A stretch of DNA of 64,000 nt. Source: Cryobacterium sp. (lineage in GTDB: Bacteria; Actinomycetota; Actinomycetes; Actinomycetales; Microbacteriaceae). The notes beneath the pieces were generated by a model, which was not told the DNA's origin, did not search any database, and saw nothing but the letters and a program-made list of their open reading frames with translations. The stretch is from assembly GCF_026786305.1 (NCBI RefSeq), contig NZ_JAJAYI010000086.1:28811-92810 (forward strand), read 5' to 3'. Shown here one piece after another: positions 1 to 64,000 of this stretch. Within the stretch, counting starts at the first letter, position 1; each line of letters opens with the position of its first letter. The translations under genes were made by a program, and so were the position numbers.

Positions 1-80
1 TGTGGCTCAACGACGCGACCGGCCAGGTGATCCGCAACGGCCTCGGCCTGCTCGGCGTCACTGCCCCGGAGCGCATGTAG
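1..80 (+). CDS. argS: Arginyl-tRNA synthetase, C-terminal end (partial)
   Basis: The window opens inside a gene read in the frame starting at base 3, ending GLGLLGVTAPERM and a TAG at 78-80. That tail is the family signature of arginyl-tRNA synthetase; the E. coli enzyme ends in a similar GIETVERM. The enzyme charges tRNA-Arg in the cytoplasm. Only the last 25 residues of the anticodon-binding helical domain are visible, so catalytic motifs cannot be checked. In actinobacteria argS commonly lies just upstream of lysA-hom-thrC-thrB, as here. The next gene starts 2 nt after the stop, so the two are probably co-transcribed. Confidence 0.85.
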   Translation, partial: WLNDATGQVIRNGLGLLGVTAPERM

Positions 81-82
81 CC

Positions 83-844
83 ATGGCGGGAACTAAACGT
101 CGCGGCGTCGTTTCGCTGATCATCGTCGGCGTGATCGCAATTCTGCTCGTCGTCGCCTATTTTCTCGTCGACAACGGGGTGCGCGCGGTTGCGCAGGATC
201 GCGCCGAAACCGAGATCAGCAACCGGATGCCCGCTTCCGTGACCGGCGACATCACCGTCACCATCGGCGGCACGTCCGTGATCGCACAGTTCATCGCCGG
301 CAGCTTCGACCAGATCGAACTGACCGCGCCGAACCTGACGGTCGACGGCGTGCCGGCATCCGTTCACGTGATTGCCCACAACGTATCGACGAACACCGCA
401 AAGGCCATCGGCTCACTCAACGCCACGCTCGACCTCGACCAGAACGCCCTCAACCAGCTCGTGCAGGCCTCTGGTACCGCCCCCGCTGACGCCGTAATGA
501 CCCTCGGAGACGGCACGGTGGCCTATACCGGCACGGTGCAGTTGTTCGATTTCAACGTCGGCTACAGCGCCACGGCCAGCGCCAGCGCCGCCGGCGATAC
601 GCTGAACTTCGCGCCCACCGAAGCCACCGTAACGAGCGGGGTCGGCGACATCGACGCAACCCCCCTCGTCGACCTGATCCTCCAGCGGGCGCCGATCGCA
701 GTCTGCGTCGCGAGCTATCTTCCCAAGGGAGTTGAGCTGAGCGGCGTCGACATCTCGCCCACACGTGCACGCGTTAAGCTGGAGTCGAACAGTCTTATGC
801 TCACCGCGCAGTCGCTGACCACCCTCGGCAGCTGCTCCCGCTAA
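83..844 (+). CDS. DUF2993 (LmeA-like) membrane-anchored envelope protein
   Basis: 253 residues from ATG 83, two bases after the argS stop. The N-terminus has basic residues (TKRRG) followed by one hydrophobic segment at about residues 9-27, so the protein is probably a single-pass membrane or exported protein with its bulk outside. The rest is a beta-rich repeat of short TVTIGG- and VDGVPA-like strands, matching the DUF2993 family, whose mycobacterial member LmeA is a periplasmic lipid-binding phosphatase. No catalytic residue can be confirmed by eye. The family call is moderate; a role in envelope lipid handling is inference. It lies between argS and lysA, with a possible promoter and hairpin after it. 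Confidence 0.65.
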   Translation: MAGTKRRGVVSLIIVGVIAILLVVAYFLVDNGVRAVAQDRAETEISNRMPASVTGDITVTIGGTSVIAQFIAGSFDQIELTAPNLTVDGVPASVHVIAHNVSTNTAKAIGSLNATLDLDQNALNQLVQASGTAPADAVMTLGDGTVAYTGTVQLFDFNVGYSATASASAAGDTLNFAPTEATVTSGVGDIDATPLVDLILQRAPIAVCVASYLPKGVELSGVDISPTRARVKLESNSLMLTAQSLTTLGSCSR

Positions 845-863
845 TTCGAACCTCGTGCGACAG

Positions 864-869
864 TAGAAT
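864..869 (+). promoter_or_regulatory. Possible -10 element upstream of lysA
   Basis: TAGAAT, a good actinobacterial -10 hexamer, lies just after the DUF2993 gene. No clear -35 lies at 16-18 bp. Transcription from here would start near 876 and leave a leader of about 100 nt before the lysA GTG. Confidence 0.35.
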
Positions 870-871
870 AT

Positions 872-907
872 GGCCAGGTACGCCCGGTCACCGGGTTGGC
901 CTATTTT
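872..907 (+). terminator. Hairpin followed by TATTTT in the lysA leader (terminator or attenuator)
   Basis: Outer stem GGCCA 872-876 with TGGCC 897-901 and inner stem CCCGG 883-887 with CCGGG 891-895 (loop TCA), followed directly by TATTTT at 902-907. It could end argS/DUF2993 transcription or act as an attenuator of the lysA operon. An asymmetric internal loop weakens it. Confidence 0.35.
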
Positions 908-974
908 CCGGCTTCAGGGACCAATCCGGGTTCGCTCGCTGAGATTCCCCTTCGACTCTCGTGAGGTAGTTCCC

Positions 975-2408
975 GTGACACCTGATCCCCTTGAACGCAC
1001 GCCCAATCCGCTGGCGCCCGCGTGGCTGCACCAGCCCGCCGACGCCAACGCGCTCGCGCCGGGTCTCTGGCCCACCTCGGCTGAGCGCACCAGCACCGGC
1101 GAACTCGTCTTCGGCGGGGTCAGCGCCGCGGCCCTCGCCGCCGAATTCGGCACGCCCCTCTATATTATCGACGAAGCGGATGCTCGCGCTCGGGCGGCAG
1201 AGCTGCTCGCCGAGTTCCAGGCCGAGTTCGCCCGCATCGGCACGAGCGCCAAGGTCTACTACGCCGGCAAGGCCTTTCTCTCGACCGAGGTCGTGCGCTG
1301 GATGATCGCCGCTGGCCTGAACATAGATGTGTGTAGCGGCGGAGAACTGGCCGTCGCGCTGGCCGGCGGCGCCGACCCGGCCCGGCTCGGTTTTCACGGC
1401 AACAACAAGTCCCTGGCCGAACTCGACCAGGCCACCCGGGTCGGTGTCGGCACGATCGTGATTGACAGCGAGGTCGAAATCGGCCGCGTCGCCGAAGCCG
1501 CTGCCCGCAACGGTCGGGTGCAGAACGTGCGCCTGCGCGTGAACAGCGGCGTGCACGCGCACACCCACGATTTTCTCGCCACCTCCCACGAAGACCAGAA
1601 ATTCGGCATCGTACTCACGGACGCTCCGAGGCTGGTCGGGCTGATTCGCGCCGAAGCCGCACTCAACTTCGTCGGATTGCACTGCCACATTGGCTCGCAG
1701 ATCTTCGGCGCCGAGGGATTCGCCGAGTCGGCCGCTCGGCTGTTGGACGTGCACGCCGAGCTGCTGGCCTCCGGCCCGGTACCCGAGCTGAACCTCGGCG
1801 GCGGCTTCGGCATCGCCTATACGAGTGCCGACGAGCCCACGCCGATACGCGAACTCGCCGTGGCCCTGGCAGACATCGTCGCCACCGAGTGCGCGCGACT
1901 GAACATTCCGCTGCCGGTCGTCGCGTTCGAACCCGGCCGCGTCATCATTGGTCCCGCCGGCGTGAGCCTGTACCGGGTCGGCACGACCAAGGCCGTCGAC
2001 GTCTCGGGCGCCCCGCGGCTCTACGTCAGCGTCGATGGCGGAATGAGCGACAACGTGCGCCCGGCCCTCTACGGCGCCGACTATGCGGTGCGCCTCGCCG
2101 ATCGCGCGTCGACCGCTCTTCCGGTGCTCGTGCGCATCGCCGGTAAACACTGTGAGAGCGGTGACATCGTCGTCGATTCCGACTACCTGCCCGGTGACGT
2201 GACTCCCGGCGATCTGCTCGCCGTACCCGCCACCGGCGCCTACTGCTGGGCGCTCTCCAACAACTACAACTATCAGGGCCGCGCGTCCGTCGTTGCCGTA
2301 CTGAACGGATCAGCGCGCGTGCTCGTGCGCGGTGAAACGATCTTCGACCTGCTCGCGCGCGACACCGGGGCGGCGCCGTCTGGCCGCACCGACGTAGGAG
2401 AATCTTGA
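975..2408 (+). CDS. lysA: Diaminopimelate decarboxylase
   Basis: Converts meso-diaminopimelate to L-lysine and CO2, the last step of lysine synthesis; cytoplasmic, PLP-dependent. The fold-type III motifs are present in order: YYAGKAF with the PLP-binding Lys at about residue 99, HIGSQ, GGGFG, EPGR, CESGD (substrate cysteine of the partner active site) and GAYCW near the end. Length 477 residues is typical of actinobacterial LysA. I chose GTG 975 because the homologous region begins near there; an in-frame ATG at 870 would add 35 unlikely residues that overlap the leader hairpin. The stop TGA overlaps the TTG start of hom by 4 nt, so the two are translationally coupled. Confidence 0.95.
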   Translation: MTPDPLERTPNPLAPAWLHQPADANALAPGLWPTSAERTSTGELVFGGVSAAALAAEFGTPLYIIDEADARARAAELLAEFQAEFARIGTSAKVYYAGKAFLSTEVVRWMIAAGLNIDVCSGGELAVALAGGADPARLGFHGNNKSLAELDQATRVGVGTIVIDSEVEIGRVAEAAARNGRVQNVRLRVNSGVHAHTHDFLATSHEDQKFGIVLTDAPRLVGLIRAEAALNFVGLHCHIGSQIFGAEGFAESAARLLDVHAELLASGPVPELNLGGGFGIAYTSADEPTPIRELAVALADIVATECARLNIPLPVVAFEPGRVIIGPAGVSLYRVGTTKAVDVSGAPRLYVSVDGGMSDNVRPALYGADYAVRLADRASTALPVLVRIAGKHCESGDIVVDSDYLPGDVTPGDLLAVPATGAYCWALSNNYNYQGRASVVAVLNGSARVLVRGETIFDLLARDTGAAPSGRTDVGES

Positions 2409-3742
2409 AGATCGAATACCGGAATCTGCGCGTCGCCCTCCTCGGTGGTGGATCCGTCGGTGCCCAGGTGGCCCGCCTACTACTGGAACAGGGCCCGGAG
2501 CTCGCCAACCGGGTCGGCGCCACCCTGGAACTGGTCGGCATCGCGGTTCGCGATGTGAACGCGGAACGCACCGTCGACCTGCCGCGCGAGCTGTTCACGA
2601 CCGACGCCGCAGAACTCATTCTCGGCGCCGACATCGTCATTGAACTCATGGGAGGCATCGAGCCGGCCCGCAGCTACATTCTGCTCGCGATCAGTTCCGG
2701 AGCGGATGTCGTCACCGCGAACAAGGCGCTCCTGGCCCTGCACGGGCCTGAGCTGTTCGCGGCCGCCGACCAGGTCGGCGCTCAGCTCAACTACGAGGCC
2801 GCGGTTGCCGGGGCCATTCCCATCGTGCGCCCGCTGCGCGAAAGCTTCGCCGGCGACCAGATCAAGCGCATCCTGGGCATCGTCAACGGCACCACGAACT
2901 TCATCCTTGACCGCATGGATACGCAAGGGTCCAGTCTCGGCGACGCGTTGGCCGAGGCCACCGCGCTCGGTTACGCGGAGGCCGACCCAACCGCCGATAT
3001 TGACGGCTATGACGCGGCGCAGAAGGCCGCCATTCTGGCCAGTCTGGCGTTTCACACGACGGTACCGCTGGCATCCGTTTATCGCGAGGGCATCACCTCT
3101 GTCACGCCGGCGCAGATCGAATCGGCCCGCAAGGCCGGCTACGTCGTGAAGCTGCTCGCGATCTGCGAACGCGTCACCGACGAGAACGGCGTCGACGGCG
3201 TCTCAGCGCGGGTCTACCCGGCGATGGTGCCGCGCAGTCATCCGCTCGCCGCCGTGCACGGCGCCAACAACGCCGTCTTCGTCGAGGCGGAATCCGCCGG
3301 CAGCCTCATGTTCTACGGAGCCGGAGCCGGAGGAGTCGAGACGGCCTCGGCCGTACTCGGCGACGTCGTCTCCATCGCGCGGCGTCACGTCGCCGGCGGG
3401 CCGGGAGTTGCTGCGTCCAGCCACGCCGCCCTGCCGGTCTTTGACATCGGCCGGGTCACCACCCGCTATGCGGTAACCCTCGAGGTCACCGACGAACCCG
3501 GCGTGCTCGCGACCATCGCGAGCGTGTTCGGCAAGCGCAAGGTGTCGCTCGCGCTCGTGGAACAGTCCATGACGCCGGCCGTGATCGGCACGGCGAGTCG
3601 TGCAGCCCGCTCGGCCACGGCTACCCTAGTGATCGGGACCCATGACGCAACGGAGGCCGCACTCGCCGCCACCGTGCAGGACCTGGCCACCAACAGTTTT
3701 GTCAGCGAAGTCGCATCCGTTTTGAGAGTTGAAGGAGTTTGA
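2405..3742 (+). CDS. hom: Homoserine dehydrogenase
   Basis: Reduces aspartate semialdehyde to homoserine, the branch point to threonine and methionine. It has an N-terminal NAD(P) fold with LGGGSVGAQVA, the catalytic region with NGTTNFIL and DIDGYDAAQKA, and a C-terminal ACT domain (about residues 350-440, RYAVTLEVTDEPGVLA), which in this family gives threonine feedback control. 445 residues, the usual length of the monofunctional Gram-positive type. The TTG start at 2405 overlaps the lysA stop and has TAGGAG at 2395-2400, which fixes this rare start. The downstream SD GAAGGAG for thrC lies inside the hom 3' end, and the stop shares one base with the thrC ATG. Confidence 0.95.
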   Translation: MKIEYRNLRVALLGGGSVGAQVARLLLEQGPELANRVGATLELVGIAVRDVNAERTVDLPRELFTTDAAELILGADIVIELMGGIEPARSYILLAISSGADVVTANKALLALHGPELFAAADQVGAQLNYEAAVAGAIPIVRPLRESFAGDQIKRILGIVNGTTNFILDRMDTQGSSLGDALAEATALGYAEADPTADIDGYDAAQKAAILASLAFHTTVPLASVYREGITSVTPAQIESARKAGYVVKLLAICERVTDENGVDGVSARVYPAMVPRSHPLAAVHGANNAVFVEAESAGSLMFYGAGAGGVETASAVLGDVVSIARRHVAGGPGVAASSHAALPVFDIGRVTTRYAVTLEVTDEPGVLATIASVFGKRKVSLALVEQSMTPAVIGTASRAARSATATLVIGTHDATEAALAATVQDLATNSFVSEVASVLRVEGV

Positions 3743-4869
3743 TGTTTAGCCCAAGCGAGACCCGCACCAACCTGACCACGCCGGGCGCGATAGTCAGCCG
3801 CCAGTGGCGCGGGGTATTGAACGAATACTCCGACCGACTGAACATCTCGGCCGCGACCCCGATCATCACCCTCGGTGAGGGTGGAACGCCGCTCATTCCG
3901 GCCGCCGCACTCTCCGCGCGCACCGGCGCCAAGGTCTGGATCAAGTTCGAGGGTATGAATCCCACCGGGTCGTTCAAGGACCGCGGCATGACCATGGCCG
4001 TCTCCAAGGCCGTGGAAGACGGAGCGAAAGTCGTCATCTGCGCCTCAACCGGCAACACCAGCGCCTCCGCTGCCGCGTACGCCGCCCACGCCGGCATCAC
4101 CGCCGCCGTGCTGGTGCCCGAGGGCAAGATTGCCATGGGCAAGCTCAGCCAGGCCGTCGCCCACAACGCGCAGCTGCTGCAGGTGCAGGGTAACTTTGAT
4201 GACTGCCTCGACATCGCGCGCGAACTCGCCACCAATTACCCGGTGCACCTGGTCAACTCGGTCAACCCCGACCGCATCGAAGGCCAGAAGACCGCGGCAT
4301 TTGAAGTCGTCGAAGTGCTCGGCGACGCCCCCGACTTTCAGTTCGTTCCGGTCGGCAATGCCGGCAACTACACCGCCTACTTTCGCGGCTACAGCGAAGA
4401 GGTCGCCCGCGGCGCCACCTCGAAGCTGCCGCGCATGTTCGGCTTTCAGGCCTCCGGCAGCGCCCCGATTGTTCTCGGCCACCGTGTCGACCACCCCGAC
4501 ACCATCGCCAGCGCCATCCGCATCGGCAATCCGGCGTCGTGGGACCTCGCGCTGAACGCACGTGAGCAGAGCGACGGCTACTTCGGTGCCATCACCGACG
4601 CGAAGATTCTTGAAGCCCATCGTATTCTCTCGGCCGAGGTCGGTATTTTCGTGGAACCGACATCCGCTATCGGAGTCGCCGGCCTGTTCGAGCGTGCCGA
4701 GGCCGGGTTTATTCCGAAGGGCTCGACCGTGGTCATCACGGTCACCGGTCACGGTCTGAAGGACCCGCAGTGGGCGCTGCGTACCGCCGACGGTTCCGAC
4801 GTTGTGCCCACCATTGTTCCGGTCGACACCGCTGAAATCGCGAGCGTGCTTGGCCTGGCCAAGGCATGA
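3742..4869 (+). CDS. thrC: Threonine synthase
   Basis: PLP enzyme converting O-phosphohomoserine to threonine. GSFKDRGM carries the PLP lysine (K79); the phosphate-cup and substrate motifs ASTGNTSAS and VGNAGN follow, with TVTGHGLKD near the C-terminus. 375 residues is normal for the short actinobacterial class. ATG 3742 is preferred to the in-frame TTG at 3739 because the SD GAAGGAG (3731-3737) is only one base from the TTG but four from the ATG. It starts on the last base of hom and ends in an ATGA overlap with thrB, so hom-thrC-thrB is one tightly coupled unit. Confidence 0.96.
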   Translation: MFSPSETRTNLTTPGAIVSRQWRGVLNEYSDRLNISAATPIITLGEGGTPLIPAAALSARTGAKVWIKFEGMNPTGSFKDRGMTMAVSKAVEDGAKVVICASTGNTSASAAAYAAHAGITAAVLVPEGKIAMGKLSQAVAHNAQLLQVQGNFDDCLDIARELATNYPVHLVNSVNPDRIEGQKTAAFEVVEVLGDAPDFQFVPVGNAGNYTAYFRGYSEEVARGATSKLPRMFGFQASGSAPIVLGHRVDHPDTIASAIRIGNPASWDLALNAREQSDGYFGAITDAKILEAHRILSAEVGIFVEPTSAIGVAGLFERAEAGFIPKGSTVVITVTGHGLKDPQWALRTADGSDVVPTIVPVDTAEIASVLGLAKA

Positions 4870-5813
4870 CCAGGCCCGTTTCGCTGATCGGCCGCGCGGT
4901 ATCGGTGCAGGTGCCGGCCACGACGGCCAACCTCGGTCCCGGCTTCGACACTCTCGGTCTGGCGCTGGCCAAGTACGACAAGCTTGAGGTGACCGTGCGC
5001 AGCGAACCCGGCGTGTTCGTCGAGGTGCACGGCGTCGGTGCCGGTCTGGTACCCACCGACGAGAGCAACCTCGTCGTGCGGGCGATCATTCACACCTTCA
5101 AAGCCGTCGGTCAGCCCATGCCCGGGCTCAACATCGTCGCGTACAACGTCATTCCGCACGGGCGCGGCCTCGGCTCCTCCGGCGCAGCCATAGTGTCGGG
5201 CATCATGGCGGCGAAGGGACTGCTCGAGGGAATCGTTGACATCGACGCCGAAATGCTGCTCGTGCTCGCCACCGAGATGGAAGGTCACCCCGATAATGTC
5301 GCCCCGGCGCTGTTTGGCGGCCTGACCATTGCCTGGACCACCCCGGAGGGCCCGCGCCACAAAAAACTCATGGTGCATCGCGGTGTCAAGCCGCTCGTGG
5401 TCGTGCCCGCGCAGGAGATGTCCACCGCTCTCGCACGCAGTCTGCAGCCGGCCTCGGTGCCACATGAAGACGCCGTCTTCAACCTGTCGCGATCCGCGCT
5501 GCTGATCGCCGCGCTCATCCAGAGCCCGGAACTGCTGCTCGCCGCGACCGAAGACAAACTGCACCAGAGCTACCGCGCCGCCGCCATGCCGGAGACGAAC
5601 AAACTCATCACCCTGCTGCGCGCCGCCGGCTTCGCGGCCGTCGTGTCCGGTGCCGGGCCATCGATTCTCGTGCTCGCGAGCGACCCTGGACAGCGCCTGG
5701 TCGCTGCCGAACTCGTCGCGAGCCAATCCGAGACCCCCTGGCGTGCCCTCATGCTCGCCGTTGATGTACAGGGTGCGACCGTGCATCCGCTCACCCAGGA
5801 GAACGCCGCGTAG
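4866..5813 (+). CDS. thrB: Homoserine kinase
   Basis: Phosphorylates homoserine with ATP to give the threonine synthase substrate. It is a GHMP-family kinase: the N-terminal motif VPATTANLGPGFDTLGLAL, the ATP-binding motif GRGLGSSGAA near residues 98-107, and the third GHMP motif with SGAGPS towards the C-terminus. 315 residues, usual length. The ATG overlaps the thrC stop (ATGA), so it is the last gene of the lysA-hom-thrC-thrB operon. A strong hairpin follows 13 nt after the stop. Confidence 0.96.
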   Translation: MTRPVSLIGRAVSVQVPATTANLGPGFDTLGLALAKYDKLEVTVRSEPGVFVEVHGVGAGLVPTDESNLVVRAIIHTFKAVGQPMPGLNIVAYNVIPHGRGLGSSGAAIVSGIMAAKGLLEGIVDIDAEMLLVLATEMEGHPDNVAPALFGGLTIAWTTPEGPRHKKLMVHRGVKPLVVVPAQEMSTALARSLQPASVPHEDAVFNLSRSALLIAALIQSPELLLAATEDKLHQSYRAAAMPETNKLITLLRAAGFAAVVSGAGPSILVLASDPGQRLVAAELVASQSETPWRALMLAVDVQGATVHPLTQENAA

Positions 5814-5826
5814 CGAGCGTTCCGAT

Positions 5827-5857
5827 CGAGCCAACGTGCCGCACGCACGTCGGCTCG
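5827..5857 (+). terminator. Hairpin after the thrB operon
   Basis: CGAGCC at 5827-5832 pairs with GGCTCG at 5852-5857 and ACGTG at 5834-5838 with CACGT at 5846-5850, with one A-C mismatch and a 7-nt loop. No T-tract follows, so it may stop transcription poorly alone or only protect the 3' end. Confidence 0.45.
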
Positions 5858-6086
5858 ACTGGCGGGGGAGTGCTAGGGTAAGGGTGCACCCGATAGCAAC
5901 CGCCCACGGCGACACCCTCTCCGGTGCATTCCCTTTACCTCACTGCTATTGCGATTTCGTGCGTAGCTGTGCGTGTTTACACCAATCCCCTCCATTTGTC
6001 GGATTGGATCACCCGCAGCGCATTCGTCGCTGCACACATCTCTCCTGGCCTGAATTTTCGTTCGGCAGGGGAAAGGAACCCCCTTC
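5858..6086 (+). promoter_or_regulatory. rho leader region with possible -10 TAGGGT
   Basis: About 230 nt without a gene before rho. TAGGGT at 5873-5878 is a possible -10, which would leave a leader of about 200 nt, long for this genome. The leader is rich in C and pyrimidine runs (for example around 5935-5940 and 5988-5996), which suits loading of Rho itself. GAAAGGA at 6071-6077 is the SD for the GTG at 6087. Rho autoregulation through its own leader is known in other bacteria; here it is inference. Confidence 0.4.
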
Positions 6087-8534
6087 GTGACTGATGTCAA
6101 CCTCCGCGCCGCTGGCTCGGACCTTCCTCGCCTGAGTGCCCTTCGCGTGTCCGAGCTTCAGGCTCTGGCCCTTGAACTGGGAATCTCCGGCGCTTCCAAA
6201 CTTCGTAAAGGAGAACTCGTGGACGCGATCACCACGGCTCGGTCCGGCACCGATCAGGCCAGTGCCGCTGCTCCGGTCGAGGCTGCTCCGGTCGAGGCTG
6301 CACCGGTCGAGGCTGCACCGGTCGAGGCTGCACCGATGGATAGCCTCGCCGAGGCGATCGATACCGCCCCGCGCAAGCGTGCACCGCGTCGTGCCAGCAC
6401 CAACACCGCCGCTCCCGCCAAGTCCCACGTCAATGCCGACGCCAGCACCGGATTCGGCATCATCCTGCCCGACGCACCGGCCGCCGGCTCTCGTATCGCG
6501 CGCAACGCCCGCAATGTCGTGGCGGCACCAGTGGATGGCGCGGCATCCGCTTCAGAGAGCTCCGCACCCGATACCGACAAGCCGGTTCGCCAGGCGCGCA
6601 AGCGCGTGCAGGTCGCACCCGTGCACCTCGATGACGCCGCCGCAGTGGTTGCCGACTCCGCCGATGCTCCTGCTGAGACCCTCGCCGACTCACCGGCTCC
6701 GGACGCACCGGCCCCTCGCCGCGCGTCCCGTCGCGCTTCGTCGCAGCGCACCGCCGCTGTGACTCCCTCCGAGTCGCCCGCAGGGTTTGACGGAGTGGCT
6801 GTCGAGGTTGCAGCCACCGACGCGCTCGAGGTGTCGACCGACGCACCAGCTGATGCACAGGTCGAATCAACCGACGAGTCGATCGACACAGCGGCCCCCC
6901 GCCAGGGCCGCAGCCGCAGCCGCAGCCGCGGGGGCGCTGACCGCGCGCAGGCTGCTGACCGCAACCAGGGTGAGAACGCCCCGGCCACCGATCGCCAAAA
7001 CAGCCAGAACAGCCAGAACAGTCAGAACAGTCAGAACAGCCAGAACAACCAGAACGACCGCGGTCAGAACGACCGTAACCAGAACGGCACCAACGACGAG
7101 GGCATGACGCGGGCGCAGAGCCAGCGTCAGGCTCGCAACGAGCGCAACCAGGAGCGCAATCAGGAGCGTGCCCAAGCGCAGGCCGACCGCAACCAGGGCC
7201 AGAACGACCGGGGCCAGGACCGGAACCAGGACCGTAATCAGGGTCAGAACGACCGTGGCCAGGACCGGAACCAGCTCGACGACGACCTGAACGGCCGCGG
7301 CAACCGCAACCGGTACCGTGACCGCAAGCGTCGCGGCCCGAACCAGGGCGATGACTTCGAACCCGAGGTCAACGACGACGACGTTCTCATTCCCGTCGCG
7401 GGCATCCTCGACGTGCTCGACAACTACGCCTTCGTCCGCACCTCCGGCTACTTGCCCGGTGCGAGCGACGTCTACGTCTCGCTGGGCCAGGTCAAGAAGT
7501 ACAACCTGCGCAAGGGTGACGCCGTCGTCGGCTCCATTCGCCAGCCGCACGAGGGCGACCAGTCCGGGCGTCAGAAGTACAACGCCATCGTCAAGGTTGA
7601 CTCGATCAACGGGCAGACCGTTGAGGAGGCCGCGACCCGCGTCGACTTCCACAAGCTCACGCCGTTGTACCCGACGGAACGCCTGCGCCTCGAAACCGAG
7701 CCCGGAAAGCTCACCCAGCGCATAATCGACCTTGTCGCCCCGATCGGCAAGGGGCAGCGCGGTCTGATCGTCGCACCCCCCAAGGCCGGCAAGACCATCG
7801 TCATGCAGCAGATCGCGAACGCCATCGCCACCAACAACCCCGAGGTGCACCTCATGGTCGTCCTGGTCGATGAGCGACCCGAAGAGGTCACCGACATGCA
7901 GCGCACGGTGAAGGGTGAGGTCATCGCCTCCACCTTCGACCGTCCAGCCGAAGACCACACCACGGTCGCCGAGCTCGCCATCGAGCGCGCCAAGCGTCTG
8001 GTCGAACTGGGCCACGACGTCGTCGTACTGCTCGACTCGATCACCCGCCTGGGCCGTGCCTACAACTTGGTGGCACCTGCCTCCGGTCGTATCCTCTCGG
8101 GCGGCGTCGACGCATCCGCTCTGTATCCGCCAAAGCGTTTCTTCGGTGCGGCTCGCAACATCGAGAACGGTGGCTCGCTCACCATCCTCGCCTCCGCGCT
8201 CGTGGAGACCGGCTCCAAAATGGACGAGGTCATCTTCGAGGAGTTCAAGGGCACCGGCAACATGGAACTGCGGCTGTCACGCCAGCTGGCCGACAAGCGC
8301 ATCTTCCCCGCCGTTGACGTGAACGCATCGGGTACCCGGCGCGAAGAAATGCTGATGAGCGCCGATGAAGTCAAGGTCACCTGGAAGCTGCGTCGCGCCC
8401 TCGCCGGGCTTGAGCAGCAGCAGGCGCTCGAACTCATCCTCGGCCGTCTCAAGGAGACCTCCTCGAACGTAGAATTCCTCATGCAGGTTCAGAAGTCGAT
8501 GCCGACCCTGAACGGGTCAGACAAGGACAAATAA
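6087..8534 (+). CDS. rho: Transcription termination factor Rho, with large low-complexity insertion
   Basis: Hexameric RNA-dependent ATPase that ends transcription. An N-terminal Rho_N helical domain ([13 protein letters not shown], residues 10-50) is followed by about 360 low-complexity residues: five-residue AAPVE repeats (about 60-86), an Ala/Pro/Asp-rich part, then a Gln/Asn/Arg/Asp-rich part (about 290-412) with QNS triplets repeated five times and [10 protein letters not shown] repeats. The cold-shock-like RNA-binding domain and the RecA-like motor follow: Walker A PPKAGKT (K569), Walker [12 protein letters not shown], and the GTRREE region near the C-terminus. 815 residues, roughly twice E. 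coli Rho, as in other actinobacteria. GTG start with SD GAAAGGA. The stop overlaps the prfA ATG (TAATG). Confidence 0.96.
6265..6345 (+). repeat. 15-bp tandem repeats inside rho encoding AAPVE
   Basis: About five in-frame copies of a 15-bp unit (GCTCCGGTCGAGGCT or its GCACCG variant). Because the unit is a multiple of three, copy-number change would alter protein length without breaking the frame. Confidence 0.8.
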
Positions 8535-9613
8535 TGTTCGAATCCGTCCTCACGCTGCTGGCCGAGCACGACGACCTGCAGTCACAGTTGGCGGATCCGG
8601 AGCTGCACGCGAATCCGGCCCGTTCGAAGAAGGTCAACCGGCGCTACGCCGAGCTGAGCCGCATCATCGCGGCGTACCACGTGTGGAAAGAGGTCGACGA
8701 TAATCTTGAAGCCGCTCGTGAACTCGCCGATGAAGATGCTGCCTTCGCCGAGGAGATCCCGGATCTCGTGGAACAGCAGGGCGTTGCGGCCGAGAAGCTG
8801 CGGCGCTTGCTGATTCCGCGCGACGAACTCGACGCCCGTGACGTCATCATGGAAATCAAGATGGGGGAGGGCGGTGCCGAATCGGCACTGTTCGCCGCTG
8901 ATCTCCTGCGCATGTACCTGCACTACGCCGAGTCGAATCGCTGGAAGACCGAGATCATCGAGCAGACCTCGAGCGATCTCGGCGGAATCAAGGATATCCA
9001 GCTCGCGATCAAGGGATCGTCGAGCGACCCGGCCGAGGGCGTGTGGGCCCACCTGAAATACGAGGGCGGCGTGCACCGCGTACAGCGTGTTCCGGCGACC
9101 GAGTCGCAGGGACGCATTCACACCTCCGCAGCCGGCGTGCTCGTCTTCCCGGAGGTCGACGAACCCGAAGAGGTCGAGTTGCACCCGAACGACCTCAAAA
9201 TCGATGTCTACCGGTCGAGCGGCCCGGGCGGCCAATCGGTCAACACGACCGACTCGGCTGTACGCATCACCCATCTTCCGACCGGAATCGTGGTCGCGAT
9301 GCAGAACGAGAAGTCCCAGCTGCAGAACAAGGAAGCGGGCATGCGTGTGCTGCGTGCCCGGGTTCTGGCCCGCCAGCAGGAAGAGATCGACGCGGCGGCG
9401 AGCCTGGTGCGCAAGGGGCAGATCCGTACGATGGATCGCTCAGAACGCATCCGCACGTACAATTTTCCGGAGAACCGCATCGCCGATCACCGCACCGGCT
9501 ACAAGGCGTACAACCTGGACGCCGTGATGAACGGAGCTCTCGGCCCCGTCATCGACTCCTGCATCCACGCCGATGAGGAAACCCGTCTGGCCGAGCTCGG
9601 CGACCCCGAGTAG
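8534..9613 (+). CDS. prfA: Peptide chain release factor 1
   Basis: Recognises UAA and UAG stops and triggers peptide release on the ribosome. The GGQ motif ([20 protein letters not shown] at 232-234) is intact; its Gln is the usual methylation target of PrmC, encoded about 1.7 kb downstream. 359 residues is standard. The ATG overlaps the rho stop by one base. In most relatives prmC follows at once; here a minus-strand cysK-cysE pair lies between, and prfA ends 13 nt before the convergent cysE stop. Confidence 0.96.
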
Positions 9614-9626
9614 CCGGCGAATTGGG

Positions 9627-10214
9627 TCAGAGGTAGTATTCGGGTTCGACGGTGCCTCCCCGGGCCGACTCCACCGTCGCGGGGGTTTGCGGGCGAATCG
9701 TCGCCGGTACGCCCACCAGCAGCGACCGCGGCGGGGCGTCCTTGGTCACGACCGCGTTCGAGCCGATCGTGCTCCACGCCCCGATCGTGATCGGGCCGAG
9801 CACCTTGGCTCCCGCACCCACCGTGACGCCATCGTCGAGAAACGGATGCCTCCGCACCCCACGCGCATGCCCGTGACGGCTCTTACCACCCAGCGTCACC
9901 CCGTGGTAGAGCATCACGTCCTTACCGAGCACGGCCGTTTCACCGATCACGACACCCATGCCGTGGTCGATGAACAGGCGGCGCCCGATCGTTGCGCCCG
10001 GATGAATCTCAATTCCGGTCAGAAACCGGGTCACCTGCGATACCAGGCGGGCTGGCAGGTGCTGCCCGGCCCGCCAGAGTCGATTCGCAACCCGATACGA
10101 CCAGACTGCGTGCAGCCCGCTGTAGGCGAGAAAGACCTCGATGTTGCTCCGCGCAGCGGGGTCGTGGGCGCGCGCGGCCGCAATGTCTTCACGGATGCGT
10201 GAAAAAGGATTCAT
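9627..10214 (-). CDS. cysE: Serine O-acetyltransferase
   Basis: Makes O-acetylserine from serine and acetyl-CoA for cysteine synthesis. An N-terminal helical part is followed by the left-handed beta-helix with hexapeptide repeats ([39 protein letters not shown]), carrying the catalytic His/Asp region, and a C-terminal tail. 195 residues, the short type found with CysK in many Gram-positives. It is second in a minus-strand pair, 36 nt after cysK; the enzymes normally act in sequence and often bind each other through the CysE C-terminus, which here ends in EPEYYL rather than the classical Ile tail. Confidence 0.93.
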
Positions 10215-10250
10215 GTAGGCAGAGACAGCATTCTCGTAGTCCCGCAGGTC

Positions 10251-11186
10251 TTAGTCCAGCAGGTCTTCGTACAGCACGGTCGAAATGTACCGCTCGCCGA
10301 AGCCGGGAATGATGACGACGATGGTCTTGCCAGCGTTCTCGGGCAGTTTTGCCTGCTCGAGCGCGGCCCAGACGGCGGCGCCGCAGGAGATGCCGCCGAG
10401 GATGCCTTCCTCGGTGCCGAGTGCGCGTGCCGTGGCGAGGGAGTCGGCCAGCGTCACATCGGTGATCGAGTCGTAGACCTTGCGGTCCAGGACTTCCGGC
10501 ACGAAGTTTGCGCCCAGACCCTGAATCTTGTGCGGACCGGGGGTACCGCCGGTCAGGATGGGGGAGTCGATGGGCTCAACACCGACGACCTTGAGGCCCG
10601 GCTTTTGCTCCTTGAGGTAGCCGCCGGCTCCGGAGATGGTGCCGCCGGTGCCGATGCCCGCGACAAGAATGTCAACGGCACCCTCGGTGTCATTCCAGAT
10701 CTCCACGCCGGTAGTCGCGCGGTGGATGGCCGGGTTGGCCGGATTCGTGAACTGGCTGGCGAGTATGGCGCCCGGCGTGTTCGCGACGATCTCGGCGGCC
10801 TTTTCGACCGCGCCGCGCATGCCATCGGCTCCCGCGGTGAGCTCGATTTTGGCGCCGTAGGCGCGCATCATGACGCGGCGTTCCTTGCTCATGGTTTCGG
10901 GCATCGCCAGAATGACCGTGTAGCCGCGGGCGGCACCGACCATGGCGAGGGCGATGCCCGTGTTGCCGCTGGTCGCTTCGACGATGGTGCCGCCGGGCCC
11001 CAGCGAACCGTCCTTCTCGGCCGCATTGATCATCGCAACACCGATGCGGTCCTTCACGCTGCTGGAAGGATTATAGAACTCGAGCTTGGCGAGTACGGTC
11101 GCGCCGAGGCCTGTGGTCAAACGGTTCAGTTTGACGAGGGGGGTCCCACCAACGGCTTCGGTGATATCGGAATAGATCTTTGGCAC
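10251..11186 (-). CDS. cysK: Cysteine synthase A (O-acetylserine sulfhydrylase)
   Basis: PLP enzyme forming cysteine from O-acetylserine and sulfide. NPSSSVKDR holds the PLP lysine (K45); TSGNTGIALA is the substrate loop and GTGGTISGAG binds the cofactor phosphate. 311 residues, typical. The start is GTG at 11184-11186. A possible -10 (TAGGCT on the minus strand, 11223-11228) lies upstream, in the 85-bp space shared with divergent prmC. cysK-cysE is an operon inserted between prfA and prmC. Confidence 0.95.
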   Translation of the reverse strand: MPKIYSDITEAVGGTPLVKLNRLTTGLGATVLAKLEFYNPSSSVKDRIGVAMINAAEKDGSLGPGGTIVEATSGNTGIALAMVGAARGYTVILAMPETMSKERRVMMRAYGAKIELTAGADGMRGAVEKAAEIVANTPGAILASQFTNPANPAIHRATTGVEIWNDTEGAVDILVAGIGTGGTISGAGGYLKEQKPGLKVVGVEPIDSPILTGGTPGPHKIQGLGANFVPEVLDRKVYDSITDVTLADSLATARALGTEEGILGGISCGAAVWAALEQAKLPENAGKTIVVIIPGFGERYISTVLYEDLLD

Positions 11187-11271
11187 GAGGGCAACTTTCG
11201 TTCGGTGGAAAAGGCCGAGTCCAGCCTATGTCCCCCGGCTGAATAGCGGTCGGTGAGTTACATTTCAGTAC
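11187..11271. promoter_or_regulatory. Divergent cysK / prmC promoter region
   Basis: 85 bp between divergent starts. Rightward: TACATT at 11259-11264 lies 7 nt before the prmC GTG, which fits a leaderless transcript. Leftward: TAGGCT (minus strand, 11223-11228) would give cysK a leader of roughly 30 nt. No clear -35 boxes or operator. Confidence 0.45.
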
Positions 11272-12156
11272 GTGCCTTCTTCAGATTCTGCCCTACCCCC
11301 CACCCTGCGCTCCTTACGAAACCGAGCGATCAGCCTGCTCACCGCGGCCGGCATCTCCGACCCCGAGGTCGATGCCGACCTGTTGATCGGCCACGTACTC
11401 GGGCAGAGCCGCGGCGAGGTGCAGGCCGGCAGCTTCCTGAATCGGACCATCAGCCACGCGGATGCCGCCACCATCGACACCCTGCTTGCCCGCCGCAGCA
11501 CACGCGAACCCCTCCAGCACATCACCGGCCGCGCCCCGTTCCGCTCCCTCGCCCTGAACGTGGGGCCGGGGGTGTTCGTGCCGCGCCCCGAAACCGAGCA
11601 GGTCGCCCAGTTCGCCATCGACGCGCTGCGCTCCATGCCCGATCCAGAGCCGATCGGCGTCGACCTCGGCACCGGAAGCGGCGCAATCGCCCTGGTCCTG
11701 GCCACCGAGGTGCCGCACGCGCGCATTTTCGCGATTGAAAACTCGCCGGAGGCCTTCCCCTGGACCACTCGTAACTTCGAGGAGATCGGAGCGCGTAACG
11801 CCACCCTCGTCTTCGGCGACCTCGCCGACGCGTTCGTCGAACTCGACGGTACGGTCGCCGTCGTCATCTCGAATCCGCCCTACATTCCCGCGGATGCGAT
11901 TCCCCGCGACCCCGAGGTGCGCCTGTTTGATCCCGCCCACGCCCTGTTCGGCGGTGTCGACGGCCTCGACGTGGTACGCAGCGTATCGGCAACCGGCCTG
12001 CGCCTGCTGCGCCCCGGCGGTGTGCTCGTGATCGAGCACGGCGAACTGCAGGGCGCCGCGATACGGGAGTTGCTCACGAACGATGGCTGGCGTGCACCAG
12101 CCACCCACCGCGATTACACCAGCCGCGACCGGGCCACCACCGCGCTGCGCCCTTAA
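11272..12156 (+). CDS. prmC: Release factor glutamine methyltransferase
   Basis: Methylates the GGQ glutamine of release factors using SAM. An N-terminal helical domain (LRNRAISLLTAAGISDPEVDA) precedes the Rossmann methyltransferase domain with DLGTGSGAIAL (SAM site) and ISNPPYIP, the NPPY substrate motif. 294 residues, usual length. The GTG at 11272 has no SD; a -10 TACATT ends 7 nt before it. Its target RF1 is encoded upstream, separated by cysK-cysE. It is followed by tsaC after 49 nt. Confidence 0.94.
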   Translation: MPSSDSALPPTLRSLRNRAISLLTAAGISDPEVDADLLIGHVLGQSRGEVQAGSFLNRTISHADAATIDTLLARRSTREPLQHITGRAPFRSLALNVGPGVFVPRPETEQVAQFAIDALRSMPDPEPIGVDLGTGSGAIALVLATEVPHARIFAIENSPEAFPWTTRNFEEIGARNATLVFGDLADAFVELDGTVAVVISNPPYIPADAIPRDPEVRLFDPAHALFGGVDGLDVVRSVSATGLRLLRPGGVLVIEHGELQGAAIRELLTNDGWRAPATHRDYTSRDRATTALRP

Positions 12157-12191
12157 ACCGCCCGCATCCGCTCTTCACAACCGCGCTGAGT

Positions 12192-12205
12192 TAGAATTAC
12201 CGGAA
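12192..12205 (+). promoter_or_regulatory. Leaderless-type promoter of tsaC
   Basis: TAGAAT at 12192-12197 ends 8 nt before ATG 12206, which has no SD. TTCACA at 12174-12179 resembles a -35 but is only 12 bp away. Confidence 0.55.
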
Positions 12206-13018
12206 ATGACACGTATCTACGATTGCACGAGCGACTCGGAAACGAGCGAGTCTGACTACGCGGCGCACATCACACTGGCGCGCGCGGCCATCGGCCGCGG
12301 GGCGCTCGTGGTCATCCCCACCGATACGGTTTACGGTGTGGCCGCTGACGCGTTCAACGCCGAGGCGGTGCAGCTGCTCCTCGATGCGAAGGGCCGCAGC
12401 CGTCAGTCGCCGCCGCCCGTTCTCATTCCCAGCATTCCCACCCTCGACGCTCTCGCCGTCGACGTGCCGCAGCCGGTGCGCGACCTGGTCGCGGCGTTCT
12501 GGCCGGGTGGATTGACGATCATCGTCAATGCCCAGCCCTCGCTGGTCTGGGATCTGGGTGAAACCCGCGGCACCGTGGCGCTGCGCATGCCGAGCAACCA
12601 AATCGCGCTCGACCTGCTCGCCGAAACCGGCCCGCTCGCCGTATCGAGCGCCAACCTCAGCGGAATGCCCGCAACCCGTGACGCGCAATCCGCCGAAGCG
12701 GCGCTCGGCGAGAGCATCGACGTCTACCTCGACGGCGGCACGGCCGGCGGCACCTATGAAAGCGCGTTCGGCCAATCGGGAGACGGCTCGTCGACGATTG
12801 TTGACGCCACCGGGTTCGAAACCAACGGCGGTTTCCTCCATATCGTACGCAGCGGCGTCATCTCCCGAGACGCACTCCTGGCCGTCGTGGGCGACGTGCT
12901 GGCGGCCGCACCGGCTATTCCCGGAACACCGGCAGAACCGGTTGATGCGGATGCGACACCCACCATCGCCGCACCGTCCCAAGACGAATCTCAGGGCGAA
13001 ACGGATGCCAGCCGGTAG
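12206..13018 (+). CDS. tsaC: L-threonylcarbamoyladenylate synthase (Sua5/YciO/YrdC family)
   Basis: Forms threonylcarbamoyl-AMP from threonine, bicarbonate and ATP, for the t6A37 modification of ANN-decoding tRNAs. Visible family motifs are IPTDTVYGVAADAF, the KGRSR basic motif, FWPGGLT and VSSANLSG. 270 residues, longer than the minimal YrdC because of an acidic, Pro/Ala-rich tail after about residue 230. ATG 12206 is chosen because a -10 TAGAAT lies 8 nt before it; earlier in-frame starts lie inside prmC and lack homology. It ends 3 nt before the next gene. Confidence 0.93.
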   Translation: MTRIYDCTSDSETSESDYAAHITLARAAIGRGALVVIPTDTVYGVAADAFNAEAVQLLLDAKGRSRQSPPPVLIPSIPTLDALAVDVPQPVRDLVAAFWPGGLTIIVNAQPSLVWDLGETRGTVALRMPSNQIALDLLAETGPLAVSSANLSGMPATRDAQSAEAALGESIDVYLDGGTAGGTYESAFGQSGDGSSTIVDATGFETNGGFLHIVRSGVISRDALLAVVGDVLAAAPAIPGTPAEPVDADATPTIAAPSQDESQGETDASR

Positions 13019-13021
13019 ACC

Positions 13022-14305
13022 ATGACCCTTTTCATTCTGCTCGCGTTCGTTTCGGCGATCGTCACGTTCGTGCTGTCGATCGTGGTCTACAAACTCAGCC
13101 ACAAGTACCATCTGTACCCCAAGATTCGCGAACGTGACGTGCACACCCGCCCCACCCCGCGCCTCGGCGGCATCGCCATGTTCCTCGGCATCCTGGTTGC
13201 TTTCGGAATCGCCTATCTCCTCGCGGGGGCCTTTGCGCCGCTCCGACTCGTATTCGCCGATCCGCAGCAGATTCTCGCCATTCTCGGTGCGGCCCTGCTC
13301 ATCGTGCTCGTCGGCGTCGCCGACGACATCTGGGACCTCGACTGGATGACGAAACTCGCCGGTCAGTTCATCGCCGCCGGGCTCGTCGCCTGGCAGGGCG
13401 TGCAAATCTACTCCCTGCCGATCGGGGGCTTGACGGTCGGTAGCGGCTGGATGTCGATTGTGTTCACGGTCGTCGCCATCGTTGTGGTCATGAACATGAT
13501 CAACTTCATCGACGGCCTCGACGGCCTTGTCACCGGCGTGGCCCTCATTGCCAACGGTGTGTTCTTTCTCTACAGCTATCTGCTCGTGCGCGACACCTCG
13601 CCGACCAACTACTTCAACCTCGCGTCGCTCATCGCCGCCATTCTGGTCGGCGCCTGTGTGGGTTTCCTCCCATTGAACTGGCACCCGGCCAAACTGTTCA
13701 TGGGCGATGCCGGAGCGCTTCTCGTCGGCCTGCTCATGGCCACGAGCGCCATCGCCATCACCGGGCAGATCGACCCGACCGCCATCAACCGCTCGCAACT
13801 CTTTCCCGCGTTCATCCCCATCCTGTTGCCGGTGGCGATCATGATCATTCCGCTGCTCGACTTCGGGCTGGCGGTGTTCCGGCGGGTGCGGGCCGGCAAA
13901 TCGCCCTTCAGCGCCGACCGAAAACACCTGCACCACCGGCTGCTCGATATGGGGCACTCCCACCTGCATGCCGTACTGATCTTCTACGGGTGGACAGCCG
14001 CAGCCTCCGTTGGATGCCTGCTCTATTACATCCTGCCGGTCTACTTCGCCCTGCCGACCTGGTACGCGACCATCTTCCTGGTGACGTCGCTGCTCACCTG
14101 CACCATCGTCACGCTCGCCCCACTCGGCCGCCGCAAGACCGGTGAATGGGTCAGTCAGTCGGCACCCGCACAAATCGCTGTGCTCGACCAGTACGACCCG
14201 CTCGACGAGGCCGCCATGCCAACACGATCAGTTCCAGCACCGTCAGTCACCACAACGACACGAGCGACCGTACCCGCTGCGGCGCCTGCCGAGGAGAACG
14301 CATGA
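13022..14305 (+). CDS. WecA/TagO-type undecaprenyl-phosphate N-acetylhexosamine-1-phosphate transferase
   Basis: Polytopic membrane enzyme of the MraY/WecA superfamily that loads a sugar phosphate onto undecaprenyl phosphate, the first step of cell-wall glycopolymer synthesis. About ten hydrophobic segments are visible. Family motifs are DDIWDLDWMTKLAGQ (Asp-rich cytosolic loop), NFIDGLDGL (catalytic) and HLHHRLLDMGHSH (the loop typical of WecA rather than MraY). 427 residues, with a hydrophilic Thr/Pro/Ala tail after about residue 385. It starts 3 nt after tsaC; the stop overlaps the next ATG (ATGA). This position before the atp operon is common in actinobacteria. The sugar cannot be told from sequence. 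Confidence 0.9.
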   Translation: MTLFILLAFVSAIVTFVLSIVVYKLSHKYHLYPKIRERDVHTRPTPRLGGIAMFLGILVAFGIAYLLAGAFAPLRLVFADPQQILAILGAALLIVLVGVADDIWDLDWMTKLAGQFIAAGLVAWQGVQIYSLPIGGLTVGSGWMSIVFTVVAIVVVMNMINFIDGLDGLVTGVALIANGVFFLYSYLLVRDTSPTNYFNLASLIAAILVGACVGFLPLNWHPAKLFMGDAGALLVGLLMATSAIAITGQIDPTAINRSQLFPAFIPILLPVAIMIIPLLDFGLAVFRRVRAGKSPFSADRKHLHHRLLDMGHSHLHAVLIFYGWTAAASVGCLLYYILPVYFALPTWYATIFLVTSLLTCTIVTLAPLGRRKTGEWVSQSAPAQIAVLDQYDPLDEAAMPTRSVPAPSVTTTTRATVPAAAPAEENA

Positions 14306-14772
14306 CCAGCGCCACCCCACCAGCCCAGCCGACGTCGATCCCCGTGCTGCGTCGCATCCTCGTCTACGGGGCGTACGTCGCCCTCGCCATCGCCGTGGTC
14401 GGTTGCGTCGTCGGCTACCTCGTCGACGGCGGCACCGGTGTGCTCAGCGCCCTGATCGGAACGGTCATGTCCGTCGCCTTCATGGGCATCACGGCCGGCA
14501 GCATTCTGCTCGCCAATCGTATCGCCGGAAACGAGTCCGCCATTGGCGGCTTCTTCGGCATCATCATGGGTGGCTGGCTGCTCAAATTTGTTGTCTTCCT
14601 GGTGTTGCTCGTGGTGCTGCAGGATCGCTTGTGGATCCAGCCGATGGTGCTGTTCCTCTGCATTATTGCGGGCGTTGTGGGGTCCCTTGTCGTGGACGCT
14701 GTCGTCGTGATGAAGAGCCGAATGCCCTACGCCAGCGACGTCACGTTGCCCACAGCCCCAGTGGACGAGTAA
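14302..14772 (+). CDS. AtpI-like small membrane protein
   Basis: 156 residues with four hydrophobic segments (about 20-40, 48-68, 83-105 and 110-135) and polar ends. It starts in an ATGA overlap with the WecA-like gene and lies directly upstream of atpB, the usual place of atpI. AtpI proteins help assemble the c-ring or supply Mg2+ in some species. Sequence similarity to AtpI is weak by eye, so the call rests on topology, size and position. Confidence 0.7.
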   Translation: MTSATPPAQPTSIPVLRRILVYGAYVALAIAVVGCVVGYLVDGGTGVLSALIGTVMSVAFMGITAGSILLANRIAGNESAIGGFFGIIMGGWLLKFVVFLVLLVVLQDRLWIQPMVLFLCIIAGVVGSLVVDAVVVMKSRMPYASDVTLPTAPVDE

Positions 14773-14832
14773 CCCTTCTACTCATCCGCCCACGGATCCC
14801 GGTCTCGATTCGGCTCAGCGCCTGATCTTTGC

Positions 14833-14838
14833 TAGAGT
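14833..14838 (+). promoter_or_regulatory. Possible -10 of the atp operon
   Basis: TAGAGT followed by an A-run, about 100 nt before the best ribosome-binding site of atpB. No convincing -35. The 171-bp space 14773-14943 holds this element and a leader, with no recognisable gene. Confidence 0.45.
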
Positions 14839-14943
14839 AAAAAACGATCCCACCCCGGTTTGCACATGCTTTACAGCGTCGTAAACCCGCCCATATTCGT
14901 CGTTGCGCGAGCAGAGCTCACCGCCCCGAAACAGGAGAAAGCG

Positions 14944-16046
<1,103 letters not shown>

Positions 16047-16075
16047 TCCTCTTCACTACTCAGTTAGGAGGCATG

Positions 16076-16654
16076 ATGCTTCACGCAGTAATTGCAGCCG
16101 CGACGGAAGAAGCGACGAAAAACCCGCTCATCCCAGAGGTTTACGACATCATCTGGTCGGCGGTCTGCTTTGTCGTGATTTTGTTCTTCTTCTGGAAGCT
16201 CGTGCTCCCCAGAATGCAGAAGCTCCTTGACGACCGTGCAGAAGCCATCGAGGGCAACATCGCCAAGGCCGACGAGGCCCAGCGCAAGGCCGAAGCTGCA
16301 CTCGTGCAGTACACGGCCCAGCTCGCTGATGCTCGCGCTGAAGCCGGTCAGATTCGTGACCAGGCCCGCACCGACGGCCAGCGCATCGTCGCTGAGCACA
16401 AGGAGCAGGCTGCGGCCGAAGCCGGTCGCATCGCGGCCAGTGCCAAGACGCAGATCGAAGCCGAACGTCAGGCCGCCGTCGTGTCACTCCGGAGCGAAGT
16501 GGGCGCCCTCGCCATTGACCTCGCCTCGGGTGTCATCGGTGAAAGTCTGTCCGACGACGCGAAAGCCAGCGCCATTGTCGATCGTTTCCTGGCGGAACTC
16601 GAAGCCAGCGAAGTACCGTCTCACGCAGCAGCTCCATCAGCAGGAAAGATCTAA
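16076..16654 (+). CDS. atpF: ATP synthase F0 subunit b
   Basis: Peripheral stalk subunit: one N-terminal membrane helix (about residues 21-43, VCFVVILFFFWKLVLP) and a long Ala/Glu/Lys/Arg-rich helical stalk. About 192 residues, normal. SD AGGAGG at 16066-16071 is 4 nt before ATG 16076 and only 1 nt before ATG 16073, so 16076 is preferred. A plain b subunit; it is not the b-delta fusion seen in mycobacteria, and atpH follows as a separate gene 3 nt later. Confidence 0.95.
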   Translation: MLHAVIAAATEEATKNPLIPEVYDIIWSAVCFVVILFFFWKLVLPRMQKLLDDRAEAIEGNIAKADEAQRKAEAALVQYTAQLADARAEAGQIRDQARTDGQRIVAEHKEQAAAEAGRIAASAKTQIEAERQAAVVSLRSEVGALAIDLASGVIGESLSDDAKASAIVDRFLAELEASEVPSHAAAPSAGKI

Positions 16655-16657
16655 CAA

Positions 16658-17455
16658 ATGGGAAGCGCCACCAGAGAAGCACTCGCCACATCGAGGGCGG
16701 CACTGTCCGTACCCGGCGGTACGACTGATCTGGCGACCGGCGAAAGCCTCTTCGGCGCCGGTCGAGTGATCGGGTCGACGTCTCAGCTATTGTCGGCACT
16801 CGGCGATGCATCAGCGGAGTCGTCCGCCAAGGTCACCCTCGTTCGTGCCGTATTCGGCTCGAACGTGACGCCTCGGGCGCTTGACCTGCTCGCAGCCGCC
16901 GTGTCGGAACGCTGGTCCAGCCACGACGACCTGCTCGCCGGAATCGAAGAACTGGGCCTGCGGGCATCCGCTCTGTCGGCACCGGCCGGCACGTCGATTG
17001 AGGGCGAACTCTTCGCCTTCGGCAAGACGGTGTCCTCGGACGCTGAGCTGGAGCTGGCCCTGGCCAGCAAGCTCGGCAAGGTCGACGCCAAGGCAGCCCT
17101 CGTGCAGAAGCTTCTGGCCGGCAAAGTATCCGGTCAGACGCTGGCGATTGTTCGGCATCTGGTGCAGCAGCCTCGCGGCCGCCGCATCGGCGAACTGCTG
17201 CGGCACGCTGCATCCGTTGTCGCCGACCAATCGGGTACGTCGATTGCCACCATCACTTCGGCGAGCGTACTCACGCCCGCCCAGCTCGCCCGCTTGCAGA
17301 CGACCCTCCAGGAACGCCACGGACGTGCACTCACCATCAACCAGGTCGTAGACCCGGCACTGGTCGGCGGAGTTCGCGTACAAATTGGCGATCTGGTCAT
17401 CGACGGCAGCATCGCAACCCGCCTTGCAGATTTGAGACTCCAGCTCGCCAGCTGA
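16658..17455 (+). CDS. atpH: ATP synthase F1 subunit delta
   Basis: 265-residue subunit linking F1 to the b stalk. The C-terminal conserved part (TLQERHGRALTINQVVDPALVGGVRVQIGDLVIDGSI region) is typical of delta/OSCP, and the length fits the longer actinobacterial form. It starts 3 nt after atpF and is followed by about 100 nt before atpA. Confidence 0.94.
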   Translation: MGSATREALATSRAALSVPGGTTDLATGESLFGAGRVIGSTSQLLSALGDASAESSAKVTLVRAVFGSNVTPRALDLLAAAVSERWSSHDDLLAGIEELGLRASALSAPAGTSIEGELFAFGKTVSSDAELELALASKLGKVDAKAALVQKLLAGKVSGQTLAIVRHLVQQPRGRRIGELLRHAASVVADQSGTSIATITSASVLTPAQLARLQTTLQERHGRALTINQVVDPALVGGVRVQIGDLVIDGSIATRLADLRLQLAS

Positions 17456-17557
17456 TTTCTTCGGCAGCACCACAAACCCCAGCAGTACCAGATGACTCAG
17501 GGCGGCAGCGTCCTCGAACAGACAGAACCTGTACAGCCGTACAGAAAAGGGAAGATG

Positions 17558-19195
17558 ATGGCAGAACTAACGATCAGCCCCGATGAGATCCGTGGCGCTC
17601 TCCAGGACTTCGTGAAGTCCTACGAGCCGAACAAGACATCAACGACCGAGGTCGGCTACGTCACCACGGCCGGCGACGGTATCGCCCACGTTGAGGGCTT
17701 GCCCGGCGTGATGGCCAACGAACTCATCAAATTTGCCGACGGCACCCTGGGCCTCGCCCAGAACCTCGACGAAGACGAGATCGGCGTCGTTGTGCTCGGC
17801 GAGTTCGCCAGCATCGTTGAAGGCATGGAGGTGCACCGCACTGGCGAGGTCCTCTCCGTTCCCGTCGGCGACGGCTACCTCGGCCGCGTCGTTGACCCGC
17901 TCGGTGCTCCGATTGACGGACTGGGCGACATTGCGACCGAAGGTCGTCGTGCCCTCGAACTGCAGGCTCCCGGTGTTATGCACCGCAAGAGCGTGCACGA
18001 GCCGATGCAGACCGGCATCAAGGCCATTGACGCCATGATCCCGATCGGCCGTGGCCAGCGTCAACTCATCATTGGTGACCGCCAGACTGGCAAGACCGCG
18101 ATCGCGATCGATACCATCATCAACCAGAAGGCGAACTGGGAGTCGGGCGACAGCAACAAGCAGGTTCGTTGCATCTACGTCGCTATCGGCCAAAAGGGCT
18201 CCACCATTGCTTCGGTCAAGGGAGCGCTCGAGGATGCCGGAGCGATGGAGTACACCACCATCGTCGCCGCTCCTGCCTCGGACCCCGCCGGCTTCAAATA
18301 CCTCGCCCCGTACACGGGTTCGGCCATCGGCCAGCACTGGATGTACGCCGGCAAGCATGTTCTCATCGTCTTCGATGACCTCTCCAAGCAGGCTGAGGCC
18401 TACCGTGCAGTATCCCTGCTGCTTCGTCGCCCACCGGGACGCGAAGCGTACCCCGGAGACGTCTTCTACCTGCACTCCCGTCTGCTCGAGCGTTGTGCCA
18501 AGCTCTCGGACGAGCTCGGTGCCGGATCGATGACCGGCCTTCCGATCATCGAGACCAAGGCCAACGACGTTGCCGCCTACATTCCGACCAACGTGATCTC
18601 GATCACCGACGGCCAGATCTTTCTACAATCCGACCTGTTCAACGCCAACCAGCGTCCCGCTGTTGATGTGGGTATCTCGGTCTCCCGTGTCGGTGGCGAT
18701 GCGCAGGTCAAGTCGATCAAGAAGGTCTCCGGCACGCTCAAGCTCGAGCTGGCCCAGTACCGTTCGCTCGAAGCCTTCGCGATGTTCGCCTCTGACCTCG
18801 ACGCGGCCAGCCGTCGTCAGCTCGCCCGTGGCGCCCGCCTGACCGAGCTGCTGCGTCAGCCGCAGTACTCGCCGTACCCCGTTGAGGACCAGGTCGTATC
18901 GATCTGGTCCGGCATCAACGGCAAGCTCGACGAGGTTCCGGTTCCCGACGTATTGCGGTTCGAGCGCGAACTGCTCGACTTCCTCGGTCGCAACACCGAG
19001 ATCCTGAAAAACCTGCGCGAGACCAACGTTCTCTCCGATGAGACCGTTGCCGCTCTGACCGCCGGAGTCGATAAGTTCAAGCTCGAATTCCAGACCGGTG
19101 AGGGCAAGCCGCTCGCCTCGGTTGGTAAGGAAAAGTTTGAGGCGATTGCCGCCGAAGACGTCAACCAGGAAAAGATCGTCAAGCACCGCCGCTAG
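17558..19195 (+). CDS. atpA: ATP synthase F1 subunit alpha
   Basis: Non-catalytic nucleotide-binding subunit of the F1 head. Walker A GDRQTGKT (K179) and the conserved alpha region around [14 protein letters not shown] are present. 545 residues. ATG 17558 (or the adjacent ATG 17555) follows the purine-rich SD AAAAGGGAAG; in-frame starts further upstream would add a non-homologous Gln-rich leader. Upstream 17456-17557 holds no gene. Confidence 0.97.
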
Positions 19196-19259
19196 TCCTC
19201 GCCGATTCTGACGACACAGTACGACCGACGACAACACTGAAAGACAAGGAAGCAGAAAC

Positions 19260-20162
19260 ATGGGAGCGCAACTTCGGGTCTACCGGCAGAAGATCAAGTC
19301 TGCCCAGACGACCAAGAAGATCACTCGGGCCATGGAGCTGATCTCCGCCTCGCGCATTCAGAAAGCTCAGGCGCGAGTCGCTGCGTCAACCCCGTATTCG
19401 CGCGCGGTGACGCGCGCCGTTTCAGCGGTGGCCACGTACTCAAACGTCGATCACGTGCTCACCACGGAGCCCGAGAAGATCGAGCGCGCAGCGGTCGTCA
19501 TCTTCGCTTCCGACCGCGGCTTGGCTGGCGCGTTCAGCTCGCAGGTTCTGCGGGAGGCGGAGTCGCTCAGCGAGTTGCTCCGCGGCCAGGGCAAGGACAT
19601 CGTCTACTTCCTGGTGGGCCGGAAGGCCATCGCCTACTTCAGTTTTCGTAACCGCACGTCGGAGCGAGTCTGGACCGGCGGAACCGATCAGCCGCAGTTT
19701 GAGACGGCCAAGGAGATCGGAGAGGCCCTGCTGGAGTCCTTCCTCACGGACTACTCCGATGGTGGCGTCGACGAGATCCACATCGTCTACAACCGCTTCG
19801 TCAGCATGGTCACCCAGGTGCCCGAGGTTGTTCGGCTGCTTCCCCTCGAGGTCGTTGAGGGTGTGGAAGAACCCGGCGATAACACGGTTCTCCCGCTCTA
19901 CGAGTTCGAGCCCGACGTTGAAACGGTTCTGGACAGCCTCCTCCCGGTGTACATCGAGAGTCGTCTGTTCAACGCCATGCTGCAGTCGGCTGCGTCTGAG
20001 CATGCAAGCCGCCAGAAGGCAATGAAGTCGGCAAGCGATAATGCCGACAAGCTGATCACGGACTACACGCGCCTGTCGAACAACGCGCGTCAGTCTGAGA
20101 TCACCCAGCAGATTTCCGAGATCGTGGGTGGAGCCGACGCGCTCTCATCCGCTAAGAAGTAG
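19260..20162 (+). CDS. atpG: ATP synthase F1 subunit gamma
   Basis: Central rotor shaft, two long terminal helices forming a coiled coil in the alpha3beta3 head. The N-terminus [28 protein letters not shown] and the C-terminal [17 protein letters not shown] region are family hallmarks. 300 residues, normal. SD AAGGAAG lies about 7 nt before the ATG. Confidence 0.96.
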
Positions 20163-21659
<1,497 letters not shown>

Positions 21660-21661
21660 GT

Positions 21662-21931
21662 ATGGCGAAGTCGCTTTCCGTCAGCGTTGTCTCGGCCGCG
21701 CGAGAGGTCTGGACCGGCGAGGTGACGATGGTTGTGGCCAAGACCGTCGAGGGCGAGATCGGTATTCTTGCCGGCCACGAGCCGATGTTGGCGATTCTGG
21801 CCGTGGGCGACGTTCGCCTCACCCTGGACGACGGGTCGAAGGTTGTTGCACGGGCCGAAGATGGTTTTCTTTCGGTCGATAACGACACGGTCACCATCGT
21901 GGCCCGCAAGGCTGAACTCGTTGGTTCATAA
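21662..21931 (+). CDS. atpC: ATP synthase F1 subunit epsilon, short form
   Basis: 89 residues covering only the N-terminal beta-sandwich (SVSVVSAAREVWTGEV, GEIGILAGHEPML). The C-terminal two-helix domain that inhibits ATP hydrolysis in many bacteria is absent; typical epsilons have about 120-140 residues. The stop is followed within 12 nt by the next gene, and no helix-like coding appears in other frames, so this is not a visible frameshift. It ends the operon. Confidence 0.93.
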   Translation: MAKSLSVSVVSAAREVWTGEVTMVVAKTVEGEIGILAGHEPMLAILAVGDVRLTLDDGSKVVARAEDGFLSVDNDTVTIVARKAELVGS

Positions 21932-21943
21932 CCCAGGTCACCC

Positions 21944-22768
21944 GTGTTGATACTGCTTCCGCCGTCGGAGACGAAACGTTCCGGCGGCGAAGCTGTACCC
22001 CTGGACTGGTCGACACTGTCCTATCCCAGTCTGACTGCGCAACGTCGCGCCCTGGCTCGGGCCCTCGTCAAACTCTCACGCAACGCGAAGACCGCGCAGG
22101 CGGCCCTGAAACTCGGGCGGACCCAACTGTGTGAAATCGACCGCAACCGTTTGTTGCTCACCTCGCCGACCATGCCGGTCATTGATCGCTACACCGGTGT
22201 GCTCTACGACGGACTGGATGCAGCATCCCTCTCTGAATCGGAGCGGGCATTCGCGCACACCCACGTCGCGGTGCACTCGGCGCTGTTGGGGCCGCTGCAC
22301 GCTCTCGACCACATTCCCGCGTACCGTATGTCGCACGACTCTCGCATACCTGAGCTGGCATTGAAGAAGCATTGGGGAGCATCCGTCGCGGGCGTTCTGG
22401 CTCGGACCACCGGGCTGCTGCTCGATCTGCGTTCCGAGGCGTATGTTGCGCTCGGAGCCGCGCCCGTGCGCCCGGGCTCGGTGTACGTGCGCGTCGTCGC
22501 TGAGACCGTCGACGGCCGGAAGCGGGCACTCAACCATTTCAACAAGAAGTCCAAGGGTGAGTTCACCCGGGCGCTGGTGCAGAGTGGCGAGAACCTCGGG
22601 TCGGTTACCGAATTGATCGACTGGGCAACGGCGCAGGGCATTCGCCTCGCTGTGGGAGCTCCGGGGGAGATTGAGCTGCTCGCCGAGCAGCAGCTTGCCT
22701 CCCCGGGCGTTCCGGCCGCGTCGAGCATCTACACCACGAAGGAACGCGGGGATAGGCTGGGTGGGTGA
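21944..22768 (+). CDS. yaaA: YaaA family protein (DUF328)
   Basis: 274 residues starting with the family motif [26 protein letters not shown] and a C-terminal [15 protein letters not shown] also match YaaA. In E. coli YaaA lowers free iron and DNA damage during peroxide stress and binds DNA; that role is inferred here. GTG 21944 begins 12 nt after atpC, and the stop overlaps the mdh start (GTGA), so the pair may be co-transcribed with the end of the atp operon. Confidence 0.88.
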
Positions 22769-23817
22769 ACACCGGCGATACGACCTCAGACCTGAACTTG
22801 TCCGATGCAAACGTGCCGGTCCGGCGTCAGCCGGTCAACGTCACGGTCACCGGCGCCGGTGGTCAGATCGGCTATGCGCTGCTGTTTCGTATCGCCTCGG
22901 GCGCGCTCCTTGGCCCTACGACTCCGGTGAATCTGACCCTTCTCGAAATACCGCAGGGGATCAAGGCCGCCGAAGGATCCGCGCTCGAACTTGAGGACTG
23001 CGCTTTTGGGCTGCTGCGCACCGTGACCGTCACCGACGACCCGGCCGTCGCGTTCGACGGCGTCAACATTGCGCTGCTGGTCGGATCTCGTCCCCGGGGG
23101 CCCGGCATGGAACGGGCCGACCTGCTCGAAGCGAACGGTCGTATTTTCGGGCCGCAGGGCGCCGCAATAAATGCGGGTGCCGCCGACGATGTGCGCGTGC
23201 TCGTCGTGGGCAACCCTGCCAACACGAACGCCCTCATCGCCGCTGCGCACGCGCCCGACATTCCGCGGGAGCGTTTCACCGCCATGACCCGGCTTGACCA
23301 CAACCGGGCCGTCGGGCAGCTCTCCAACCACCTCCAGGTACCCGTTGACGCGATTCACGGGCTGACGATTTGGGGAAACCACTCCTCCAGTCAGTATCCG
23401 GATGTTTTTCAGGCGACCGCAGAGGGCCGTGCGGTTCGCGAGCTCGTCGATGAGCAGTGGCTGGCGCAGACTTTCATTCCTCGAGTAGCCAAGCGCGGCT
23501 CGGAGATCATCGCTGTGCGAGGCGGCTCGTCGGTGGCTTCGGCGGCCAACGCCGCCATTGATCATATTTTTGACTGGGTGAACGGCCGCGGGGCCGACTG
23601 GACCAGCGCGGGCGTGGTCTCCGACGGCTCGTACGACGTTTCGCCGGGATTGATCTGTTCGTTTCCGGTGCGTTCCGTCGATGGGCAGTGGTGCATCGTG
23701 AATGGGCTCGAACTGAACGAGTTCTCGCGCAGCCGCATTCGGGCATCCGTGGCCGAACTGGTGGAAGAGCGTGACGCGGTGCGGGCGCTCGGCCTGCTAC
23801 CGCTCGGTCGCCGGTGA
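22765..23817 (+). CDS. mdh: Malate dehydrogenase
   Basis: NAD-dependent oxidation of malate to oxaloacetate in the citric acid cycle. The Rossmann motif [12 protein letters not shown], the substrate-binding [12 protein letters not shown] and the catalytic His in [13 protein letters not shown] identify the LDH-like, group-2 malate dehydrogenase typical of actinobacteria. 350 residues from GTG 22765, about 20 more at the N-terminus than most relatives, so the true start could be an internal one; the GTGA overlap with yaaA supports this one. It converges on ogt with 9 nt between stops. Confidence 0.93.
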
Positions 23818-23826
23818 CCCCGCCAA

Positions 23827-24354
23827 CTACCGGTGCGCGATGCCCTCATGGTCGAGCAGCCACACCTTGGTCGGGATGCCTTGGCCGGCGCTGTAGCCGG
23901 TGATCTGGCCGCTCGTCGCGAGCACGCGATGACAGCCGATGATGATCGGCACCGGGTTCGCGCCGACCGCCCCGCCGATGGCGCGGCCCGAACCGGACCG
24001 CCCGATCTCGCTGCCGAGCGCCCCGTACGAGATGACGTCGCCGAATGTGAGGGTCGCCAGCCGCGCCCAGACGCTGCGTTGAAACTCGGTACCGCGGGTC
24101 ACATGCACGGGAAGATCAAAGGACTTGCGGGTGCCGACGAAGTACTCGTCGAGCTGTTCGGCCGCCCGCAGCAGCACGGGAGAGGGCGCCTCGGGGATGG
24201 CCTCGAGCGGCAGCTGGCCGTCGGTTTCGATGGACAGGGAGAGGATGCCCCTATCGTCGGCGGTAAGTTCCAGACGCCCGAGGGGGCTGGGAAGGCGAAG
24301 AAGCGCCTGCACCGAAAAGGAGCGCTGAGTGAGTGGTGTCGGGATGCTGTGCAT
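23827..24354 (-). CDS. ogt: Methylated-DNA-protein-cysteine methyltransferase
   Basis: Suicide repair enzyme that takes alkyl groups from O6-alkylguanine onto its active cysteine. The C-terminal domain has SVWARLATLTFGDVISYGALG, RAIGGAVGANPVPIIIGCHRVL with the acceptor Cys at 141, and GYSAGQG. The usual PCHR(V) reads GCHRV here; Cys, His and Arg are kept, so activity is probable. 175 residues. A -10 TACAGT (minus strand, 24361-24366) lies 6 nt before the ATG. Confidence 0.9.
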   Translation of the reverse strand: MHSIPTPLTQRSFSVQALLRLPSPLGRLELTADDRGILSLSIETDGQLPLEAIPEAPSPVLLRAAEQLDEYFVGTRKSFDLPVHVTRGTEFQRSVWARLATLTFGDVISYGALGSEIGRSGSGRAIGGAVGANPVPIIIGCHRVLATSGQITGYSAGQGIPTKVWLLDHEGIAHR

Positions 24355-24467
24355 GGTTCGACTGTAGCCGCCGCCTTCGCGGCGACCTCGCGGGTTTCGG
24401 ACATCGGTGCAGAGCGATCGCGCAGCCGCGCCTGTGCAGGAGGCGGCTGCGCCCCTAGTCTGTAAGA
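24355..24467. promoter_or_regulatory. Divergent leaderless-type promoters for ogt and the aldo/keto reductase
   Basis: Leftward TACAGT (minus strand 24361-24366) lies 6 nt before the ogt ATG; rightward TAGTCT 24456-24461 lies 6 nt before ATG 24468. Neither gene has an SD. Confidence 0.55.
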
Positions 24468-25430
24468 ATGGCTCAAATTGAATATCGCAGACTCGGCTCC
24501 TCCGGACTGACGGTGTCGACGATCGGACTCGGGTGCAATAATTTTGGTCGCACCGGAACCGCGTCGGAAAGTCAGGACGGCACGACGGCGGTGATTGACG
24601 CGGCTTTCGAGGCGGGGGTGACGCTGTTCGACACCGCCGACATTTACGGCGCCGAGCGCGGACTGAGCGAAACGCTCATGGGGCACTCCCTGCGCGGCAA
24701 GCGAGATCAGATCGTGCTCGCTTCCAAATTCGGCATGGACATGGGCGGGCTGAACGGTCCGGACTGGGGCGCGCGCGGTTCGCGCCGGTACATCCGCCTG
24801 GCCGTCGAGGCGTCCCTCAGACGGCTACAGACCGACTGGATCGACCTGTACCAGCTGCACGTTCCCGACCCGTCGACGCCGATCGAAGAAACCCTTGCCA
24901 CACTTGACGACCTCATCACCGAGGGCAAGATTCGCTACATCGGTCACTCCAACCTGGCCGGGTGGCAGATCGCCGAGGCCGAGTTCACTGCCCGCATGAG
25001 CGGGCACCCCGCGTTCATCTCCAGCCAGAACGAATACAGCCTGCTCGCACGCGACGTCGAAGACGAGGTGTTGCCGGCCGTGAACGCTTACGGTCTGGGC
25101 TTTCTGCCGTTCTTCCCGCTCTACAACGGATTGTTCACCGGCAAATTCTCCCGCACCGGCGGACCGGCCGACAGCCGCATCATGATGATCCGGCGTCACC
25201 TCGCCGACGACGCCCCGTGGGACGTGATCGAGCAGTACCAGGAATGGTGCGACGCGCGCGGAGTGACCATGCTGGCGGCGACGTTCGCCTGGCTTCTGGC
25301 GCAACCGGGCCTGACCAGCGTCATCGCCGGGGCCACGAAGCCGGAGCAGATCATTCAAAACGCAGCGGCGGCGACATCGTGGCAGCCGTCCGCCGACGAG
25401 GTCGCCTACATTTCGAACCTCTTCGCCTGA
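24468..25430 (+). CDS. Aldo/keto reductase
   Basis: 320-residue (alpha/beta)8 NADPH-dependent oxidoreductase. The tetrad residues are recognisable: Asp and Tyr in LFDTADIYG, Lys in VLASKFGMDM, His in LYQLHVPDP. The C-terminal cofactor part SVIAGATKPEQI is typical. It resembles the YajO/Tas-like group that acts on sugars or aldehydes; the substrate is unknown. It stands alone, divergent from ogt, with a leaderless-type start. Confidence 0.87.
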   Translation: MAQIEYRRLGSSGLTVSTIGLGCNNFGRTGTASESQDGTTAVIDAAFEAGVTLFDTADIYGAERGLSETLMGHSLRGKRDQIVLASKFGMDMGGLNGPDWGARGSRRYIRLAVEASLRRLQTDWIDLYQLHVPDPSTPIEETLATLDDLITEGKIRYIGHSNLAGWQIAEAEFTARMSGHPAFISSQNEYSLLARDVEDEVLPAVNAYGLGFLPFFPLYNGLFTGKFSRTGGPADSRIMMIRRHLADDAPWDVIEQYQEWCDARGVTMLAATFAWLLAQPGLTSVIAGATKPEQIIQNAAAATSWQPSADEVAYISNLFA

Positions 25431-25587
25431 ACGCGCGATGTGAAGTTGATTTGAATACTCGGCGTTTCAGGTGCAGACCGCAACGTTTCGGTCGACGACG
25501 TCCCGCAAAGAGTGCACTATTACATCAGGGGTCTCTGCGCTAACCCTTCCGGTCGGGCAGGTCGCCGTTTCTTACTAGGAGAACTTC

Positions 25588-27321
25588 GTGCTGTGGTCCT
25601 TGCTCGTGCGTTACCTGCGTCCGTACCGGCAACTGCTTCTGGGGGTGATCGTCTTTCAACTGGCCCAATCGATCGCCTCACTTTTCCTGCCCACCCTCAA
25701 CGCCGACATCATCGACGAGGGTGTCGCCACGGGCGACACCGGCTACATCCTGCGGGTCGGTGGCCTCATGCTGCTCATCACACTCGCCCAGATCATCTGC
25801 GCGATCGTGGCCGTCTACTTCGGTGCCAAGGTTGCCATGAAGGTCGGGCGTGACCTGCGGGGCGCCGTCTTCAGCCGGGTCGGCGAATTCTCCGAACAAG
25901 AAGTCACCCGGTTCGGGGCGCCGTCTCTGATAACCCGCTCCACCAACGACGTGCAACAGGTGCAGATGCTCGTGCTGACCACCTGCACCCTCCTGGTCTC
26001 GGCGCCCATCCTCAGCATCGGCGGCGTGATCATGGCGATTCGCCAAGACGTTCAACTCTCCTGGCTCATCGCGGTGAGTGTGCCGATCCTGCTCATCGCC
26101 GTCGGATTCATCATCGTGAAGATGGTGCCGCTCTTTCGCAAGATGCAGACCCGTATCGACACCGTCAACCGGGTACTGCGGGAACAGCTCACGGGCATCC
26201 GAGTGGTGCGCGCGTTCGTGCGCGAAGACGTCGAGATCGCCCGGTTCGCGAAGGCTAACCAGGACGTCACGGACGTTGCCCTGAGCTCGGGGCGCCTGAT
26301 GGCGCTCATGTTCCCCATCGTCATGCTCGTGCTCAACGTCTCCAGCGTCGCCGTGATCTGGTTCGGCGCGTTCCGCATCGAAGACGGCTCGATGCAGGTG
26401 GGCACGCTCATCGCCTTCCTCAGCTATCTCATGCAGATTCTCATGGCCGTCATGATGGCCACATTCATGGCCGTCATGATTCCGCGCGCAGCCGTTTCGG
26501 CCGACCGTATCGGCGAGGTACTCGCCACCGAATCGAGCGTCGTGCCGCCGGCCAGCCCGGTGAACGTGACGGTCGGCCAGGGTGAACTCGAACTACTCGA
26601 CGTCGGATTCGCCTATCCCGGCGCCGAACAGCCGGTGCTGCGCAACGTGAGCTTCATCGCCCGCCACGGCGAGACCACCGCGATCATCGGCAGTACCGGC
26701 AGCGGCAAGACCACCCTGGTCAACCTGCTGCCGCGCCTGTTCGACGCCACGAGCGGCTCCGTGCTCGTCGACGGCGTCAACGTGCGCGAGCTCAACCCCG
26801 ACCTGCTCTGGGGCCATATCGGCCTCGTACCGCAAAAGCCCTACCTGTTCTCCGGCACCGTGCGTAGCAACCTGCTCTACGGCAAACCGGATGCGACCGA
26901 AAACGAACTCTGGCAGGCCCTCACGATCGCCCAGGCCCGAGACTTTGTCACGGAAATGGACGGCGGGCTCGACGCACCGATCACGCAGGGCGGCACTAAC
27001 GTGTCGGGCGGCCAACGCCAGCGCCTCGCAATCGCCCGCGCCGTGGTGAAACGGCCAGAGCTGTATATCTTTGACGACTCGTTCTCGGCGCTTGACCTCG
27101 TCACGGACGCCCGACTGCGTCTCGCCCTCAAGCAAAGCACCGACGGCGCCACCATGATCATCATCGCCCAGCGGGTCTCGAGCATCATCGACGCCGACCA
27201 GATTCTGGTGCTCGAAAACGGCCGTATCGTCGGTCGGGGAACACACGGGTCCCTCCTCGAGTCGAACACCACCTACCAAGAAATTGTGTCATCCCAGCTC
27301 ACCGCCGAGGAAGCAGCATGA
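25588..27321 (+). CDS. ABC exporter half-transporter with degenerate Walker B (subunit 1)
   Basis: 577 residues: six membrane helices (about 1-310) fused to an ATPase domain. Walker A GSTGSGKTT (K374), canonical signature VSGGQRQRLA, and Walker B LYIFDDSFSALD, where the catalytic Glu is Asp (D496-D497). This pattern is known for one half of heterodimeric type IV exporters. GTG 25588 has SD AGGAG at 25579-25583 (by position of the AGGAGAAC block). The stop overlaps the partner gene (ATGA). Such pairs export drugs, lipids or peptides; the cargo cannot be told. The 157 bp upstream holds no gene. Confidence 0.92.
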   Translation: MLWSLLVRYLRPYRQLLLGVIVFQLAQSIASLFLPTLNADIIDEGVATGDTGYILRVGGLMLLITLAQIICAIVAVYFGAKVAMKVGRDLRGAVFSRVGEFSEQEVTRFGAPSLITRSTNDVQQVQMLVLTTCTLLVSAPILSIGGVIMAIRQDVQLSWLIAVSVPILLIAVGFIIVKMVPLFRKMQTRIDTVNRVLREQLTGIRVVRAFVREDVEIARFAKANQDVTDVALSSGRLMALMFPIVMLVLNVSSVAVIWFGAFRIEDGSMQVGTLIAFLSYLMQILMAVMMATFMAVMIPRAAVSADRIGEVLATESSVVPPASPVNVTVGQGELELLDVGFAYPGAEQPVLRNVSFIARHGETTAIIGSTGSGKTTLVNLLPRLFDATSGSVLVDGVNVRELNPDLLWGHIGLVPQKPYLFSGTVRSNLLYGKPDATENELWQALTIAQARDFVTEMDGGLDAPITQGGTNVSGGQRQRLAIARAVVKRPELYIFDDSFSALDLVTDARLRLALKQSTDGATMIIIAQRVSSIIDADQILVLENGRIVGRGTHGSLLESNTTYQEIVSSQLTAEEAA

Positions 27322-29282
27322 GCGAGACCCACGCCGACGACAAGCCGGCGCCGCGCCCGCAGCGCGGCGGCGGGCCGTTCGGCGGCATGAACCTGCCGGC
27401 CGAGAAGTCGATGAACTTCACCGCCTCTGGAAAACGCCTGCTCGGCAAACTGCGCCCGGAACGCCTGTGGCTGGCTCTCGTACTCGCCCTCGCTGTGATC
27501 AGCGTGACGTTCTCGGTGCTCGGCCCACGCCTGCTCGGTGAAGGCACCAACCTGATCTTCTCCGGCGTCGTGTCCACAAGCCTGCCGAGCGGCAGCAGCC
27601 AGGCCGAGGTGATCGCGGGGCTGCGGGCAGCCGGCAACACCAACCAGGCCGACCTGCTCAGCGGTATGACGCTCACCCCGGGGGTCGGCATCGACTTCGC
27701 CATGCTCTCCACCGTGCTGTTCTGGGCGCTCGCCCTCTACGTGCTGTCGAGCGTGTTCAGCTGGCTGCAGGCCTATGTGCTCAACGGCGTCGTGCAGCGT
27801 ACGGTGTACCGGCTACGGGAAGAGATCGAGGCGAAGATCAACCGCCTCCCGCTGAGCTACTTCGACAAGAAACCGCGCGGTGAGCTTCTCAGCCGCGTCA
27901 CCAACGACGTCGACAACATCTCGCAGAGCCTGCAACAGTCGCTGAGCCAGGTGGTGACCAGCCTGCTCACGGTCATCGGTGTAATTGTGATGATGCTCAT
28001 CCTCTCGCCGCTGCTGGCCCTGATCGCTCTCGTCACGGTGCCGCTGACCCTGGTGATAACGGCGCTCATCGCCAAACGTTCGCAGAAACTGTTCGTGGCG
28101 CAGTGGGCGAACACCGGCGAGCTGAACGGGCAGATCGAAGAAACCTTTACCGGTCACGCCCTGGTCAAGGTGTTCGGTCGGCAGAAAGAGGTCGACGCCC
28201 GGTTCAAGCAAAAGAACGACGAACTGTACGAGACGAGTTTCGGTGCCCAGTTCATCAGCGGCATGATCATGCCGGCCATGACCTTCGTCGGCAACCTCGT
28301 GTACGTTGCCATTGCGGTCGTCGGCGGCCTGCAGGTCGCTTCCGGCGCCATGCAACTCGGTGACGTGCAGGCCTTCATCCAATACTCCCGCCAGTTCACC
28401 CAGCCGCTTGCGCAGCTCGGGTCGATGGCGAATCTGCTGCAATCGGGTGTCGCATCCGCTGAACGCGTGTTCGACCTGCTCGACGCTGACGAACAGAGCG
28501 ACGACCCCGATCCCGCCGAGACACCGATCGAGGTGCAGGGCCGGCTGGTCTTCGAGAACGTGTCGTTCCGGTACAGCGCCGACAAACCACTGATTGAGGA
28601 ACTCAGCCTCGTGGCGGAGCCCGGGCAGACCATCGCCATCGTCGGTCCCACCGGCGCTGGCAAGACCACCCTGGTCAATCTCATGATGCGGTTCTATGAG
28701 ATCGATTCCGGGCGCATCCTGCTCGATGGTATCAACGTCACCACCATGACCCGGCACGACCTGCGCCGACGCATGGGCATGGTGCTGCAGGACACCTGGC
28801 TGTTCGGCGGCACGATTCGCGACAACATCGCCTATGGCCGACCGGATGCCACGGAGGAGGATATTCTCGCCGCCGCCACCGCGACCTATGTGGACCGGTT
28901 CGTGCACTCGCTGCCTGACGGCTACGACACCGTGCTGGACGACCAGGGCAGCAACGTGAGCGCCGGCGAGATGCAGCTGCTCACCATTGCCCGCGCCTTC
29001 CTGGCACAGCCGAGCGTGCTCATTCTCGATGAGGCGACCAGTTCGGTCGACACCCGCACCGAGGTGCTGGTGCAGAAGGCGATGAGCGCCTTGCGCGCCG
29101 AACGCACGAGCTTTGTCATCGCCCACCGCCTGTCGACGATTCGCGACGCCGACCTGATCCTCGTGATGGAGTCGGGGCGCATCGTGGAGCAGGGCAACCA
29201 TGTGCAGCTGCTCGCCGAGAACGGCGCCTATCAGGCGCTGTATGCCGCACAGTTCGCTGCGCCCGTCGCCGACGAGGTCTAG
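27318..29282 (+). CDS. ABC exporter half-transporter with degenerate signature motif (subunit 2)
   Basis: 654 residues. A Gly/Pro-rich N-terminal tail of about 40 residues, six membrane helices with an extra periplasmic-side insert after helix 1 (about 75-115), and an ATPase domain: Walker A GPTGAGKTT (K449), Walker B LILDEATSSVD with intact catalytic Glu (E572), but signature VSAGEMQLL in place of LSGGQ (about 547-553). It complements subunit 1: its intact Walker B pairs with the other subunit's good signature, giving one competent and one degenerate ATP site. The mycobacterial Rv1272c/Rv1273c pair has a similar layout. Confidence 0.92.
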   Translation: MSETHADDKPAPRPQRGGGPFGGMNLPAEKSMNFTASGKRLLGKLRPERLWLALVLALAVISVTFSVLGPRLLGEGTNLIFSGVVSTSLPSGSSQAEVIAGLRAAGNTNQADLLSGMTLTPGVGIDFAMLSTVLFWALALYVLSSVFSWLQAYVLNGVVQRTVYRLREEIEAKINRLPLSYFDKKPRGELLSRVTNDVDNISQSLQQSLSQVVTSLLTVIGVIVMMLILSPLLALIALVTVPLTLVITALIAKRSQKLFVAQWANTGELNGQIEETFTGHALVKVFGRQKEVDARFKQKNDELYETSFGAQFISGMIMPAMTFVGNLVYVAIAVVGGLQVASGAMQLGDVQAFIQYSRQFTQPLAQLGSMANLLQSGVASAERVFDLLDADEQSDDPDPAETPIEVQGRLVFENVSFRYSADKPLIEELSLVAEPGQTIAIVGPTGAGKTTLVNLMMRFYEIDSGRILLDGINVTTMTRHDLRRRMGMVLQDTWLFGGTIRDNIAYGRPDATEEDILAAATATYVDRFVHSLPDGYDTVLDDQGSNVSAGEMQLLTIARAFLAQPSVLILDEATSSVDTRTEVLVQKAMSALRAERTSFVIAHRLSTIRDADLILVMESGRIVEQGNHVQLLAENGAYQALYAAQFAAPVADEV

Positions 29283-29309
29283 AGGCATCTCCTCCCCACC
29301 CGGTCGCCG

Positions 29310-29334
29310 GCCCGAATCAACCCCAGATTCGGGC
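29310..29334 (+). terminator. Hairpin after the ABC exporter operon
   Basis: Perfect 9-bp stem GCCCGAATC 29310-29318 with GATTCGGGC 29326-29334, 7-nt loop, no T-tract. Located 28 nt after the exporter stop. Confidence 0.5.
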
Positions 29335-29364
29335 GGGCGCGTATCCGGGGTGCGCTCGGGCGAG

Positions 29365-29376
29365 CACAGTGGCGGC
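29365..29376 (+). promoter_or_regulatory. Possible leaderless promoter of the DUF4192 gene
   Basis: CACAGT at 29365-29370, one mismatch from TACAGT, ends 6 nt before ATG 29377, the same spacing as at other genes in this window. Confidence 0.4.
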
Positions 29377-30645
29377 ATGCATCCCACCATTGTCAAAGCC
29401 CAGAAGGCCCAGGACTTTCTGGCACTCGTTCCCCAGCTGCTCGGATTTGTTGCCGAGACCAGCGCCGTTCTGGTCGCGTTTCGCGGCAACCGCACCTGCG
29501 GCGCGCTGCGTTTCAACCTGCCGGACGACGGCGCACCCCACAGGGTGTACAACCGCATTGCGACGACCCTCGCCGGGATGCTCTGCAAGATTCCCGGAGT
29601 CGACGCCGTCGTTCCCGTCATCTACACCAACGATTCCTTCACGGATGCCGCCGGAATCCCGCGTGAGCGGTTCGCCGAGATTCTGAACCGGCGATTGGAA
29701 CTGAGCGGTTTTCTGCTGCGCGATTCCCTGTGCGTGGCAGCGGATGCCTGGGGCAGCTACCTCGACCCGCAGTGCCCGGCGGTCGGGCATCCGCTCAGCG
29801 ACATCGCGGAGTCCCCGGTGAACGCGGCGTACGCGGCGCTCAAGGAGCATCCGCTTGGCACGCTGCAAAGCGGCGCGGAACCGATCGACGTTGATCTGGC
29901 GTCCAGGGAACGCCTGGCCCGGGTCTATCGGCGCTACCACCGTTTGATCGCGCGGGCCGAGAACGCTCCGGAGCGCTTTCCCACCCTCGGTTTTGTGCTC
30001 GACCCGGTGGCGATTGCTGAAGCGGCGCTGACCTGGCAGAATCCGCCCACGGAAGAGAACGCCGCGGCATTGCTCGTGCTCGTGCAGTCGCCGCCGAATC
30101 GGGACCAGATCATGGTGCAGTTTGCCTTCGGGCGTGATGAGGGCGTTCGCGCCCATGAAATCAACTGGCGGTATGCTCTGCTCCAGTACGAAACCGGGCG
30201 TAGCCGTGACGATCTCGTGACCGAGGAGATCAACACCGGCGACCCGACCGCCGAACACGCCGGCGACATCATGCTCGGCCTGCAGCGTGAACGACCCGAC
30301 GTCGATCGGATCCGCACGGCGATCACCCTGCTGCGCACCGTCGTCGCCATGGCTCCGCGTTCGGCCAGACCGGCGCCGCTGTGCATGCTGGCCTGGCTGT
30401 CGTGGGCGCTCGGCAGTGGTTCCGTGGCCGGATTCTTCGTGGACCAGGCTCTCGCCATTGACTCGCAGTACAGCATGGCGACCCTGTTGAATTTGCTGCT
30501 CACGTCCGGGCACCTGCCGGAGTGGGCGTTCGCGGTGCCGCGCAATGAAGACGGCGAAGACAATGACCACCACGAGGAGGGCGACGGCTACGAACTTGAC
30601 GAAGACTGGGGTGAAGACTTCGACGAGCGCGCAGCCGGCCGCTGA
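29377..30645 (+). CDS. DUF4192 family protein
   Basis: 422 residues, soluble, without signal or membrane segments. The N-terminal part (HPTIVKAQKAQDFLALVPQLLGF, then SAVLVAFRGNRTCGALRFNLP) matches DUF4192, an actinobacteria-specific family of unknown function. The middle part is helical and ends in LCMLAWLSWALGSGSVAGFFVDQALAID, a family landmark. The last 35 residues are strongly acidic (Glu/Asp/His). It is flanked by a hairpin upstream and a convergent aminotransferase downstream. ATG 29377 is chosen from homology and the -10 element 6 nt upstream. No function can be assigned. Confidence 0.8.
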   Translation: MHPTIVKAQKAQDFLALVPQLLGFVAETSAVLVAFRGNRTCGALRFNLPDDGAPHRVYNRIATTLAGMLCKIPGVDAVVPVIYTNDSFTDAAGIPRERFAEILNRRLELSGFLLRDSLCVAADAWGSYLDPQCPAVGHPLSDIAESPVNAAYAALKEHPLGTLQSGAEPIDVDLASRERLARVYRRYHRLIARAENAPERFPTLGFVLDPVAIAEAALTWQNPPTEENAAALLVLVQSPPNRDQIMVQFAFGRDEGVRAHEINWRYALLQYETGRSRDDLVTEEINTGDPTAEHAGDIMLGLQRERPDVDRIRTAITLLRTVVAMAPRSARPAPLCMLAWLSWALGSGSVAGFFVDQALAIDSQYSMATLLNLLLTSGHLPEWAFAVPRNEDGEDNDHHEEGDGYELDEDWGEDFDERAAGR

Positions 30646-30681
30646 CCCTGGCGTGTATGCAGCACACGCTGATGAAATCAA

Positions 30682-32112
30682 CTACATGTACTTCGGTGCC
30701 TCCGAGAGTACGCCGCGCAGGATCTCGCCGATCTCGGCGAATTCTTTGGGCCCGATGGTCAGCGGGGGAGCGAGCTGGATGACCGGATCGCCACGGTCAT
30801 CGGCACGGCAGTACAGGCCGGCCTTGAAGAGCGCCTTCGACAGGTAACCGCGCAGCAGACGCTCCGACTCCTCGTCGTTGAACGTTTCCTTGGTGCCTTT
30901 GTCCTTGACCAGCTCGATGCCGAAGAAGTATCCGGCACCGCGCACGTCGCCGACGATCGGCAACTCGAGCAGCTTCTCCAGCTCTTTGCGGAACAGCGGA
31001 GAATTGTCCCGCACGTTCTCATTGAGCTTTTCCTCGTCGAAGATGTCGAGGTTGGCCAGTGCCACGGCCGAGGAGACCGGGTGTCCGCCGAAGGTGTAGC
31101 CGTGGTAGAACGTCGTGTCGCCGTGCTTGAAGGGCTCGTAGATGCGGTCACTGACGATGGTGGCGCCGATCGGCGAGTATCCGCTCGTCATGCCCTTGGC
31201 GCACGTGATCATGTCGGGCTGGATGTCGTAGGTCGTCGAGGCGAACACGTTGCCGATGCGACCGAACGCTGTGATGACCTCGTCAGCGACCAGAAGAACG
31301 TCATACTTGTCGCAGATTTCCCGGACGCGTTTGAAGTAGCCGGGGGGCGGCGGGAAGCAGCCACCGGAGTTCTGCACGGGTTCCAAGAACACAGCGGCGA
31401 CCGTCTCGGGCCCCTCGAACTGGATCATCTCTTCGATGCGGTTCGCGGCCCACTGGCCGAAAAACTCAAGGTTGTCACCGAGACCGAGGCCCGGACTCAT
31501 CTCGTCGGCCCGATAGAAGTTCGTGTTGGGAACGCGGAAACCACCGGGGGTGACCGGCTCGAACATCTCCTTCATCGCGGGGATTCCGGTGATGGCCAGC
31601 GCGCCCTGCGGGGTGCCGTGGTAGGCGACATTGCGGGAGATCACCTTGTGCTTGGTCGGGCGCCCCATCAGCTTCCAGTAATACTTGGCCAGCTTGAACG
31701 CGGTCTCAACGGCTTCACCGCCGCCGGTGGAGTAGAACACGCGGTTGAGGTCGCCGGGAGCGTGGGAGGCGAGCCGGTCGGCGAGTTCGATCGCCTTGGG
31801 GTGGGCATACGACCAGATCGGGAAGAACGCGAGTTCCTCGGCCTGCTTCGCGGCGACCTCGGCGAGACGCTTGCGCCCGTGCCCGGCGTTGACCGTGAAC
31901 AGGCCGCTCAGGCCGTCGATGTACTGCTTACCCGTGGAATCCCAGATGTGGTGACCCCGGCCCTTGACGATGATGGGTACTCCAGCGCCGGATTCCATCA
32001 CCGACTGACGGGAGAAGTGCATCCAGAGGTGATCCTTTGCCTTCTGCTGCAGCTCGGCGTTGTGTGCGTCGCTGTAGGCGGTTGGTGAATAAACGGGTGT
32101 GGTGAGAGTCAT
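30682..32112 (-). CDS. Class III aminotransferase, putrescine-pyruvate type (SpuC-like)
   Basis: 476-residue PLP enzyme, fold type I. GGGEAVETAFKLAKYYWKLMGR, YHGTPQGALAITG, the Asp-binding LVADEVITAFGRIG and the PLP lysine in CAKGMTSGYSPIGA identify the omega-aminotransferase group including putrescine-pyruvate and beta-alanine-pyruvate enzymes. Its placement 5 nt after an Lrp regulator, divergent from an aminoaldehyde dehydrogenase and in an island with a polyamine importer, favours putrescine plus pyruvate to 4-aminobutanal plus alanine. The specificity is inference; taurine- or beta-alanine-pyruvate activity is the main alternative. Confidence 0.88.
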   Translation of the reverse strand: MTLTTPVYSPTAYSDAHNAELQQKAKDHLWMHFSRQSVMESGAGVPIIVKGRGHHIWDSTGKQYIDGLSGLFTVNAGHGRKRLAEVAAKQAEELAFFPIWSYAHPKAIELADRLASHAPGDLNRVFYSTGGGEAVETAFKLAKYYWKLMGRPTKHKVISRNVAYHGTPQGALAITGIPAMKEMFEPVTPGGFRVPNTNFYRADEMSPGLGLGDNLEFFGQWAANRIEEMIQFEGPETVAAVFLEPVQNSGGCFPPPPGYFKRVREICDKYDVLLVADEVITAFGRIGNVFASTTYDIQPDMITCAKGMTSGYSPIGATIVSDRIYEPFKHGDTTFYHGYTFGGHPVSSAVALANLDIFDEEKLNENVRDNSPLFRKELEKLLELPIVGDVRGAGYFFGIELVKDKGTKETFNDEESERLLRGYLSKALFKAGLYCRADDRGDPVIQLAPPLTIGPKEFAEIGEILRGVLSEAPKYM

Positions 32113-32117
32113 TTTTT

Positions 32118-32600
32118 TTACCGTGTTCCCCAGTTATAGAACTGTTTGTGGAGTTTGAGATAAACGAACGTCTCGGTGGAGAAGACTCCCTCGAGATTGC
32201 GGATCTTGGCGTTGAGCAGTTCGAGAAGTTCGTCGTCGTCTTCGCAGACGACCTCCGCGAGAATGTCAAAGGTGCCGGCCGTGAGCACGACGTAATCCAC
32301 GGCATCAATTTTCGCCAGCTCCTCGGCGAGCACGCGGGTGTCGGCCGAAGCACGAATGCCGATCATTGCCTGGCGAAAGAAGCCCAGCTGCATCGGATCC
32401 GTCACGGCGACGACCTGCATGACGCCGGATTCGGTGAGTTTCTGCACCCGTTGGCGCACGGCCGCCTCGCTGAGACCGACGGCTTTGCCGATCTCCGCGT
32501 ACGAGCGACGCCCGTCGGCCTGCAGCTGTTCGATGATCTTTTTTGACACATCGTCGAGCTGGGCCGGCTTGGGCGAGTGACCGCGCCTTTGTCCATTCAT
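32118..32600 (-). CDS. Lrp/AsnC family transcriptional regulator
   Basis: 160 residues: an N-terminal helix-turn-helix (SYAEIGKAVGLSEAAVRQRVQKL, about residues 34-56) and a C-terminal RAM ligand domain (YVVLTAGTFDILAEVVCEDDDELLELL). Such proteins form octamers and respond to amino acids. It heads an operon with the SpuC-like aminotransferase and is divergent from the aldehyde dehydrogenase, so it probably regulates both. Its own promoter can be read: -35 TTGCCG (minus strand 32630-32635), 17-bp spacer, -10 CAGAAT (32607-32612), then 6 nt to the ATG. AAATC/GATTT boxes in the shared space are candidate operators. Confidence 0.92.
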   Translation of the reverse strand: MNGQRRGHSPKPAQLDDVSKKIIEQLQADGRRSYAEIGKAVGLSEAAVRQRVQKLTESGVMQVVAVTDPMQLGFFRQAMIGIRASADTRVLAEELAKIDAVDYVVLTAGTFDILAEVVCEDDDELLELLNAKIRNLEGVFSTETFVYLKLHKQFYNWGTR

Positions 32601-32723
32601 GCATCGATTCTGTCAGTCCAAATATACTTCGGCAAGTGAATCCGTCGCACATTATGCAAATCACTGCGGATTTCATTTGTAAATCTGGGTGCACATCACA
32701 TTGGAATAGGTACACTGGGCCGC
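32601..32723. promoter_or_regulatory. Divergent Lrp / aldehyde dehydrogenase promoter and operator region
   Basis: AT-richer than its surroundings. Leftward promoter: TTGCCG 32630-32635, 17 bp, CAGAAT 32607-32612 (minus strand). Rightward: TACACT 32711-32716, 7 nt before ATG 32724. Between them lie alternating half-sites AAATC 32658-32662, GATTT 32669-32673 and AAATC 32681-32685, about one helical turn apart; GATTT-N7-AAATC is a dyad of the kind Lrp-family proteins bind. Confidence 0.5.
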
Positions 32724-34160
32724 ATGAGCGCCCCCGAACTCCGCAACTTCATCAATGGCCAATACGTCGACTCCACATCTTTGGATCGATTCGACCTCGT
32801 CGACCCCGCGACCGAAACGGTCTACGGCAGTAGCCCGGTGTCGAATGCGACCGACGTGGACGCGGCCTATCGGGCCGCAGTAGCCGGTTATGAAATTTGG
32901 GGTGAAACGACGCCGGCGGTGCGTCAGCTCGCGCTCTTACGCATAGCGGATGCGATGGAGGCGCGTGCCGAGGAATTCGCCGACGCCGAGTCGCTCGACA
33001 CCGGCAAGCCGCGCTCGACCCTCGTCGATGACGAAATTCTGCTCTCGGTCGACCAGATACGGTTCTTCGCCGGCGCCGCCCGTCATCTCGAAGGTCGCGC
33101 GGCCGGCGAGTATATGACCGACCACACCTCGTTTATTCGGCGGGAACCGATCGGAGTCGTCGGCCAGGTCACACCCTGGAACTACCCCTTGAACATGGCG
33201 GTCTGGAAGTTTGCACCCGCACTCGCCGCCGGTAACACCACGGTGCTCAAGCCGTCTGACACGACCCCGAGCGCAACCCTGCTGCTCGCCGAGATTGCGG
33301 CGGAGTTTCTGCCGAATGGCGTGCTCAACGTGATCACCGGCGACCGCACGACCGGGGCGGCGATGATCGATCACCCGACCCCGCAGCTCGTGTCGATCAC
33401 CGGTTCGGTGCGAGCCGGCATGGCCGTCGCCGAGGCTGCATCACACGACCTCAAGCGGGTGCACCTCGAACTGGGCGGCAAGGCGCCGGTGATCGTGTTC
33501 GACGACGCCGATATCGAGCTCGCCGTCGCCGGGATCGTCGCCGCCGGCTTCTTCAACGCCGGCCAGGACTGCACCGCGGCCACCCGCCTGCTCGTACAGA
33601 GCGGAATTCACGACGAATTCGTCGCTGCGCTCGCCGCCCATGCCCGGGACAACGCCCGCACGGGAGCGCCCAGCGAACCGGGAATCCTATTCGGACCGGT
33701 CAACAACGCCAACCAGCTCGCCCAGGTGTCGGGCTTTGTCGACCGGCTGCCCGACCACGCCGTGCTCGAACTCGGCGGTCATCGTCTCCGCACGACCGGC
33801 TATTTTCACGAAGCGACCATCGTCAGCGGTCTGCGGCAGACCGACGAGGCGGTGCAGCAGGAGATCTTCGGTCCCATGATGACCGTGCAGCGCTTCACCG
33901 ACGAGGCCGAGGCCCTGCGCTGGGCGAACGACGTGCAGTACGGCCTGGCCTCGTCGGTGTGGACCCGCGATCATGGTCGCGCGATGCGCTTCGCCAAGCA
34001 CCTTGACTTCGGTTGCGTGTGGATCAACACGCATATTCCGATCGTTGCCGAGATGCCGCACGGCGGTTTCAAACACTCCGGTTACGGCAAAGACCTCTCG
34101 ATGTATGGGTTCGAGGACTACACCCGCATCAAACACGTGATGTCGTACATCGGGCACTAG
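32724..34160 (+). CDS. Aldehyde dehydrogenase, probable 4-aminobutyraldehyde (aminoaldehyde) type
   Basis: 478-residue NAD(P)-dependent aldehyde dehydrogenase. Catalytic Cys in [10 protein letters not shown] (C283), general-base Glu in LELGGKAP (E249), cofactor motifs [10 protein letters not shown] and TGSVRAG, and the oxyanion Asn in the TPWNYP segment. The overall pattern resembles gamma-aminobutyraldehyde/betaine aldehyde dehydrogenases. Opposite the SpuC-like transaminase and Lrp gene, it would oxidise 4-aminobutanal to GABA. Substrate is inference from context. Leaderless-type start (TACACT, 7 nt, ATG). Confidence 0.9.
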
Positions 34161-34265
34161 GCGGTGCGGTGGCCACGAGTGGTGACGTTATTATGGTCCA
34201 AGTCCTTCGGCGAACGTTGGAACGGCGGGGACGATTTCGTACCCCACACTCGGAAGGCACCACCC

Positions 34266-35069
34266 GTGACCCAGATTGGTCAAGGTTCGACCGAATTTCG
34301 CGTCGAACTGCCCAGCGTTGCCACGACGATCACGCTGGCGTGGGCCGCCCTGACCGATGTGGGTCATCGCCGTGACGTCAACGAAGACAGCCTGCTTGCC
34401 GCGCCGCCGCTGTTCGCTGTCGCCGACGGCATGGGCGGCCATTCGGCCGGCGACGTCGCCAGTGCTGCCGTCGTGACCAGGCTCGCTGAGCTCACCGGAA
34501 CGCTCATCGTCGAGGCCGGTTCGATCGACCGGGCGCTCGCCCTCGCTGTTGAGGACATGGCGCAGGGGGTCGGGGTCACCGACCAGGGCACCGGAACCAC
34601 GGTGACCGGCGTCGCGTTGGCCCTGGTTTCGGATGCCATTAGCTGGATCGTGTACAACATCGGTGACTCGCGGGTCTACCAGCTGACCGGCGGTGTTCTC
34701 GAGCAGATCACCAACGATCACTCGGTCGTGCAGGAACTCGTCGATGCCGGGCGCATCACCCGCGAAGAGGCTGACGTGCACCCGCACGGCAACATCATCA
34801 CTCGCGCCGTCGGCTTTCACGAACCGCCGATTCCCGACTACCGAATCCTGCCGATTCAGGCCGGCATGCGCATCCTGGTCTGTTCCGACGGTCTCACCAA
34901 GGAACTCACCGCCTACGGTATCCGTCATTTTCTGCTCGAAAAAAAGCTCGCAGCGGATGCCGTCGCGGCTATGGTCGAGGCGGCCCTGGAAAACGGTGGT
35001 CGCGACAACGTCACCGCAATCGTGGTCGACGTGCTCGCGGTCGAACCGTACGAGGTACCCGAGGCGTGA
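34266..35069 (+). CDS. PP2C-family serine/threonine protein phosphatase
   Basis: 267 residues. Metal-dependent phosphatase motifs run in order: [12 protein letters not shown] with metal Asp, [14 protein letters not shown] (D54, G55), [20 protein letters not shown], and [12 protein letters not shown] near the C-terminus. Cytoplasmic, without membrane segment. GTG 34266 has SD GGAAGG at 34252-34257; a possible -10 TATTAT lies near 34188-34193. It is first of four same-strand genes ending in an EssC-like ATPase, next to an FHA (phosphothreonine-binding) protein, so it likely controls a phospho-switch there. The nearest kinase in the window is at 53 kb. Confidence 0.92.
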
Positions 35070-35109
35070 CCGCACGACTAGCCTCGGTCGCCGGCCCAAG
35101 GCCGTCGGG

Positions 35110-35122
35110 TATTATGGAACGA
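35110..35122 (+). promoter_or_regulatory. Leaderless-type promoter of the YjdM-like gene
   Basis: TATTAT at 35110-35115 ends 7 nt before GTG 35123. Confidence 0.5.
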
Positions 35123-35467
35123 GTGAATGAGACCCTGCCTCCGTGCCCTGAATGCTTCAGCGACCTGACCTACGAGATGGGCGCGCTTCTGGTCTGCCCG
35201 CTGTGTGCCCACGAATGGTCGACCGAACCGGCCGAAGAAGAGCAGGAAGCCGTGGTCAAGGACGCCTTCGGATCCGTCCTGACCGACGGGGACACCGTCT
35301 CGATCATCAAGGACCTCAAGGTCAAGGGCCAGTCGTTGTCGATCAAGGTCGGCACCAAGGTTCGCAACATTCGCCTCGTCGATCCGGTCGACGGCCATGA
35401 CATCGACTGCAAGGTCGATGGTTTCGGATTCATGCAGCTCAAGTCCAGCGTGGTCAAGAAGGTCTAG
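35123..35467 (+). CDS. YjdM/PhnA-like zinc-ribbon protein
   Basis: 114 residues. An N-terminal zinc ribbon ([21 protein letters not shown], four cysteines at about 8-31) is followed by the conserved basic domain [25 protein letters not shown] and [12 protein letters not shown], matching the YjdM family (formerly PhnA of E. coli). Despite the old name, a role in phosphonate breakdown is not supported, and the function is unknown. It lies 54 nt after the PP2C gene and 12 nt before the FHA gene, but has its own -10, so its link to the module may be only positional. Confidence 0.9.
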
Positions 35468-35479
35468 GTCGAGCCGATC

Positions 35480-36085
35480 GTGACGTGTCAGATTTGCGGT
35501 GCCTGGCTGCCGGGCGGGGCCATGTTCTGCGGCGAATGCGGCAGCTCCCGCACCGCCACCGTGGAGTCGCGCAAGCGCCCGGACCCCCGCCCGAACGACA
35601 CGACGATCATTGCGCGCCTGCCGCGCCCGACCGTCGTCTCCGTACCGATTCCCGCGGTCGTGCCGCCGTCGACGTCGACGCCGGTGCAGGCCGTCGCTGT
35701 CGTGACCGAGGCGCCAGCCGCGATGCCGGCCGGCGCGCCGATCACTGCGCTGCCGAGTCGCGAGACCTTCGTGTTGAGCTTCAGTTCCGGCCAGCGCGTG
35801 TCGGTGCACGGTTCCGGCCTGATCGGCCGCAAGCCCCTGCCTCAACCCGACGAGAATTTCGACGACCTCATTCGGGTAGCGGATGCCGACCGCTCCGTCT
35901 CGAAGACTCACCTCGAATTCGGCCAGCACGACGGCGAGTTTTGGGTCAGCGACCGGGTCTCGGGTAACGGCACCGTGATTCGTCGACCCGGCGAAACGGC
36001 CCAGTCGCTCGAACCAGGACGACGGTACGTTCTGCCCCGCGGTACCCGGGTCGAGATCGCCGACCACTCCTTCAGCGTCGCCTGA
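35480..36085 (+). CDS. FHA-domain protein with N-terminal zinc ribbon
   Basis: 201 residues. An N-terminal zinc ribbon (CQICGAWLPGGAMFCGECG), a Pro/Thr/Val-rich linker (about 30-85) containing DTTIIARLPRP, and a C-terminal FHA domain (about 95-200) with the phosphothreonine-binding pattern GRKP, DRSVSKTHLEF and VSGNGTVI. FHA domains bind pThr; the linker threonines could be kinase targets as in GarA-type proteins, which is speculation. It lies 48 nt upstream of the EssC-like ATPase, whose homologues carry FHA domains at their own N-terminus, so this may be the FHA part encoded separately. Confidence 0.88.
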   Translation: MTCQICGAWLPGGAMFCGECGSSRTATVESRKRPDPRPNDTTIIARLPRPTVVSVPIPAVVPPSTSTPVQAVAVVTEAPAAMPAGAPITALPSRETFVLSFSSGQRVSVHGSGLIGRKPLPQPDENFDDLIRVADADRSVSKTHLEFGQHDGEFWVSDRVSGNGTVIRRPGETAQSLEPGRRYVLPRGTRVEIADHSFSVA

Positions 36086-36133
36086 GGAGCCTGGCCCAAG
36101 CAGGCGCTCCTCCACCGGCGACCAGAACGTTGA

Positions 36134-39100
36134 TTGTGCACCGATAACCCAACCGTGGGCCCTCCTCGATTGACGATCTGGTCTGCTGGACGCGTGTCCA
36201 CCGTCGATGAAACCCTCGCCCTGCCACCCGCACCGGCTGTCGTGCCGCACGCCGGGTTTCCGCTACTCGCGACGGTGGCGCCACTGGTCGCCGCTGGAGT
36301 GATCTGGATGGTCACCGGCTCGGCCTTTGCGCTGATCTTCGCCGTTCTCAGCCCGATCATCGCGGTGGCCAGCATGTTCGATTCGAAACGCTCGGGTCGC
36401 AAACGCCGCCGGGCCGAGACGGCCTCGCATACCGAGGCAGTTGCGCTGCTGCGGACGGTGATTACCGAGCGTCAGTCCCGCTGGCGCGACGAAGCCTGGC
36501 AGCACACACCATCGGCCCGGAATATTGTGCTCGGCCGTGCGGCGGCCGCGCGCTGGCGGCAAACAGATGCAACGCTGGTCGCGCTGGGCACGGGCCCTGC
36601 TCCGAGCGGCATCAGACTCGGCGGGGCGACGGCCCCGAACGATCACCGCGAACTTCGGGAGTGGGCCGCGACCGTCACCGGCGCCCCCATCGTCGTCGAC
36701 CTGACCAACGGGCTTGGCATCGTTGGGCCGATACCGCTTGCGGCCGCCCTCGCCCGCGCCGTGTTCGTGCAGCTCTGCTTCGCCCTGCCGCCGACCGAGC
36801 TGGGCGTCTCCAGCGAAAGCCCCACCAGGTCTACCGACTGGGACTGGGTGGCCCAGCTTCCGCATGTCACGTCGACGCCGAGTCGCCTCACGCTGGTGCT
36901 GCGCGAGGCGGCGGAGGGAATGCAGATACGAACCGAGAGCACCTCGGAGCCGCGCAACTTCGAGCGCGGCACCGCAGAACCCAGGCGCGGGCGGCTGCTC
37001 CTGGCCCTGGCGACGCGGCTCGACGACCTGCCCCCGGGGTGCGGAACGGTCGTGCGCGTGGGTGGGCCGGTACGGGCTCAGATTATCCGTTCGCCGAATC
37101 GGGCACCGCCGCTCGATTTCTGCCCGGAACTGCTCGCCCGGGCCGAAGCCGTCGACTTCGCGGTGACGCTCGCCGGGCAGGCCAGGGCCGCGGGGCTCGT
37201 GACAACGAACGGGGTGCTCCCCACCACGGTCCCCGTGATGGAACTGCTCAAGCATGTCACCGATGCACCCGCGAGCGACCGGGCGACGGCCCCGCCGAGC
37301 CTCGAGTGCCCGATCGGCGTCGGCCGAGATGGGCCGGTGCGCCTTGACCTGGTGCAGTCCGGACCGCACGCCGTGGTCGGGGGAACCACCGGCAGCGGCA
37401 AGAGCGAGCTGCTCACCACCTGGGTTGCAGCGCTGGCCGCGATCTATTCGCCCAGCCAGGTGAACTTTCTGCTGGTCGATTTCAAGGGCGGCGCGGCCTT
37501 TCAACCGCTCGGTCGGCTGCCGCACTGCGTCGGTCTCATCACAGACCTCGACTCGAACACGGCCGCCCGGGCCCTGGCCAGTCTGGGGGCCGAACTTCGC
37601 TCCCGGGAGCTCTTGTTGAGCGCGGCCGGGGCGCGGGACGTGACCGACGTGAGGCTGGAGCATCCGCTGCCCCGGCTCATCATCGTCGTCGATGAATTCG
37701 CGACCATGCTCGGGGTGTTTCCCGAACTGCACGCCCTCTTCGTTGACATTGCCGCCCGAGGGCGGTCGCTCGGCGTGCACCTGATTCTGTGCACGCAACG
37801 GCCGGCCGGGGTGGTGCGTGACGCGCTGCTGGCCAACTGCAGCCTGCGCCTGTCGCTCCGGGTGAATAACCGCGCCGACAGTCAGGCGGTGATCGGCACG
37901 GATGCCGCGGCCGCGTTGGCACCGAATCAGCCCGGCCGGTGCATAGTCGCCACCGAATCGGGAGAACCGGTGCTCTGCCAGGTCGCGACGACCGGGGACC
38001 TCGACATTGCGAGCATCGCAGCCGCTGCGCTGTCGGCGCGCTCCCTGAGGGCTCCGCGGCGACCGTGGCTCGATGCGCTCCCGTCGATGGTCACCACTGC
38101 CGATCTACGGGCTGCCGATCTACACGCTGTCGACGCGGGAGGGGCCCCGGCGCTTGGTTATCCCCTCGGGTTGCTCGACGAACCTGAGCGCCAGCGGTAC
38201 CGCGTGTTCGCCTATCATCCCGAAACCGACGGGCACCTGCTCGTCGTCGGCGGGGCCGGTTCGGGCAAATCCACGCTACTGCACACTCTCGCCCGGGTGG
38301 CCGAACATCGGATCGACGCCCAGCTGGTGACCGCCAACGTCGAATCAGCCTGGGACGCCCTCGCGAGCATCAGCGCACGGGTCGAAACCGGGCAGCAGAC
38401 GCACGCGTCGCCCCGATTGGTGCTGTTGGATGACTTCGATTCCGTCTGCGCCCGCTGGCAGCCCGACCACCGGCTGGCTGCCGTTGACCTGCTCATCGGG
38501 CTGCTGCGAGACGGACCGGCCGCCGGTGTGCATGTCGTCGTTGCCGTGCAACGGCACACGAGCGTGGTTGCCGGGTTGGCTGCCCTGTGCCAGAGCACTC
38601 TCTTGCTCAAACTGCCGAGCGTGCAAGACCACCTCGCGGCCGGCGGGCAATCGGCCGGTTACAACGCCGGACTGCCGCCGGGCGGGGGAGTCTGGCGCAC
38701 CCTGCGCGTGCAACTGCTGGCTCCCGCCTCACCCGCCCCGTCAATCCCGCCCCCAGCCATCGCGCCCCTGCCCGCCCACGGCCCGCTACTGATCGTGTCG
38801 TCGTCGCCGGCAGGCACCGCAACGCGCCTGCGCGGTGTCCTGGGCGTGCCGGTGATCGAGCTGGCGGGAACGAGCGGGCCGGCGGCATCCGCTCTGCTGG
38901 TTTCCGGTGAAGCGGGCCAAACGGATGCTGCTGGTCGGCTGGCTGCTGGTCAACTGATCGTTGTCGGTGACGCCGAAACCTGGCAGGTGCACTGGACGCT
39001 GCTGGCGCGACTGCGTGGCGCAACGGCGAGCGGCCACGCCAGCCTGGTGTTCGACCGGTGTAGCCTGTCGGACTTTCGGCTACTCAGCCACCGCCGGGAG

Positions 39101-39202
39101 CTGCCGCCGCCGCTGGCGCCCGGACGCGGGCGGGTCTGGGTCTTGCACCCCGACGGCGAGGTGACCCGGGCGATATGGCCGGAACCGGCCCTGAACCGGT
39201 GA
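36134..39202 (+). CDS. FtsK/SpoIIIE (EssC-like) membrane ATPase
   Basis: About 1022 residues. Two membrane helices near residues 40-75, then a basic SGRKRRR stretch, then two FtsK/SpoIIIE ATPase domains. Domain 1: Walker A GGTTGSGKSE (K423), Walker B IIVVDEFATM (D520, E521). Domain 2: Walker A GGAGSGKST (K712) with LVLLDDFDSV (D766, D767) in place of DE. This layout is that of type VII secretion EssC/EccC, lacking the N-terminal FHA pair and the third ATPase. The TTG start is uncertain; a GTG at about 36194 is an alternative. No WXG100 or other T7 secretion gene lies in this window. The last codons are repeated in a 17-bp tandem duplication. Confidence 0.88.
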   Translation: MCTDNPTVGPPRLTIWSAGRVSTVDETLALPPAPAVVPHAGFPLLATVAPLVAAGVIWMVTGSAFALIFAVLSPIIAVASMFDSKRSGRKRRRAETASHTEAVALLRTVITERQSRWRDEAWQHTPSARNIVLGRAAAARWRQTDATLVALGTGPAPSGIRLGGATAPNDHRELREWAATVTGAPIVVDLTNGLGIVGPIPLAAALARAVFVQLCFALPPTELGVSSESPTRSTDWDWVAQLPHVTSTPSRLTLVLREAAEGMQIRTESTSEPRNFERGTAEPRRGRLLLALATRLDDLPPGCGTVVRVGGPVRAQIIRSPNRAPPLDFCPELLARAEAVDFAVTLAGQARAAGLVTTNGVLPTTVPVMELLKHVTDAPASDRATAPPSLECPIGVGRDGPVRLDLVQSGPHAVVGGTTGSGKSELLTTWVAALAAIYSPSQVNFLLVDFKGGAAFQPLGRLPHCVGLITDLDSNTAARALASLGAELRSRELLLSAAGARDVTDVRLEHPLPRLIIVVDEFATMLGVFPELHALFVDIAARGRSLGVHLILCTQRPAGVVRDALLANCSLRLSLRVNNRADSQAVIGTDAAAALAPNQPGRCIVATESGEPVLCQVATTGDLDIASIAAAALSARSLRAPRRPWLDALPSMVTTADLRAADLHAVDAGGAPALGYPLGLLDEPERQRYRVFAYHPETDGHLLVVGGAGSGKSTLLHTLARVAEHRIDAQLVTANVESAWDALASISARVETGQQTHASPRLVLLDDFDSVCARWQPDHRLAAVDLLIGLLRDGPAAGVHVVVAVQRHTSVVAGLAALCQSTLLLKLPSVQDHLAAGGQSAGYNAGLPPGGGVWRTLRVQLLAPASPAPSIPPPAIAPLPAHGPLLIVSSSPAGTATRLRGVLGVPVIELAGTSGPAASALLVSGEAGQTDAAGRLAAGQLIVVGDAETWQVHWTLLARLRGATASGHASLVFDRCSLSDFRLLSHRRELPPPLAPGRGRVWVLHPDGEVTRAIWPEPALNR

Positions 39203-39221
39203 CGGCCCTGAACCGGTGACG
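39186..39221. repeat. 17-bp tandem duplication spanning the end of the FtsK/EssC-like gene
   Basis: GCCCTGAACCGGTGACG at 39188-39204 is repeated exactly at 39205-39221, with two further matching bases at the left. The first copy holds the stop TGA; the second directly abuts the alanine dehydrogenase stop codon on the other strand. Confidence 0.9.
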
Positions 39222-40337
39222 CTAGACCAGAACCTCCGCCACGGGCTGGTGCGTCATCTCGTGGGCGAGTGCGACGGGAGCGCTGGTCAGTCGCCCCTCG
39301 AAGGTATTGAGCCCCTGGGACAGCGCGGTGTCAGCGCGCAGCGCGTTCACCCAGCCGAGCGTGGCAAGAGCCCGCACATAGGGCAGCGTCGCATTTGTCA
39401 GGGCATAGGTCGACGTGTGTGGCACAGCCCCGGGCATGTTCGCCACGCAGTAGAACAACGACCGGTGCACGGTGTACGTGGGGTCGGCGTGCGTGGTCGC
39501 ATGGCTATCGGCAAAGCAACCGCCCTGGTCGACGGCGATGTCCACGAGCACGCTGCCCGGCTTCATGCGCGACACGAGCTCGTTACTGACCAGCTTGGGT
39601 GCCTTGGCGCCCGGAATAAGCACCGAGCCAATGACCATATCGGCCTCCGATACGGCCTTGTCGATCTCGAAGCTGTTCGAGGCGATGGTCTTGACGCGGC
39701 CGAAGTGCAGGGTGTCGATCTCGCGCAGCCGAAACAGGTTGGTATCGAGCACGGTCACCTCGGCACCGAGGCCGAGGGACACCTGCATCGCGGCGGTGCC
39801 GGCGACACCGCCACCGAGCACGACGATCTTCGCCGGATGGGTACCGGGAACGCCGGGCACCAACAGGCCAGGGCCGCCGTTCGGCTTGAGCATGGCATTG
39901 GCCCCGACGATCGGCGCGAGGCGGCCGGCGACCTCACTCATCGGTGCCAGCAACGGCAAGGCCCGGGAGGGCAACTGCACGGTTTCATAGGCGATCGCGG
40001 TGACACCGCCCGCGAGCAGGGCACGGGTCAACTCGGGTTCGGCGGCGAGATGCAGATAGGTGAACAGCACGAGGTCGGCGCGAAAATAGCCGTACTCGCT
40101 CGCGACGGGTTCCTTGACTTTGAGCAGCAGCTCGGCGGCCGCCCAGATGCTCGCGGCGTTCGGCAGAATCGTCGCACCGGCAGCGGAATACTGCTCATCA
40201 CTGATCGAGGAACCCACGCCGGCACCGGCCTGCACGAGAACGTCGTGACCGTAGAGGACGAGATCATGCACTCCAGCCGGCGTGATCGCCACCCGAAACT
40301 CATTGTTCTTTATCTCGGTGGGAATTGCGATTCTCAT
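39222..40337 (-). CDS. ald: Alanine dehydrogenase
   Basis: NAD-dependent interconversion of L-alanine with pyruvate and ammonia. 371 residues, standard for the family. N-terminal IPTEIKNNEFRVAITPAGV with the substrate Arg/Lys region, NAD-binding VVLGGGVAGTAA, VDIAVDQGGC and a C-terminal GALTNATLPY-type segment (seen as TYALTNATLPYVRAL). Good SD (GAGGAGC) before the ATG. In this island it could regenerate pyruvate for the putrescine-pyruvate transaminase. It is divergent from the importer operon. Confidence 0.95.
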   Translation of the reverse strand: MRIAIPTEIKNNEFRVAITPAGVHDLVLYGHDVLVQAGAGVGSSISDEQYSAAGATILPNAASIWAAAELLLKVKEPVASEYGYFRADLVLFTYLHLAAEPELTRALLAGGVTAIAYETVQLPSRALPLLAPMSEVAGRLAPIVGANAMLKPNGGPGLLVPGVPGTHPAKIVVLGGGVAGTAAMQVSLGLGAEVTVLDTNLFRLREIDTLHFGRVKTIASNSFEIDKAVSEADMVIGSVLIPGAKAPKLVSNELVSRMKPGSVLVDIAVDQGGCFADSHATTHADPTYTVHRSLFYCVANMPGAVPHTSTYALTNATLPYVRALATLGWVNALRADTALSQGLNTFEGRLTSAPVALAHEMTHQPVAEVLV

Positions 40338-40570
40338 TTCGCTCCTCTGCCGAAGCGTTCAGCGCCGCTCCTGCGCACCACCTTAGTCTCGACGAACCGA
40401 CGATTCCGAGTGCGAATGTTGCGAGTTTGTGCTGATTTCGTGACAAATCGGTTGCAAGATCAATGATTTGAACTCTTTCAGGTGTTTCCACCGTCGATAT
40501 GTGCAATTATCGACCAACTCGCAACGCCGCGAGCCCTGACCGTTTGCGTGCCCAGAATGCTAGGAGAACC
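40338..40570. promoter_or_regulatory. Divergent region between ald and the polyamine importer operon
   Basis: 233 bp without a gene, AT-richer around 40420-40515. TTGAAC at 40468-40473 resembles a -35, but no good -10 lies at 17 bp. AGGAG at 40562-40566 is the SD of the importer's binding-protein gene. No operator is clear. Confidence 0.35.
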
Positions 40571-41788
40571 ATGATGAAGTCCAAGCCGCTGCCCGCCGAT
40601 CCGATGATCCGCCAACTCATTCGCCAGGCGCAAAACGCACAGATGGGCCGCCGAACTCTGCTGGCCGGCGCCGGTGCCGGGGCGACAGCGCTCGCGCTCG
40701 CTGCGTGCTCCTCCGGAACCGCAGCCAAACCCACCGCCGCCGCCGACACCTCGGCCAACGACAAAACCATCCGTTGGGACAACTGGGCCCTGTACATTGA
40801 CGTCGACGACGCCGGCAACTACCCCACCGTCGACGCGTTCAAGGCGCAGACCGGTCTCTCGGTCAAGTACACCGAGGCCGTCGATGACAACAATTCCTAC
40901 TACGGCAAGGTGAAAGACCAGCTTGCCCTCGGCCAGGACATCGGCGCCGACGCCGTGTGCCTGACCGACTGGATGGTCAGCCGCATGATCCGGTTCGGGT
41001 ACACCCAAAAACTCGACCACGCCAACATCCCGAACCTCGCCAACCTGCTCCCTTCGTTGCAGGACGTCGACTTCGATCCGGGGCGCGCCATGAGCGTGCC
41101 GTGGCAGGGCGGTTTCGCCGGCCTGGCCTGGAACAAGGAGAAGTATCCGCAGGGCCTCACCTCGGTCGAAGACCTCTGGGTACCTGAGCTGAAGGGGCGC
41201 GTCGGCGTGCTCTCCGAAATGCGCGACACCATGGGACTGATCATGCTCGACCAGGGCGTCGACATCTCCGGTAAATGGGGCGAAAAGGAGTTCACCGCCG
41301 CCATCGACGAGTTCAAGAAGCAGGTGTCCGACGGACAGATCCGCAACATCAAGGGCAACTCCTACAAGGAGGACCTCGCCAACGAAGACACCCTGGCCGC
41401 GATCGTCTGGTCCGGTGACATCGTGCAGCTCAACGCCGAAAACGGCGACAAATGGGGCTTCGTCGTTCCCGAAAAGGGCGGCACGCTCTGGAACGACAAT
41501 TTCGTGGTTCCGATCGGCTCACCCGGCAAGAAAAACGTCGAAGAACTCATCAACTATTACTACGACCCGGCCGTCGCCGCCGAGGTCGCCGCCTACGTCA
41601 ACTACATCACCCCGGTCGTCGGCGCCAAGGAAGCCATGATGGCCATCGACCCGACGCTGGCCGAAGATCCGCTGATCTTTCCCGACGACGCGACCCTCGC
41701 CAAGGCCCACGTCTTCCGAGGTCTCGACGGCACCGAGGAACAGACCTTCAACGCCCAGTTCCAGGCGATTCTGCTGGGTGCAGCCTGA
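40571..41788 (+). CDS. Polyamine ABC transporter substrate-binding lipoprotein (PotD-like)
   Basis: 405-residue extracellular binding protein. The N-terminus has a twin-arginine-like GRRTLLAGAG, a hydrophobic stretch and a lipobox ending in LAAC followed by SSG, so it is probably a Tat-exported lipoprotein. The mature part has IRWDNWALYID and later SGDIVQLNAENG, resembling PotD/PotF-type binding proteins with an aromatic site for putrescine or spermidine. SD AGGAG, ATG 40571. Its TGA overlaps the ATP-binding gene (TGATG). Exact ligand is inference. Confidence 0.9.
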   Translation: MMKSKPLPADPMIRQLIRQAQNAQMGRRTLLAGAGAGATALALAACSSGTAAKPTAAADTSANDKTIRWDNWALYIDVDDAGNYPTVDAFKAQTGLSVKYTEAVDDNNSYYGKVKDQLALGQDIGADAVCLTDWMVSRMIRFGYTQKLDHANIPNLANLLPSLQDVDFDPGRAMSVPWQGGFAGLAWNKEKYPQGLTSVEDLWVPELKGRVGVLSEMRDTMGLIMLDQGVDISGKWGEKEFTAAIDEFKKQVSDGQIRNIKGNSYKEDLANEDTLAAIVWSGDIVQLNAENGDKWGFVVPEKGGTLWNDNFVVPIGSPGKKNVEELINYYYDPAVAAEVAAYVNYITPVVGAKEAMMAIDPTLAEDPLIFPDDATLAKAHVFRGLDGTEEQTFNAQFQAILLGAA

Positions 41789-42987
41789 TGGCCGTTGGTG
41801 CGTTCGCCGATCGTGGCGCCGACCTGGAGCTGGTCGGCATCGAGAAACGTTTCCCCGGGTTCACCGCCATCGAAAACCTCCACCTCACCATTCCGGCGGG
41901 GTCATTCTTCGCACTACTCGGACCCTCGGGCTGCGGCAAGACGACCACCCTGCGGTTGGTCGCCGGCCTCGAAGAACCAACCAGCGGCCGCATCCTCATC
42001 GGGGGTGAGGATGTGACCGATCAGAAATCCTTCCAGCGTCCGGTCAATACCGTATTCCAGAGCTACGCCCTCTTTCCGCACATGACCGTGTTGGAGAACG
42101 TCGCATTCGGGCTGCGCCGCCGCAAGATCGGCGACCCGGTGGCCAAAGCGCACGAGGCGCTGCTCCTGGTTGAGCTCGATCATCTCGCGCACCGCAAGCC
42201 ACAGCAGCTCTCCGGCGGCCAGCAACAGCGCGTCGCCCTGGCCCGTGCCATTGTCAACCGGCCGGCACTGCTCCTGCTCGACGAGCCCCTCGGGGCCCTC
42301 GACCTCAAGCTGCGACGTCAAATGCAGCTCGAGTTGAAGACCATCCAGGAAGAGGTCGGCCTCACCTTTCTGCACGTGACCCACGACCAGGAGGAAGCCA
42401 TGACCATGGCCGACACCATCGCGGTCATGAACAAGGGCCGCATCGAACAAATGGGCGAACCACAGCAGCTCTACGAACTGCCCAAAACCGCGTTCGTCGC
42501 CAACTTTCTCGGCCAGTCCAACCTGTTCACCGGCCCGGTCGTCTCCACCACCAGTTCCGCCATCGCGGTCGACGTGTTCGGGCAGCAGATCGTTGTGCCA
42601 CTCAAGCGTGCGCATCGGGTGTCGGGCGAGGTCACCATCGGTGTGCGACCCGAGAAACTCACCCTGCACGCCGACGCGCCCACCCATGATTCCAGCCGCA
42701 ACGTGATGGGCCCGGGCAAGGTCATCGACGTGTCGTTCAGCGGGGTCAGCACGCAGTACCTCGTAGCCGTGCATGGAGTCGGCACCCTGGTCGTGTTCGC
42801 CCAGAACGTGGCTTTCGGCCCGGCCGCGCAGGTCGGCGCCGAGGTCTGGCTCAGCTGGAACGTAGATCACGGCTTCGGCCTCGACGACGATCCGGCACAA
42901 GCCCCCCGGTTCGAGGCAGACCTTGACACCAGAACCATCGCCCAACAGCGACGCTCATCGCTGATCACGGAGCTTGAGGAGGCCTAG
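41788..42987 (+). CDS. Polyamine ABC transporter ATP-binding protein (PotA-like)
   Basis: 399 residues. ABC ATPase motifs GPSGCGKTT (Walker A), [15 protein letters not shown] (signature), [14 protein letters not shown] (Walker B with Glu) and the His switch HVTHDQEEA, then a TOBE domain in the last 120 residues, as in PotA. The ATG overlaps the stop of the binding-protein gene. It energises import with the two permeases that follow. Confidence 0.94.
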
Positions 42988-42989
42988 CG

Positions 42990-43907
42990 ATGGCCTTCGC
43001 CGCATTCTCGTCGACGACCGCGCCGTCGACCGATCCGGTCGCTCGGCGTCGAAGCCCCGTGGCCTTGTTCTTGCTGCTGCCGGGCATCCTCTATCTGGTG
43101 CTGTTCTTTCTCACCCCCTTGGTGTCGCTGCTGCTGACGTCGTTCCAGGCGCCGCGGGAGTTCGGCGATATCGGCCAGTACGACTACGCCTTCCGCTGGC
43201 AGAACTATGTCGAGGTCGTCACGACCTACTGGCCGCACATCGTGCGTTCGTTCAGCTATGCGCTGGCGGCGACGTTCTTTGCGTTGCTGATCAGTTACCC
43301 GCTGGCGTATTTCATCGGAGTGAAGGCCCGCAAATGGCCGCTGCTGCAGAGCCTCATGCTCGTGCTCGTAATCGCGCCGTTCTTCATCAGCTTTCTGCTG
43401 CGAACCCTGGCGTGGAAGCAGCTGTTCGCGGACGAGTCCTTCGTCGTGCAGTCGCTGAAGGCGCTGTCGCTGCTGGGGCCGGAAGCCCACGTGACCGGTA
43501 CCGCTTTCTCGGTGATCTTCGGCCTGACCTACAACTTCATACCGTTCATGACCCTGCCCCTCTACACGACGCTGGAACGGCTCGACGTGCGCTACCTCGA
43601 AGCGGGCAGCGACCTCTATGCGAGCCCGTTCCAGGTGTTCCAGAAGGTCACCATTCCGCTGTCGATGCCCGGCATCGTGGCGGGTACCCTGCTCACCTTC
43701 ATTCCAGCGGCCGGGGACTATATCAACGCCGGCCGGGACTTTCTTGGTGGCACCGGCACTCAGATGATGGGAAACGTGATCGAGGCGAACTTTCTCGTGC
43801 TGCAGAACTATCCCTCGGCGGCGGCCCTGTCGATCATTCTGATGACCGTGATTCTCGTGATCGTCAGTATTTACGTCAAACGATCCGGAACGGAGGAGCT
43901 GCTGTGA
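42990..43907 (+). CDS. Polyamine ABC transporter permease 1 (PotB-like)
   Basis: 305-residue inner-membrane permease with six hydrophobic segments. The EAA loop that docks the ATPase is YLEAGSDLYASPFQVFQKVTIPLSMPGI. ATG lies 2 nt after potA-like; the stop overlaps the next permease (GTGA). Confidence 0.94.
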   Translation: MAFAAFSSTTAPSTDPVARRRSPVALFLLLPGILYLVLFFLTPLVSLLLTSFQAPREFGDIGQYDYAFRWQNYVEVVTTYWPHIVRSFSYALAATFFALLISYPLAYFIGVKARKWPLLQSLMLVLVIAPFFISFLLRTLAWKQLFADESFVVQSLKALSLLGPEAHVTGTAFSVIFGLTYNFIPFMTLPLYTTLERLDVRYLEAGSDLYASPFQVFQKVTIPLSMPGIVAGTLLTFIPAAGDYINAGRDFLGGTGTQMMGNVIEANFLVLQNYPSAAALSIILMTVILVIVSIYVKRSGTEELL

Positions 43908-44710
43908 AACTCTCCCTCGGCAAGTGGCTGCTACCCGTGTACAGCTCTCTGGCGCTTTTGTTTCTGATGATTCCCATCGGCTACACCTTCATCTACTCGT
44001 TCAACGACTCGCTCAAATCGAACATCACGTGGCGCGGTTTCACCTTCGACAAGTGGCTCAACGTCTGCAACGTGCAAAACGGCGCCGTCTGTCAGGCCTT
44101 TGGCAACAGCCTGATCATCGGGGCCATTGCCACCGTCGTGGCGACCACCCTCGGCACCATGATCGCGATCGCCATTGTGCGTTACCGGTTCAAGTTTCGG
44201 TCGCAGACCAGCCTGTTCCTGTTCTTGCCGATGGCCACCCCGGAGGTCGTTCTCGGCGCCGGCCTGGCGGCCCAGTTTCTGTCGCTCGGTGTGCCGAAAG
44301 ACATGCTGACGATTATTCTCGCGCACACCATGTTCTGCATCAGCTTCGTCGTGGTCACGGTCAAGGCGCGTGTTGCGAGTCTCGACCCGGCGCTGGAAGA
44401 GGCCGGCCGTGACCTGTACGGTTCCGCCTGGCAGGTGTTCGCGCGCATAACGTTTCCGCTGCTGCTGCCGGGCATTCTGGCGGCCGCGCTGTTGTCGTTC
44501 GCGCTGTCGTTTGACGACTTCATCATCACGAACTTCAACTCCGGAGCGGTGACGACGTTCCCCAAGTACATCTACATCTCGGCGGCGCGCGGCATTCCGG
44601 CCGAGGCCAACGTGCTCGCCTCGGCCGTGTTCATTCTCGCGCTGGTTGTGGTCGTGACGGTGCAGGTGTCGGGGGCGGCGAGGGCACGGCGGCTGGCCAA
44701 GATGAGCTGA
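43904..44710 (+). CDS. Polyamine ABC transporter permease 2 (PotC-like)
   Basis: 268 residues with six membrane helices and the EAA loop ALEEAGRDLYGSAWQVFARITFPLLLPGI. ALSFDDFIITNF is the PotC-type landmark after the EAA loop. GTG 43904 overlaps the previous stop. It closes the importer operon and converges on the asparaginase gene with one base between them. Confidence 0.94.
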   Translation: MKLSLGKWLLPVYSSLALLFLMIPIGYTFIYSFNDSLKSNITWRGFTFDKWLNVCNVQNGAVCQAFGNSLIIGAIATVVATTLGTMIAIAIVRYRFKFRSQTSLFLFLPMATPEVVLGAGLAAQFLSLGVPKDMLTIILAHTMFCISFVVVTVKARVASLDPALEEAGRDLYGSAWQVFARITFPLLLPGILAAALLSFALSFDDFIITNFNSGAVTTFPKYIYISAARGIPAEANVLASAVFILALVVVVTVQVSGAARARRLAKMS

Positions 44711-44711
44711 G

Positions 44712-45704
44712 CTAGACGTAGCTGGCGCGAATCTCCCCGACGGGCAGGCCGCCGCCGGTGACGGTGAGGCCGAGCTCGGGGAGAAGCTCGGCTACATCCG
44801 TGCGCTGGAGCGCACCGGCGTCGGCGAGCAGGCTCAGCGCGACCGCCGCAGCGGCGCGCAGATTGCCGTCGAGAATCTTCAGCGCCACGGTCGTACCGTT
44901 CTCAGCGGCAGCGACCATGATGCCCTCGGCGCCTCCCTTCACGAACAGCCCGAGCCGGTCGATCACGATGCTGTCGGAGTGGCCGGGGCCGGCCACGACC
45001 CAGCCATTGGCGCGCACCGCTTCGGCCAAAAACCCGGCCTCGCGGTAGATCGCAAACGGTGAGTTGGACTTGCTCGTGGCGATGCGCGCGATTCCACGGG
45101 CCAGTCCGGTGAGTGAGATCGCGTGCACGGGCGCACCGCAACCGTCGACGCCCGAGGTCAGAGGTCGTTCGCCGGTGAAACGTTCGAGCACGTCGAGAAT
45201 GCGTTTTTGCAACGGATGCGCCGGCTCCAGATAGCCCTCCAGCGGCCACGCGTTCTGCTGGCACGCCACGAGCATCGCTGAATGCTTACCCGAGCACTCC
45301 ATGTAAACGGGAGCCTGGCCGGCGCCGAGGCGCACAAGGGCATCGCGGGCAGCGGAGTCGATCGGCCAGGCCGCCGGGCAGGCGAGCGCCGTCTCGGGCA
45401 CTCCGGCCCGGGTGAGCAGCCCGCGCACGAGGTCGATATGTGCGGCGGTGCCGCTGTGACTTGCGGTGGCGATGGCAGCATCCGCTCCCCGCAGGGCAAC
45501 CCCGCTCGCCATGACCGCGACGGCCTGGAAGGGTTTCAGCGCCGAGCGCGGAAAGACCGGGCTGGTCACGTCGCCGAGCGCCCGCAACACCTCACCGTTG
45601 GTGCCGAGCACGATCGCCGATCCGGCGTGTCGGGACTCGACGAAGCCGCTGCGCTCGACGACGGCGAGTTCAACGGAATCGTCGACCGTAAAGGTTTCCG
45701 TCAC
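44712..45704 (-). CDS. L-asparaginase II family protein
   Basis: 330 residues of the PF06089-type asparaginase family, unrelated to AnsA/AnsB. Motifs SRHAGSAIV, FPRSALKPFQA, MECSGKHSAML and SGVDGCGAPVHA are clear. Hydrolyses asparagine to aspartate and ammonia. It lies 4 nt after gabT on the same strand, so it is co-transcribed with it; this joins nitrogen release from asparagine with GABA breakdown. Confidence 0.9.
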   Translation of the reverse strand: MTETFTVDDSVELAVVERSGFVESRHAGSAIVLGTNGEVLRALGDVTSPVFPRSALKPFQAVAVMASGVALRGADAAIATASHSGTAAHIDLVRGLLTRAGVPETALACPAAWPIDSAARDALVRLGAGQAPVYMECSGKHSAMLVACQQNAWPLEGYLEPAHPLQKRILDVLERFTGERPLTSGVDGCGAPVHAISLTGLARGIARIATSKSNSPFAIYREAGFLAEAVRANGWVVAGPGHSDSIVIDRLGLFVKGGAEGIMVAAAENGTTVALKILDGNLRAAAAVALSLLADAGALQRTDVAELLPELGLTVTGGGLPVGEIRASYV

Positions 45705-45708
45705 GAGA

Positions 45709-47082
45709 TTAGAGTGCGGCCATGGCGTCGTCGATCACCGAGAGGGCATCGACGATGAGCGTATCGGACAGCGCGAGGCTCGGCAGAAAGCGCAGCACGT
45801 TGCCGTAGGTGCCAGCGGTGAGCAGCAGAACGCCGTGCTGGCCGGCGTAGGTGGAGATGGCGCTCACCGCGGCGGCGTTGGGTGCCTTCGTGGTGTCGCC
45901 GGTGCCGGGCTGTACGAGCTCGATGGCCATCATGGCGCCGCGACCGCGAATCTCGCCGATGATGTCGTACTTGTTCTTCAACGCCGTCAGGCCCGCGGTG
46001 AGGGACTTCTCGATGCGCTGGGCCTCCCCGAGCAGGTTGTTGGCCTCGATCGCGTCGAAGACGGCGATCGCTGCGGCGCAGGAGACCGGGTTGCCACCGA
46101 AGGTGCCGCCGAGGCCGCCGGGCTGCGAGGCATCCATAATCTGGGCGCGGCCGGTGACGGCGGCGAGCGGGAAGCCGCCGGCGATACCCTTGGCACTGAG
46201 CACGAGGTCGGGGATCCAGCCGAAGTGCTCACTCGCGTAGTACTTGCCGGAGCGGGCCATGCCGCTCTGAATCTCATCGGCGATCATGACGACACCGTTT
46301 GCGGTGCACCATTCCTGCAGCAGTGGCAGGTAACCGTCGGCCGGAACCATGAAGCCGCCCTCGCCCTGGATGGGCTCGACAACGAGGCAGGCCAGGTCGC
46401 TCGCGCCGATGACCTTCTCGAGGTAGGCGATCGTGCGGGCGGCAGCATCCGCTCCGTTCAAACCGTCGTGATACGGGTAGGAGCTGGGGGCGTGGTAGAC
46501 GTCGCTGGCGAGGGGGCCGAACCCGGTGGCATAGGGCATGGCCTTGTAGTTCATTGCCATGGTCAGCACGGTGCGACCGTGGTACGCGTGGTCGAGCACC
46601 GCGACGGCGCGGCGGCCGGTGTACTTGCGGGCGATCTTCACGCCGTTTTCGACGGCTTCGGCGCCGGAGTTGATGAGCACGCTCTTCTTCGGGAAATTAC
46701 CAGGCGTGTGCTCGGCGAGTAGCTCGGCGACGCGCACATACTCTTCGTACGGCGTGACGGTGAAGAGGGTGTGGATAAAATCCTGAGACTGTTCGACGGC
46801 AGCGGCGACGACGCTGGTCTCGGTGTGGCCGATGGTGGTCACGCCGATTCCGGCGCCGAGGTCAATGAACTGGTTGCCGTCAACATCGACGACGATTGCG
46901 CCGTTGGCCTTGGCGATGTATACCGGGAGCATTGAGCTGACGCCGTCGGAGACGACCGCCCGGCGTCGCTGATGCAACGCGGCCGAGATCGGACCGGGAA
47001 TAGCGGTCACGATCTTTCGTTCTTGGGCTACCGGGTAGGTAGCGATGGCAACGGCGGCGGAGTTTGTGAGGGTGTCAGTCAT
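45709..47082 (-). CDS. gabT: 4-aminobutyrate-2-oxoglutarate transaminase, copy 1
   Basis: 457-residue PLP aminotransferase converting GABA and 2-oxoglutarate to succinic semialdehyde and glutamate. DVDGNQFIDLGAGIGVTTIGH, NSGAEAVENGVKIAR, AYHGRTVLTMAMNYK, MIADEIQSGMARSGK and the PLP-lysine motif LSAKGIAGGFPLAAVTGRA are present. Its closest relative in the window is the gene at 49.4-50.7 kb. First gene of an operon with asparaginase. A TACAGT (minus strand 47091-47096) lies 8 nt before the ATG and three 20-bp repeats sit directly upstream. Confidence 0.92.
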   Translation of the reverse strand: MTDTLTNSAAVAIATYPVAQERKIVTAIPGPISAALHQRRRAVVSDGVSSMLPVYIAKANGAIVVDVDGNQFIDLGAGIGVTTIGHTETSVVAAAVEQSQDFIHTLFTVTPYEEYVRVAELLAEHTPGNFPKKSVLINSGAEAVENGVKIARKYTGRRAVAVLDHAYHGRTVLTMAMNYKAMPYATGFGPLASDVYHAPSSYPYHDGLNGADAAARTIAYLEKVIGASDLACLVVEPIQGEGGFMVPADGYLPLLQEWCTANGVVMIADEIQSGMARSGKYYASEHFGWIPDLVLSAKGIAGGFPLAAVTGRAQIMDASQPGGLGGTFGGNPVSCAAAIAVFDAIEANNLLGEAQRIEKSLTAGLTALKNKYDIIGEIRGRGAMMAIELVQPGTGDTTKAPNAAAVSAISTYAGQHGVLLLTAGTYGNVLRFLPSLALSDTLIVDALSVIDDAMAAL

Positions 47083-47102
47083 GGTGCTTCAACTGTACCT
47101 AT

Positions 47103-47162
47103 CCTTACTGTGTCGATCCATTCCTTACTGTGTCGATCCATTCCTAACTGTGTCGATCCATC
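47103..47162. repeat. Three 20-bp direct repeats between gabT and osmC
   Basis: Units at 47103-47122 and 47123-47142 are identical (CCTTACTGTGTCGATCCATT); 47143-47162 differs at two positions (CCTAACTG... and final C). Each holds TGTCGA, which on the minus strand reads TCGACA, close to a -35 box. They lie at about -20 to -80 from the gabT start and look like iterated regulator-binding sites or repeated promoter parts. Confidence 0.9.
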
Positions 47163-47220
47163 GTGGCGCGTGGGTTGGGGTGCGAGAATCTTGAGGACAC
47201 CACAGATTCAAGGGGGAGCC

Positions 47221-47703
47221 ATGATCGGCGAACACAATTACGCGGTGCAGATCGAATGGACCGGCAATCGCGGAACCGGAACGAGCAACTATCGCGAGTA
47301 CGGCCGGGAGCACACGATCACGCCGACCGGGAGGGGTGCAGCTGAGAAAGCAGTCATCCAAGCCTCGGCCGACCCGACTTTTCACGGCAACGCCGAACGG
47401 TGGAATCCCGAGGAGCTGCTGCTGGCCGCCCTCAGTCAGTGCCACATGCTGTCCTACCTGCACGTCGCCGTGCGCCATGGCATCGTCGTCACGGCCTATG
47501 CGGATGCCGCGGCTGGCGTCATGAAACAACATTCGGGCGGCGGTGGCCGCTTCGTCTCGGTTACCATGCACCCCCGGGTCACCATCTCCGACCCGAACCA
47601 GGTGGAGCTCGCGCAGTCACTGCACGCCGAGGCAGCTCGTGAGTGTTTCATCGGAGCGTCGATGAACTTTCCGGTCGGACACGAACCGGTCACCACCATC
47701 TAA
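47221..47703 (+). CDS. OsmC/Ohr family protein
   Basis: 160 residues with the two redox cysteines of the family in LSQCHMLSYLH and ARECFIGASMNFPV; the latter is typical of the YhfA/OsmC-like branch. These proteins reduce organic hydroperoxides or act as stress-linked thiol peroxidases. SD GGGGGAG at 47212-47218 supports ATG 47221. Divergent from gabT and sharing its repeat-bearing upstream region. Confidence 0.88.
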   Translation: MIGEHNYAVQIEWTGNRGTGTSNYREYGREHTITPTGRGAAEKAVIQASADPTFHGNAERWNPEELLLAALSQCHMLSYLHVAVRHGIVVTAYADAAAGVMKQHSGGGGRFVSVTMHPRVTISDPNQVELAQSLHAEAARECFIGASMNFPVGHEPVTTI

Positions 47704-47754
47704 CGGCGTAACGCTCCCCAACTCACGGCTCGGCGAGGACTGACCCCGTTACGC

Positions 47755-47788
47755 TTGACGTGGTAGTGCGGTTTACATAGTAGTGTGG
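47755..47788 (+). promoter_or_regulatory. Promoter upstream of the PadR gene
   Basis: -35 TTGACG 47755-47760, 17-bp spacer, -10 TAGTAG 47778-47783. Direct repeats GTAGTGCGG (47763-47771) and GTAGTGTGG (47780-47788) overlap it, a possible autoregulatory site. Confidence 0.5.
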
Positions 47789-47837
47789 GATCCGTTGAAG
47801 GCGCACGTGGACGCCCAGACCGATCGAAGGGGATGCG

Positions 47838-48197
47838 ATGGATACCACCCAGTTACTCAAGGGGGTGCTCGATATGGCCGTCCTGGCCGTGATCGTCGAC
47901 GACGACGGCTATGGCTATGACATTGTGCGCCGCTTGCGCGCCGCCGGGCTCGATCAGGTCGGGGATGCCTCGGTCTACGGCACCCTGCGTCGGTTGTACA
48001 GCGCCGGGGCGCTGTCGAGCTACGTCGTCCCCTCGGACGGCGGACCGCACCGCAAGTACTACGGAATGAACCCGCACGGCCGAGCCATGCTCGCCGAACA
48101 GCGCGCGAACTGGACCCACTTCGCCGACACCCTCACTCTGCTGCTCGAGAAGCCGCTACCCACCGTTCACCTACGCACGATCGGCGACAACTCATGA
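47838..48197 (+). CDS. PadR family transcriptional regulator
   Basis: 119 residues with the winged-helix pattern of PadR: LLKGVLDMAVLAVI, GYGYDIVRRLRAAGL, SVYGTLRRLYSAGALSSY and GPHRKYYGMNPHGRAML. The C-terminal dimerisation part is short. It overlaps the next gene (ATGA), a membrane protein, a common pairing in actinobacteria in which PadR represses its own operon. Ligand unknown. Confidence 0.92.
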   Translation: MDTTQLLKGVLDMAVLAVIVDDDGYGYDIVRRLRAAGLDQVGDASVYGTLRRLYSAGALSSYVVPSDGGPHRKYYGMNPHGRAMLAEQRANWTHFADTLTLLLEKPLPTVHLRTIGDNS

Positions 48198-49273
48198 GCG
48201 ACACCGCCACCACCACCCGGTCCATTCGTGACTTCGCTTTGGCCGTGCGAGCAGCCCTGAACGATCTACCGATCGACGATGTCGACGACCTCACCGACGG
48301 CCTCGAGGCCGACCTGACGGAGCAGGCCGCCGATTTCTATGCTGCCGACGCCGCTGCGTCCGACTGCGAGCTGGGCGATCCTGTCGTCTACGCCGACGAG
48401 TTACGCACTGCCGCCGGGCTTCCCGTGCGGGGAGTGGCGCCCACAGTTCGGGTGTCGCGGCTGCGACGGCTGCGCACCCGGACCGGTGCGATGCGAGCCG
48501 GTGCCACCCGGCGCATCCGCTCGAGTGCGGCCGGCAGCCAACTGCTCGACTTTCTGGTCGTGTTGCGCCCGTTGTGGTGGGTCGTGCGCGGCTGGGTCGT
48601 CTATGTGGTCGCGGAGATTTTTTTGGGAGGCGCGATCAGCACAGTGCCATCCGATCCGGTGCGCTGGCTCGTGCTCGTGGCCTTCGTGATTCTGAGCGTG
48701 CAATGGGGTCGCGGCCGGTGGCTGCCCTGGCGCTGGCTTTCCGGATTTCGCACCGTGGCCAGTGTGTGCACGGTCTTCGCGCTGCCGTTGGTGCTGATTG
48801 TCACGGCGCATCAAGCCAGCGCGCAGAACAGCGCGGTCGAGGACCACAACCCGTACATCGCACCGGGACTCATGCAGAACGGCCAGGAGGTGACCAACGT
48901 ATTCGCCTATGACGCCGACGGTCAGCCGCTCACCGACGTGCAGCTGTTCGACCAGAACGGGCGTGCGCTCAACGTGGTCAACGACCCGGCCGACACGCAC
49001 TATCTGCCCCAGTTTGATGCGGCCGGCGAGCAGGACATGGTCGTGCCGAGCCAAATGGTGCCGGGCGGCAGCGGCTGGAACGTGTTCCCGCTGCGCCGGG
49101 TGTCGTCAACGGACATCGACTACACCTTCGATTCTCTTGGACAGGTCTACCAAGCGGATGCCGTACCAGCGCCGTTTCCGTTCGCCCAGGTGCAGCCGCT
49201 CGTCGAGGTGCCCGAGGCGGGGGAGCCGGCACCCGGGCCGACAGCATCCACCGCGCCGGCGGCGGGACAATGA
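48194..49273 (+). CDS. PadR-associated membrane protein (HAAS-like N-terminus)
   Basis: 359 residues. The N-terminal 60 residues (FALAVRAALNDLPIDDVDDLTDGLEADLTEQ) resemble the HAAS domain found beside PadR regulators; then come a basic linker, about three membrane helices (about 120-210), and an extracytoplasmic C-terminal domain of about 150 residues ending in a Pro/Ala-rich tail. Probably the sensor or effector controlled by PadR. Function unknown. It ends in an ATGA overlap with a tiny open frame. Confidence 0.75.
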   Translation: MSDTATTTRSIRDFALAVRAALNDLPIDDVDDLTDGLEADLTEQAADFYAADAAASDCELGDPVVYADELRTAAGLPVRGVAPTVRVSRLRRLRTRTGAMRAGATRRIRSSAAGSQLLDFLVVLRPLWWVVRGWVVYVVAEIFLGGAISTVPSDPVRWLVLVAFVILSVQWGRGRWLPWRWLSGFRTVASVCTVFALPLVLIVTAHQASAQNSAVEDHNPYIAPGLMQNGQEVTNVFAYDADGQPLTDVQLFDQNGRALNVVNDPADTHYLPQFDAAGEQDMVVPSQMVPGGSGWNVFPLRRVSSTDIDYTFDSLGQVYQADAVPAPFPFAQVQPLVEVPEAGEPAPGPTASTAPAAGQ

Positions 49274-49371
49274 TGCGCGAGTCCGCCGGTGCGCTGGTCG
49301 TCATCAGTCCGTCGGCCATTGCCCTGCCGACCCAGTCGGTCGACATCACCGACGGGATCGTGGCGGGGTGA
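49270..49371 (+). CDS. Possible 33-residue peptide or gene remnant
   Basis: ATG 49270 overlaps the stop of the membrane-protein gene (ATGA) and opens a frame of 33 residues ending in TGA at 49369-49371, one base before the convergent gabT copy 2. The sequence (GALVVISPSAIALPTQSVDI in its middle) has no family I recognise. It could be a translationally coupled small protein or the head of a gene cut off by the neighbour. Confidence 0.3.
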   Translation: MMRESAGALVVISPSAIALPTQSVDITDGIVAG

Positions 49372-50718
49372 CTACGCGGGGTAGGCGGCGACGAGGGCGG
49401 TGAGGGCCTCTTCGAGCACTGTCGCGGCGTCGTCGATGAGTTCGTCGGAGATCACGAGGGACGGCATGATGCGCAGCACGGAATCCCAGCTGCCGGCATC
49501 CAGCGCGATGACACCGTTCGTGGTCGCGTGCTTGATGACGGCGGTGAGCGCCTCCGGGTAGGGCTTCTTGGTGCCGGGGTGCACGAGTTCGACGCCGAAC
49601 ATCGCACCCTTGCCGCGCACCTCGCCGACGATGGAGAACTTCTCGGCCCAGTCGCCGATGCGTGCCCACAGTGCAGCCTCGACCCGCTGCGCTTCGCCGA
49701 GCAGGTTGTCGCGCTCGATCAGGTTGAACACCGCGAGGGCGGCTGCGGTCGAGACCGGGTTGCCACCGAAGGTGCCGCCGATGCCGCCGGGCTGCACCGA
49801 ATCCATGATATCGGCGCGGCCGGTGACGGCGGCGAGCGGAAAGCCGCCGGCAATACCCTTGGCCGTGGTGACGAGGTCGGGCACGACGTCGTGGTGCTCG
49901 ATCGAGCACCAGACACCGGTGCGGGCGATGCCGGCCTGAACCTCATCGGCAACGAAGAGGATGCCGTTCTCCGTGCAGAATTCTCGAATGCGCGTGAAGT
50001 AGCCGGGTGCGGGGATGACGATGCCGCCGTCGCCCTGAATCGGCTCGACGAAGAACGCCGCGATCTCGGTCGCCCCGATGTGGGTGTTGATGTAGTCGAT
50101 GGTCTTCTCGGCCGCTTCGAGACCGCTCAAACCATCGCGGAACGGGTAGCTCGTCGGCACGCTGTAGATTTCGCCGGGGAACGGGCCCATTCCGGCGCGT
50201 TCCGGCCAAGGCCGGTACGTCATCGTCATGGTCAGGTTGGTACGGCCGTGAAAGGCATGGTCGAGGGCCACGATTGCCCGGCGCCCGGTGAACTTGCGGG
50301 CGATTTTCACCGCGTTCTCCACCGCTTCCGCGCCGGTGTTGACGAGAACCGAGTGCTTTTCAAAGTCGCCGGGGGTGATCTCGGCCAGTTTCTCGGCAAC
50401 GGCAACGTAGTTCTCGTAGGGAGTGACGGTGAACAGGGTGTGGGTCAGCTTCGCTGCCTGAGCGGATGCTGCCGCCGCGACCTCCGGATGCGCGTGACCG
50501 ATCGTGGTCACCCCAATGCCGCAGCCGAGGTCAATGATCTGGTTGCCGTCAACGTCGACCAGGATGGCTCCCGCGCCGCGGTCCATATAGATGTTGGCGA
50601 GGGTTCCGGCGCCGCGGGCCACCGTCTTCTCCCGCCTGGCCTGCAGCTCAACCGACTTGGGGCCGGGAAGAGCCGTCACGAGCTTGCGTTGCTGGGGCAC
50701 CGAATACGTTGCAGTCAT
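49372..50718 (-). CDS. gabT: 4-aminobutyrate-2-oxoglutarate transaminase, copy 2
   Basis: 448 residues, clearly paralogous to copy 1 (for example DVDGNQIIDLGCGIGVTTIGHAH, FVADEVQAGIARTG, TTAKGIAGGFPLAAVTGRA with the PLP lysine). Same expected reaction; one copy may prefer another omega-amino acid, such as 5-aminovalerate or beta-alanine. A single-gene unit with a leaderless-type promoter: TAGGCT on the minus strand (50725-50730), 6 nt, ATG. Confidence 0.9.
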   Translation of the reverse strand: MTATYSVPQQRKLVTALPGPKSVELQARREKTVARGAGTLANIYMDRGAGAILVDVDGNQIIDLGCGIGVTTIGHAHPEVAAAASAQAAKLTHTLFTVTPYENYVAVAEKLAEITPGDFEKHSVLVNTGAEAVENAVKIARKFTGRRAIVALDHAFHGRTNLTMTMTYRPWPERAGMGPFPGEIYSVPTSYPFRDGLSGLEAAEKTIDYINTHIGATEIAAFFVEPIQGDGGIVIPAPGYFTRIREFCTENGILFVADEVQAGIARTGVWCSIEHHDVVPDLVTTAKGIAGGFPLAAVTGRADIMDSVQPGGIGGTFGGNPVSTAAALAVFNLIERDNLLGEAQRVEAALWARIGDWAEKFSIVGEVRGKGAMFGVELVHPGTKKPYPEALTAVIKHATTNGVIALDAGSWDSVLRIMPSLVISDELIDDAATVLEEALTALVAAYPA

Positions 50719-50730
50719 TGATCCAGCCTA
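50719..50730 (-). promoter_or_regulatory. Leaderless-type promoter of gabT copy 2
   Basis: Minus strand TAGGCT at 50725-50730, then 6 nt to the ATG; no SD. Confidence 0.5.
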
Positions 50731-50772
50731 TGACTGTTGGCTGGGCCCGCCGACCGTAGCAGATCCTTGTCG

Positions 50773-51627
50773 CTACAGGCGTTCGCGCGGAAAGACCCGA
50801 TGGGCGAGGCGATTAAGGGTGCCGACCGGCGGGGATTCGTTGTAGGCATGGGCTAATTCCTGGCCGGACAGGCCGTGAATGGCCGCCATGATCTCATCCG
50901 TTGCCTGGCGGCGGGCCTTGCCCGACGTTGCCTGGCCGTGGTGGCTGAGGTCGAGCGGTTCGCCGAAGCTCACGGTGACCTTGCGAATGCGGGGCACCTT
51001 GGTGCCCACCGGCTGAATTTCCTGCGTGCCGATAAGTCCGACCGGAACGACCACGGCACCCGTGGTGAGGGCGAGCCAGGCGACACCGGTTCGGCCCTTG
51101 TAGAGGCGGCCGTCCAGTGAGCGGGTACCCTCCGGGTAGATCGCGAAGGCACCCTCGGCGTCGAGCACTGCGCGGCCCTCATCGAGGGCCGCCTGCGCGG
51201 CCTGCCCGGCGCCGCGTTCCACGCCGATCGCGCCGATCGCGGTGAAGAAGGTGCGCGAGACCCAGCCGGTGAAGCCGGTCCCGGTGAAGTAGGTCGACTT
51301 GGCCAGAAACTGCACCCGCCGGGTGGCGACGAGCGGAATGACGATGCTGTCGATGAAGGAAAGGTGATTGCTCGCCAGAATCACGCGGCCGGTGGCCGGG
51401 ATATTCTCGCGGCCGAGGATGCGTGGGCGAAACACAATGCGGGCGACGGGCGCCATGATGCCGTAGCCGAGAAAGTAGACGAAACCGGGCCGCTTCACGC
51501 GCTCCCGATCGTCGGGTAGGTCTGCGGAGGAGGCGTCGGCAGCGCCGTCGGCAAAGACGGCTGCGGAATCGCTGTCTCTGGTGACGGTTGCATCATTGTC
51601 GTCGGGTTCTGCTCTGGCACCGGTCAC
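50773..51627 (-). CDS. 1-acyl-sn-glycerol-3-phosphate acyltransferase (PlsC family)
   Basis: 284 residues. The acyltransferase catalytic HX4D is NHLSFID (H88, D93) and the phosphate-binding motif is YPEGTRS; a hydrophobic segment at about 49-62 likely anchors it to the membrane. Makes phosphatidic acid from lysophosphatidic acid in membrane lipid synthesis. An acidic N-terminal extension of about 45 residues (DDNDATVTRDSD) is unusual; a later start is possible, but the -10 TAGTGT (minus strand 51634-51639) 6 nt before GTG 51627 supports this one. Divergent from dxr. Confidence 0.9.
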   Translation of the reverse strand: MTGARAEPDDNDATVTRDSDSAAVFADGAADASSADLPDDRERVKRPGFVYFLGYGIMAPVARIVFRPRILGRENIPATGRVILASNHLSFIDSIVIPLVATRRVQFLAKSTYFTGTGFTGWVSRTFFTAIGAIGVERGAGQAAQAALDEGRAVLDAEGAFAIYPEGTRSLDGRLYKGRTGVAWLALTTGAVVVPVGLIGTQEIQPVGTKVPRIRKVTVSFGEPLDLSHHGQATSGKARRQATDEIMAAIHGLSGQELAHAYNESPPVGTLNRLAHRVFPRERL

Positions 51628-51671
51628 TCGTTGACACTACGCCACTCGTGGCGTGCACGTAGCATGGAGAG
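51628..51671. promoter_or_regulatory. Compact divergent promoter between plsC-like gene and dxr
   Basis: Only 44 bp. Leftward -10 TAGTGT (minus strand 51634-51639) and rightward TAGCAT 51660-51665 each lie 6 nt from their start codons. Between them is a perfect inverted repeat CGCCAC 51640-51645 / GTGGCG 51648-51653, a possible operator. Confidence 0.55.
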
Positions 51672-52754
51672 GTGCAGAGAGTAATCATCCTCGGGTCTAC
51701 GGGCTCGATCGGAACCCAGGCCCTCGACGTCATCCGTGCAAACCCCGAACGGTTCGAGGTGGTCGGTCTGGCGGCCGGCAGCAACCGCGAACTTCTCGAT
51801 GCGCAGGCGCTTGACTTTCAGGTCGAGTACACCGCCTTGGGAGCGGATGCTGCCGAGCAGCTCGTGCGGGACGTCGACGCCGACGTCGTGCTCAACGGCA
51901 TCACCGGGTCGGTCGGCCTTGGACCGACGCTCGCTGCGCTGAAAGCCGGACGTACCCTGGCCCTGGCCAATAAGGAGTCGCTCATTGTCGGTGGCGACCT
52001 GGTCAAATCGCTCGCTGCGCCCGGGCAGATTGTGCCCGTCGACTCCGAACACTCCGCCATCGCCCAGGCCTTGCTCGCGGGAACCCAGCATGAGGTGCGT
52101 CGACTCGTGCTGACGGCATCCGGTGGGCCGTTTCGCGGTTTCACCCGGGAGCAGCTCGCCCGGGTGACCCCCGCTCAGGCCCTCGCCCACCCGACCTGGA
52201 ACATGGGACTCGTGGTGACCACCAACTCTGCCACCCTCGTGAACAAGGGCCTGGAGATCATTGAGGCACACCTGCTGTTCGACGTGGAATACGACCGTAT
52301 CGACGCCGTCGTGCACCCGCAATCCGTGGTGCACTCGATGGTTGAATTCGTCGACGGGTCGACCATCGCGCAGGCCAGCCCGCCCGACATGCGGCTGCCG
52401 ATCTCGCTCGGGTTGGACTGGCCGAATCGGGTTGCCGCGGTCGGCACCCCGATCGACTGGACCGTGCCGCACAGCTGGACCTTCGAACCGCTCGACGACG
52501 CGGCCTTTCCCGCGGTCGAACTGGCCAAGAAGGTCGGCCGCAGGGGCGGCACCTATCCGGCGGTGTTCAACGCAGCCAACGAGCAGGCCGTTGCGGCTTT
52601 CCACGCCGGGAGCATCGGCTTTCTGGACATCGTCGACACGGTGTTGCACGTGGTCGAATCCCACGAACACGACGGTGCGCTCACCCGGGAGTCGCTCGCT
52701 GAGGCCGAGCGCTGGGCTCGGGCCGCCGCCGATCGGCTCATACGCGCAGGCTGA
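51672..52754 (+). CDS. dxr: 1-deoxy-D-xylulose 5-phosphate reductoisomerase
   Basis: Second step of the MEP isoprenoid pathway, NADPH-dependent. [15 protein letters not shown] (cofactor site), [25 protein letters not shown] (metal and substrate residues), ASGGPFRG and the [19 protein letters not shown] region are all present. 360 residues, normal. Leaderless-type start. In many actinobacteria dxr, rseP and ispG are neighbours; here extra genes separate them. Confidence 0.96.
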
Positions 52755-52760
52755 CGCACC

Positions 52761-53255
52761 CTAGTTGCATTCGCCGACTCTGTCCTTGTCCTTGCGGCAC
52801 TCCTCGCGGGCATCGCGCGCCTTCTGGGCGGCCTCTTCGGCCGCGTCTTTGGCATCATCGGCGCGGTCCTCGGCGTTCTGTTCCTTGGCGAGGGCCGCCG
52901 CGTCGGCGACCTCCTGAGCAGCGGCTGCGGCGGCCACCGCGGCTGCGTCGATCTCCACCGTCAGATCGGCACTGACCAGGTTGATGGCGGACTGGATCGA
53001 CGCCGACCGTTCGGCGCTCACCTGGCCAGCTGCGGCCGCGGTGCGCAGGTTGGCCTGCATGTGGGTCAGGAGCGACTGGGCGTCGCCGAAGTCGCCGGCC
53101 GCGGCCGCCTCGGTGATGTCGAGCATCGCGGCCTGCAGATTCTTGGCCGTGGAAGCGTGCAGGTCGACCGGCTCGGCAGCGCAGCCGGCCAGCGGCAGCA
53201 GCAGGAGTAGTCCGGAGACGGTCACGGTCAGGCGATTGCGCATACGTCGATTCAC
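52761..53255 (-). CDS. Putative lipoprotein, Ala-rich helical
   Basis: 164 residues. Basic N-terminus, hydrophobic LTVTVSGLLLLLPLAG and lipobox LAGC put it outside the membrane as a lipoprotein. The mature part is Ala/Glu/Asp/Arg-rich and probably a long coiled coil (about 85-155), ending with a Cys pair region ECRKDKDRVGEC. No family recognised. It starts in an ATGA overlap with the kinase gene, so the two are co-translated and it may be a partner of the kinase. Confidence 0.75.
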   Translation of the reverse strand: MNRRMRNRLTVTVSGLLLLLPLAGCAAEPVDLHASTAKNLQAAMLDITEAAAAGDFGDAQSLLTHMQANLRTAAAAGQVSAERSASIQSAINLVSADLTVEIDAAAVAAAAAAQEVADAAALAKEQNAEDRADDAKDAAEEAAQKARDAREECRKDKDRVGECN

Positions 53256-54472
53256 GGGTTCACGCTTTTCTGTAGCTGTTCGAGATGCGTTCCGAGGGTG
53301 CCGTCGACCGCCGGATAGTTCGGCGGAACCACTGCCGGCTCGTCGCCGCCGCGCAGGAGCAGCGCACCGAGAACGATCGCCGTGACAACGAGGGCGGCCG
53401 CTACGATCCAGAAGATGGCCGCGCGGTTGCGTGCTGCCGGTACGGGCTTGGTCCCGGTCTGCTTCCAGGAGATAGCCGCCGTTGCTGGCTTGGGCTGCGG
53501 TGCCGGTTCCTTCGTCAGAATTTCAGTCGGTGCGGCGTCGCTGAGGGCACTCGTCGGCAACAGCAGGGTGGGTGCGTCGGTCTCCGGGTTGCCGGTGGCC
53601 AGCGCGCGCAGCTGCAGAGCTGCCTCGGCGGCGGTCGGCCGGTCGGCGGCGTCGCGGGCGGTCATCGAGCGCAGTATCGCAGCCCAGTCCCGGTCGAGCT
53701 CGCTCGGGATCTCGGGCTGTCGCTGCAGCCGAGCCATCGCCGATTCCACGGCTGTTCCCGGGTACGCGCGCAGCCCGGTAAGGCACTCGAGCAGAACGAG
53801 GCCGAGCGAATAGACATCCGTTGGCGCACCGATGGCACCACCGAGGGCCTGTTCCGGGCTGAGATAGCTCGCCGTGCCGAGAAGAGACCCGGTCGCCGTG
53901 AGCCGGGTCTCATCGAGCAACCGGGCAATGCCGAAATCGGCGAGCTTGGCGTGCACGCTGCGGCCCGGAAAGCCGGAGGGCGCGAGCAGAACGTTGGCCG
54001 GCTTGACGTCACGGTGAATGATGCCCTGCTCGTGCACGTAGTGCAGCGCCTCGGCAAGATCGGCGCCCATCTCGGCCACATCAAGGCTTGGCAGCAGCGG
54101 GCCTTCTGCGATGCGCGTACGCAAGTCGGGGCCGTCGACGAGTTCCATCACGATGAACGTGCGCGGGGCGCCAGCATCACTGGTGGTACCGGCGTCGAAC
54201 AGGGTGACCAGCGCGAAATGGTTCAGGCTCGCGAGCAGGGCGATCTCACCGCTCTGACGTTCGGGCTCGGAGGCGCCACCGTCGGCGCGAAACAGTTTGA
54301 CGGCCACGGTGCGGCCGAGCGCGGTGTCCGTCGCGCGGTAAACGGATGCCATCCCCCCGGTGCCGATCAGGCTCTCGACCAGAAAACGGTCGGCTAACAG
54401 GCTGCCGACCGGGCCGAGTGGCTGTGGCGATAGCGCGGGCAGCTGCTGCGTGGGAACAGGTTCGTAAGTCAA
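53252..54472 (-). CDS. PknB-type Ser/Thr protein kinase, single-pass membrane protein
   Basis: About 406 residues. Hanks kinase motifs: Gly-rich IGTGGMASVYRA, VAVKLF (K59), HRDVKPANVLL (D155), DFGIARLL, GTASYLSPEQALG. After the kinase domain comes a Pro/Ala linker, one membrane helix (IFWIVAAALVVTAIVLGALLL) and a short outer tail of about 35 residues; there are no PASTA repeats, so it is not the muropeptide-sensing PknB. I chose TTG 54472 because GGAGGTG lies 3-4 nt upstream; an ATG at 54511 would add 13 residues. It overlaps the lipoprotein gene. Confidence 0.92.
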   Translation of the reverse strand: MTYEPVPTQQLPALSPQPLGPVGSLLADRFLVESLIGTGGMASVYRATDTALGRTVAVKLFRADGGASEPERQSGEIALLASLNHFALVTLFDAGTTSDAGAPRTFIVMELVDGPDLRTRIAEGPLLPSLDVAEMGADLAEALHYVHEQGIIHRDVKPANVLLAPSGFPGRSVHAKLADFGIARLLDETRLTATGSLLGTASYLSPEQALGGAIGAPTDVYSLGLVLLECLTGLRAYPGTAVESAMARLQRQPEIPSELDRDWAAILRSMTARDAADRPTAAEAALQLRALATGNPETDAPTLLLPTSALSDAAPTEILTKEPAPQPKPATAAISWKQTGTKPVPAARNRAAIFWIVAAALVVTAIVLGALLLRGGDEPAVVPPNYPAVDGTLGTHLEQLQKSVNP

Positions 54473-54570
54473 GGGCACCTCCAGGTGCGTCCGCTCTCTA
54501 GCAAACCACATGCGCTTCCTAATCGGGGGGATCGGCCCGCACGGCCAGCCGCTTTGCAGCTTGATGCGGT

Positions 54571-54582
54571 TACTCTACGACT
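54571..54582 (+). promoter_or_regulatory. Leaderless-type promoter of rseP
   Basis: TACTCT 54571-54576, then 6 nt to GTG 54583; no SD. Confidence 0.5.
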
Positions 54583-55962
54583 GTGGAAACCGTACTGCTG
54601 TTCATTCTGGGCGTCGCGATTATGGTCGTGGGGCTGGCCGTGTCGATCGGCCTGCACGAAATCGGCCACCTCGTGCCCGCAAAACTGTTCGGCGTCAAGG
54701 TAACCCAGTACATGATCGGCTTCGGGCCCACGATCTGGTCGCGCACGAAGGGCGAGACGGAGTACGGCGTCAAGGCCCTTCCTCTGGGCGGCTACATTGC
54801 CATGATCGGTATGTTTCCACCCTCCAAGAAGGGCGGAGCTCCCCGCAGCACCACCACCGGTTTCTTCGATCAGATGGTGCAGGAGGGTGCGCCGGAGAAG
54901 AAAACGAGCGCCCTGTCGACCATGGTCGACGACGCCCGCCGGGCCAGTGCGGAGACGATCGGCGAGGGCGAAGACCACCGCGCGTTCTACCAATTGCCCG
55001 TCTACAAGCGCGTGGTCATCATGCTCGGCGGGCCGACCATGAACCTGCTCATCGCGATCGTGATGTTCGCCATTTTGCTCATGGGGTTCGGCACGGCGCA
55101 GATCAGCACGACTGTCGGCAGCGTGAGCGAGTGCGTGCTGCCCGCATCGAGCGACCGACAGGCCTGCGCCGCCACCGATGAAGCCTCGCCCGGTGCTGCC
55201 GCGGGACTGCAGCCCGGCGATCGACTGGTCAGCATCGGCGGAACAGCCATCACGAGCTGGAAGCAGTCGACCGACATCATCCGAACGTCGCCCGGGCAGA
55301 CCCTCGCGGTGGTCGTGGAACGTGCCGGGGCGAACGTGAATCTCACCCTCACCCCCAAACTCACCCAACGTAACGCGTACACCGACGCCAACAAGATCAA
55401 AACGGATGCCTCCGGCGCTTTGGTCACCGAGGAGGTTGGTTTCGTCGGTATTGGAGCGGCGGGCGAACTCGTGCCGCAGCCGGCGACCGCCGTGTTGCCC
55501 CTGGTCGGCGACAACATAGTCAACGTCGTGCACATGATCCTCAACCTGCCCGACCGGCTCGTGGCCGTGGCCAATGCGGCGTTCGGGCCGGGGGAGCGCG
55601 ACCTGAACGGTCCGATCAGCGTGGTCGGTGTCGGTCGCGTCGCCGGCGAAATCGCGAGCATCGACACGATCCCGGTCGCGACCAAGGTCGCGAGCATGCT
55701 CGGCATTCTCGGCTCGCTCAATATTGCCCTGTTCGTGTTCAACCTCGTACCCCTACTGCCACTCGACGGCGGTCACGTTGCCGGGGCGCTGTGGGAAGGC
55801 ATCCGTCGATTCTTCGCGAAGCTGTTGAAACGGCCAGACCCGGGGCCGGTCGACATGGCCAAGCTCATGCCGTTGACCTTCGCGGTCGTGATTTTGCTCG
55901 GCGGTATGAGTCTGTTGCTCATCTACGCTGACATTGTCAAGCCGATCAATTTCTTCGGGTAG
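54583..55962 (+). CDS. Site-2 zinc metalloprotease, RseP/Rip1 family
   Basis: 459-residue M50 intramembrane protease. HEIGH in the first membrane helix (H25, E26, H29) with the third zinc ligand in NLVPLLPLDGGH in the last helices; a PDZ domain lies between (about 190-260, ASPGAAAGLQPGDRLVSIGG). Four membrane segments. Cleaves membrane-bound anti-sigma factors or signal peptides in envelope stress. An insert after the first helix (about 75-135, Lys/Ser/Gly-rich) is longer than in E. coli. It follows the kinase/lipoprotein pair divergently. Confidence 0.94.
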   Translation: METVLLFILGVAIMVVGLAVSIGLHEIGHLVPAKLFGVKVTQYMIGFGPTIWSRTKGETEYGVKALPLGGYIAMIGMFPPSKKGGAPRSTTTGFFDQMVQEGAPEKKTSALSTMVDDARRASAETIGEGEDHRAFYQLPVYKRVVIMLGGPTMNLLIAIVMFAILLMGFGTAQISTTVGSVSECVLPASSDRQACAATDEASPGAAAGLQPGDRLVSIGGTAITSWKQSTDIIRTSPGQTLAVVVERAGANVNLTLTPKLTQRNAYTDANKIKTDASGALVTEEVGFVGIGAAGELVPQPATAVLPLVGDNIVNVVHMILNLPDRLVAVANAAFGPGERDLNGPISVVGVGRVAGEIASIDTIPVATKVASMLGILGSLNIALFVFNLVPLLPLDGGHVAGALWEGIRRFFAKLLKRPDPGPVDMAKLMPLTFAVVILLGGMSLLLIYADIVKPINFFG

Positions 55963-56237
55963 TTCCCCGGCAAAAGCGGCCAATATGCCGGGATTCATTG
56001 TGCGGGCCCGGGCAGGGCGGCTCGCGTAACGAAATTCTATGAGTTGTGTTCATGCCGACGTCGTTGGCTCGAAGATTTTCGCTCGTGGGGGCCGCCGCGG
56101 GGCCGAGTACGCGTATTCTCCGCCGTGCGCCCTTGCCTGTCCTTGGTGCACGCCCGGCCCAACCCCACTACTCCCACCGGCGTACTCCGCCTGCCCGACC
56201 CCAGCTGGGGGCGGATGTCGGCGGTATGTTTCGCAAG
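55963..56237. other. Intergenic region after rseP with a weak hairpin
   Basis: About 275 bp without a convincing gene. CCCGGCA 55966-55972 pairs with TGCCGGG 55986-55992 around a 13-nt loop, a possible weak terminator of rseP. Several short open frames overlap each other at 56039-56240 but lack a start signal or recognisable product. Confidence 0.4.
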
Positions 56238-56249
56238 TAGCATCGAGTC
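56238..56249 (+). promoter_or_regulatory. Leaderless-type promoter of the histidine kinase gene
   Basis: TAGCAT 56238-56243, then 6 nt to ATG 56250. The same hexamer serves dxr. Confidence 0.5.
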
Positions 56250-57572
56250 ATGCCACCACACTGGGATTCCGATGCAGCGTGGTACGACCCCGACCGGCCC
56301 AGACCGGATGCTGGTGGTCGGGCCGGCTCCGGCGGCCACGGCTCCGGCATTCCGCGGCGGGCCCGGCTCTGGCTGCCCGTCGTCATCTCGTTCCTCGTGC
56401 AGGTACCTGCCGTCGCGATTCTCGCCTGGCCAGGGCGGCGCGGCCCCGGTTTCGGCTCTGGCGACACCGGTGGCGACATGCTGGGCGGCTTCGACGGCCA
56501 CCACAGGCCGTTTGAGTTCTTCGGTGACCGCCCCGGCCTGGCCCTGGCTGGCTGGTTTCTCGCCGTTGCACTCGCCCTGATCGGTCCCCTCGCCCTCGTT
56601 GTCGCCCGCCGGTTTCCCGGCCCGGTCACCCTGGTCATTGCCGCTGCGGCCGGCGCGCTCGTGCTCGTGCGGCCCGACATCGGCGTGCCCTCCATCGCAC
56701 TTGTCTTCGCGATTGTGCTCGGAATCGTGCGCGGCGCCCGGGTCTGGGTCTACAGCTCGGTCGGCTCGGTCTGGGTCGTGACGATTCTCACCGCGAGCCT
56801 CGTCAGCCCCAGCCTGCACCCGATGCGGGTGGCGTTCACCACGCTCGCGCTCGCGGTGATCATGGGCGCCGGGGAGGGCCTCCGCTCTCGAACCGAGCGT
56901 TTTGCCGAGGTGCGTCGAACAGTGGATGCCCGAAGGCAGTCCGCTGAGCAGCGCGAGCGGGTGCGCATCGCCCGGGAATTGCACGACGTGCTCGCGCACA
57001 GCCTGTCGCAGATCAACGTGCAGGCCGGGGTCGGGCTGCACCTGATCGATAGCCAGCCCGAGAAGGCGGCCGAGGCGCTTGCGAGCATCAAGAGCACGAG
57101 TAAGAATGCCCTCGACGAGGTGCGCACGGTGCTCGGGATTCTTCGGACCGGTGCCGATGAGGGCCAGGCGCCGCTCTCGCCGGAGCCCGACCTGGCCGGG
57201 CTGCCCGCGCTGATAGATTCGTTCCGTGCGCAGCACCTCACGGTCGATTTTGTTGACGCCCTCGATGCGCCCCAGGCGGCTCCCGCCGCGACCCAGCTTG
57301 CCCTGTACCGAATCTGCCAGGAGGCACTGACCAACGTGCTGCGGCATGCGAACGCGAGCAAGGCATCCGTTTATCTCGGCCCTGAGCAGGGCAGCTATTT
57401 GATCACGGTGACCGATGACGGCCGGGCGCCGGATGGCCCGATCGTGCCGGGCGGCGGACTGCTCGGCATGCGCGAGCGCGCCGAGCTCAACGGCGGCAGC
57501 CTGTGGGTCACTCGCGGTGGCGCCGGCGGCGTGCGCATCGAGGCCCGCATTCCGTTTTGGAGTTCCCGATGA
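56250..57572 (+). CDS. Sensor histidine kinase, NarL/LuxR (HisKA_3) type
   Basis: 440 residues. A Gly/Asp-rich N-terminus, about five to six membrane segments (about 42-215), the dimerisation domain with phosphorylated His in ARELHDVLAHSLSQINVQ (H245), and an HATPase_c domain (EALTNVLRHANASKA; VTDDGRAPDGP; GLLGMRERAELNGG). Its stop overlaps the response-regulator start (ATGA), so it phosphorylates that partner. No dedicated sensor domain beyond the membrane part, so the signal is probably at the membrane. Leaderless-type start. Confidence 0.93.
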   Translation: MPPHWDSDAAWYDPDRPRPDAGGRAGSGGHGSGIPRRARLWLPVVISFLVQVPAVAILAWPGRRGPGFGSGDTGGDMLGGFDGHHRPFEFFGDRPGLALAGWFLAVALALIGPLALVVARRFPGPVTLVIAAAAGALVLVRPDIGVPSIALVFAIVLGIVRGARVWVYSSVGSVWVVTILTASLVSPSLHPMRVAFTTLALAVIMGAGEGLRSRTERFAEVRRTVDARRQSAEQRERVRIARELHDVLAHSLSQINVQAGVGLHLIDSQPEKAAEALASIKSTSKNALDEVRTVLGILRTGADEGQAPLSPEPDLAGLPALIDSFRAQHLTVDFVDALDAPQAAPAATQLALYRICQEALTNVLRHANASKASVYLGPEQGSYLITVTDDGRAPDGPIVPGGGLLGMRERAELNGGSLWVTRGGAGGVRIEARIPFWSSR

Positions 57573-58225
57573 TTCGGGTGGTGATCGCCGACGACCAGCA
57601 GCTGATTCGGGCGGGGTTTGCCGCGTTGCTTGAGTCGGAGGCCGACATTGCGGTCGTCGGCCAGGCCGGCACCGGCCGTGAAGCGGTCGACCAGGTCACC
57701 CGGCATCGCCCCGACGTCGTGCTGATGGACATCCGCATGCCGAACGGTGACGGCTTGTGGGCGACCGAGCAGATCGCCGGTGACCCACTGAACGCCGCAA
57801 CCCACATTGTGATCGTGACGACGTTCGAGCTTGACGAGTATGTCGCCCCGGCCATTCGGGCCGGGGCGAGCGGGTTTCTCGTGAAAGACACCGAACCGAC
57901 CGAGCTGATTCGAGCGGTGCGGGTCGTTGCCGCGGGCGATGGACTGCTCTCGCCCGGCGTGACCCGGCGGCTTCTCGAACGCATGGCTGTTGGCCTGCGC
58001 GTGGCAGCGGATGCCTCGCTGCTGTCGAGCCTGACTGATCGCGAACGCGAGGTGCTCGCCCTGGTCGGCCGTGGCCTGACCAACGCCGAGATCGGTGCAC
58101 GGCTGTTTCTCAGCCCGCTCACCGCCAAGACGCACGTGTCGCGCATCATGAGCAAACTCGCGGCCCGCGACCGGGTACAACTCGTGATCGTCGCCGATGA
58201 GGCCGGGCTGGTCAGCACCGGCTGA
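57569..58225 (+). CDS. Response regulator, NarL/LuxR family
   Basis: 218 residues. Receiver domain with acidic pocket IADDQQ, phosphorylated Asp in VVLMDIRMPNG (D54) and the switch Lys in FLVKDTEP; then a LuxR helix-turn-helix (LTDREREVLALVGRGLTNAEIGARLFLS, about 153-180). ATG 57569 overlaps the kinase stop. Target genes unknown; the pair resembles systems that regulate nearby ABC exporters, but none is adjacent here. Confidence 0.94.
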   Translation: MIRVVIADDQQLIRAGFAALLESEADIAVVGQAGTGREAVDQVTRHRPDVVLMDIRMPNGDGLWATEQIAGDPLNAATHIVIVTTFELDEYVAPAIRAGASGFLVKDTEPTELIRAVRVVAAGDGLLSPGVTRRLLERMAVGLRVAADASLLSSLTDREREVLALVGRGLTNAEIGARLFLSPLTAKTHVSRIMSKLAARDRVQLVIVADEAGLVSTG

Positions 58226-58436
58226 GGACGATGCCCCCTTCGGCCGCCGCTGGCGTCGCGGAATACGCAGCGGTGACGGCCATCCCGGCTGGCCCGGGGG
58301 AGCGGAGGCCGTCGGCAGCGCCGAAAAGATCCTTGCCGAGCGATTCGCCCAGGGCGACATCGGCGAGATCGAATATCGCGCTCGCCTCGACGTACTCCGC
58401 CCCAACCGCCCGGGCCCGCAGGCGCCGTCCAGCTGA
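58197..58436 (+). pseudogene. SHOCT-domain remnant
   Basis: An open frame overlapping the end of the response regulator encodes AEKILAERFAQGDIGEIEYRARLDVL, which matches the short C-terminal oligomerisation (SHOCT) motif. The only start in frame lies inside the regulator gene and the first 30 residues have no family resemblance, so this looks like the tail of a lost gene. A real 79-residue protein with an overlapping start is possible. Confidence 0.45.
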
Positions 58437-58915
58437 GCCGCGGGGAGTACCTGTGGCGTGCGGATCTTCCGGACGGATTGATGGCGCGGCGCGCCGGGAA
58501 AAGCGTGCTCCCGGAAATAGCTTGGGCGAAACGGCTCGAGTGAACAGCTCGAGTTCGAAGGAACGTGTTCCATGCCAGCCCCGCACCATCACCCGATCGA
58601 GTCGACGTCCCCGTCGAGGTTGATCAGCGTCTGGGCGGTCTGCGCGCAGCTCTCGACGAGGTTGTTCCACCGAATACCGCGTCAAATCTGTTGATCAAGA
58701 CCTAGAATCTGCGGGCCTGTCGTTACCTCACGCCCAGATGGCAGGCGACACCAGCCGATTCGCAGAAACGGGATTGGTTCGCCGCCGACCGTGTTTGACA
58801 ACGATATGAGCCGGCACTTCTACGACCAGATCGCCTGGTTCTCTTACGCGTCGGGTGCGCCGTTGCTGTGATCACTGACCTATGCCCAACGGGCCCGGTC
58901 ATTCGACGTCGATCC
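58437..58915. other. About 480 bp without an intact gene, probably decayed
   Basis: No long open frame with a start signal. Protein-like pieces appear in short frames: one ends near 58704 (with LGGLRAALDEVVPPN), another ends at 58871 (SRHFYDQIAWFSYASG). TAGAAT at 58705-58710 resembles a -10. I recognise no family. The mix of short coding-like pieces broken by stops suggests old gene loss. Confidence 0.4.
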
Positions 58916-60100
58916 CTAGCGCGAGAGCAGCAGTGCTTCGCCCTGGCCGCCCCCGCCACACAGGGCGACCGCGGCTTTTCCGCTGCCGCGGCGCGCGAGT
59001 TCGAGCGCTGCGTGCAGCGCAACGCGACCGCCGCTAGAGCCGATCGGGTGACCGATGGCGATGCCGCCACCGTGGATGTTGACCACGTCACTGGTCACGC
59101 CGAGATCCTTCGACGACTGTGCGACGACTGCCGCAAAGGCCTCGTTGATCTCGATCAGGTCGAGGTCACTGGCCGACCAGCCCTGACGTGCGAGGGCGTG
59201 AGCGATGGCATTCGACGGCTGCGAGTGCAGGGAATTGTCTGGCCCGGCGACCTGGCCGGAGGCTTCGATCACGGCGAGCCAGCTGAGCCCGTGCTTCTCG
59301 GCCCAGGCGCGGCTGGTGACCACGACGGCGCTTGCGCCGTCGCTGAGCGGGGCAGCGTTGCCGGCCGTGATCGCGCCGGCGGGGTCGAACGCCGGCCGCA
59401 GCTTGCCCAGCGTCGCCGAGGTACTGTCGGGGCGCACGCCCTCGTCGGTTGAGATGAGCAGCGGCTCGCCTCGACGCTGCTGCCCGCTCAGCGGGGTGAT
59501 CTCGTCCTCGAACACGCCGGCAGCCTCGGCAGCCGCGGCCCGCTGGTGGGACGCGGCCGCGATCTCGTCCTGCTCGAGGCGGCTGAGCCCGAGCGAGGCG
59601 ATCGACTTCTCGGTCGAGAGCCCCATCGAGAGGCCATCGAAGGCATCTGACAAACCGTCATGCGCGGCGTGGTCGAGCGCCGACACGGTGCCGTAGGCCC
59701 AGCCCTGGCGGGAACCGGGCAGCAGGTGCGGCGCCCGCGACATGGACTCCTGCCCACCGGCGACAACGACATCCGCTTCACCGAGGCGCACCAGGCGGGC
59801 GGCGTCGATGACCGCGGCGAGACCCGAGAGGCAGACCTTGTTGAGGGTCATTGCCGGTACGTTCCACGGGATGCCTGCGGCCACGCCGGCCTGCCGGGCC
59901 GGGTTCTGCCCGCAACCGGCCTGCAAGACCTGCCCCATCAGAACGAAGTCGACCTGTTCGGGCGCGACGTGGGCCCGCGCGAGCGCCCCGGCGATAGCTG
60001 CCGCCCCGAGCTCAACGGCGGTGAGGCTCGCGAGCTGTCCGTTCACGCGACCCTGCGGGGTGCGTGAACCGGCCAAGATTACGACGTCGATTTCGGTCAT
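58916..60100 (-). CDS. Acetyl-CoA C-acetyltransferase (thiolase)
   Basis: 394 residues. Acyl-accepting Cys in LNKVCLSGLAAV, GGQESMSRAPH, NEAFAAV, GGGIAIGHPIGSSG and the second catalytic Cys in ALCGGGGQG are intact. Condenses or cleaves acetoacetyl-CoA, for fatty-acid breakdown or polyhydroxybutyrate-type routes; the direction cannot be told. GGAG lies just before the ATG. Stands alone, with decayed DNA downstream and a 344-bp region upstream. Confidence 0.94.
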   Translation of the reverse strand: MTEIDVVILAGSRTPQGRVNGQLASLTAVELGAAAIAGALARAHVAPEQVDFVLMGQVLQAGCGQNPARQAGVAAGIPWNVPAMTLNKVCLSGLAAVIDAARLVRLGEADVVVAGGQESMSRAPHLLPGSRQGWAYGTVSALDHAAHDGLSDAFDGLSMGLSTEKSIASLGLSRLEQDEIAAASHQRAAAAEAAGVFEDEITPLSGQQRRGEPLLISTDEGVRPDSTSATLGKLRPAFDPAGAITAGNAAPLSDGASAVVVTSRAWAEKHGLSWLAVIEASGQVAGPDNSLHSQPSNAIAHALARQGWSASDLDLIEINEAFAAVVAQSSKDLGVTSDVVNIHGGGIAIGHPIGSSGGRVALHAALELARRGSGKAAVALCGGGGQGEALLLSR

Positions 60101-60444
60101 CGGGACTCCTTTGTCAATTTTTTGAGCCGGCGTTCACCGAGAACGCGCCCTGAACCAGCTTGTCACTGCTGGCTGTGTTTTTTTCATCGGGGGCGGCTAC
60201 CCCTTGACAGTACCGACAAAACCAAAGAGATTTCCTATACCTGAAATCAGGCCCACGTTTCTGTTCACTGGTTCGGCAGCAGCCCAGCTCCTCGTTCACG
60301 AGGGGTAGATGCCGGGCCGCGAGTGGCGGGGCAGGCCGGCGACTTCAGCTGGCTCATCTCGCCGGGGCATCATCGTCGCTCGGGTGTGCAGGCGGCGGCA
60401 TTCGCTGTGGTGGTGGTGGGCGGGACGATGAGAAACGCGGGGCA
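60101..60444. promoter_or_regulatory. 344-bp divergent region between thiolase and double hydrolase
   Basis: AT-richer than the surroundings. Features: an eight-base T-run near 60176-60183 after CCAGC...GCTGG (60159-60176 region), TTGACA at 60204-60209, and a dyad CCTGA-AA-TCAGG at 60240-60251, a possible operator. No full promoter with standard spacing is clear on either strand, and no gene is seen. Confidence 0.35.
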
Positions 60445-62541
60445 ATGACTTATCGGATTACGACCGGCAGCAGCCGAGGCGGCACTAACGACTACCGTGC
60501 GTTTCAGGCGCCGATCTCGGGCGGCAGCCTGCATGGTGGGCAGTGGCGTGCCGGCGAAACCATTGGCACGCCCGTACTGGCCGTTCACGGCATCACCGCC
60601 TCGCACCTGACCTGGCCGTGGCTGGCCGAGCAGCTGCCCGGCACCCGGGTGATCGCGCCCGATCTGCGCGGGCGCGCCCGCAGCAACCACCTGCCGGGGC
60701 CGTACGGTCTGCGCCAGCATGCCGATGACCTGGCGGCAGTGCTGGACTTTCTTGAGGTTGATCGGGCCATCGTGGTCGGGCATTCGATGGGCGCGTTCGT
60801 CGCCGTGTGGCTCGCCCACCTGCACCCCGATCGGGTTCAGTCCCTCGTGCTCGTCGACGGGGGCCTGCCGATTCTGCGTGAAGACGGCATTGACCCGCTT
60901 CTCATGCTCGGCCCGGCCGCCGAGCGTCTGTCCCGAACGTTTGCGAGCCGCGATGCCTATGCCGAGTTCTGGCGGGCGCACCCGGCTTTTGCGACGGACT
61001 GGTCTGAGCGTGTCGGCACGTTCGCGAACTACGACCTCGACGGCACGGCGCCGAATCTGCACCCCTCCGCCCGGCTGGAGGCCGTCGCCGAGAACGTCAC
61101 GCAGCTGAACGGGTCTGACGGGTATGCGGAGGCCCTGGCGGAACTGTGTCTGCCGATGGATTTTCTGCGTGCACCGCGGGGTCTGCTGAACGAGTCGACC
61201 GCCCTCTACGACCGGGCCGCTGTCGATGCCGCAATCGAGCGGATGCCAGCCCTCCGCCGGCACGAGGTCGACGGCGTCAACCACTACACGATCGTGATGA
61301 GCGACCGTGGAGCCGGGCACGTCGCATCCGTCATCACTGACCAGCTCGACCAACGAACAACGACCAGCTCGACCAACGAACAACGACCAGCTCGACCAAC
61401 GATAAATCCCGAGAAGTCAGAGAGGACTTCGCTCATGATGAACACCGTTTTCGACGGAATCACCCAGCACACAATCAGCACCGCTCGGCTCCAGGCCGGC
61501 GTGCTCGAACGACCGGCCACCAACCCGTCCGACACGGTCGTGTTCATTCACGGCAACGTGTCGTCGTCGTTGTTCTGGCAGCCGCTGATGCTGGCCCTGC
61601 CGCGCACCATACGCGCCCTGGCGATCGACCTGCGCGGCTTCGGAACGAGCGAGACGCTGCCGGTCGATGCCAGACGCGGCCTCGGTGACTTCGCCGACGA
61701 TGTCGCATCGGTGCTGACCGAGCTCGGTATTGACCGGGCACATTTCGTTGGCTGGAGCATGGGCGGGGGAGTGCTGATGCAGTTTCTGCTCGACCACCCG
61801 GCACAGGTTTCAACCGTGACCCTCGTGGCACCGGTCTCGCCGTACGGTTTCGGTGGCACCCGCGGAGCCGAGGGTGTGCGGCTCACCCCCGACGATGCCG
61901 GGGCCGGCGCCGGTGGCGCCAACCCGGACTTCATTGCCCGGCTCGCCTCGGGCGACCGCACGGCCGACGCGCAGACCTGCCCGCGCACCGTTTACCAGAC
62001 CGCCTACGTCAAGCCGCCGTTCAGTTCAGAGTTCGACGACGTGTGGGTTGAATCGATGCTCACCACCGCGACCGGCCCCGGAAGCTACCCGGGCGATGCA
62101 TCCGCTTCGGCAAACTGGCCCGGTTTCGCCCCGGGCACGAACGGCGTGCTCAACACAATGGTGCCGCGTTACTTCAACACCAGTGCCATCGTCGACCTCG
62201 CTGACAAGCCACCCATTCTGTGGGTGCATGGCAGCGACGATGTGATCGTGTCTGACACGTCGTTGTTCGACCTGAACTTCCTCGGGCAGCTCGGCGTGAT
62301 TCCGGGCTGGCCCGGGCTCGACGCGGCACCGCCGCAGCCGATGATCCAGCAGACTCGGGCCGTGCTGGCCGCCTACGAGCAGGGCGGCGGCGATACGACC
62401 GAGCTTGAACTGGTCGACTGTGGACACTCGCCGCACCTGGAGCACCCGGCCGCATTCCTGGAGGCCCTCCTCGCCCAATTCGACCGTGCAGTCGAGCAGT
62501 CGGCGACGCAGCCGATCTCGCCCGACCAGATCACGCTGTAG
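60445..62541 (+). CDS. Fused tandem alpha/beta hydrolases
   Basis: 698 residues holding two complete alpha/beta hydrolases. Domain 1 (about 20-300): nucleophile elbow VVGHSMGAF (S114), DLRGRARS, late His in VNHYTIV. Domain 2 (about 331-698): FIHGNVSSSLFW, nucleophile FVGWSMGGG (S438), His in CGHSPHLEHP; its own ATGs lie at 61435 and 61438 with GAGAGG at 61420-61425. The join (residues 299-330) is encoded by a 23-bp unit repeated almost three times. With one unit, domain 1 would stop at 304 residues on TAA 61403-61405. Substrates unknown. The two were probably adjacent genes; fusion may be real, variable between cells, or an assembly artefact. Confidence 0.85.
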   Translation: MTYRITTGSSRGGTNDYRAFQAPISGGSLHGGQWRAGETIGTPVLAVHGITASHLTWPWLAEQLPGTRVIAPDLRGRARSNHLPGPYGLRQHADDLAAVLDFLEVDRAIVVGHSMGAFVAVWLAHLHPDRVQSLVLVDGGLPILREDGIDPLLMLGPAAERLSRTFASRDAYAEFWRAHPAFATDWSERVGTFANYDLDGTAPNLHPSARLEAVAENVTQLNGSDGYAEALAELCLPMDFLRAPRGLLNESTALYDRAAVDAAIERMPALRRHEVDGVNHYTIVMSDRGAGHVASVITDQLDQRTTTSSTNEQRPARPTINPEKSERTSLMMNTVFDGITQHTISTARLQAGVLERPATNPSDTVVFIHGNVSSSLFWQPLMLALPRTIRALAIDLRGFGTSETLPVDARRGLGDFADDVASVLTELGIDRAHFVGWSMGGGVLMQFLLDHPAQVSTVTLVAPVSPYGFGGTRGAEGVRLTPDDAGAGAGGANPDFIARLASGDRTADAQTCPRTVYQTAYVKPPFSSEFDDVWVESMLTTATGPGSYPGDASASANWPGFAPGTNGVLNTMVPRYFNTSAIVDLADKPPILWVHGSDDVIVSDTSLFDLNFLGQLGVIPGWPGLDAAPPQPMIQQTRAVLAAYEQGGGDTTELELVDCGHSPHLEHPAAFLEALLAQFDRAVEQSATQPISPDQITL
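61339..61402 (+). repeat. 23-bp tandem repeat joining two hydrolases
   Basis: Copies at 61339-61361 and 61362-61384 are identical, followed by 18 bp of a third (61385-61402). The unit begins GACCAGCTCGACCAACGA. Because 23 is not a multiple of three, each copy shifts the reading frame. Confidence 0.95.
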
Positions 62542-62566
62542 TTCAGGAGCGCTGTGAGGCATGGGC

Positions 62567-62588
62567 GGGGCCGCGCAGCTGCGGCCCC
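62567..62588 (+). terminator. Strong GC hairpin after the hydrolase gene
   Basis: Perfect 8-bp stem GGGGCCGC 62567-62574 with GCGGCCCC 62581-62588, loop GCAGCT, no T-tract. It lies between the hydrolase stop and the ispG promoter. Confidence 0.55.
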
Positions 62589-62599
62589 AGCTCGGCGCG

Positions 62600-62611
62600 T
62601 AAGCTAGGTGT
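62600..62611 (+). promoter_or_regulatory. Leaderless-type promoter of ispG
   Basis: TAAGCT 62600-62605, then 6 nt to GTG 62612; no SD. Confidence 0.5.
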
Positions 62612-63766
62612 GTGGCTGCTATCAACTTGGGGATGCCTAAAGTACCTGAGGTACTCGCTCCCAGACGTAAATCCCGTCAGATCAAGGTCGGAAAGGTCCT
62701 GGTCGGTGGCGATGCTCAGGTGAGCGTGCAATCGATGACGACTACTCCGACGACAAACATCAACGCGACGCTTCAGCAGATCGCCGAACTCACGGCGACC
62801 GGCTGCGACATCGTGCGCGTGGCGGTGCCCACGCGTGACGACGCTGAGGCCCTGTCGATCATTGCCAAGAAGAGTCAGATTCCGGTCATCGCGGACATCC
62901 ACTTCCAGCCGAACTATGTGTTCGCGGCGATCGACGCCGGCTGCGCCGCCGTGCGTGTGAACCCCGGCAACATTCGTAAGTTTGACGACCAGGTTGGCAA
63001 GATCGCCGCTGCGGCGAAGGCCGCTGGCGTGAGTCTGCGCATCGGCGTGAATGCCGGTTCGCTCGAGCCGAGCCTCATGCAGAAATATGGCAAGGCCACC
63101 CCCGAAGCGCTCGTCGAGAGCGCCGTCTGGGAGGCGAGCCTGTTCGAAGAGCACGATTTTCACGACTTCAAGATCTCGGTCAAGCACAACGACCCGGTGA
63201 TTATGGTCAAGGCCTACCGTCTGCTCGCCGAACGCGGTGACTGGCCGTTGCACCTCGGTGTGACCGAGGCCGGACCGAGCTTTCAGGGCACTATCAAGAG
63301 CGCGACCGCGTTCGGCATTCTGCTCGGTGAGGGCATCGGTGACACCATTCGGGTGTCACTGAGCGCCCCGCCGGTCGAGGAGATCAAGGTGGGCCTGCAG
63401 ATTCTGCAGTCGCTCAACCTGCGCGAACGCAAGCTTGAGATCGTCTCGTGCCCGAGCTGCGGCCGGGCCCAAGTGGATGTCTACAAGCTCGCCAATGATG
63501 TCACCGACGGGCTCGCGGGTATGACCGTGCCGTTGCGCGTCGCCGTCATGGGCTGCGTCGTCAACGGACCGGGCGAGGCCCGTGAGGCCGACCTCGGTGT
63601 CGCGAGCGGCAACGGCAGGGGCCAGATCTTCGTGCGCGGCGAGGTCATCAAGACCGTGCCCGAGTCCGAGATCGTGGCCACCCTCATCGAAGAGGCCAAC
63701 CGCCTCGCGGCCGAGATGCCAGCCGCAGCCCTCGGTAGCCCCACGGTCTCTGTCGGCGCGAAGTAG
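62612..63766 (+). CDS. ispG: 4-hydroxy-3-methylbut-2-enyl-diphosphate synthase
   Basis: Penultimate MEP-pathway enzyme, carrying a [4Fe-4S] cluster. [11 protein letters not shown] at the N-terminal TIM barrel, [24 protein letters not shown], and C-terminal cluster ligands CPSC (C280, C283), C315 in [10 protein letters not shown] and the following Glu. 384 residues, the short actinobacterial form without a middle insert. GTG start 6 nt after a -10, no SD. Works in the same pathway as dxr at 51.7 kb. Confidence 0.96.
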
Positions 63767-63801
63767 CCGATCGACGTCGCCCGGCTCGATGGGGCACACG
63801 T

Positions 63802-63834
63802 CTGTTAGGTGCGCCAGGCTGTTAGGTGCGCCAG
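63802..63834. repeat. 17-bp tandem duplication over an HNH-gene stop codon
   Basis: CTGTTAGGTGCGCCAGG at 63802-63818 is repeated at 63819-63834 (16 of 17 bases). Each copy holds the stop codon (TTA on this strand) of the minus-strand gene. Confidence 0.9.
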
Positions 63835-64000
63835 TGGGGTTTTGGGCTGGGGGTGTTGGCGCTGGGGGTGTTGGCGCGGTGGCTGTGGGCGGGTCGCCAG
63901 GTTTGGGTGGGGTCCCAGAGGAGGGGGCCGAGGAGTTGGGGTCTTCCGTTGGTTATGCGGATTTTCCAGCCGTTGCTGTTGATGGTGTGGTGGTGGTACC
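63822..64000 (-). CDS. HNH endonuclease, DUF222/13E12 type, C-terminal end (partial)
   Basis: Reading the minus strand from the window edge gives 58 residues beginning YHHHTINSNGWKIRI, then GRPQLLGPLLWDPTQTWRP and ending HWRT before TAA (63822-63824). This is the C-terminus of the DUF222-HNH (13E12 repeat) proteins, which occur in many copies in Microbacteriaceae and relatives. The gene start is outside the window. Within it a 15-bp unit is repeated in tandem (encoding RANTP/SANTP). These proteins carry an HNH nuclease fold, but their role is not settled. Confidence 0.75.
   Translation of the reverse strand, partial: YHHHTINSNGWKIRITNGRPQLLGPLLWDPTQTWRPAHSHRANTPSANTPSPKPHWRT

Follow-up and report, generated by a model that had tools for sequence, protein, structure and literature searches.

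A 23-bp tandem repeat places two neighbouring hydrolase genes of a Cryobacterium genome in one reading frame

Genetic switches built from repeats are usually reported to turn genes on or off. For HCAN_0660/HCAN_0661 of Helicobacter canadensis, the production of separate or joint proteins depending on repeat length has been proposed, and homopolymer tracts of G10 to G14 are given in Table 2 of the same paper (PMC2823697). Microsatellite-driven fusion of open reading frames has been described in the Mycobacterium tuberculosis complex, including gmhA-gmhB with a T4/T5 indel between genomes (PMC1501019). Palindromic repeats of the REP/BIME and RPE types, some of them lying inside open reading frames or supplying stop codons, are covered in PMC3733652. 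The available part of a paper on frame transitions (PMC3711429) contains nothing specific to the case described here.

In the window, the whole 64-kb stretch of DNA that was analysed, two α/β-hydrolase genes, A and B, are joined into one reading frame by a tandem repeat (Table 1). The locus resembles the H. canadensis pair (PMC2823697), where a repeat closing one gene could, by a change in length, join it to the next. It resembles gmhA-gmhB (PMC1501019) in that an indel of a repeat unit puts the first gene in the frame of the second to give one ORF, and in the comparison of genomes that have the change with genomes that lack it. In contrast to the poly-G tracts of the former, with length ranges seen in reads, and to the T4 to T5 homopolymer of the latter, the repeat described here is a 23-bp unit in 2.78 copies in one assembly of one strain. 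Unlike in H. canadensis (PMC2823697), two full enzyme domains are joined. Since fusion by repeat length has been proposed or reported in both papers, the phenomenon is of a known kind and appears here in a new form. The claim of a preliminary description of this DNA, that switching of fusion would be unusual, holds in comparison with the usual on/off switches, but a precedent has been proposed in HCAN_0660/HCAN_0661 (PMC2823697). As with the REP/BIME and RPE elements of PMC3733652, the array lies at a gene end and can be translated, and the short sequences to which it is related are high in copy number and often tandemly reiterated; unlike them, it occurs in a genus in which no Y1 transposase was found, and the window array shows neither an inverted partner nor folding above that of shuffled sequences. 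We favour, with a probability of about 0.6, the reading that a recent local amplification of a dispersed-repeat fragment fused two co-operonic hydrolases in one lineage.

Table 1. Features of the A-B locus and its neighbours, in positions of the window
Feature	Position	Strand	Basis
Open reading frame of 698 codons: hydrolase A, repeat-encoded linker and hydrolase B	60445..62541	+	ORF, domain search
Hydrolase A domain, α/β hydrolase	60445..61338	+	domain search, alignment, structure model
Tandem array, unit GACCAGCTCGACCAACGAACAAC, 2.78 perfect copies	61339..61402	+	sequence, Tandem Repeats Finder
Copies of the array, the last an 18-base remnant	61339-61361, 61362-61384, 61385-61402
Linker-coding stretch, repeat and spacer, read through in frame	61339..61434	+	junction comparison, copy-number simulation
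TAA that would stop hydrolase A at 0.78, 3.78 ... copies; out of frame at 2.78	61403..61405	+
Shine-Dalgarno region of hydrolase B, CCCGAGAAGTCAGAGAGGACTTC	61408..61430	+	relatives' junctions
Hydrolase B, own start ATG 61435 or 61438	61438..62541	+	domain search, nearest structure, alignment
ispG (GcpE), which follows the A-B pair here and in 11 genus relatives	62612..63766	+
Acetyl-CoA acyltransferase (thiolase), divergent neighbour, at the place of TetR in ten genus relatives	58916..60100	-

A 23-bp repeat of about 2.8 copies had been read from the letters of the DNA, and Tandem Repeats Finder returned the same array with period 23, 2.8 copies, 100% match and a score of 128. The array is open in all three frames of the plus strand. 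Among perfect tandem runs of period 4-60 in the window it ranks first in length, with 41 bases past one period against 33 for the next, and is therefore not due to chance; a second related site in the genome likewise rules out a chance repeat. The 698-aa frame contains two α/β-hydrolase domains, PF00561 and PF12697 each matching two stretches. Thus, the repeat and the fused frame are established, and the displacement of the stop codon to give a 698-residue double enzyme, as proposed earlier, is real in the assembly.

Simulation of other copy numbers yielded three products in turn. With 0.78 copies, that is, the 18-base remnant alone, A is a protein of 304 aa ending in DQLDQR-TAA, and with 1.78 copies an out-of-frame product of 406 aa ends 254 nt past the ATG at 61435. 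The 698-aa fusion is obtained with 2.78 copies, the state of the assembly, and the cycle of three states recurs with 3.78, 4.78 and 5.78 copies. Because the unit length of 23 is not divisible by 3 and three frames are open, every added copy changes the state with a period of 3, and copy number at this site alters the reading frame, a property of phase-variable loci. Two further claims of the preliminary description agree with this arithmetic: one unit would give DQLDQR, a TAA and a protein of 304 residues, where 'one unit' corresponds to the 18-base remnant of 0.78 copies, and copy number modulo 3 would specify three states.

Judged from its sequence and predicted structure, A is a general α/β hydrolase. 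Its residues Ser114 and His280 are invariant in 14 sequences, and a structure search with the A model retrieved general α/β hydrolases only. In this model, the best of five (pLDDT 81.2, against 53.7 to 70.3 for the other four), the last predicted helix comprises residues 287-297. The repeat starts at residue 299, after this final helix, so the linker would hang off a complete domain. In B, Ser438, Asp599 and His661 (fused-frame numbering) are invariant in 14 sequences, and the nearest solved sequence is the poly(3-hydroxybutyrate) depolymerase 8ynv (E 4e-19). Against the intracellular PHB depolymerase family NF050089, B alone scored 111.8 bits, below the curated cut-off of 300 bits, and its matches to macrolide esterase NCBIfam models were weak and far below the cut-offs. 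Comparison with the nearest relative, G023, gave dN/dS values of about 0.22 for A (dN 0.146, dS 0.652) and 0.19 for B (dN 0.115, dS 0.617).

The start signals of B are conserved. The sequence ATGATG is present at 61435-61440 and the Shine-Dalgarno-like GAGAGGAC at 61420-61427, and both, as had been suggested for the second hydrolase, agree with the gene start in relatives. GAGAGGAC was found ahead of the B start in 10 of the 13 relatives measured, all ten from the genus, and the whole stretch CCCGAGAAGTCAGAGAGGACTTC is identical in G023. This conservation of the Shine-Dalgarno sequence and start indicates that B retains its own start signal despite the fusion. An eleventh genus relative, L083 (G025), which lies outside the 13 measured, has no GAGAGGAC site. 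Its B is missing about 46 N-terminal residues and stands in the frame of A, from which a single TAA divides it; this is another type of altered junction within the genus.

A and B are separate at all 17 other junctions that were read (14/14 and 3/3). Separate proteins, previously suggested as the alternative state, are thus the state found in relatives, and the opposite case raised at the same time, a fusion in all relatives, is not what these junctions show. The array is absent from the same junctions (14/14 and 3/3), and its preservation in related species, a supporting rather than strictly defining mark of phase variation, was not seen among them. The two genes overlap as ATGA in 8 of 13 measured relatives and lie 14 to 53 nt apart in the remaining ones. 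A search of 398 genomes of the host's family gave a strong match (E ≤ 1e-60) in 88, and among the matches listed only this genome, G000, had a stop-free match over both domains. Among 24 adjacent A/B pairs hand-picked from the matches listed in this search, none was in a common frame and 22 had an offset of 2, which is the offset of the window at 0.78 copies. An old, shared fusion is not supported, given the separate junctions of relatives and the lack of another stop-free match among the matches listed. G281, G359 and G385 were rejected as further fusions: each aligns over both domains in one frame, but one or more stops lie between A and B. The sample consists of this one assembly and one genome per species in the comparison; loci L074-L081, whose match scores are identical to those of L005-L012, were taken as the same species and not recounted. 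For L005 and L007 no A start codon was located; their A rows start ahead of or at the first matched position, and the L007 row went into A2 in this form.

The gene order TetR-BDH-A-scoA-scoB-B was identified in 8 of 61 loci (L013, L016-L019, L021, L049 and L059) by similarity to L013, in which NCBIfam models recognize a 3-hydroxybutyrate dehydrogenase and both subunits of a 3-oxoacid CoA-transferase. The titles of these eight loci refer to Salinibacterium, Agromyces, Micrococcales or Microbacteriaceae, and Cryobacterium sp. BB307 (L049). This operon order, together with 8ynv as the nearest solved sequence to B, suggests that the A-B pair probably serves the use of 3-hydroxybutyrate esters or oligomers. 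In ten genus relatives A is preceded by a TetR gene, which is absent here from positions 60101-60444, with the divergent thiolase present instead; TetR matches elsewhere in the same genome are weak (best E 6e-9, 33% identity).

The relation of the 23-bp unit to a dispersed repeat family is also established. Within this genome the unit has a counterpart on another contig (C61:39-61), with 22 of 23 bases matching, compared with 0 for a reversed-pattern control, and a 7-bp tandem tail follows this site. At a third site, in C54, 20 of 23 bases match the unit, 18 of them contiguous, and sites within 3 mismatches of the unit were found in five other genomes of the genus (G001, G018, G036, G048 and G056). 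The C61 site is a member of a dispersed family with the core TCTCGACAAGCTCGACCA, for which G000 has 43 sites when up to 2 mismatches are allowed, versus 3 for the reversed pattern. A 20-base version of the core is present in 50 of 57 genus genomes, with 0 to 531 sites (531 in G005, none in seven others), and the core with 1 mismatch in 37 of 150 genomes of the host's family. Tandem runs were analysed at the 30 of the 43 sites with loci, merged into 25 clusters: 9 of the 25 contain such runs, compared with 2 of 134 control points (Fisher p 6e-7), with neighbouring family copies contributing to the count. An inverted partner within 90 bp was observed for 13 of 30 family sites versus 3 of 144 controls. 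None of the six reading frames of the core contains a stop codon, so where it inserts close to the end of a gene, the gene tends to be lengthened and not cut short.

Agreement between the window unit and the family consensus and copies is limited to about 17 bases and does not span the entire core; with up to 3 mismatches allowed, the 18-base core has no site within the window. Because the window array also has no inverted partner, the unit may be a fragment of the family or a partly independent sequence. The array stretch folds no better than shuffled sequences (z 0.35; 122 of 200 shuffles equal or better), and a role as RNA hairpin or terminator was rejected on this ground. An association with a Y1 (RAYT) transposase is reported for GTAG, not CGTC, REP families. 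No Y1 transposase (PF01797) was detected in the 57 genus genomes, while the control was found in 5 of 14, and a RAYT-driven REP was rejected on these grounds. Inspection by eye revealed no GTAG or CGTC tag in the core GGTCTCGACAAGCTCGACCAACGA, which is the part inspected. A search of the literature on repeat families and REP elements gave no description of this family, and short core strings appeared only in a paper with an unrelated title.

Normally, A and B of a probable 3-hydroxybutyrate-catabolism operon would be translated separately but in close coupling. The 3' end of A in this lineage contains a fragment related to the dispersed REP-like repeat, which would have been amplified in tandem to 2.78 copies, probably by replication slippage. 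The 46 extra bases shift A past its stop and into the frame of B. Ribosomes translating A would then produce the 698-aa double enzyme, and the retained Shine-Dalgarno sequence and start of B should yield free B as well. The fusion begins past the last predicted helix of A and leaves both domains whole, which suggests that it is probably near-neutral and tolerated. It seems fairly likely that the fusion arose recently, in this lineage alone, as a by-product of repeat amplification. The locus would be a clear example of two co-translated genes being fused in a single step by a short dispersed repeat.

A copy number misjudged in assembly, with the true molecule carrying 0.78 or other copies and the genes separate, would also account for the fused frame, and we consider it unlikely but worth weighing. 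The copy number could be wrong in this draft of 109 contigs (3.06 Mb, contamination estimate 3.52%), another contig has its first bases within a related repeat (C61:1-90), which may mean that sequences of this type are hard to assemble, and the genes are separate at the 17 other junctions read. However, the array of 64 bp is shorter than a common read length and lies between unique flanks on both sides in one contig, and other tandem repeats of 17-20 bp (97-100% match) are found in the same window. Perfect extra copies are seldom invented by assemblers, which also counts against such an error.

We are more doubtful of a contingency fusion switch as envisaged in the preliminary description, in which copy number, varied by slippage and maintained by selection, would let cells alternate between the separate, fused and out-of-frame states. 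The 23-base unit with its period-3 cycle in three open frames, the frequency of tandem runs at family sites and the presence of B's own start in every state would all suit such a switch, but the single assembly showed no copy-number variant, the array is absent from all 17 relatives' junctions read, and the five genomes with near-unit sites (G001, G018, G036, G048 and G056) have no strong A-B match among the matches listed. Moreover, the products are metabolic enzymes rather than surface proteins, and the copies number just 2.78; three copies of a 23-mer are far from the long homopolymer tracts, G10 to G14, in PMC2823697. Since A remains a full domain whichever state applies, the differences between the states may be small. 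Finally, the dispersed family with tandem runs at other sites explains the array without a switching function, and the switch is therefore not supported. If copy number did vary in cells, this would be a fusion switch combining two full enzyme domains with a repeat unit of 23 bp, and would differ from the usually reported on/off switches.

A broader version, in which the REP-like repeat, free of stops in every frame and liable to tandem slippage, serves as a mobile, variable linker that becomes a copy-number switch between separate and fused enzymes wherever it lies between co-translated genes, appears slightly less credible still; if true, it would act here on two hydrolases of ketone-body or polyhydroxybutyrate use. 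Least likely is a fixed, selected bifunctional fusion channelling successive steps of 3-hydroxybutyrate ester breakdown: both domains look intact, dN/dS against G023 (~0.22 for A, 0.19 for B) indicates purifying selection on both genes and the operon context is shared in other genera, but these values span the whole time since the split from G023, probably mostly before the fusion, no other searched genome is fused among the matches listed, and B retains its separate start signal.

A tRNA scan of the 64-kb window found none. Several other short tandem repeats are present in the window. A 20-bp repeat, TCCTTACTGTGTCGATCCAT, occurs in 3 copies (97% match) at 47102-47161, with an ATG following some 60 bp downstream at 47221, and perhaps represents operator sites. 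Perfect 17-bp repeats are located at 39186-39221 (2.1 copies, with a TGA in each unit) and right behind ispG at 63802-63834 (1.9 copies). A cluster of 9-, 12-, 21- and 45-bp repeats extends over 6994-7274, where some units, inspected by eye, read QNS or DRNQ in one frame.
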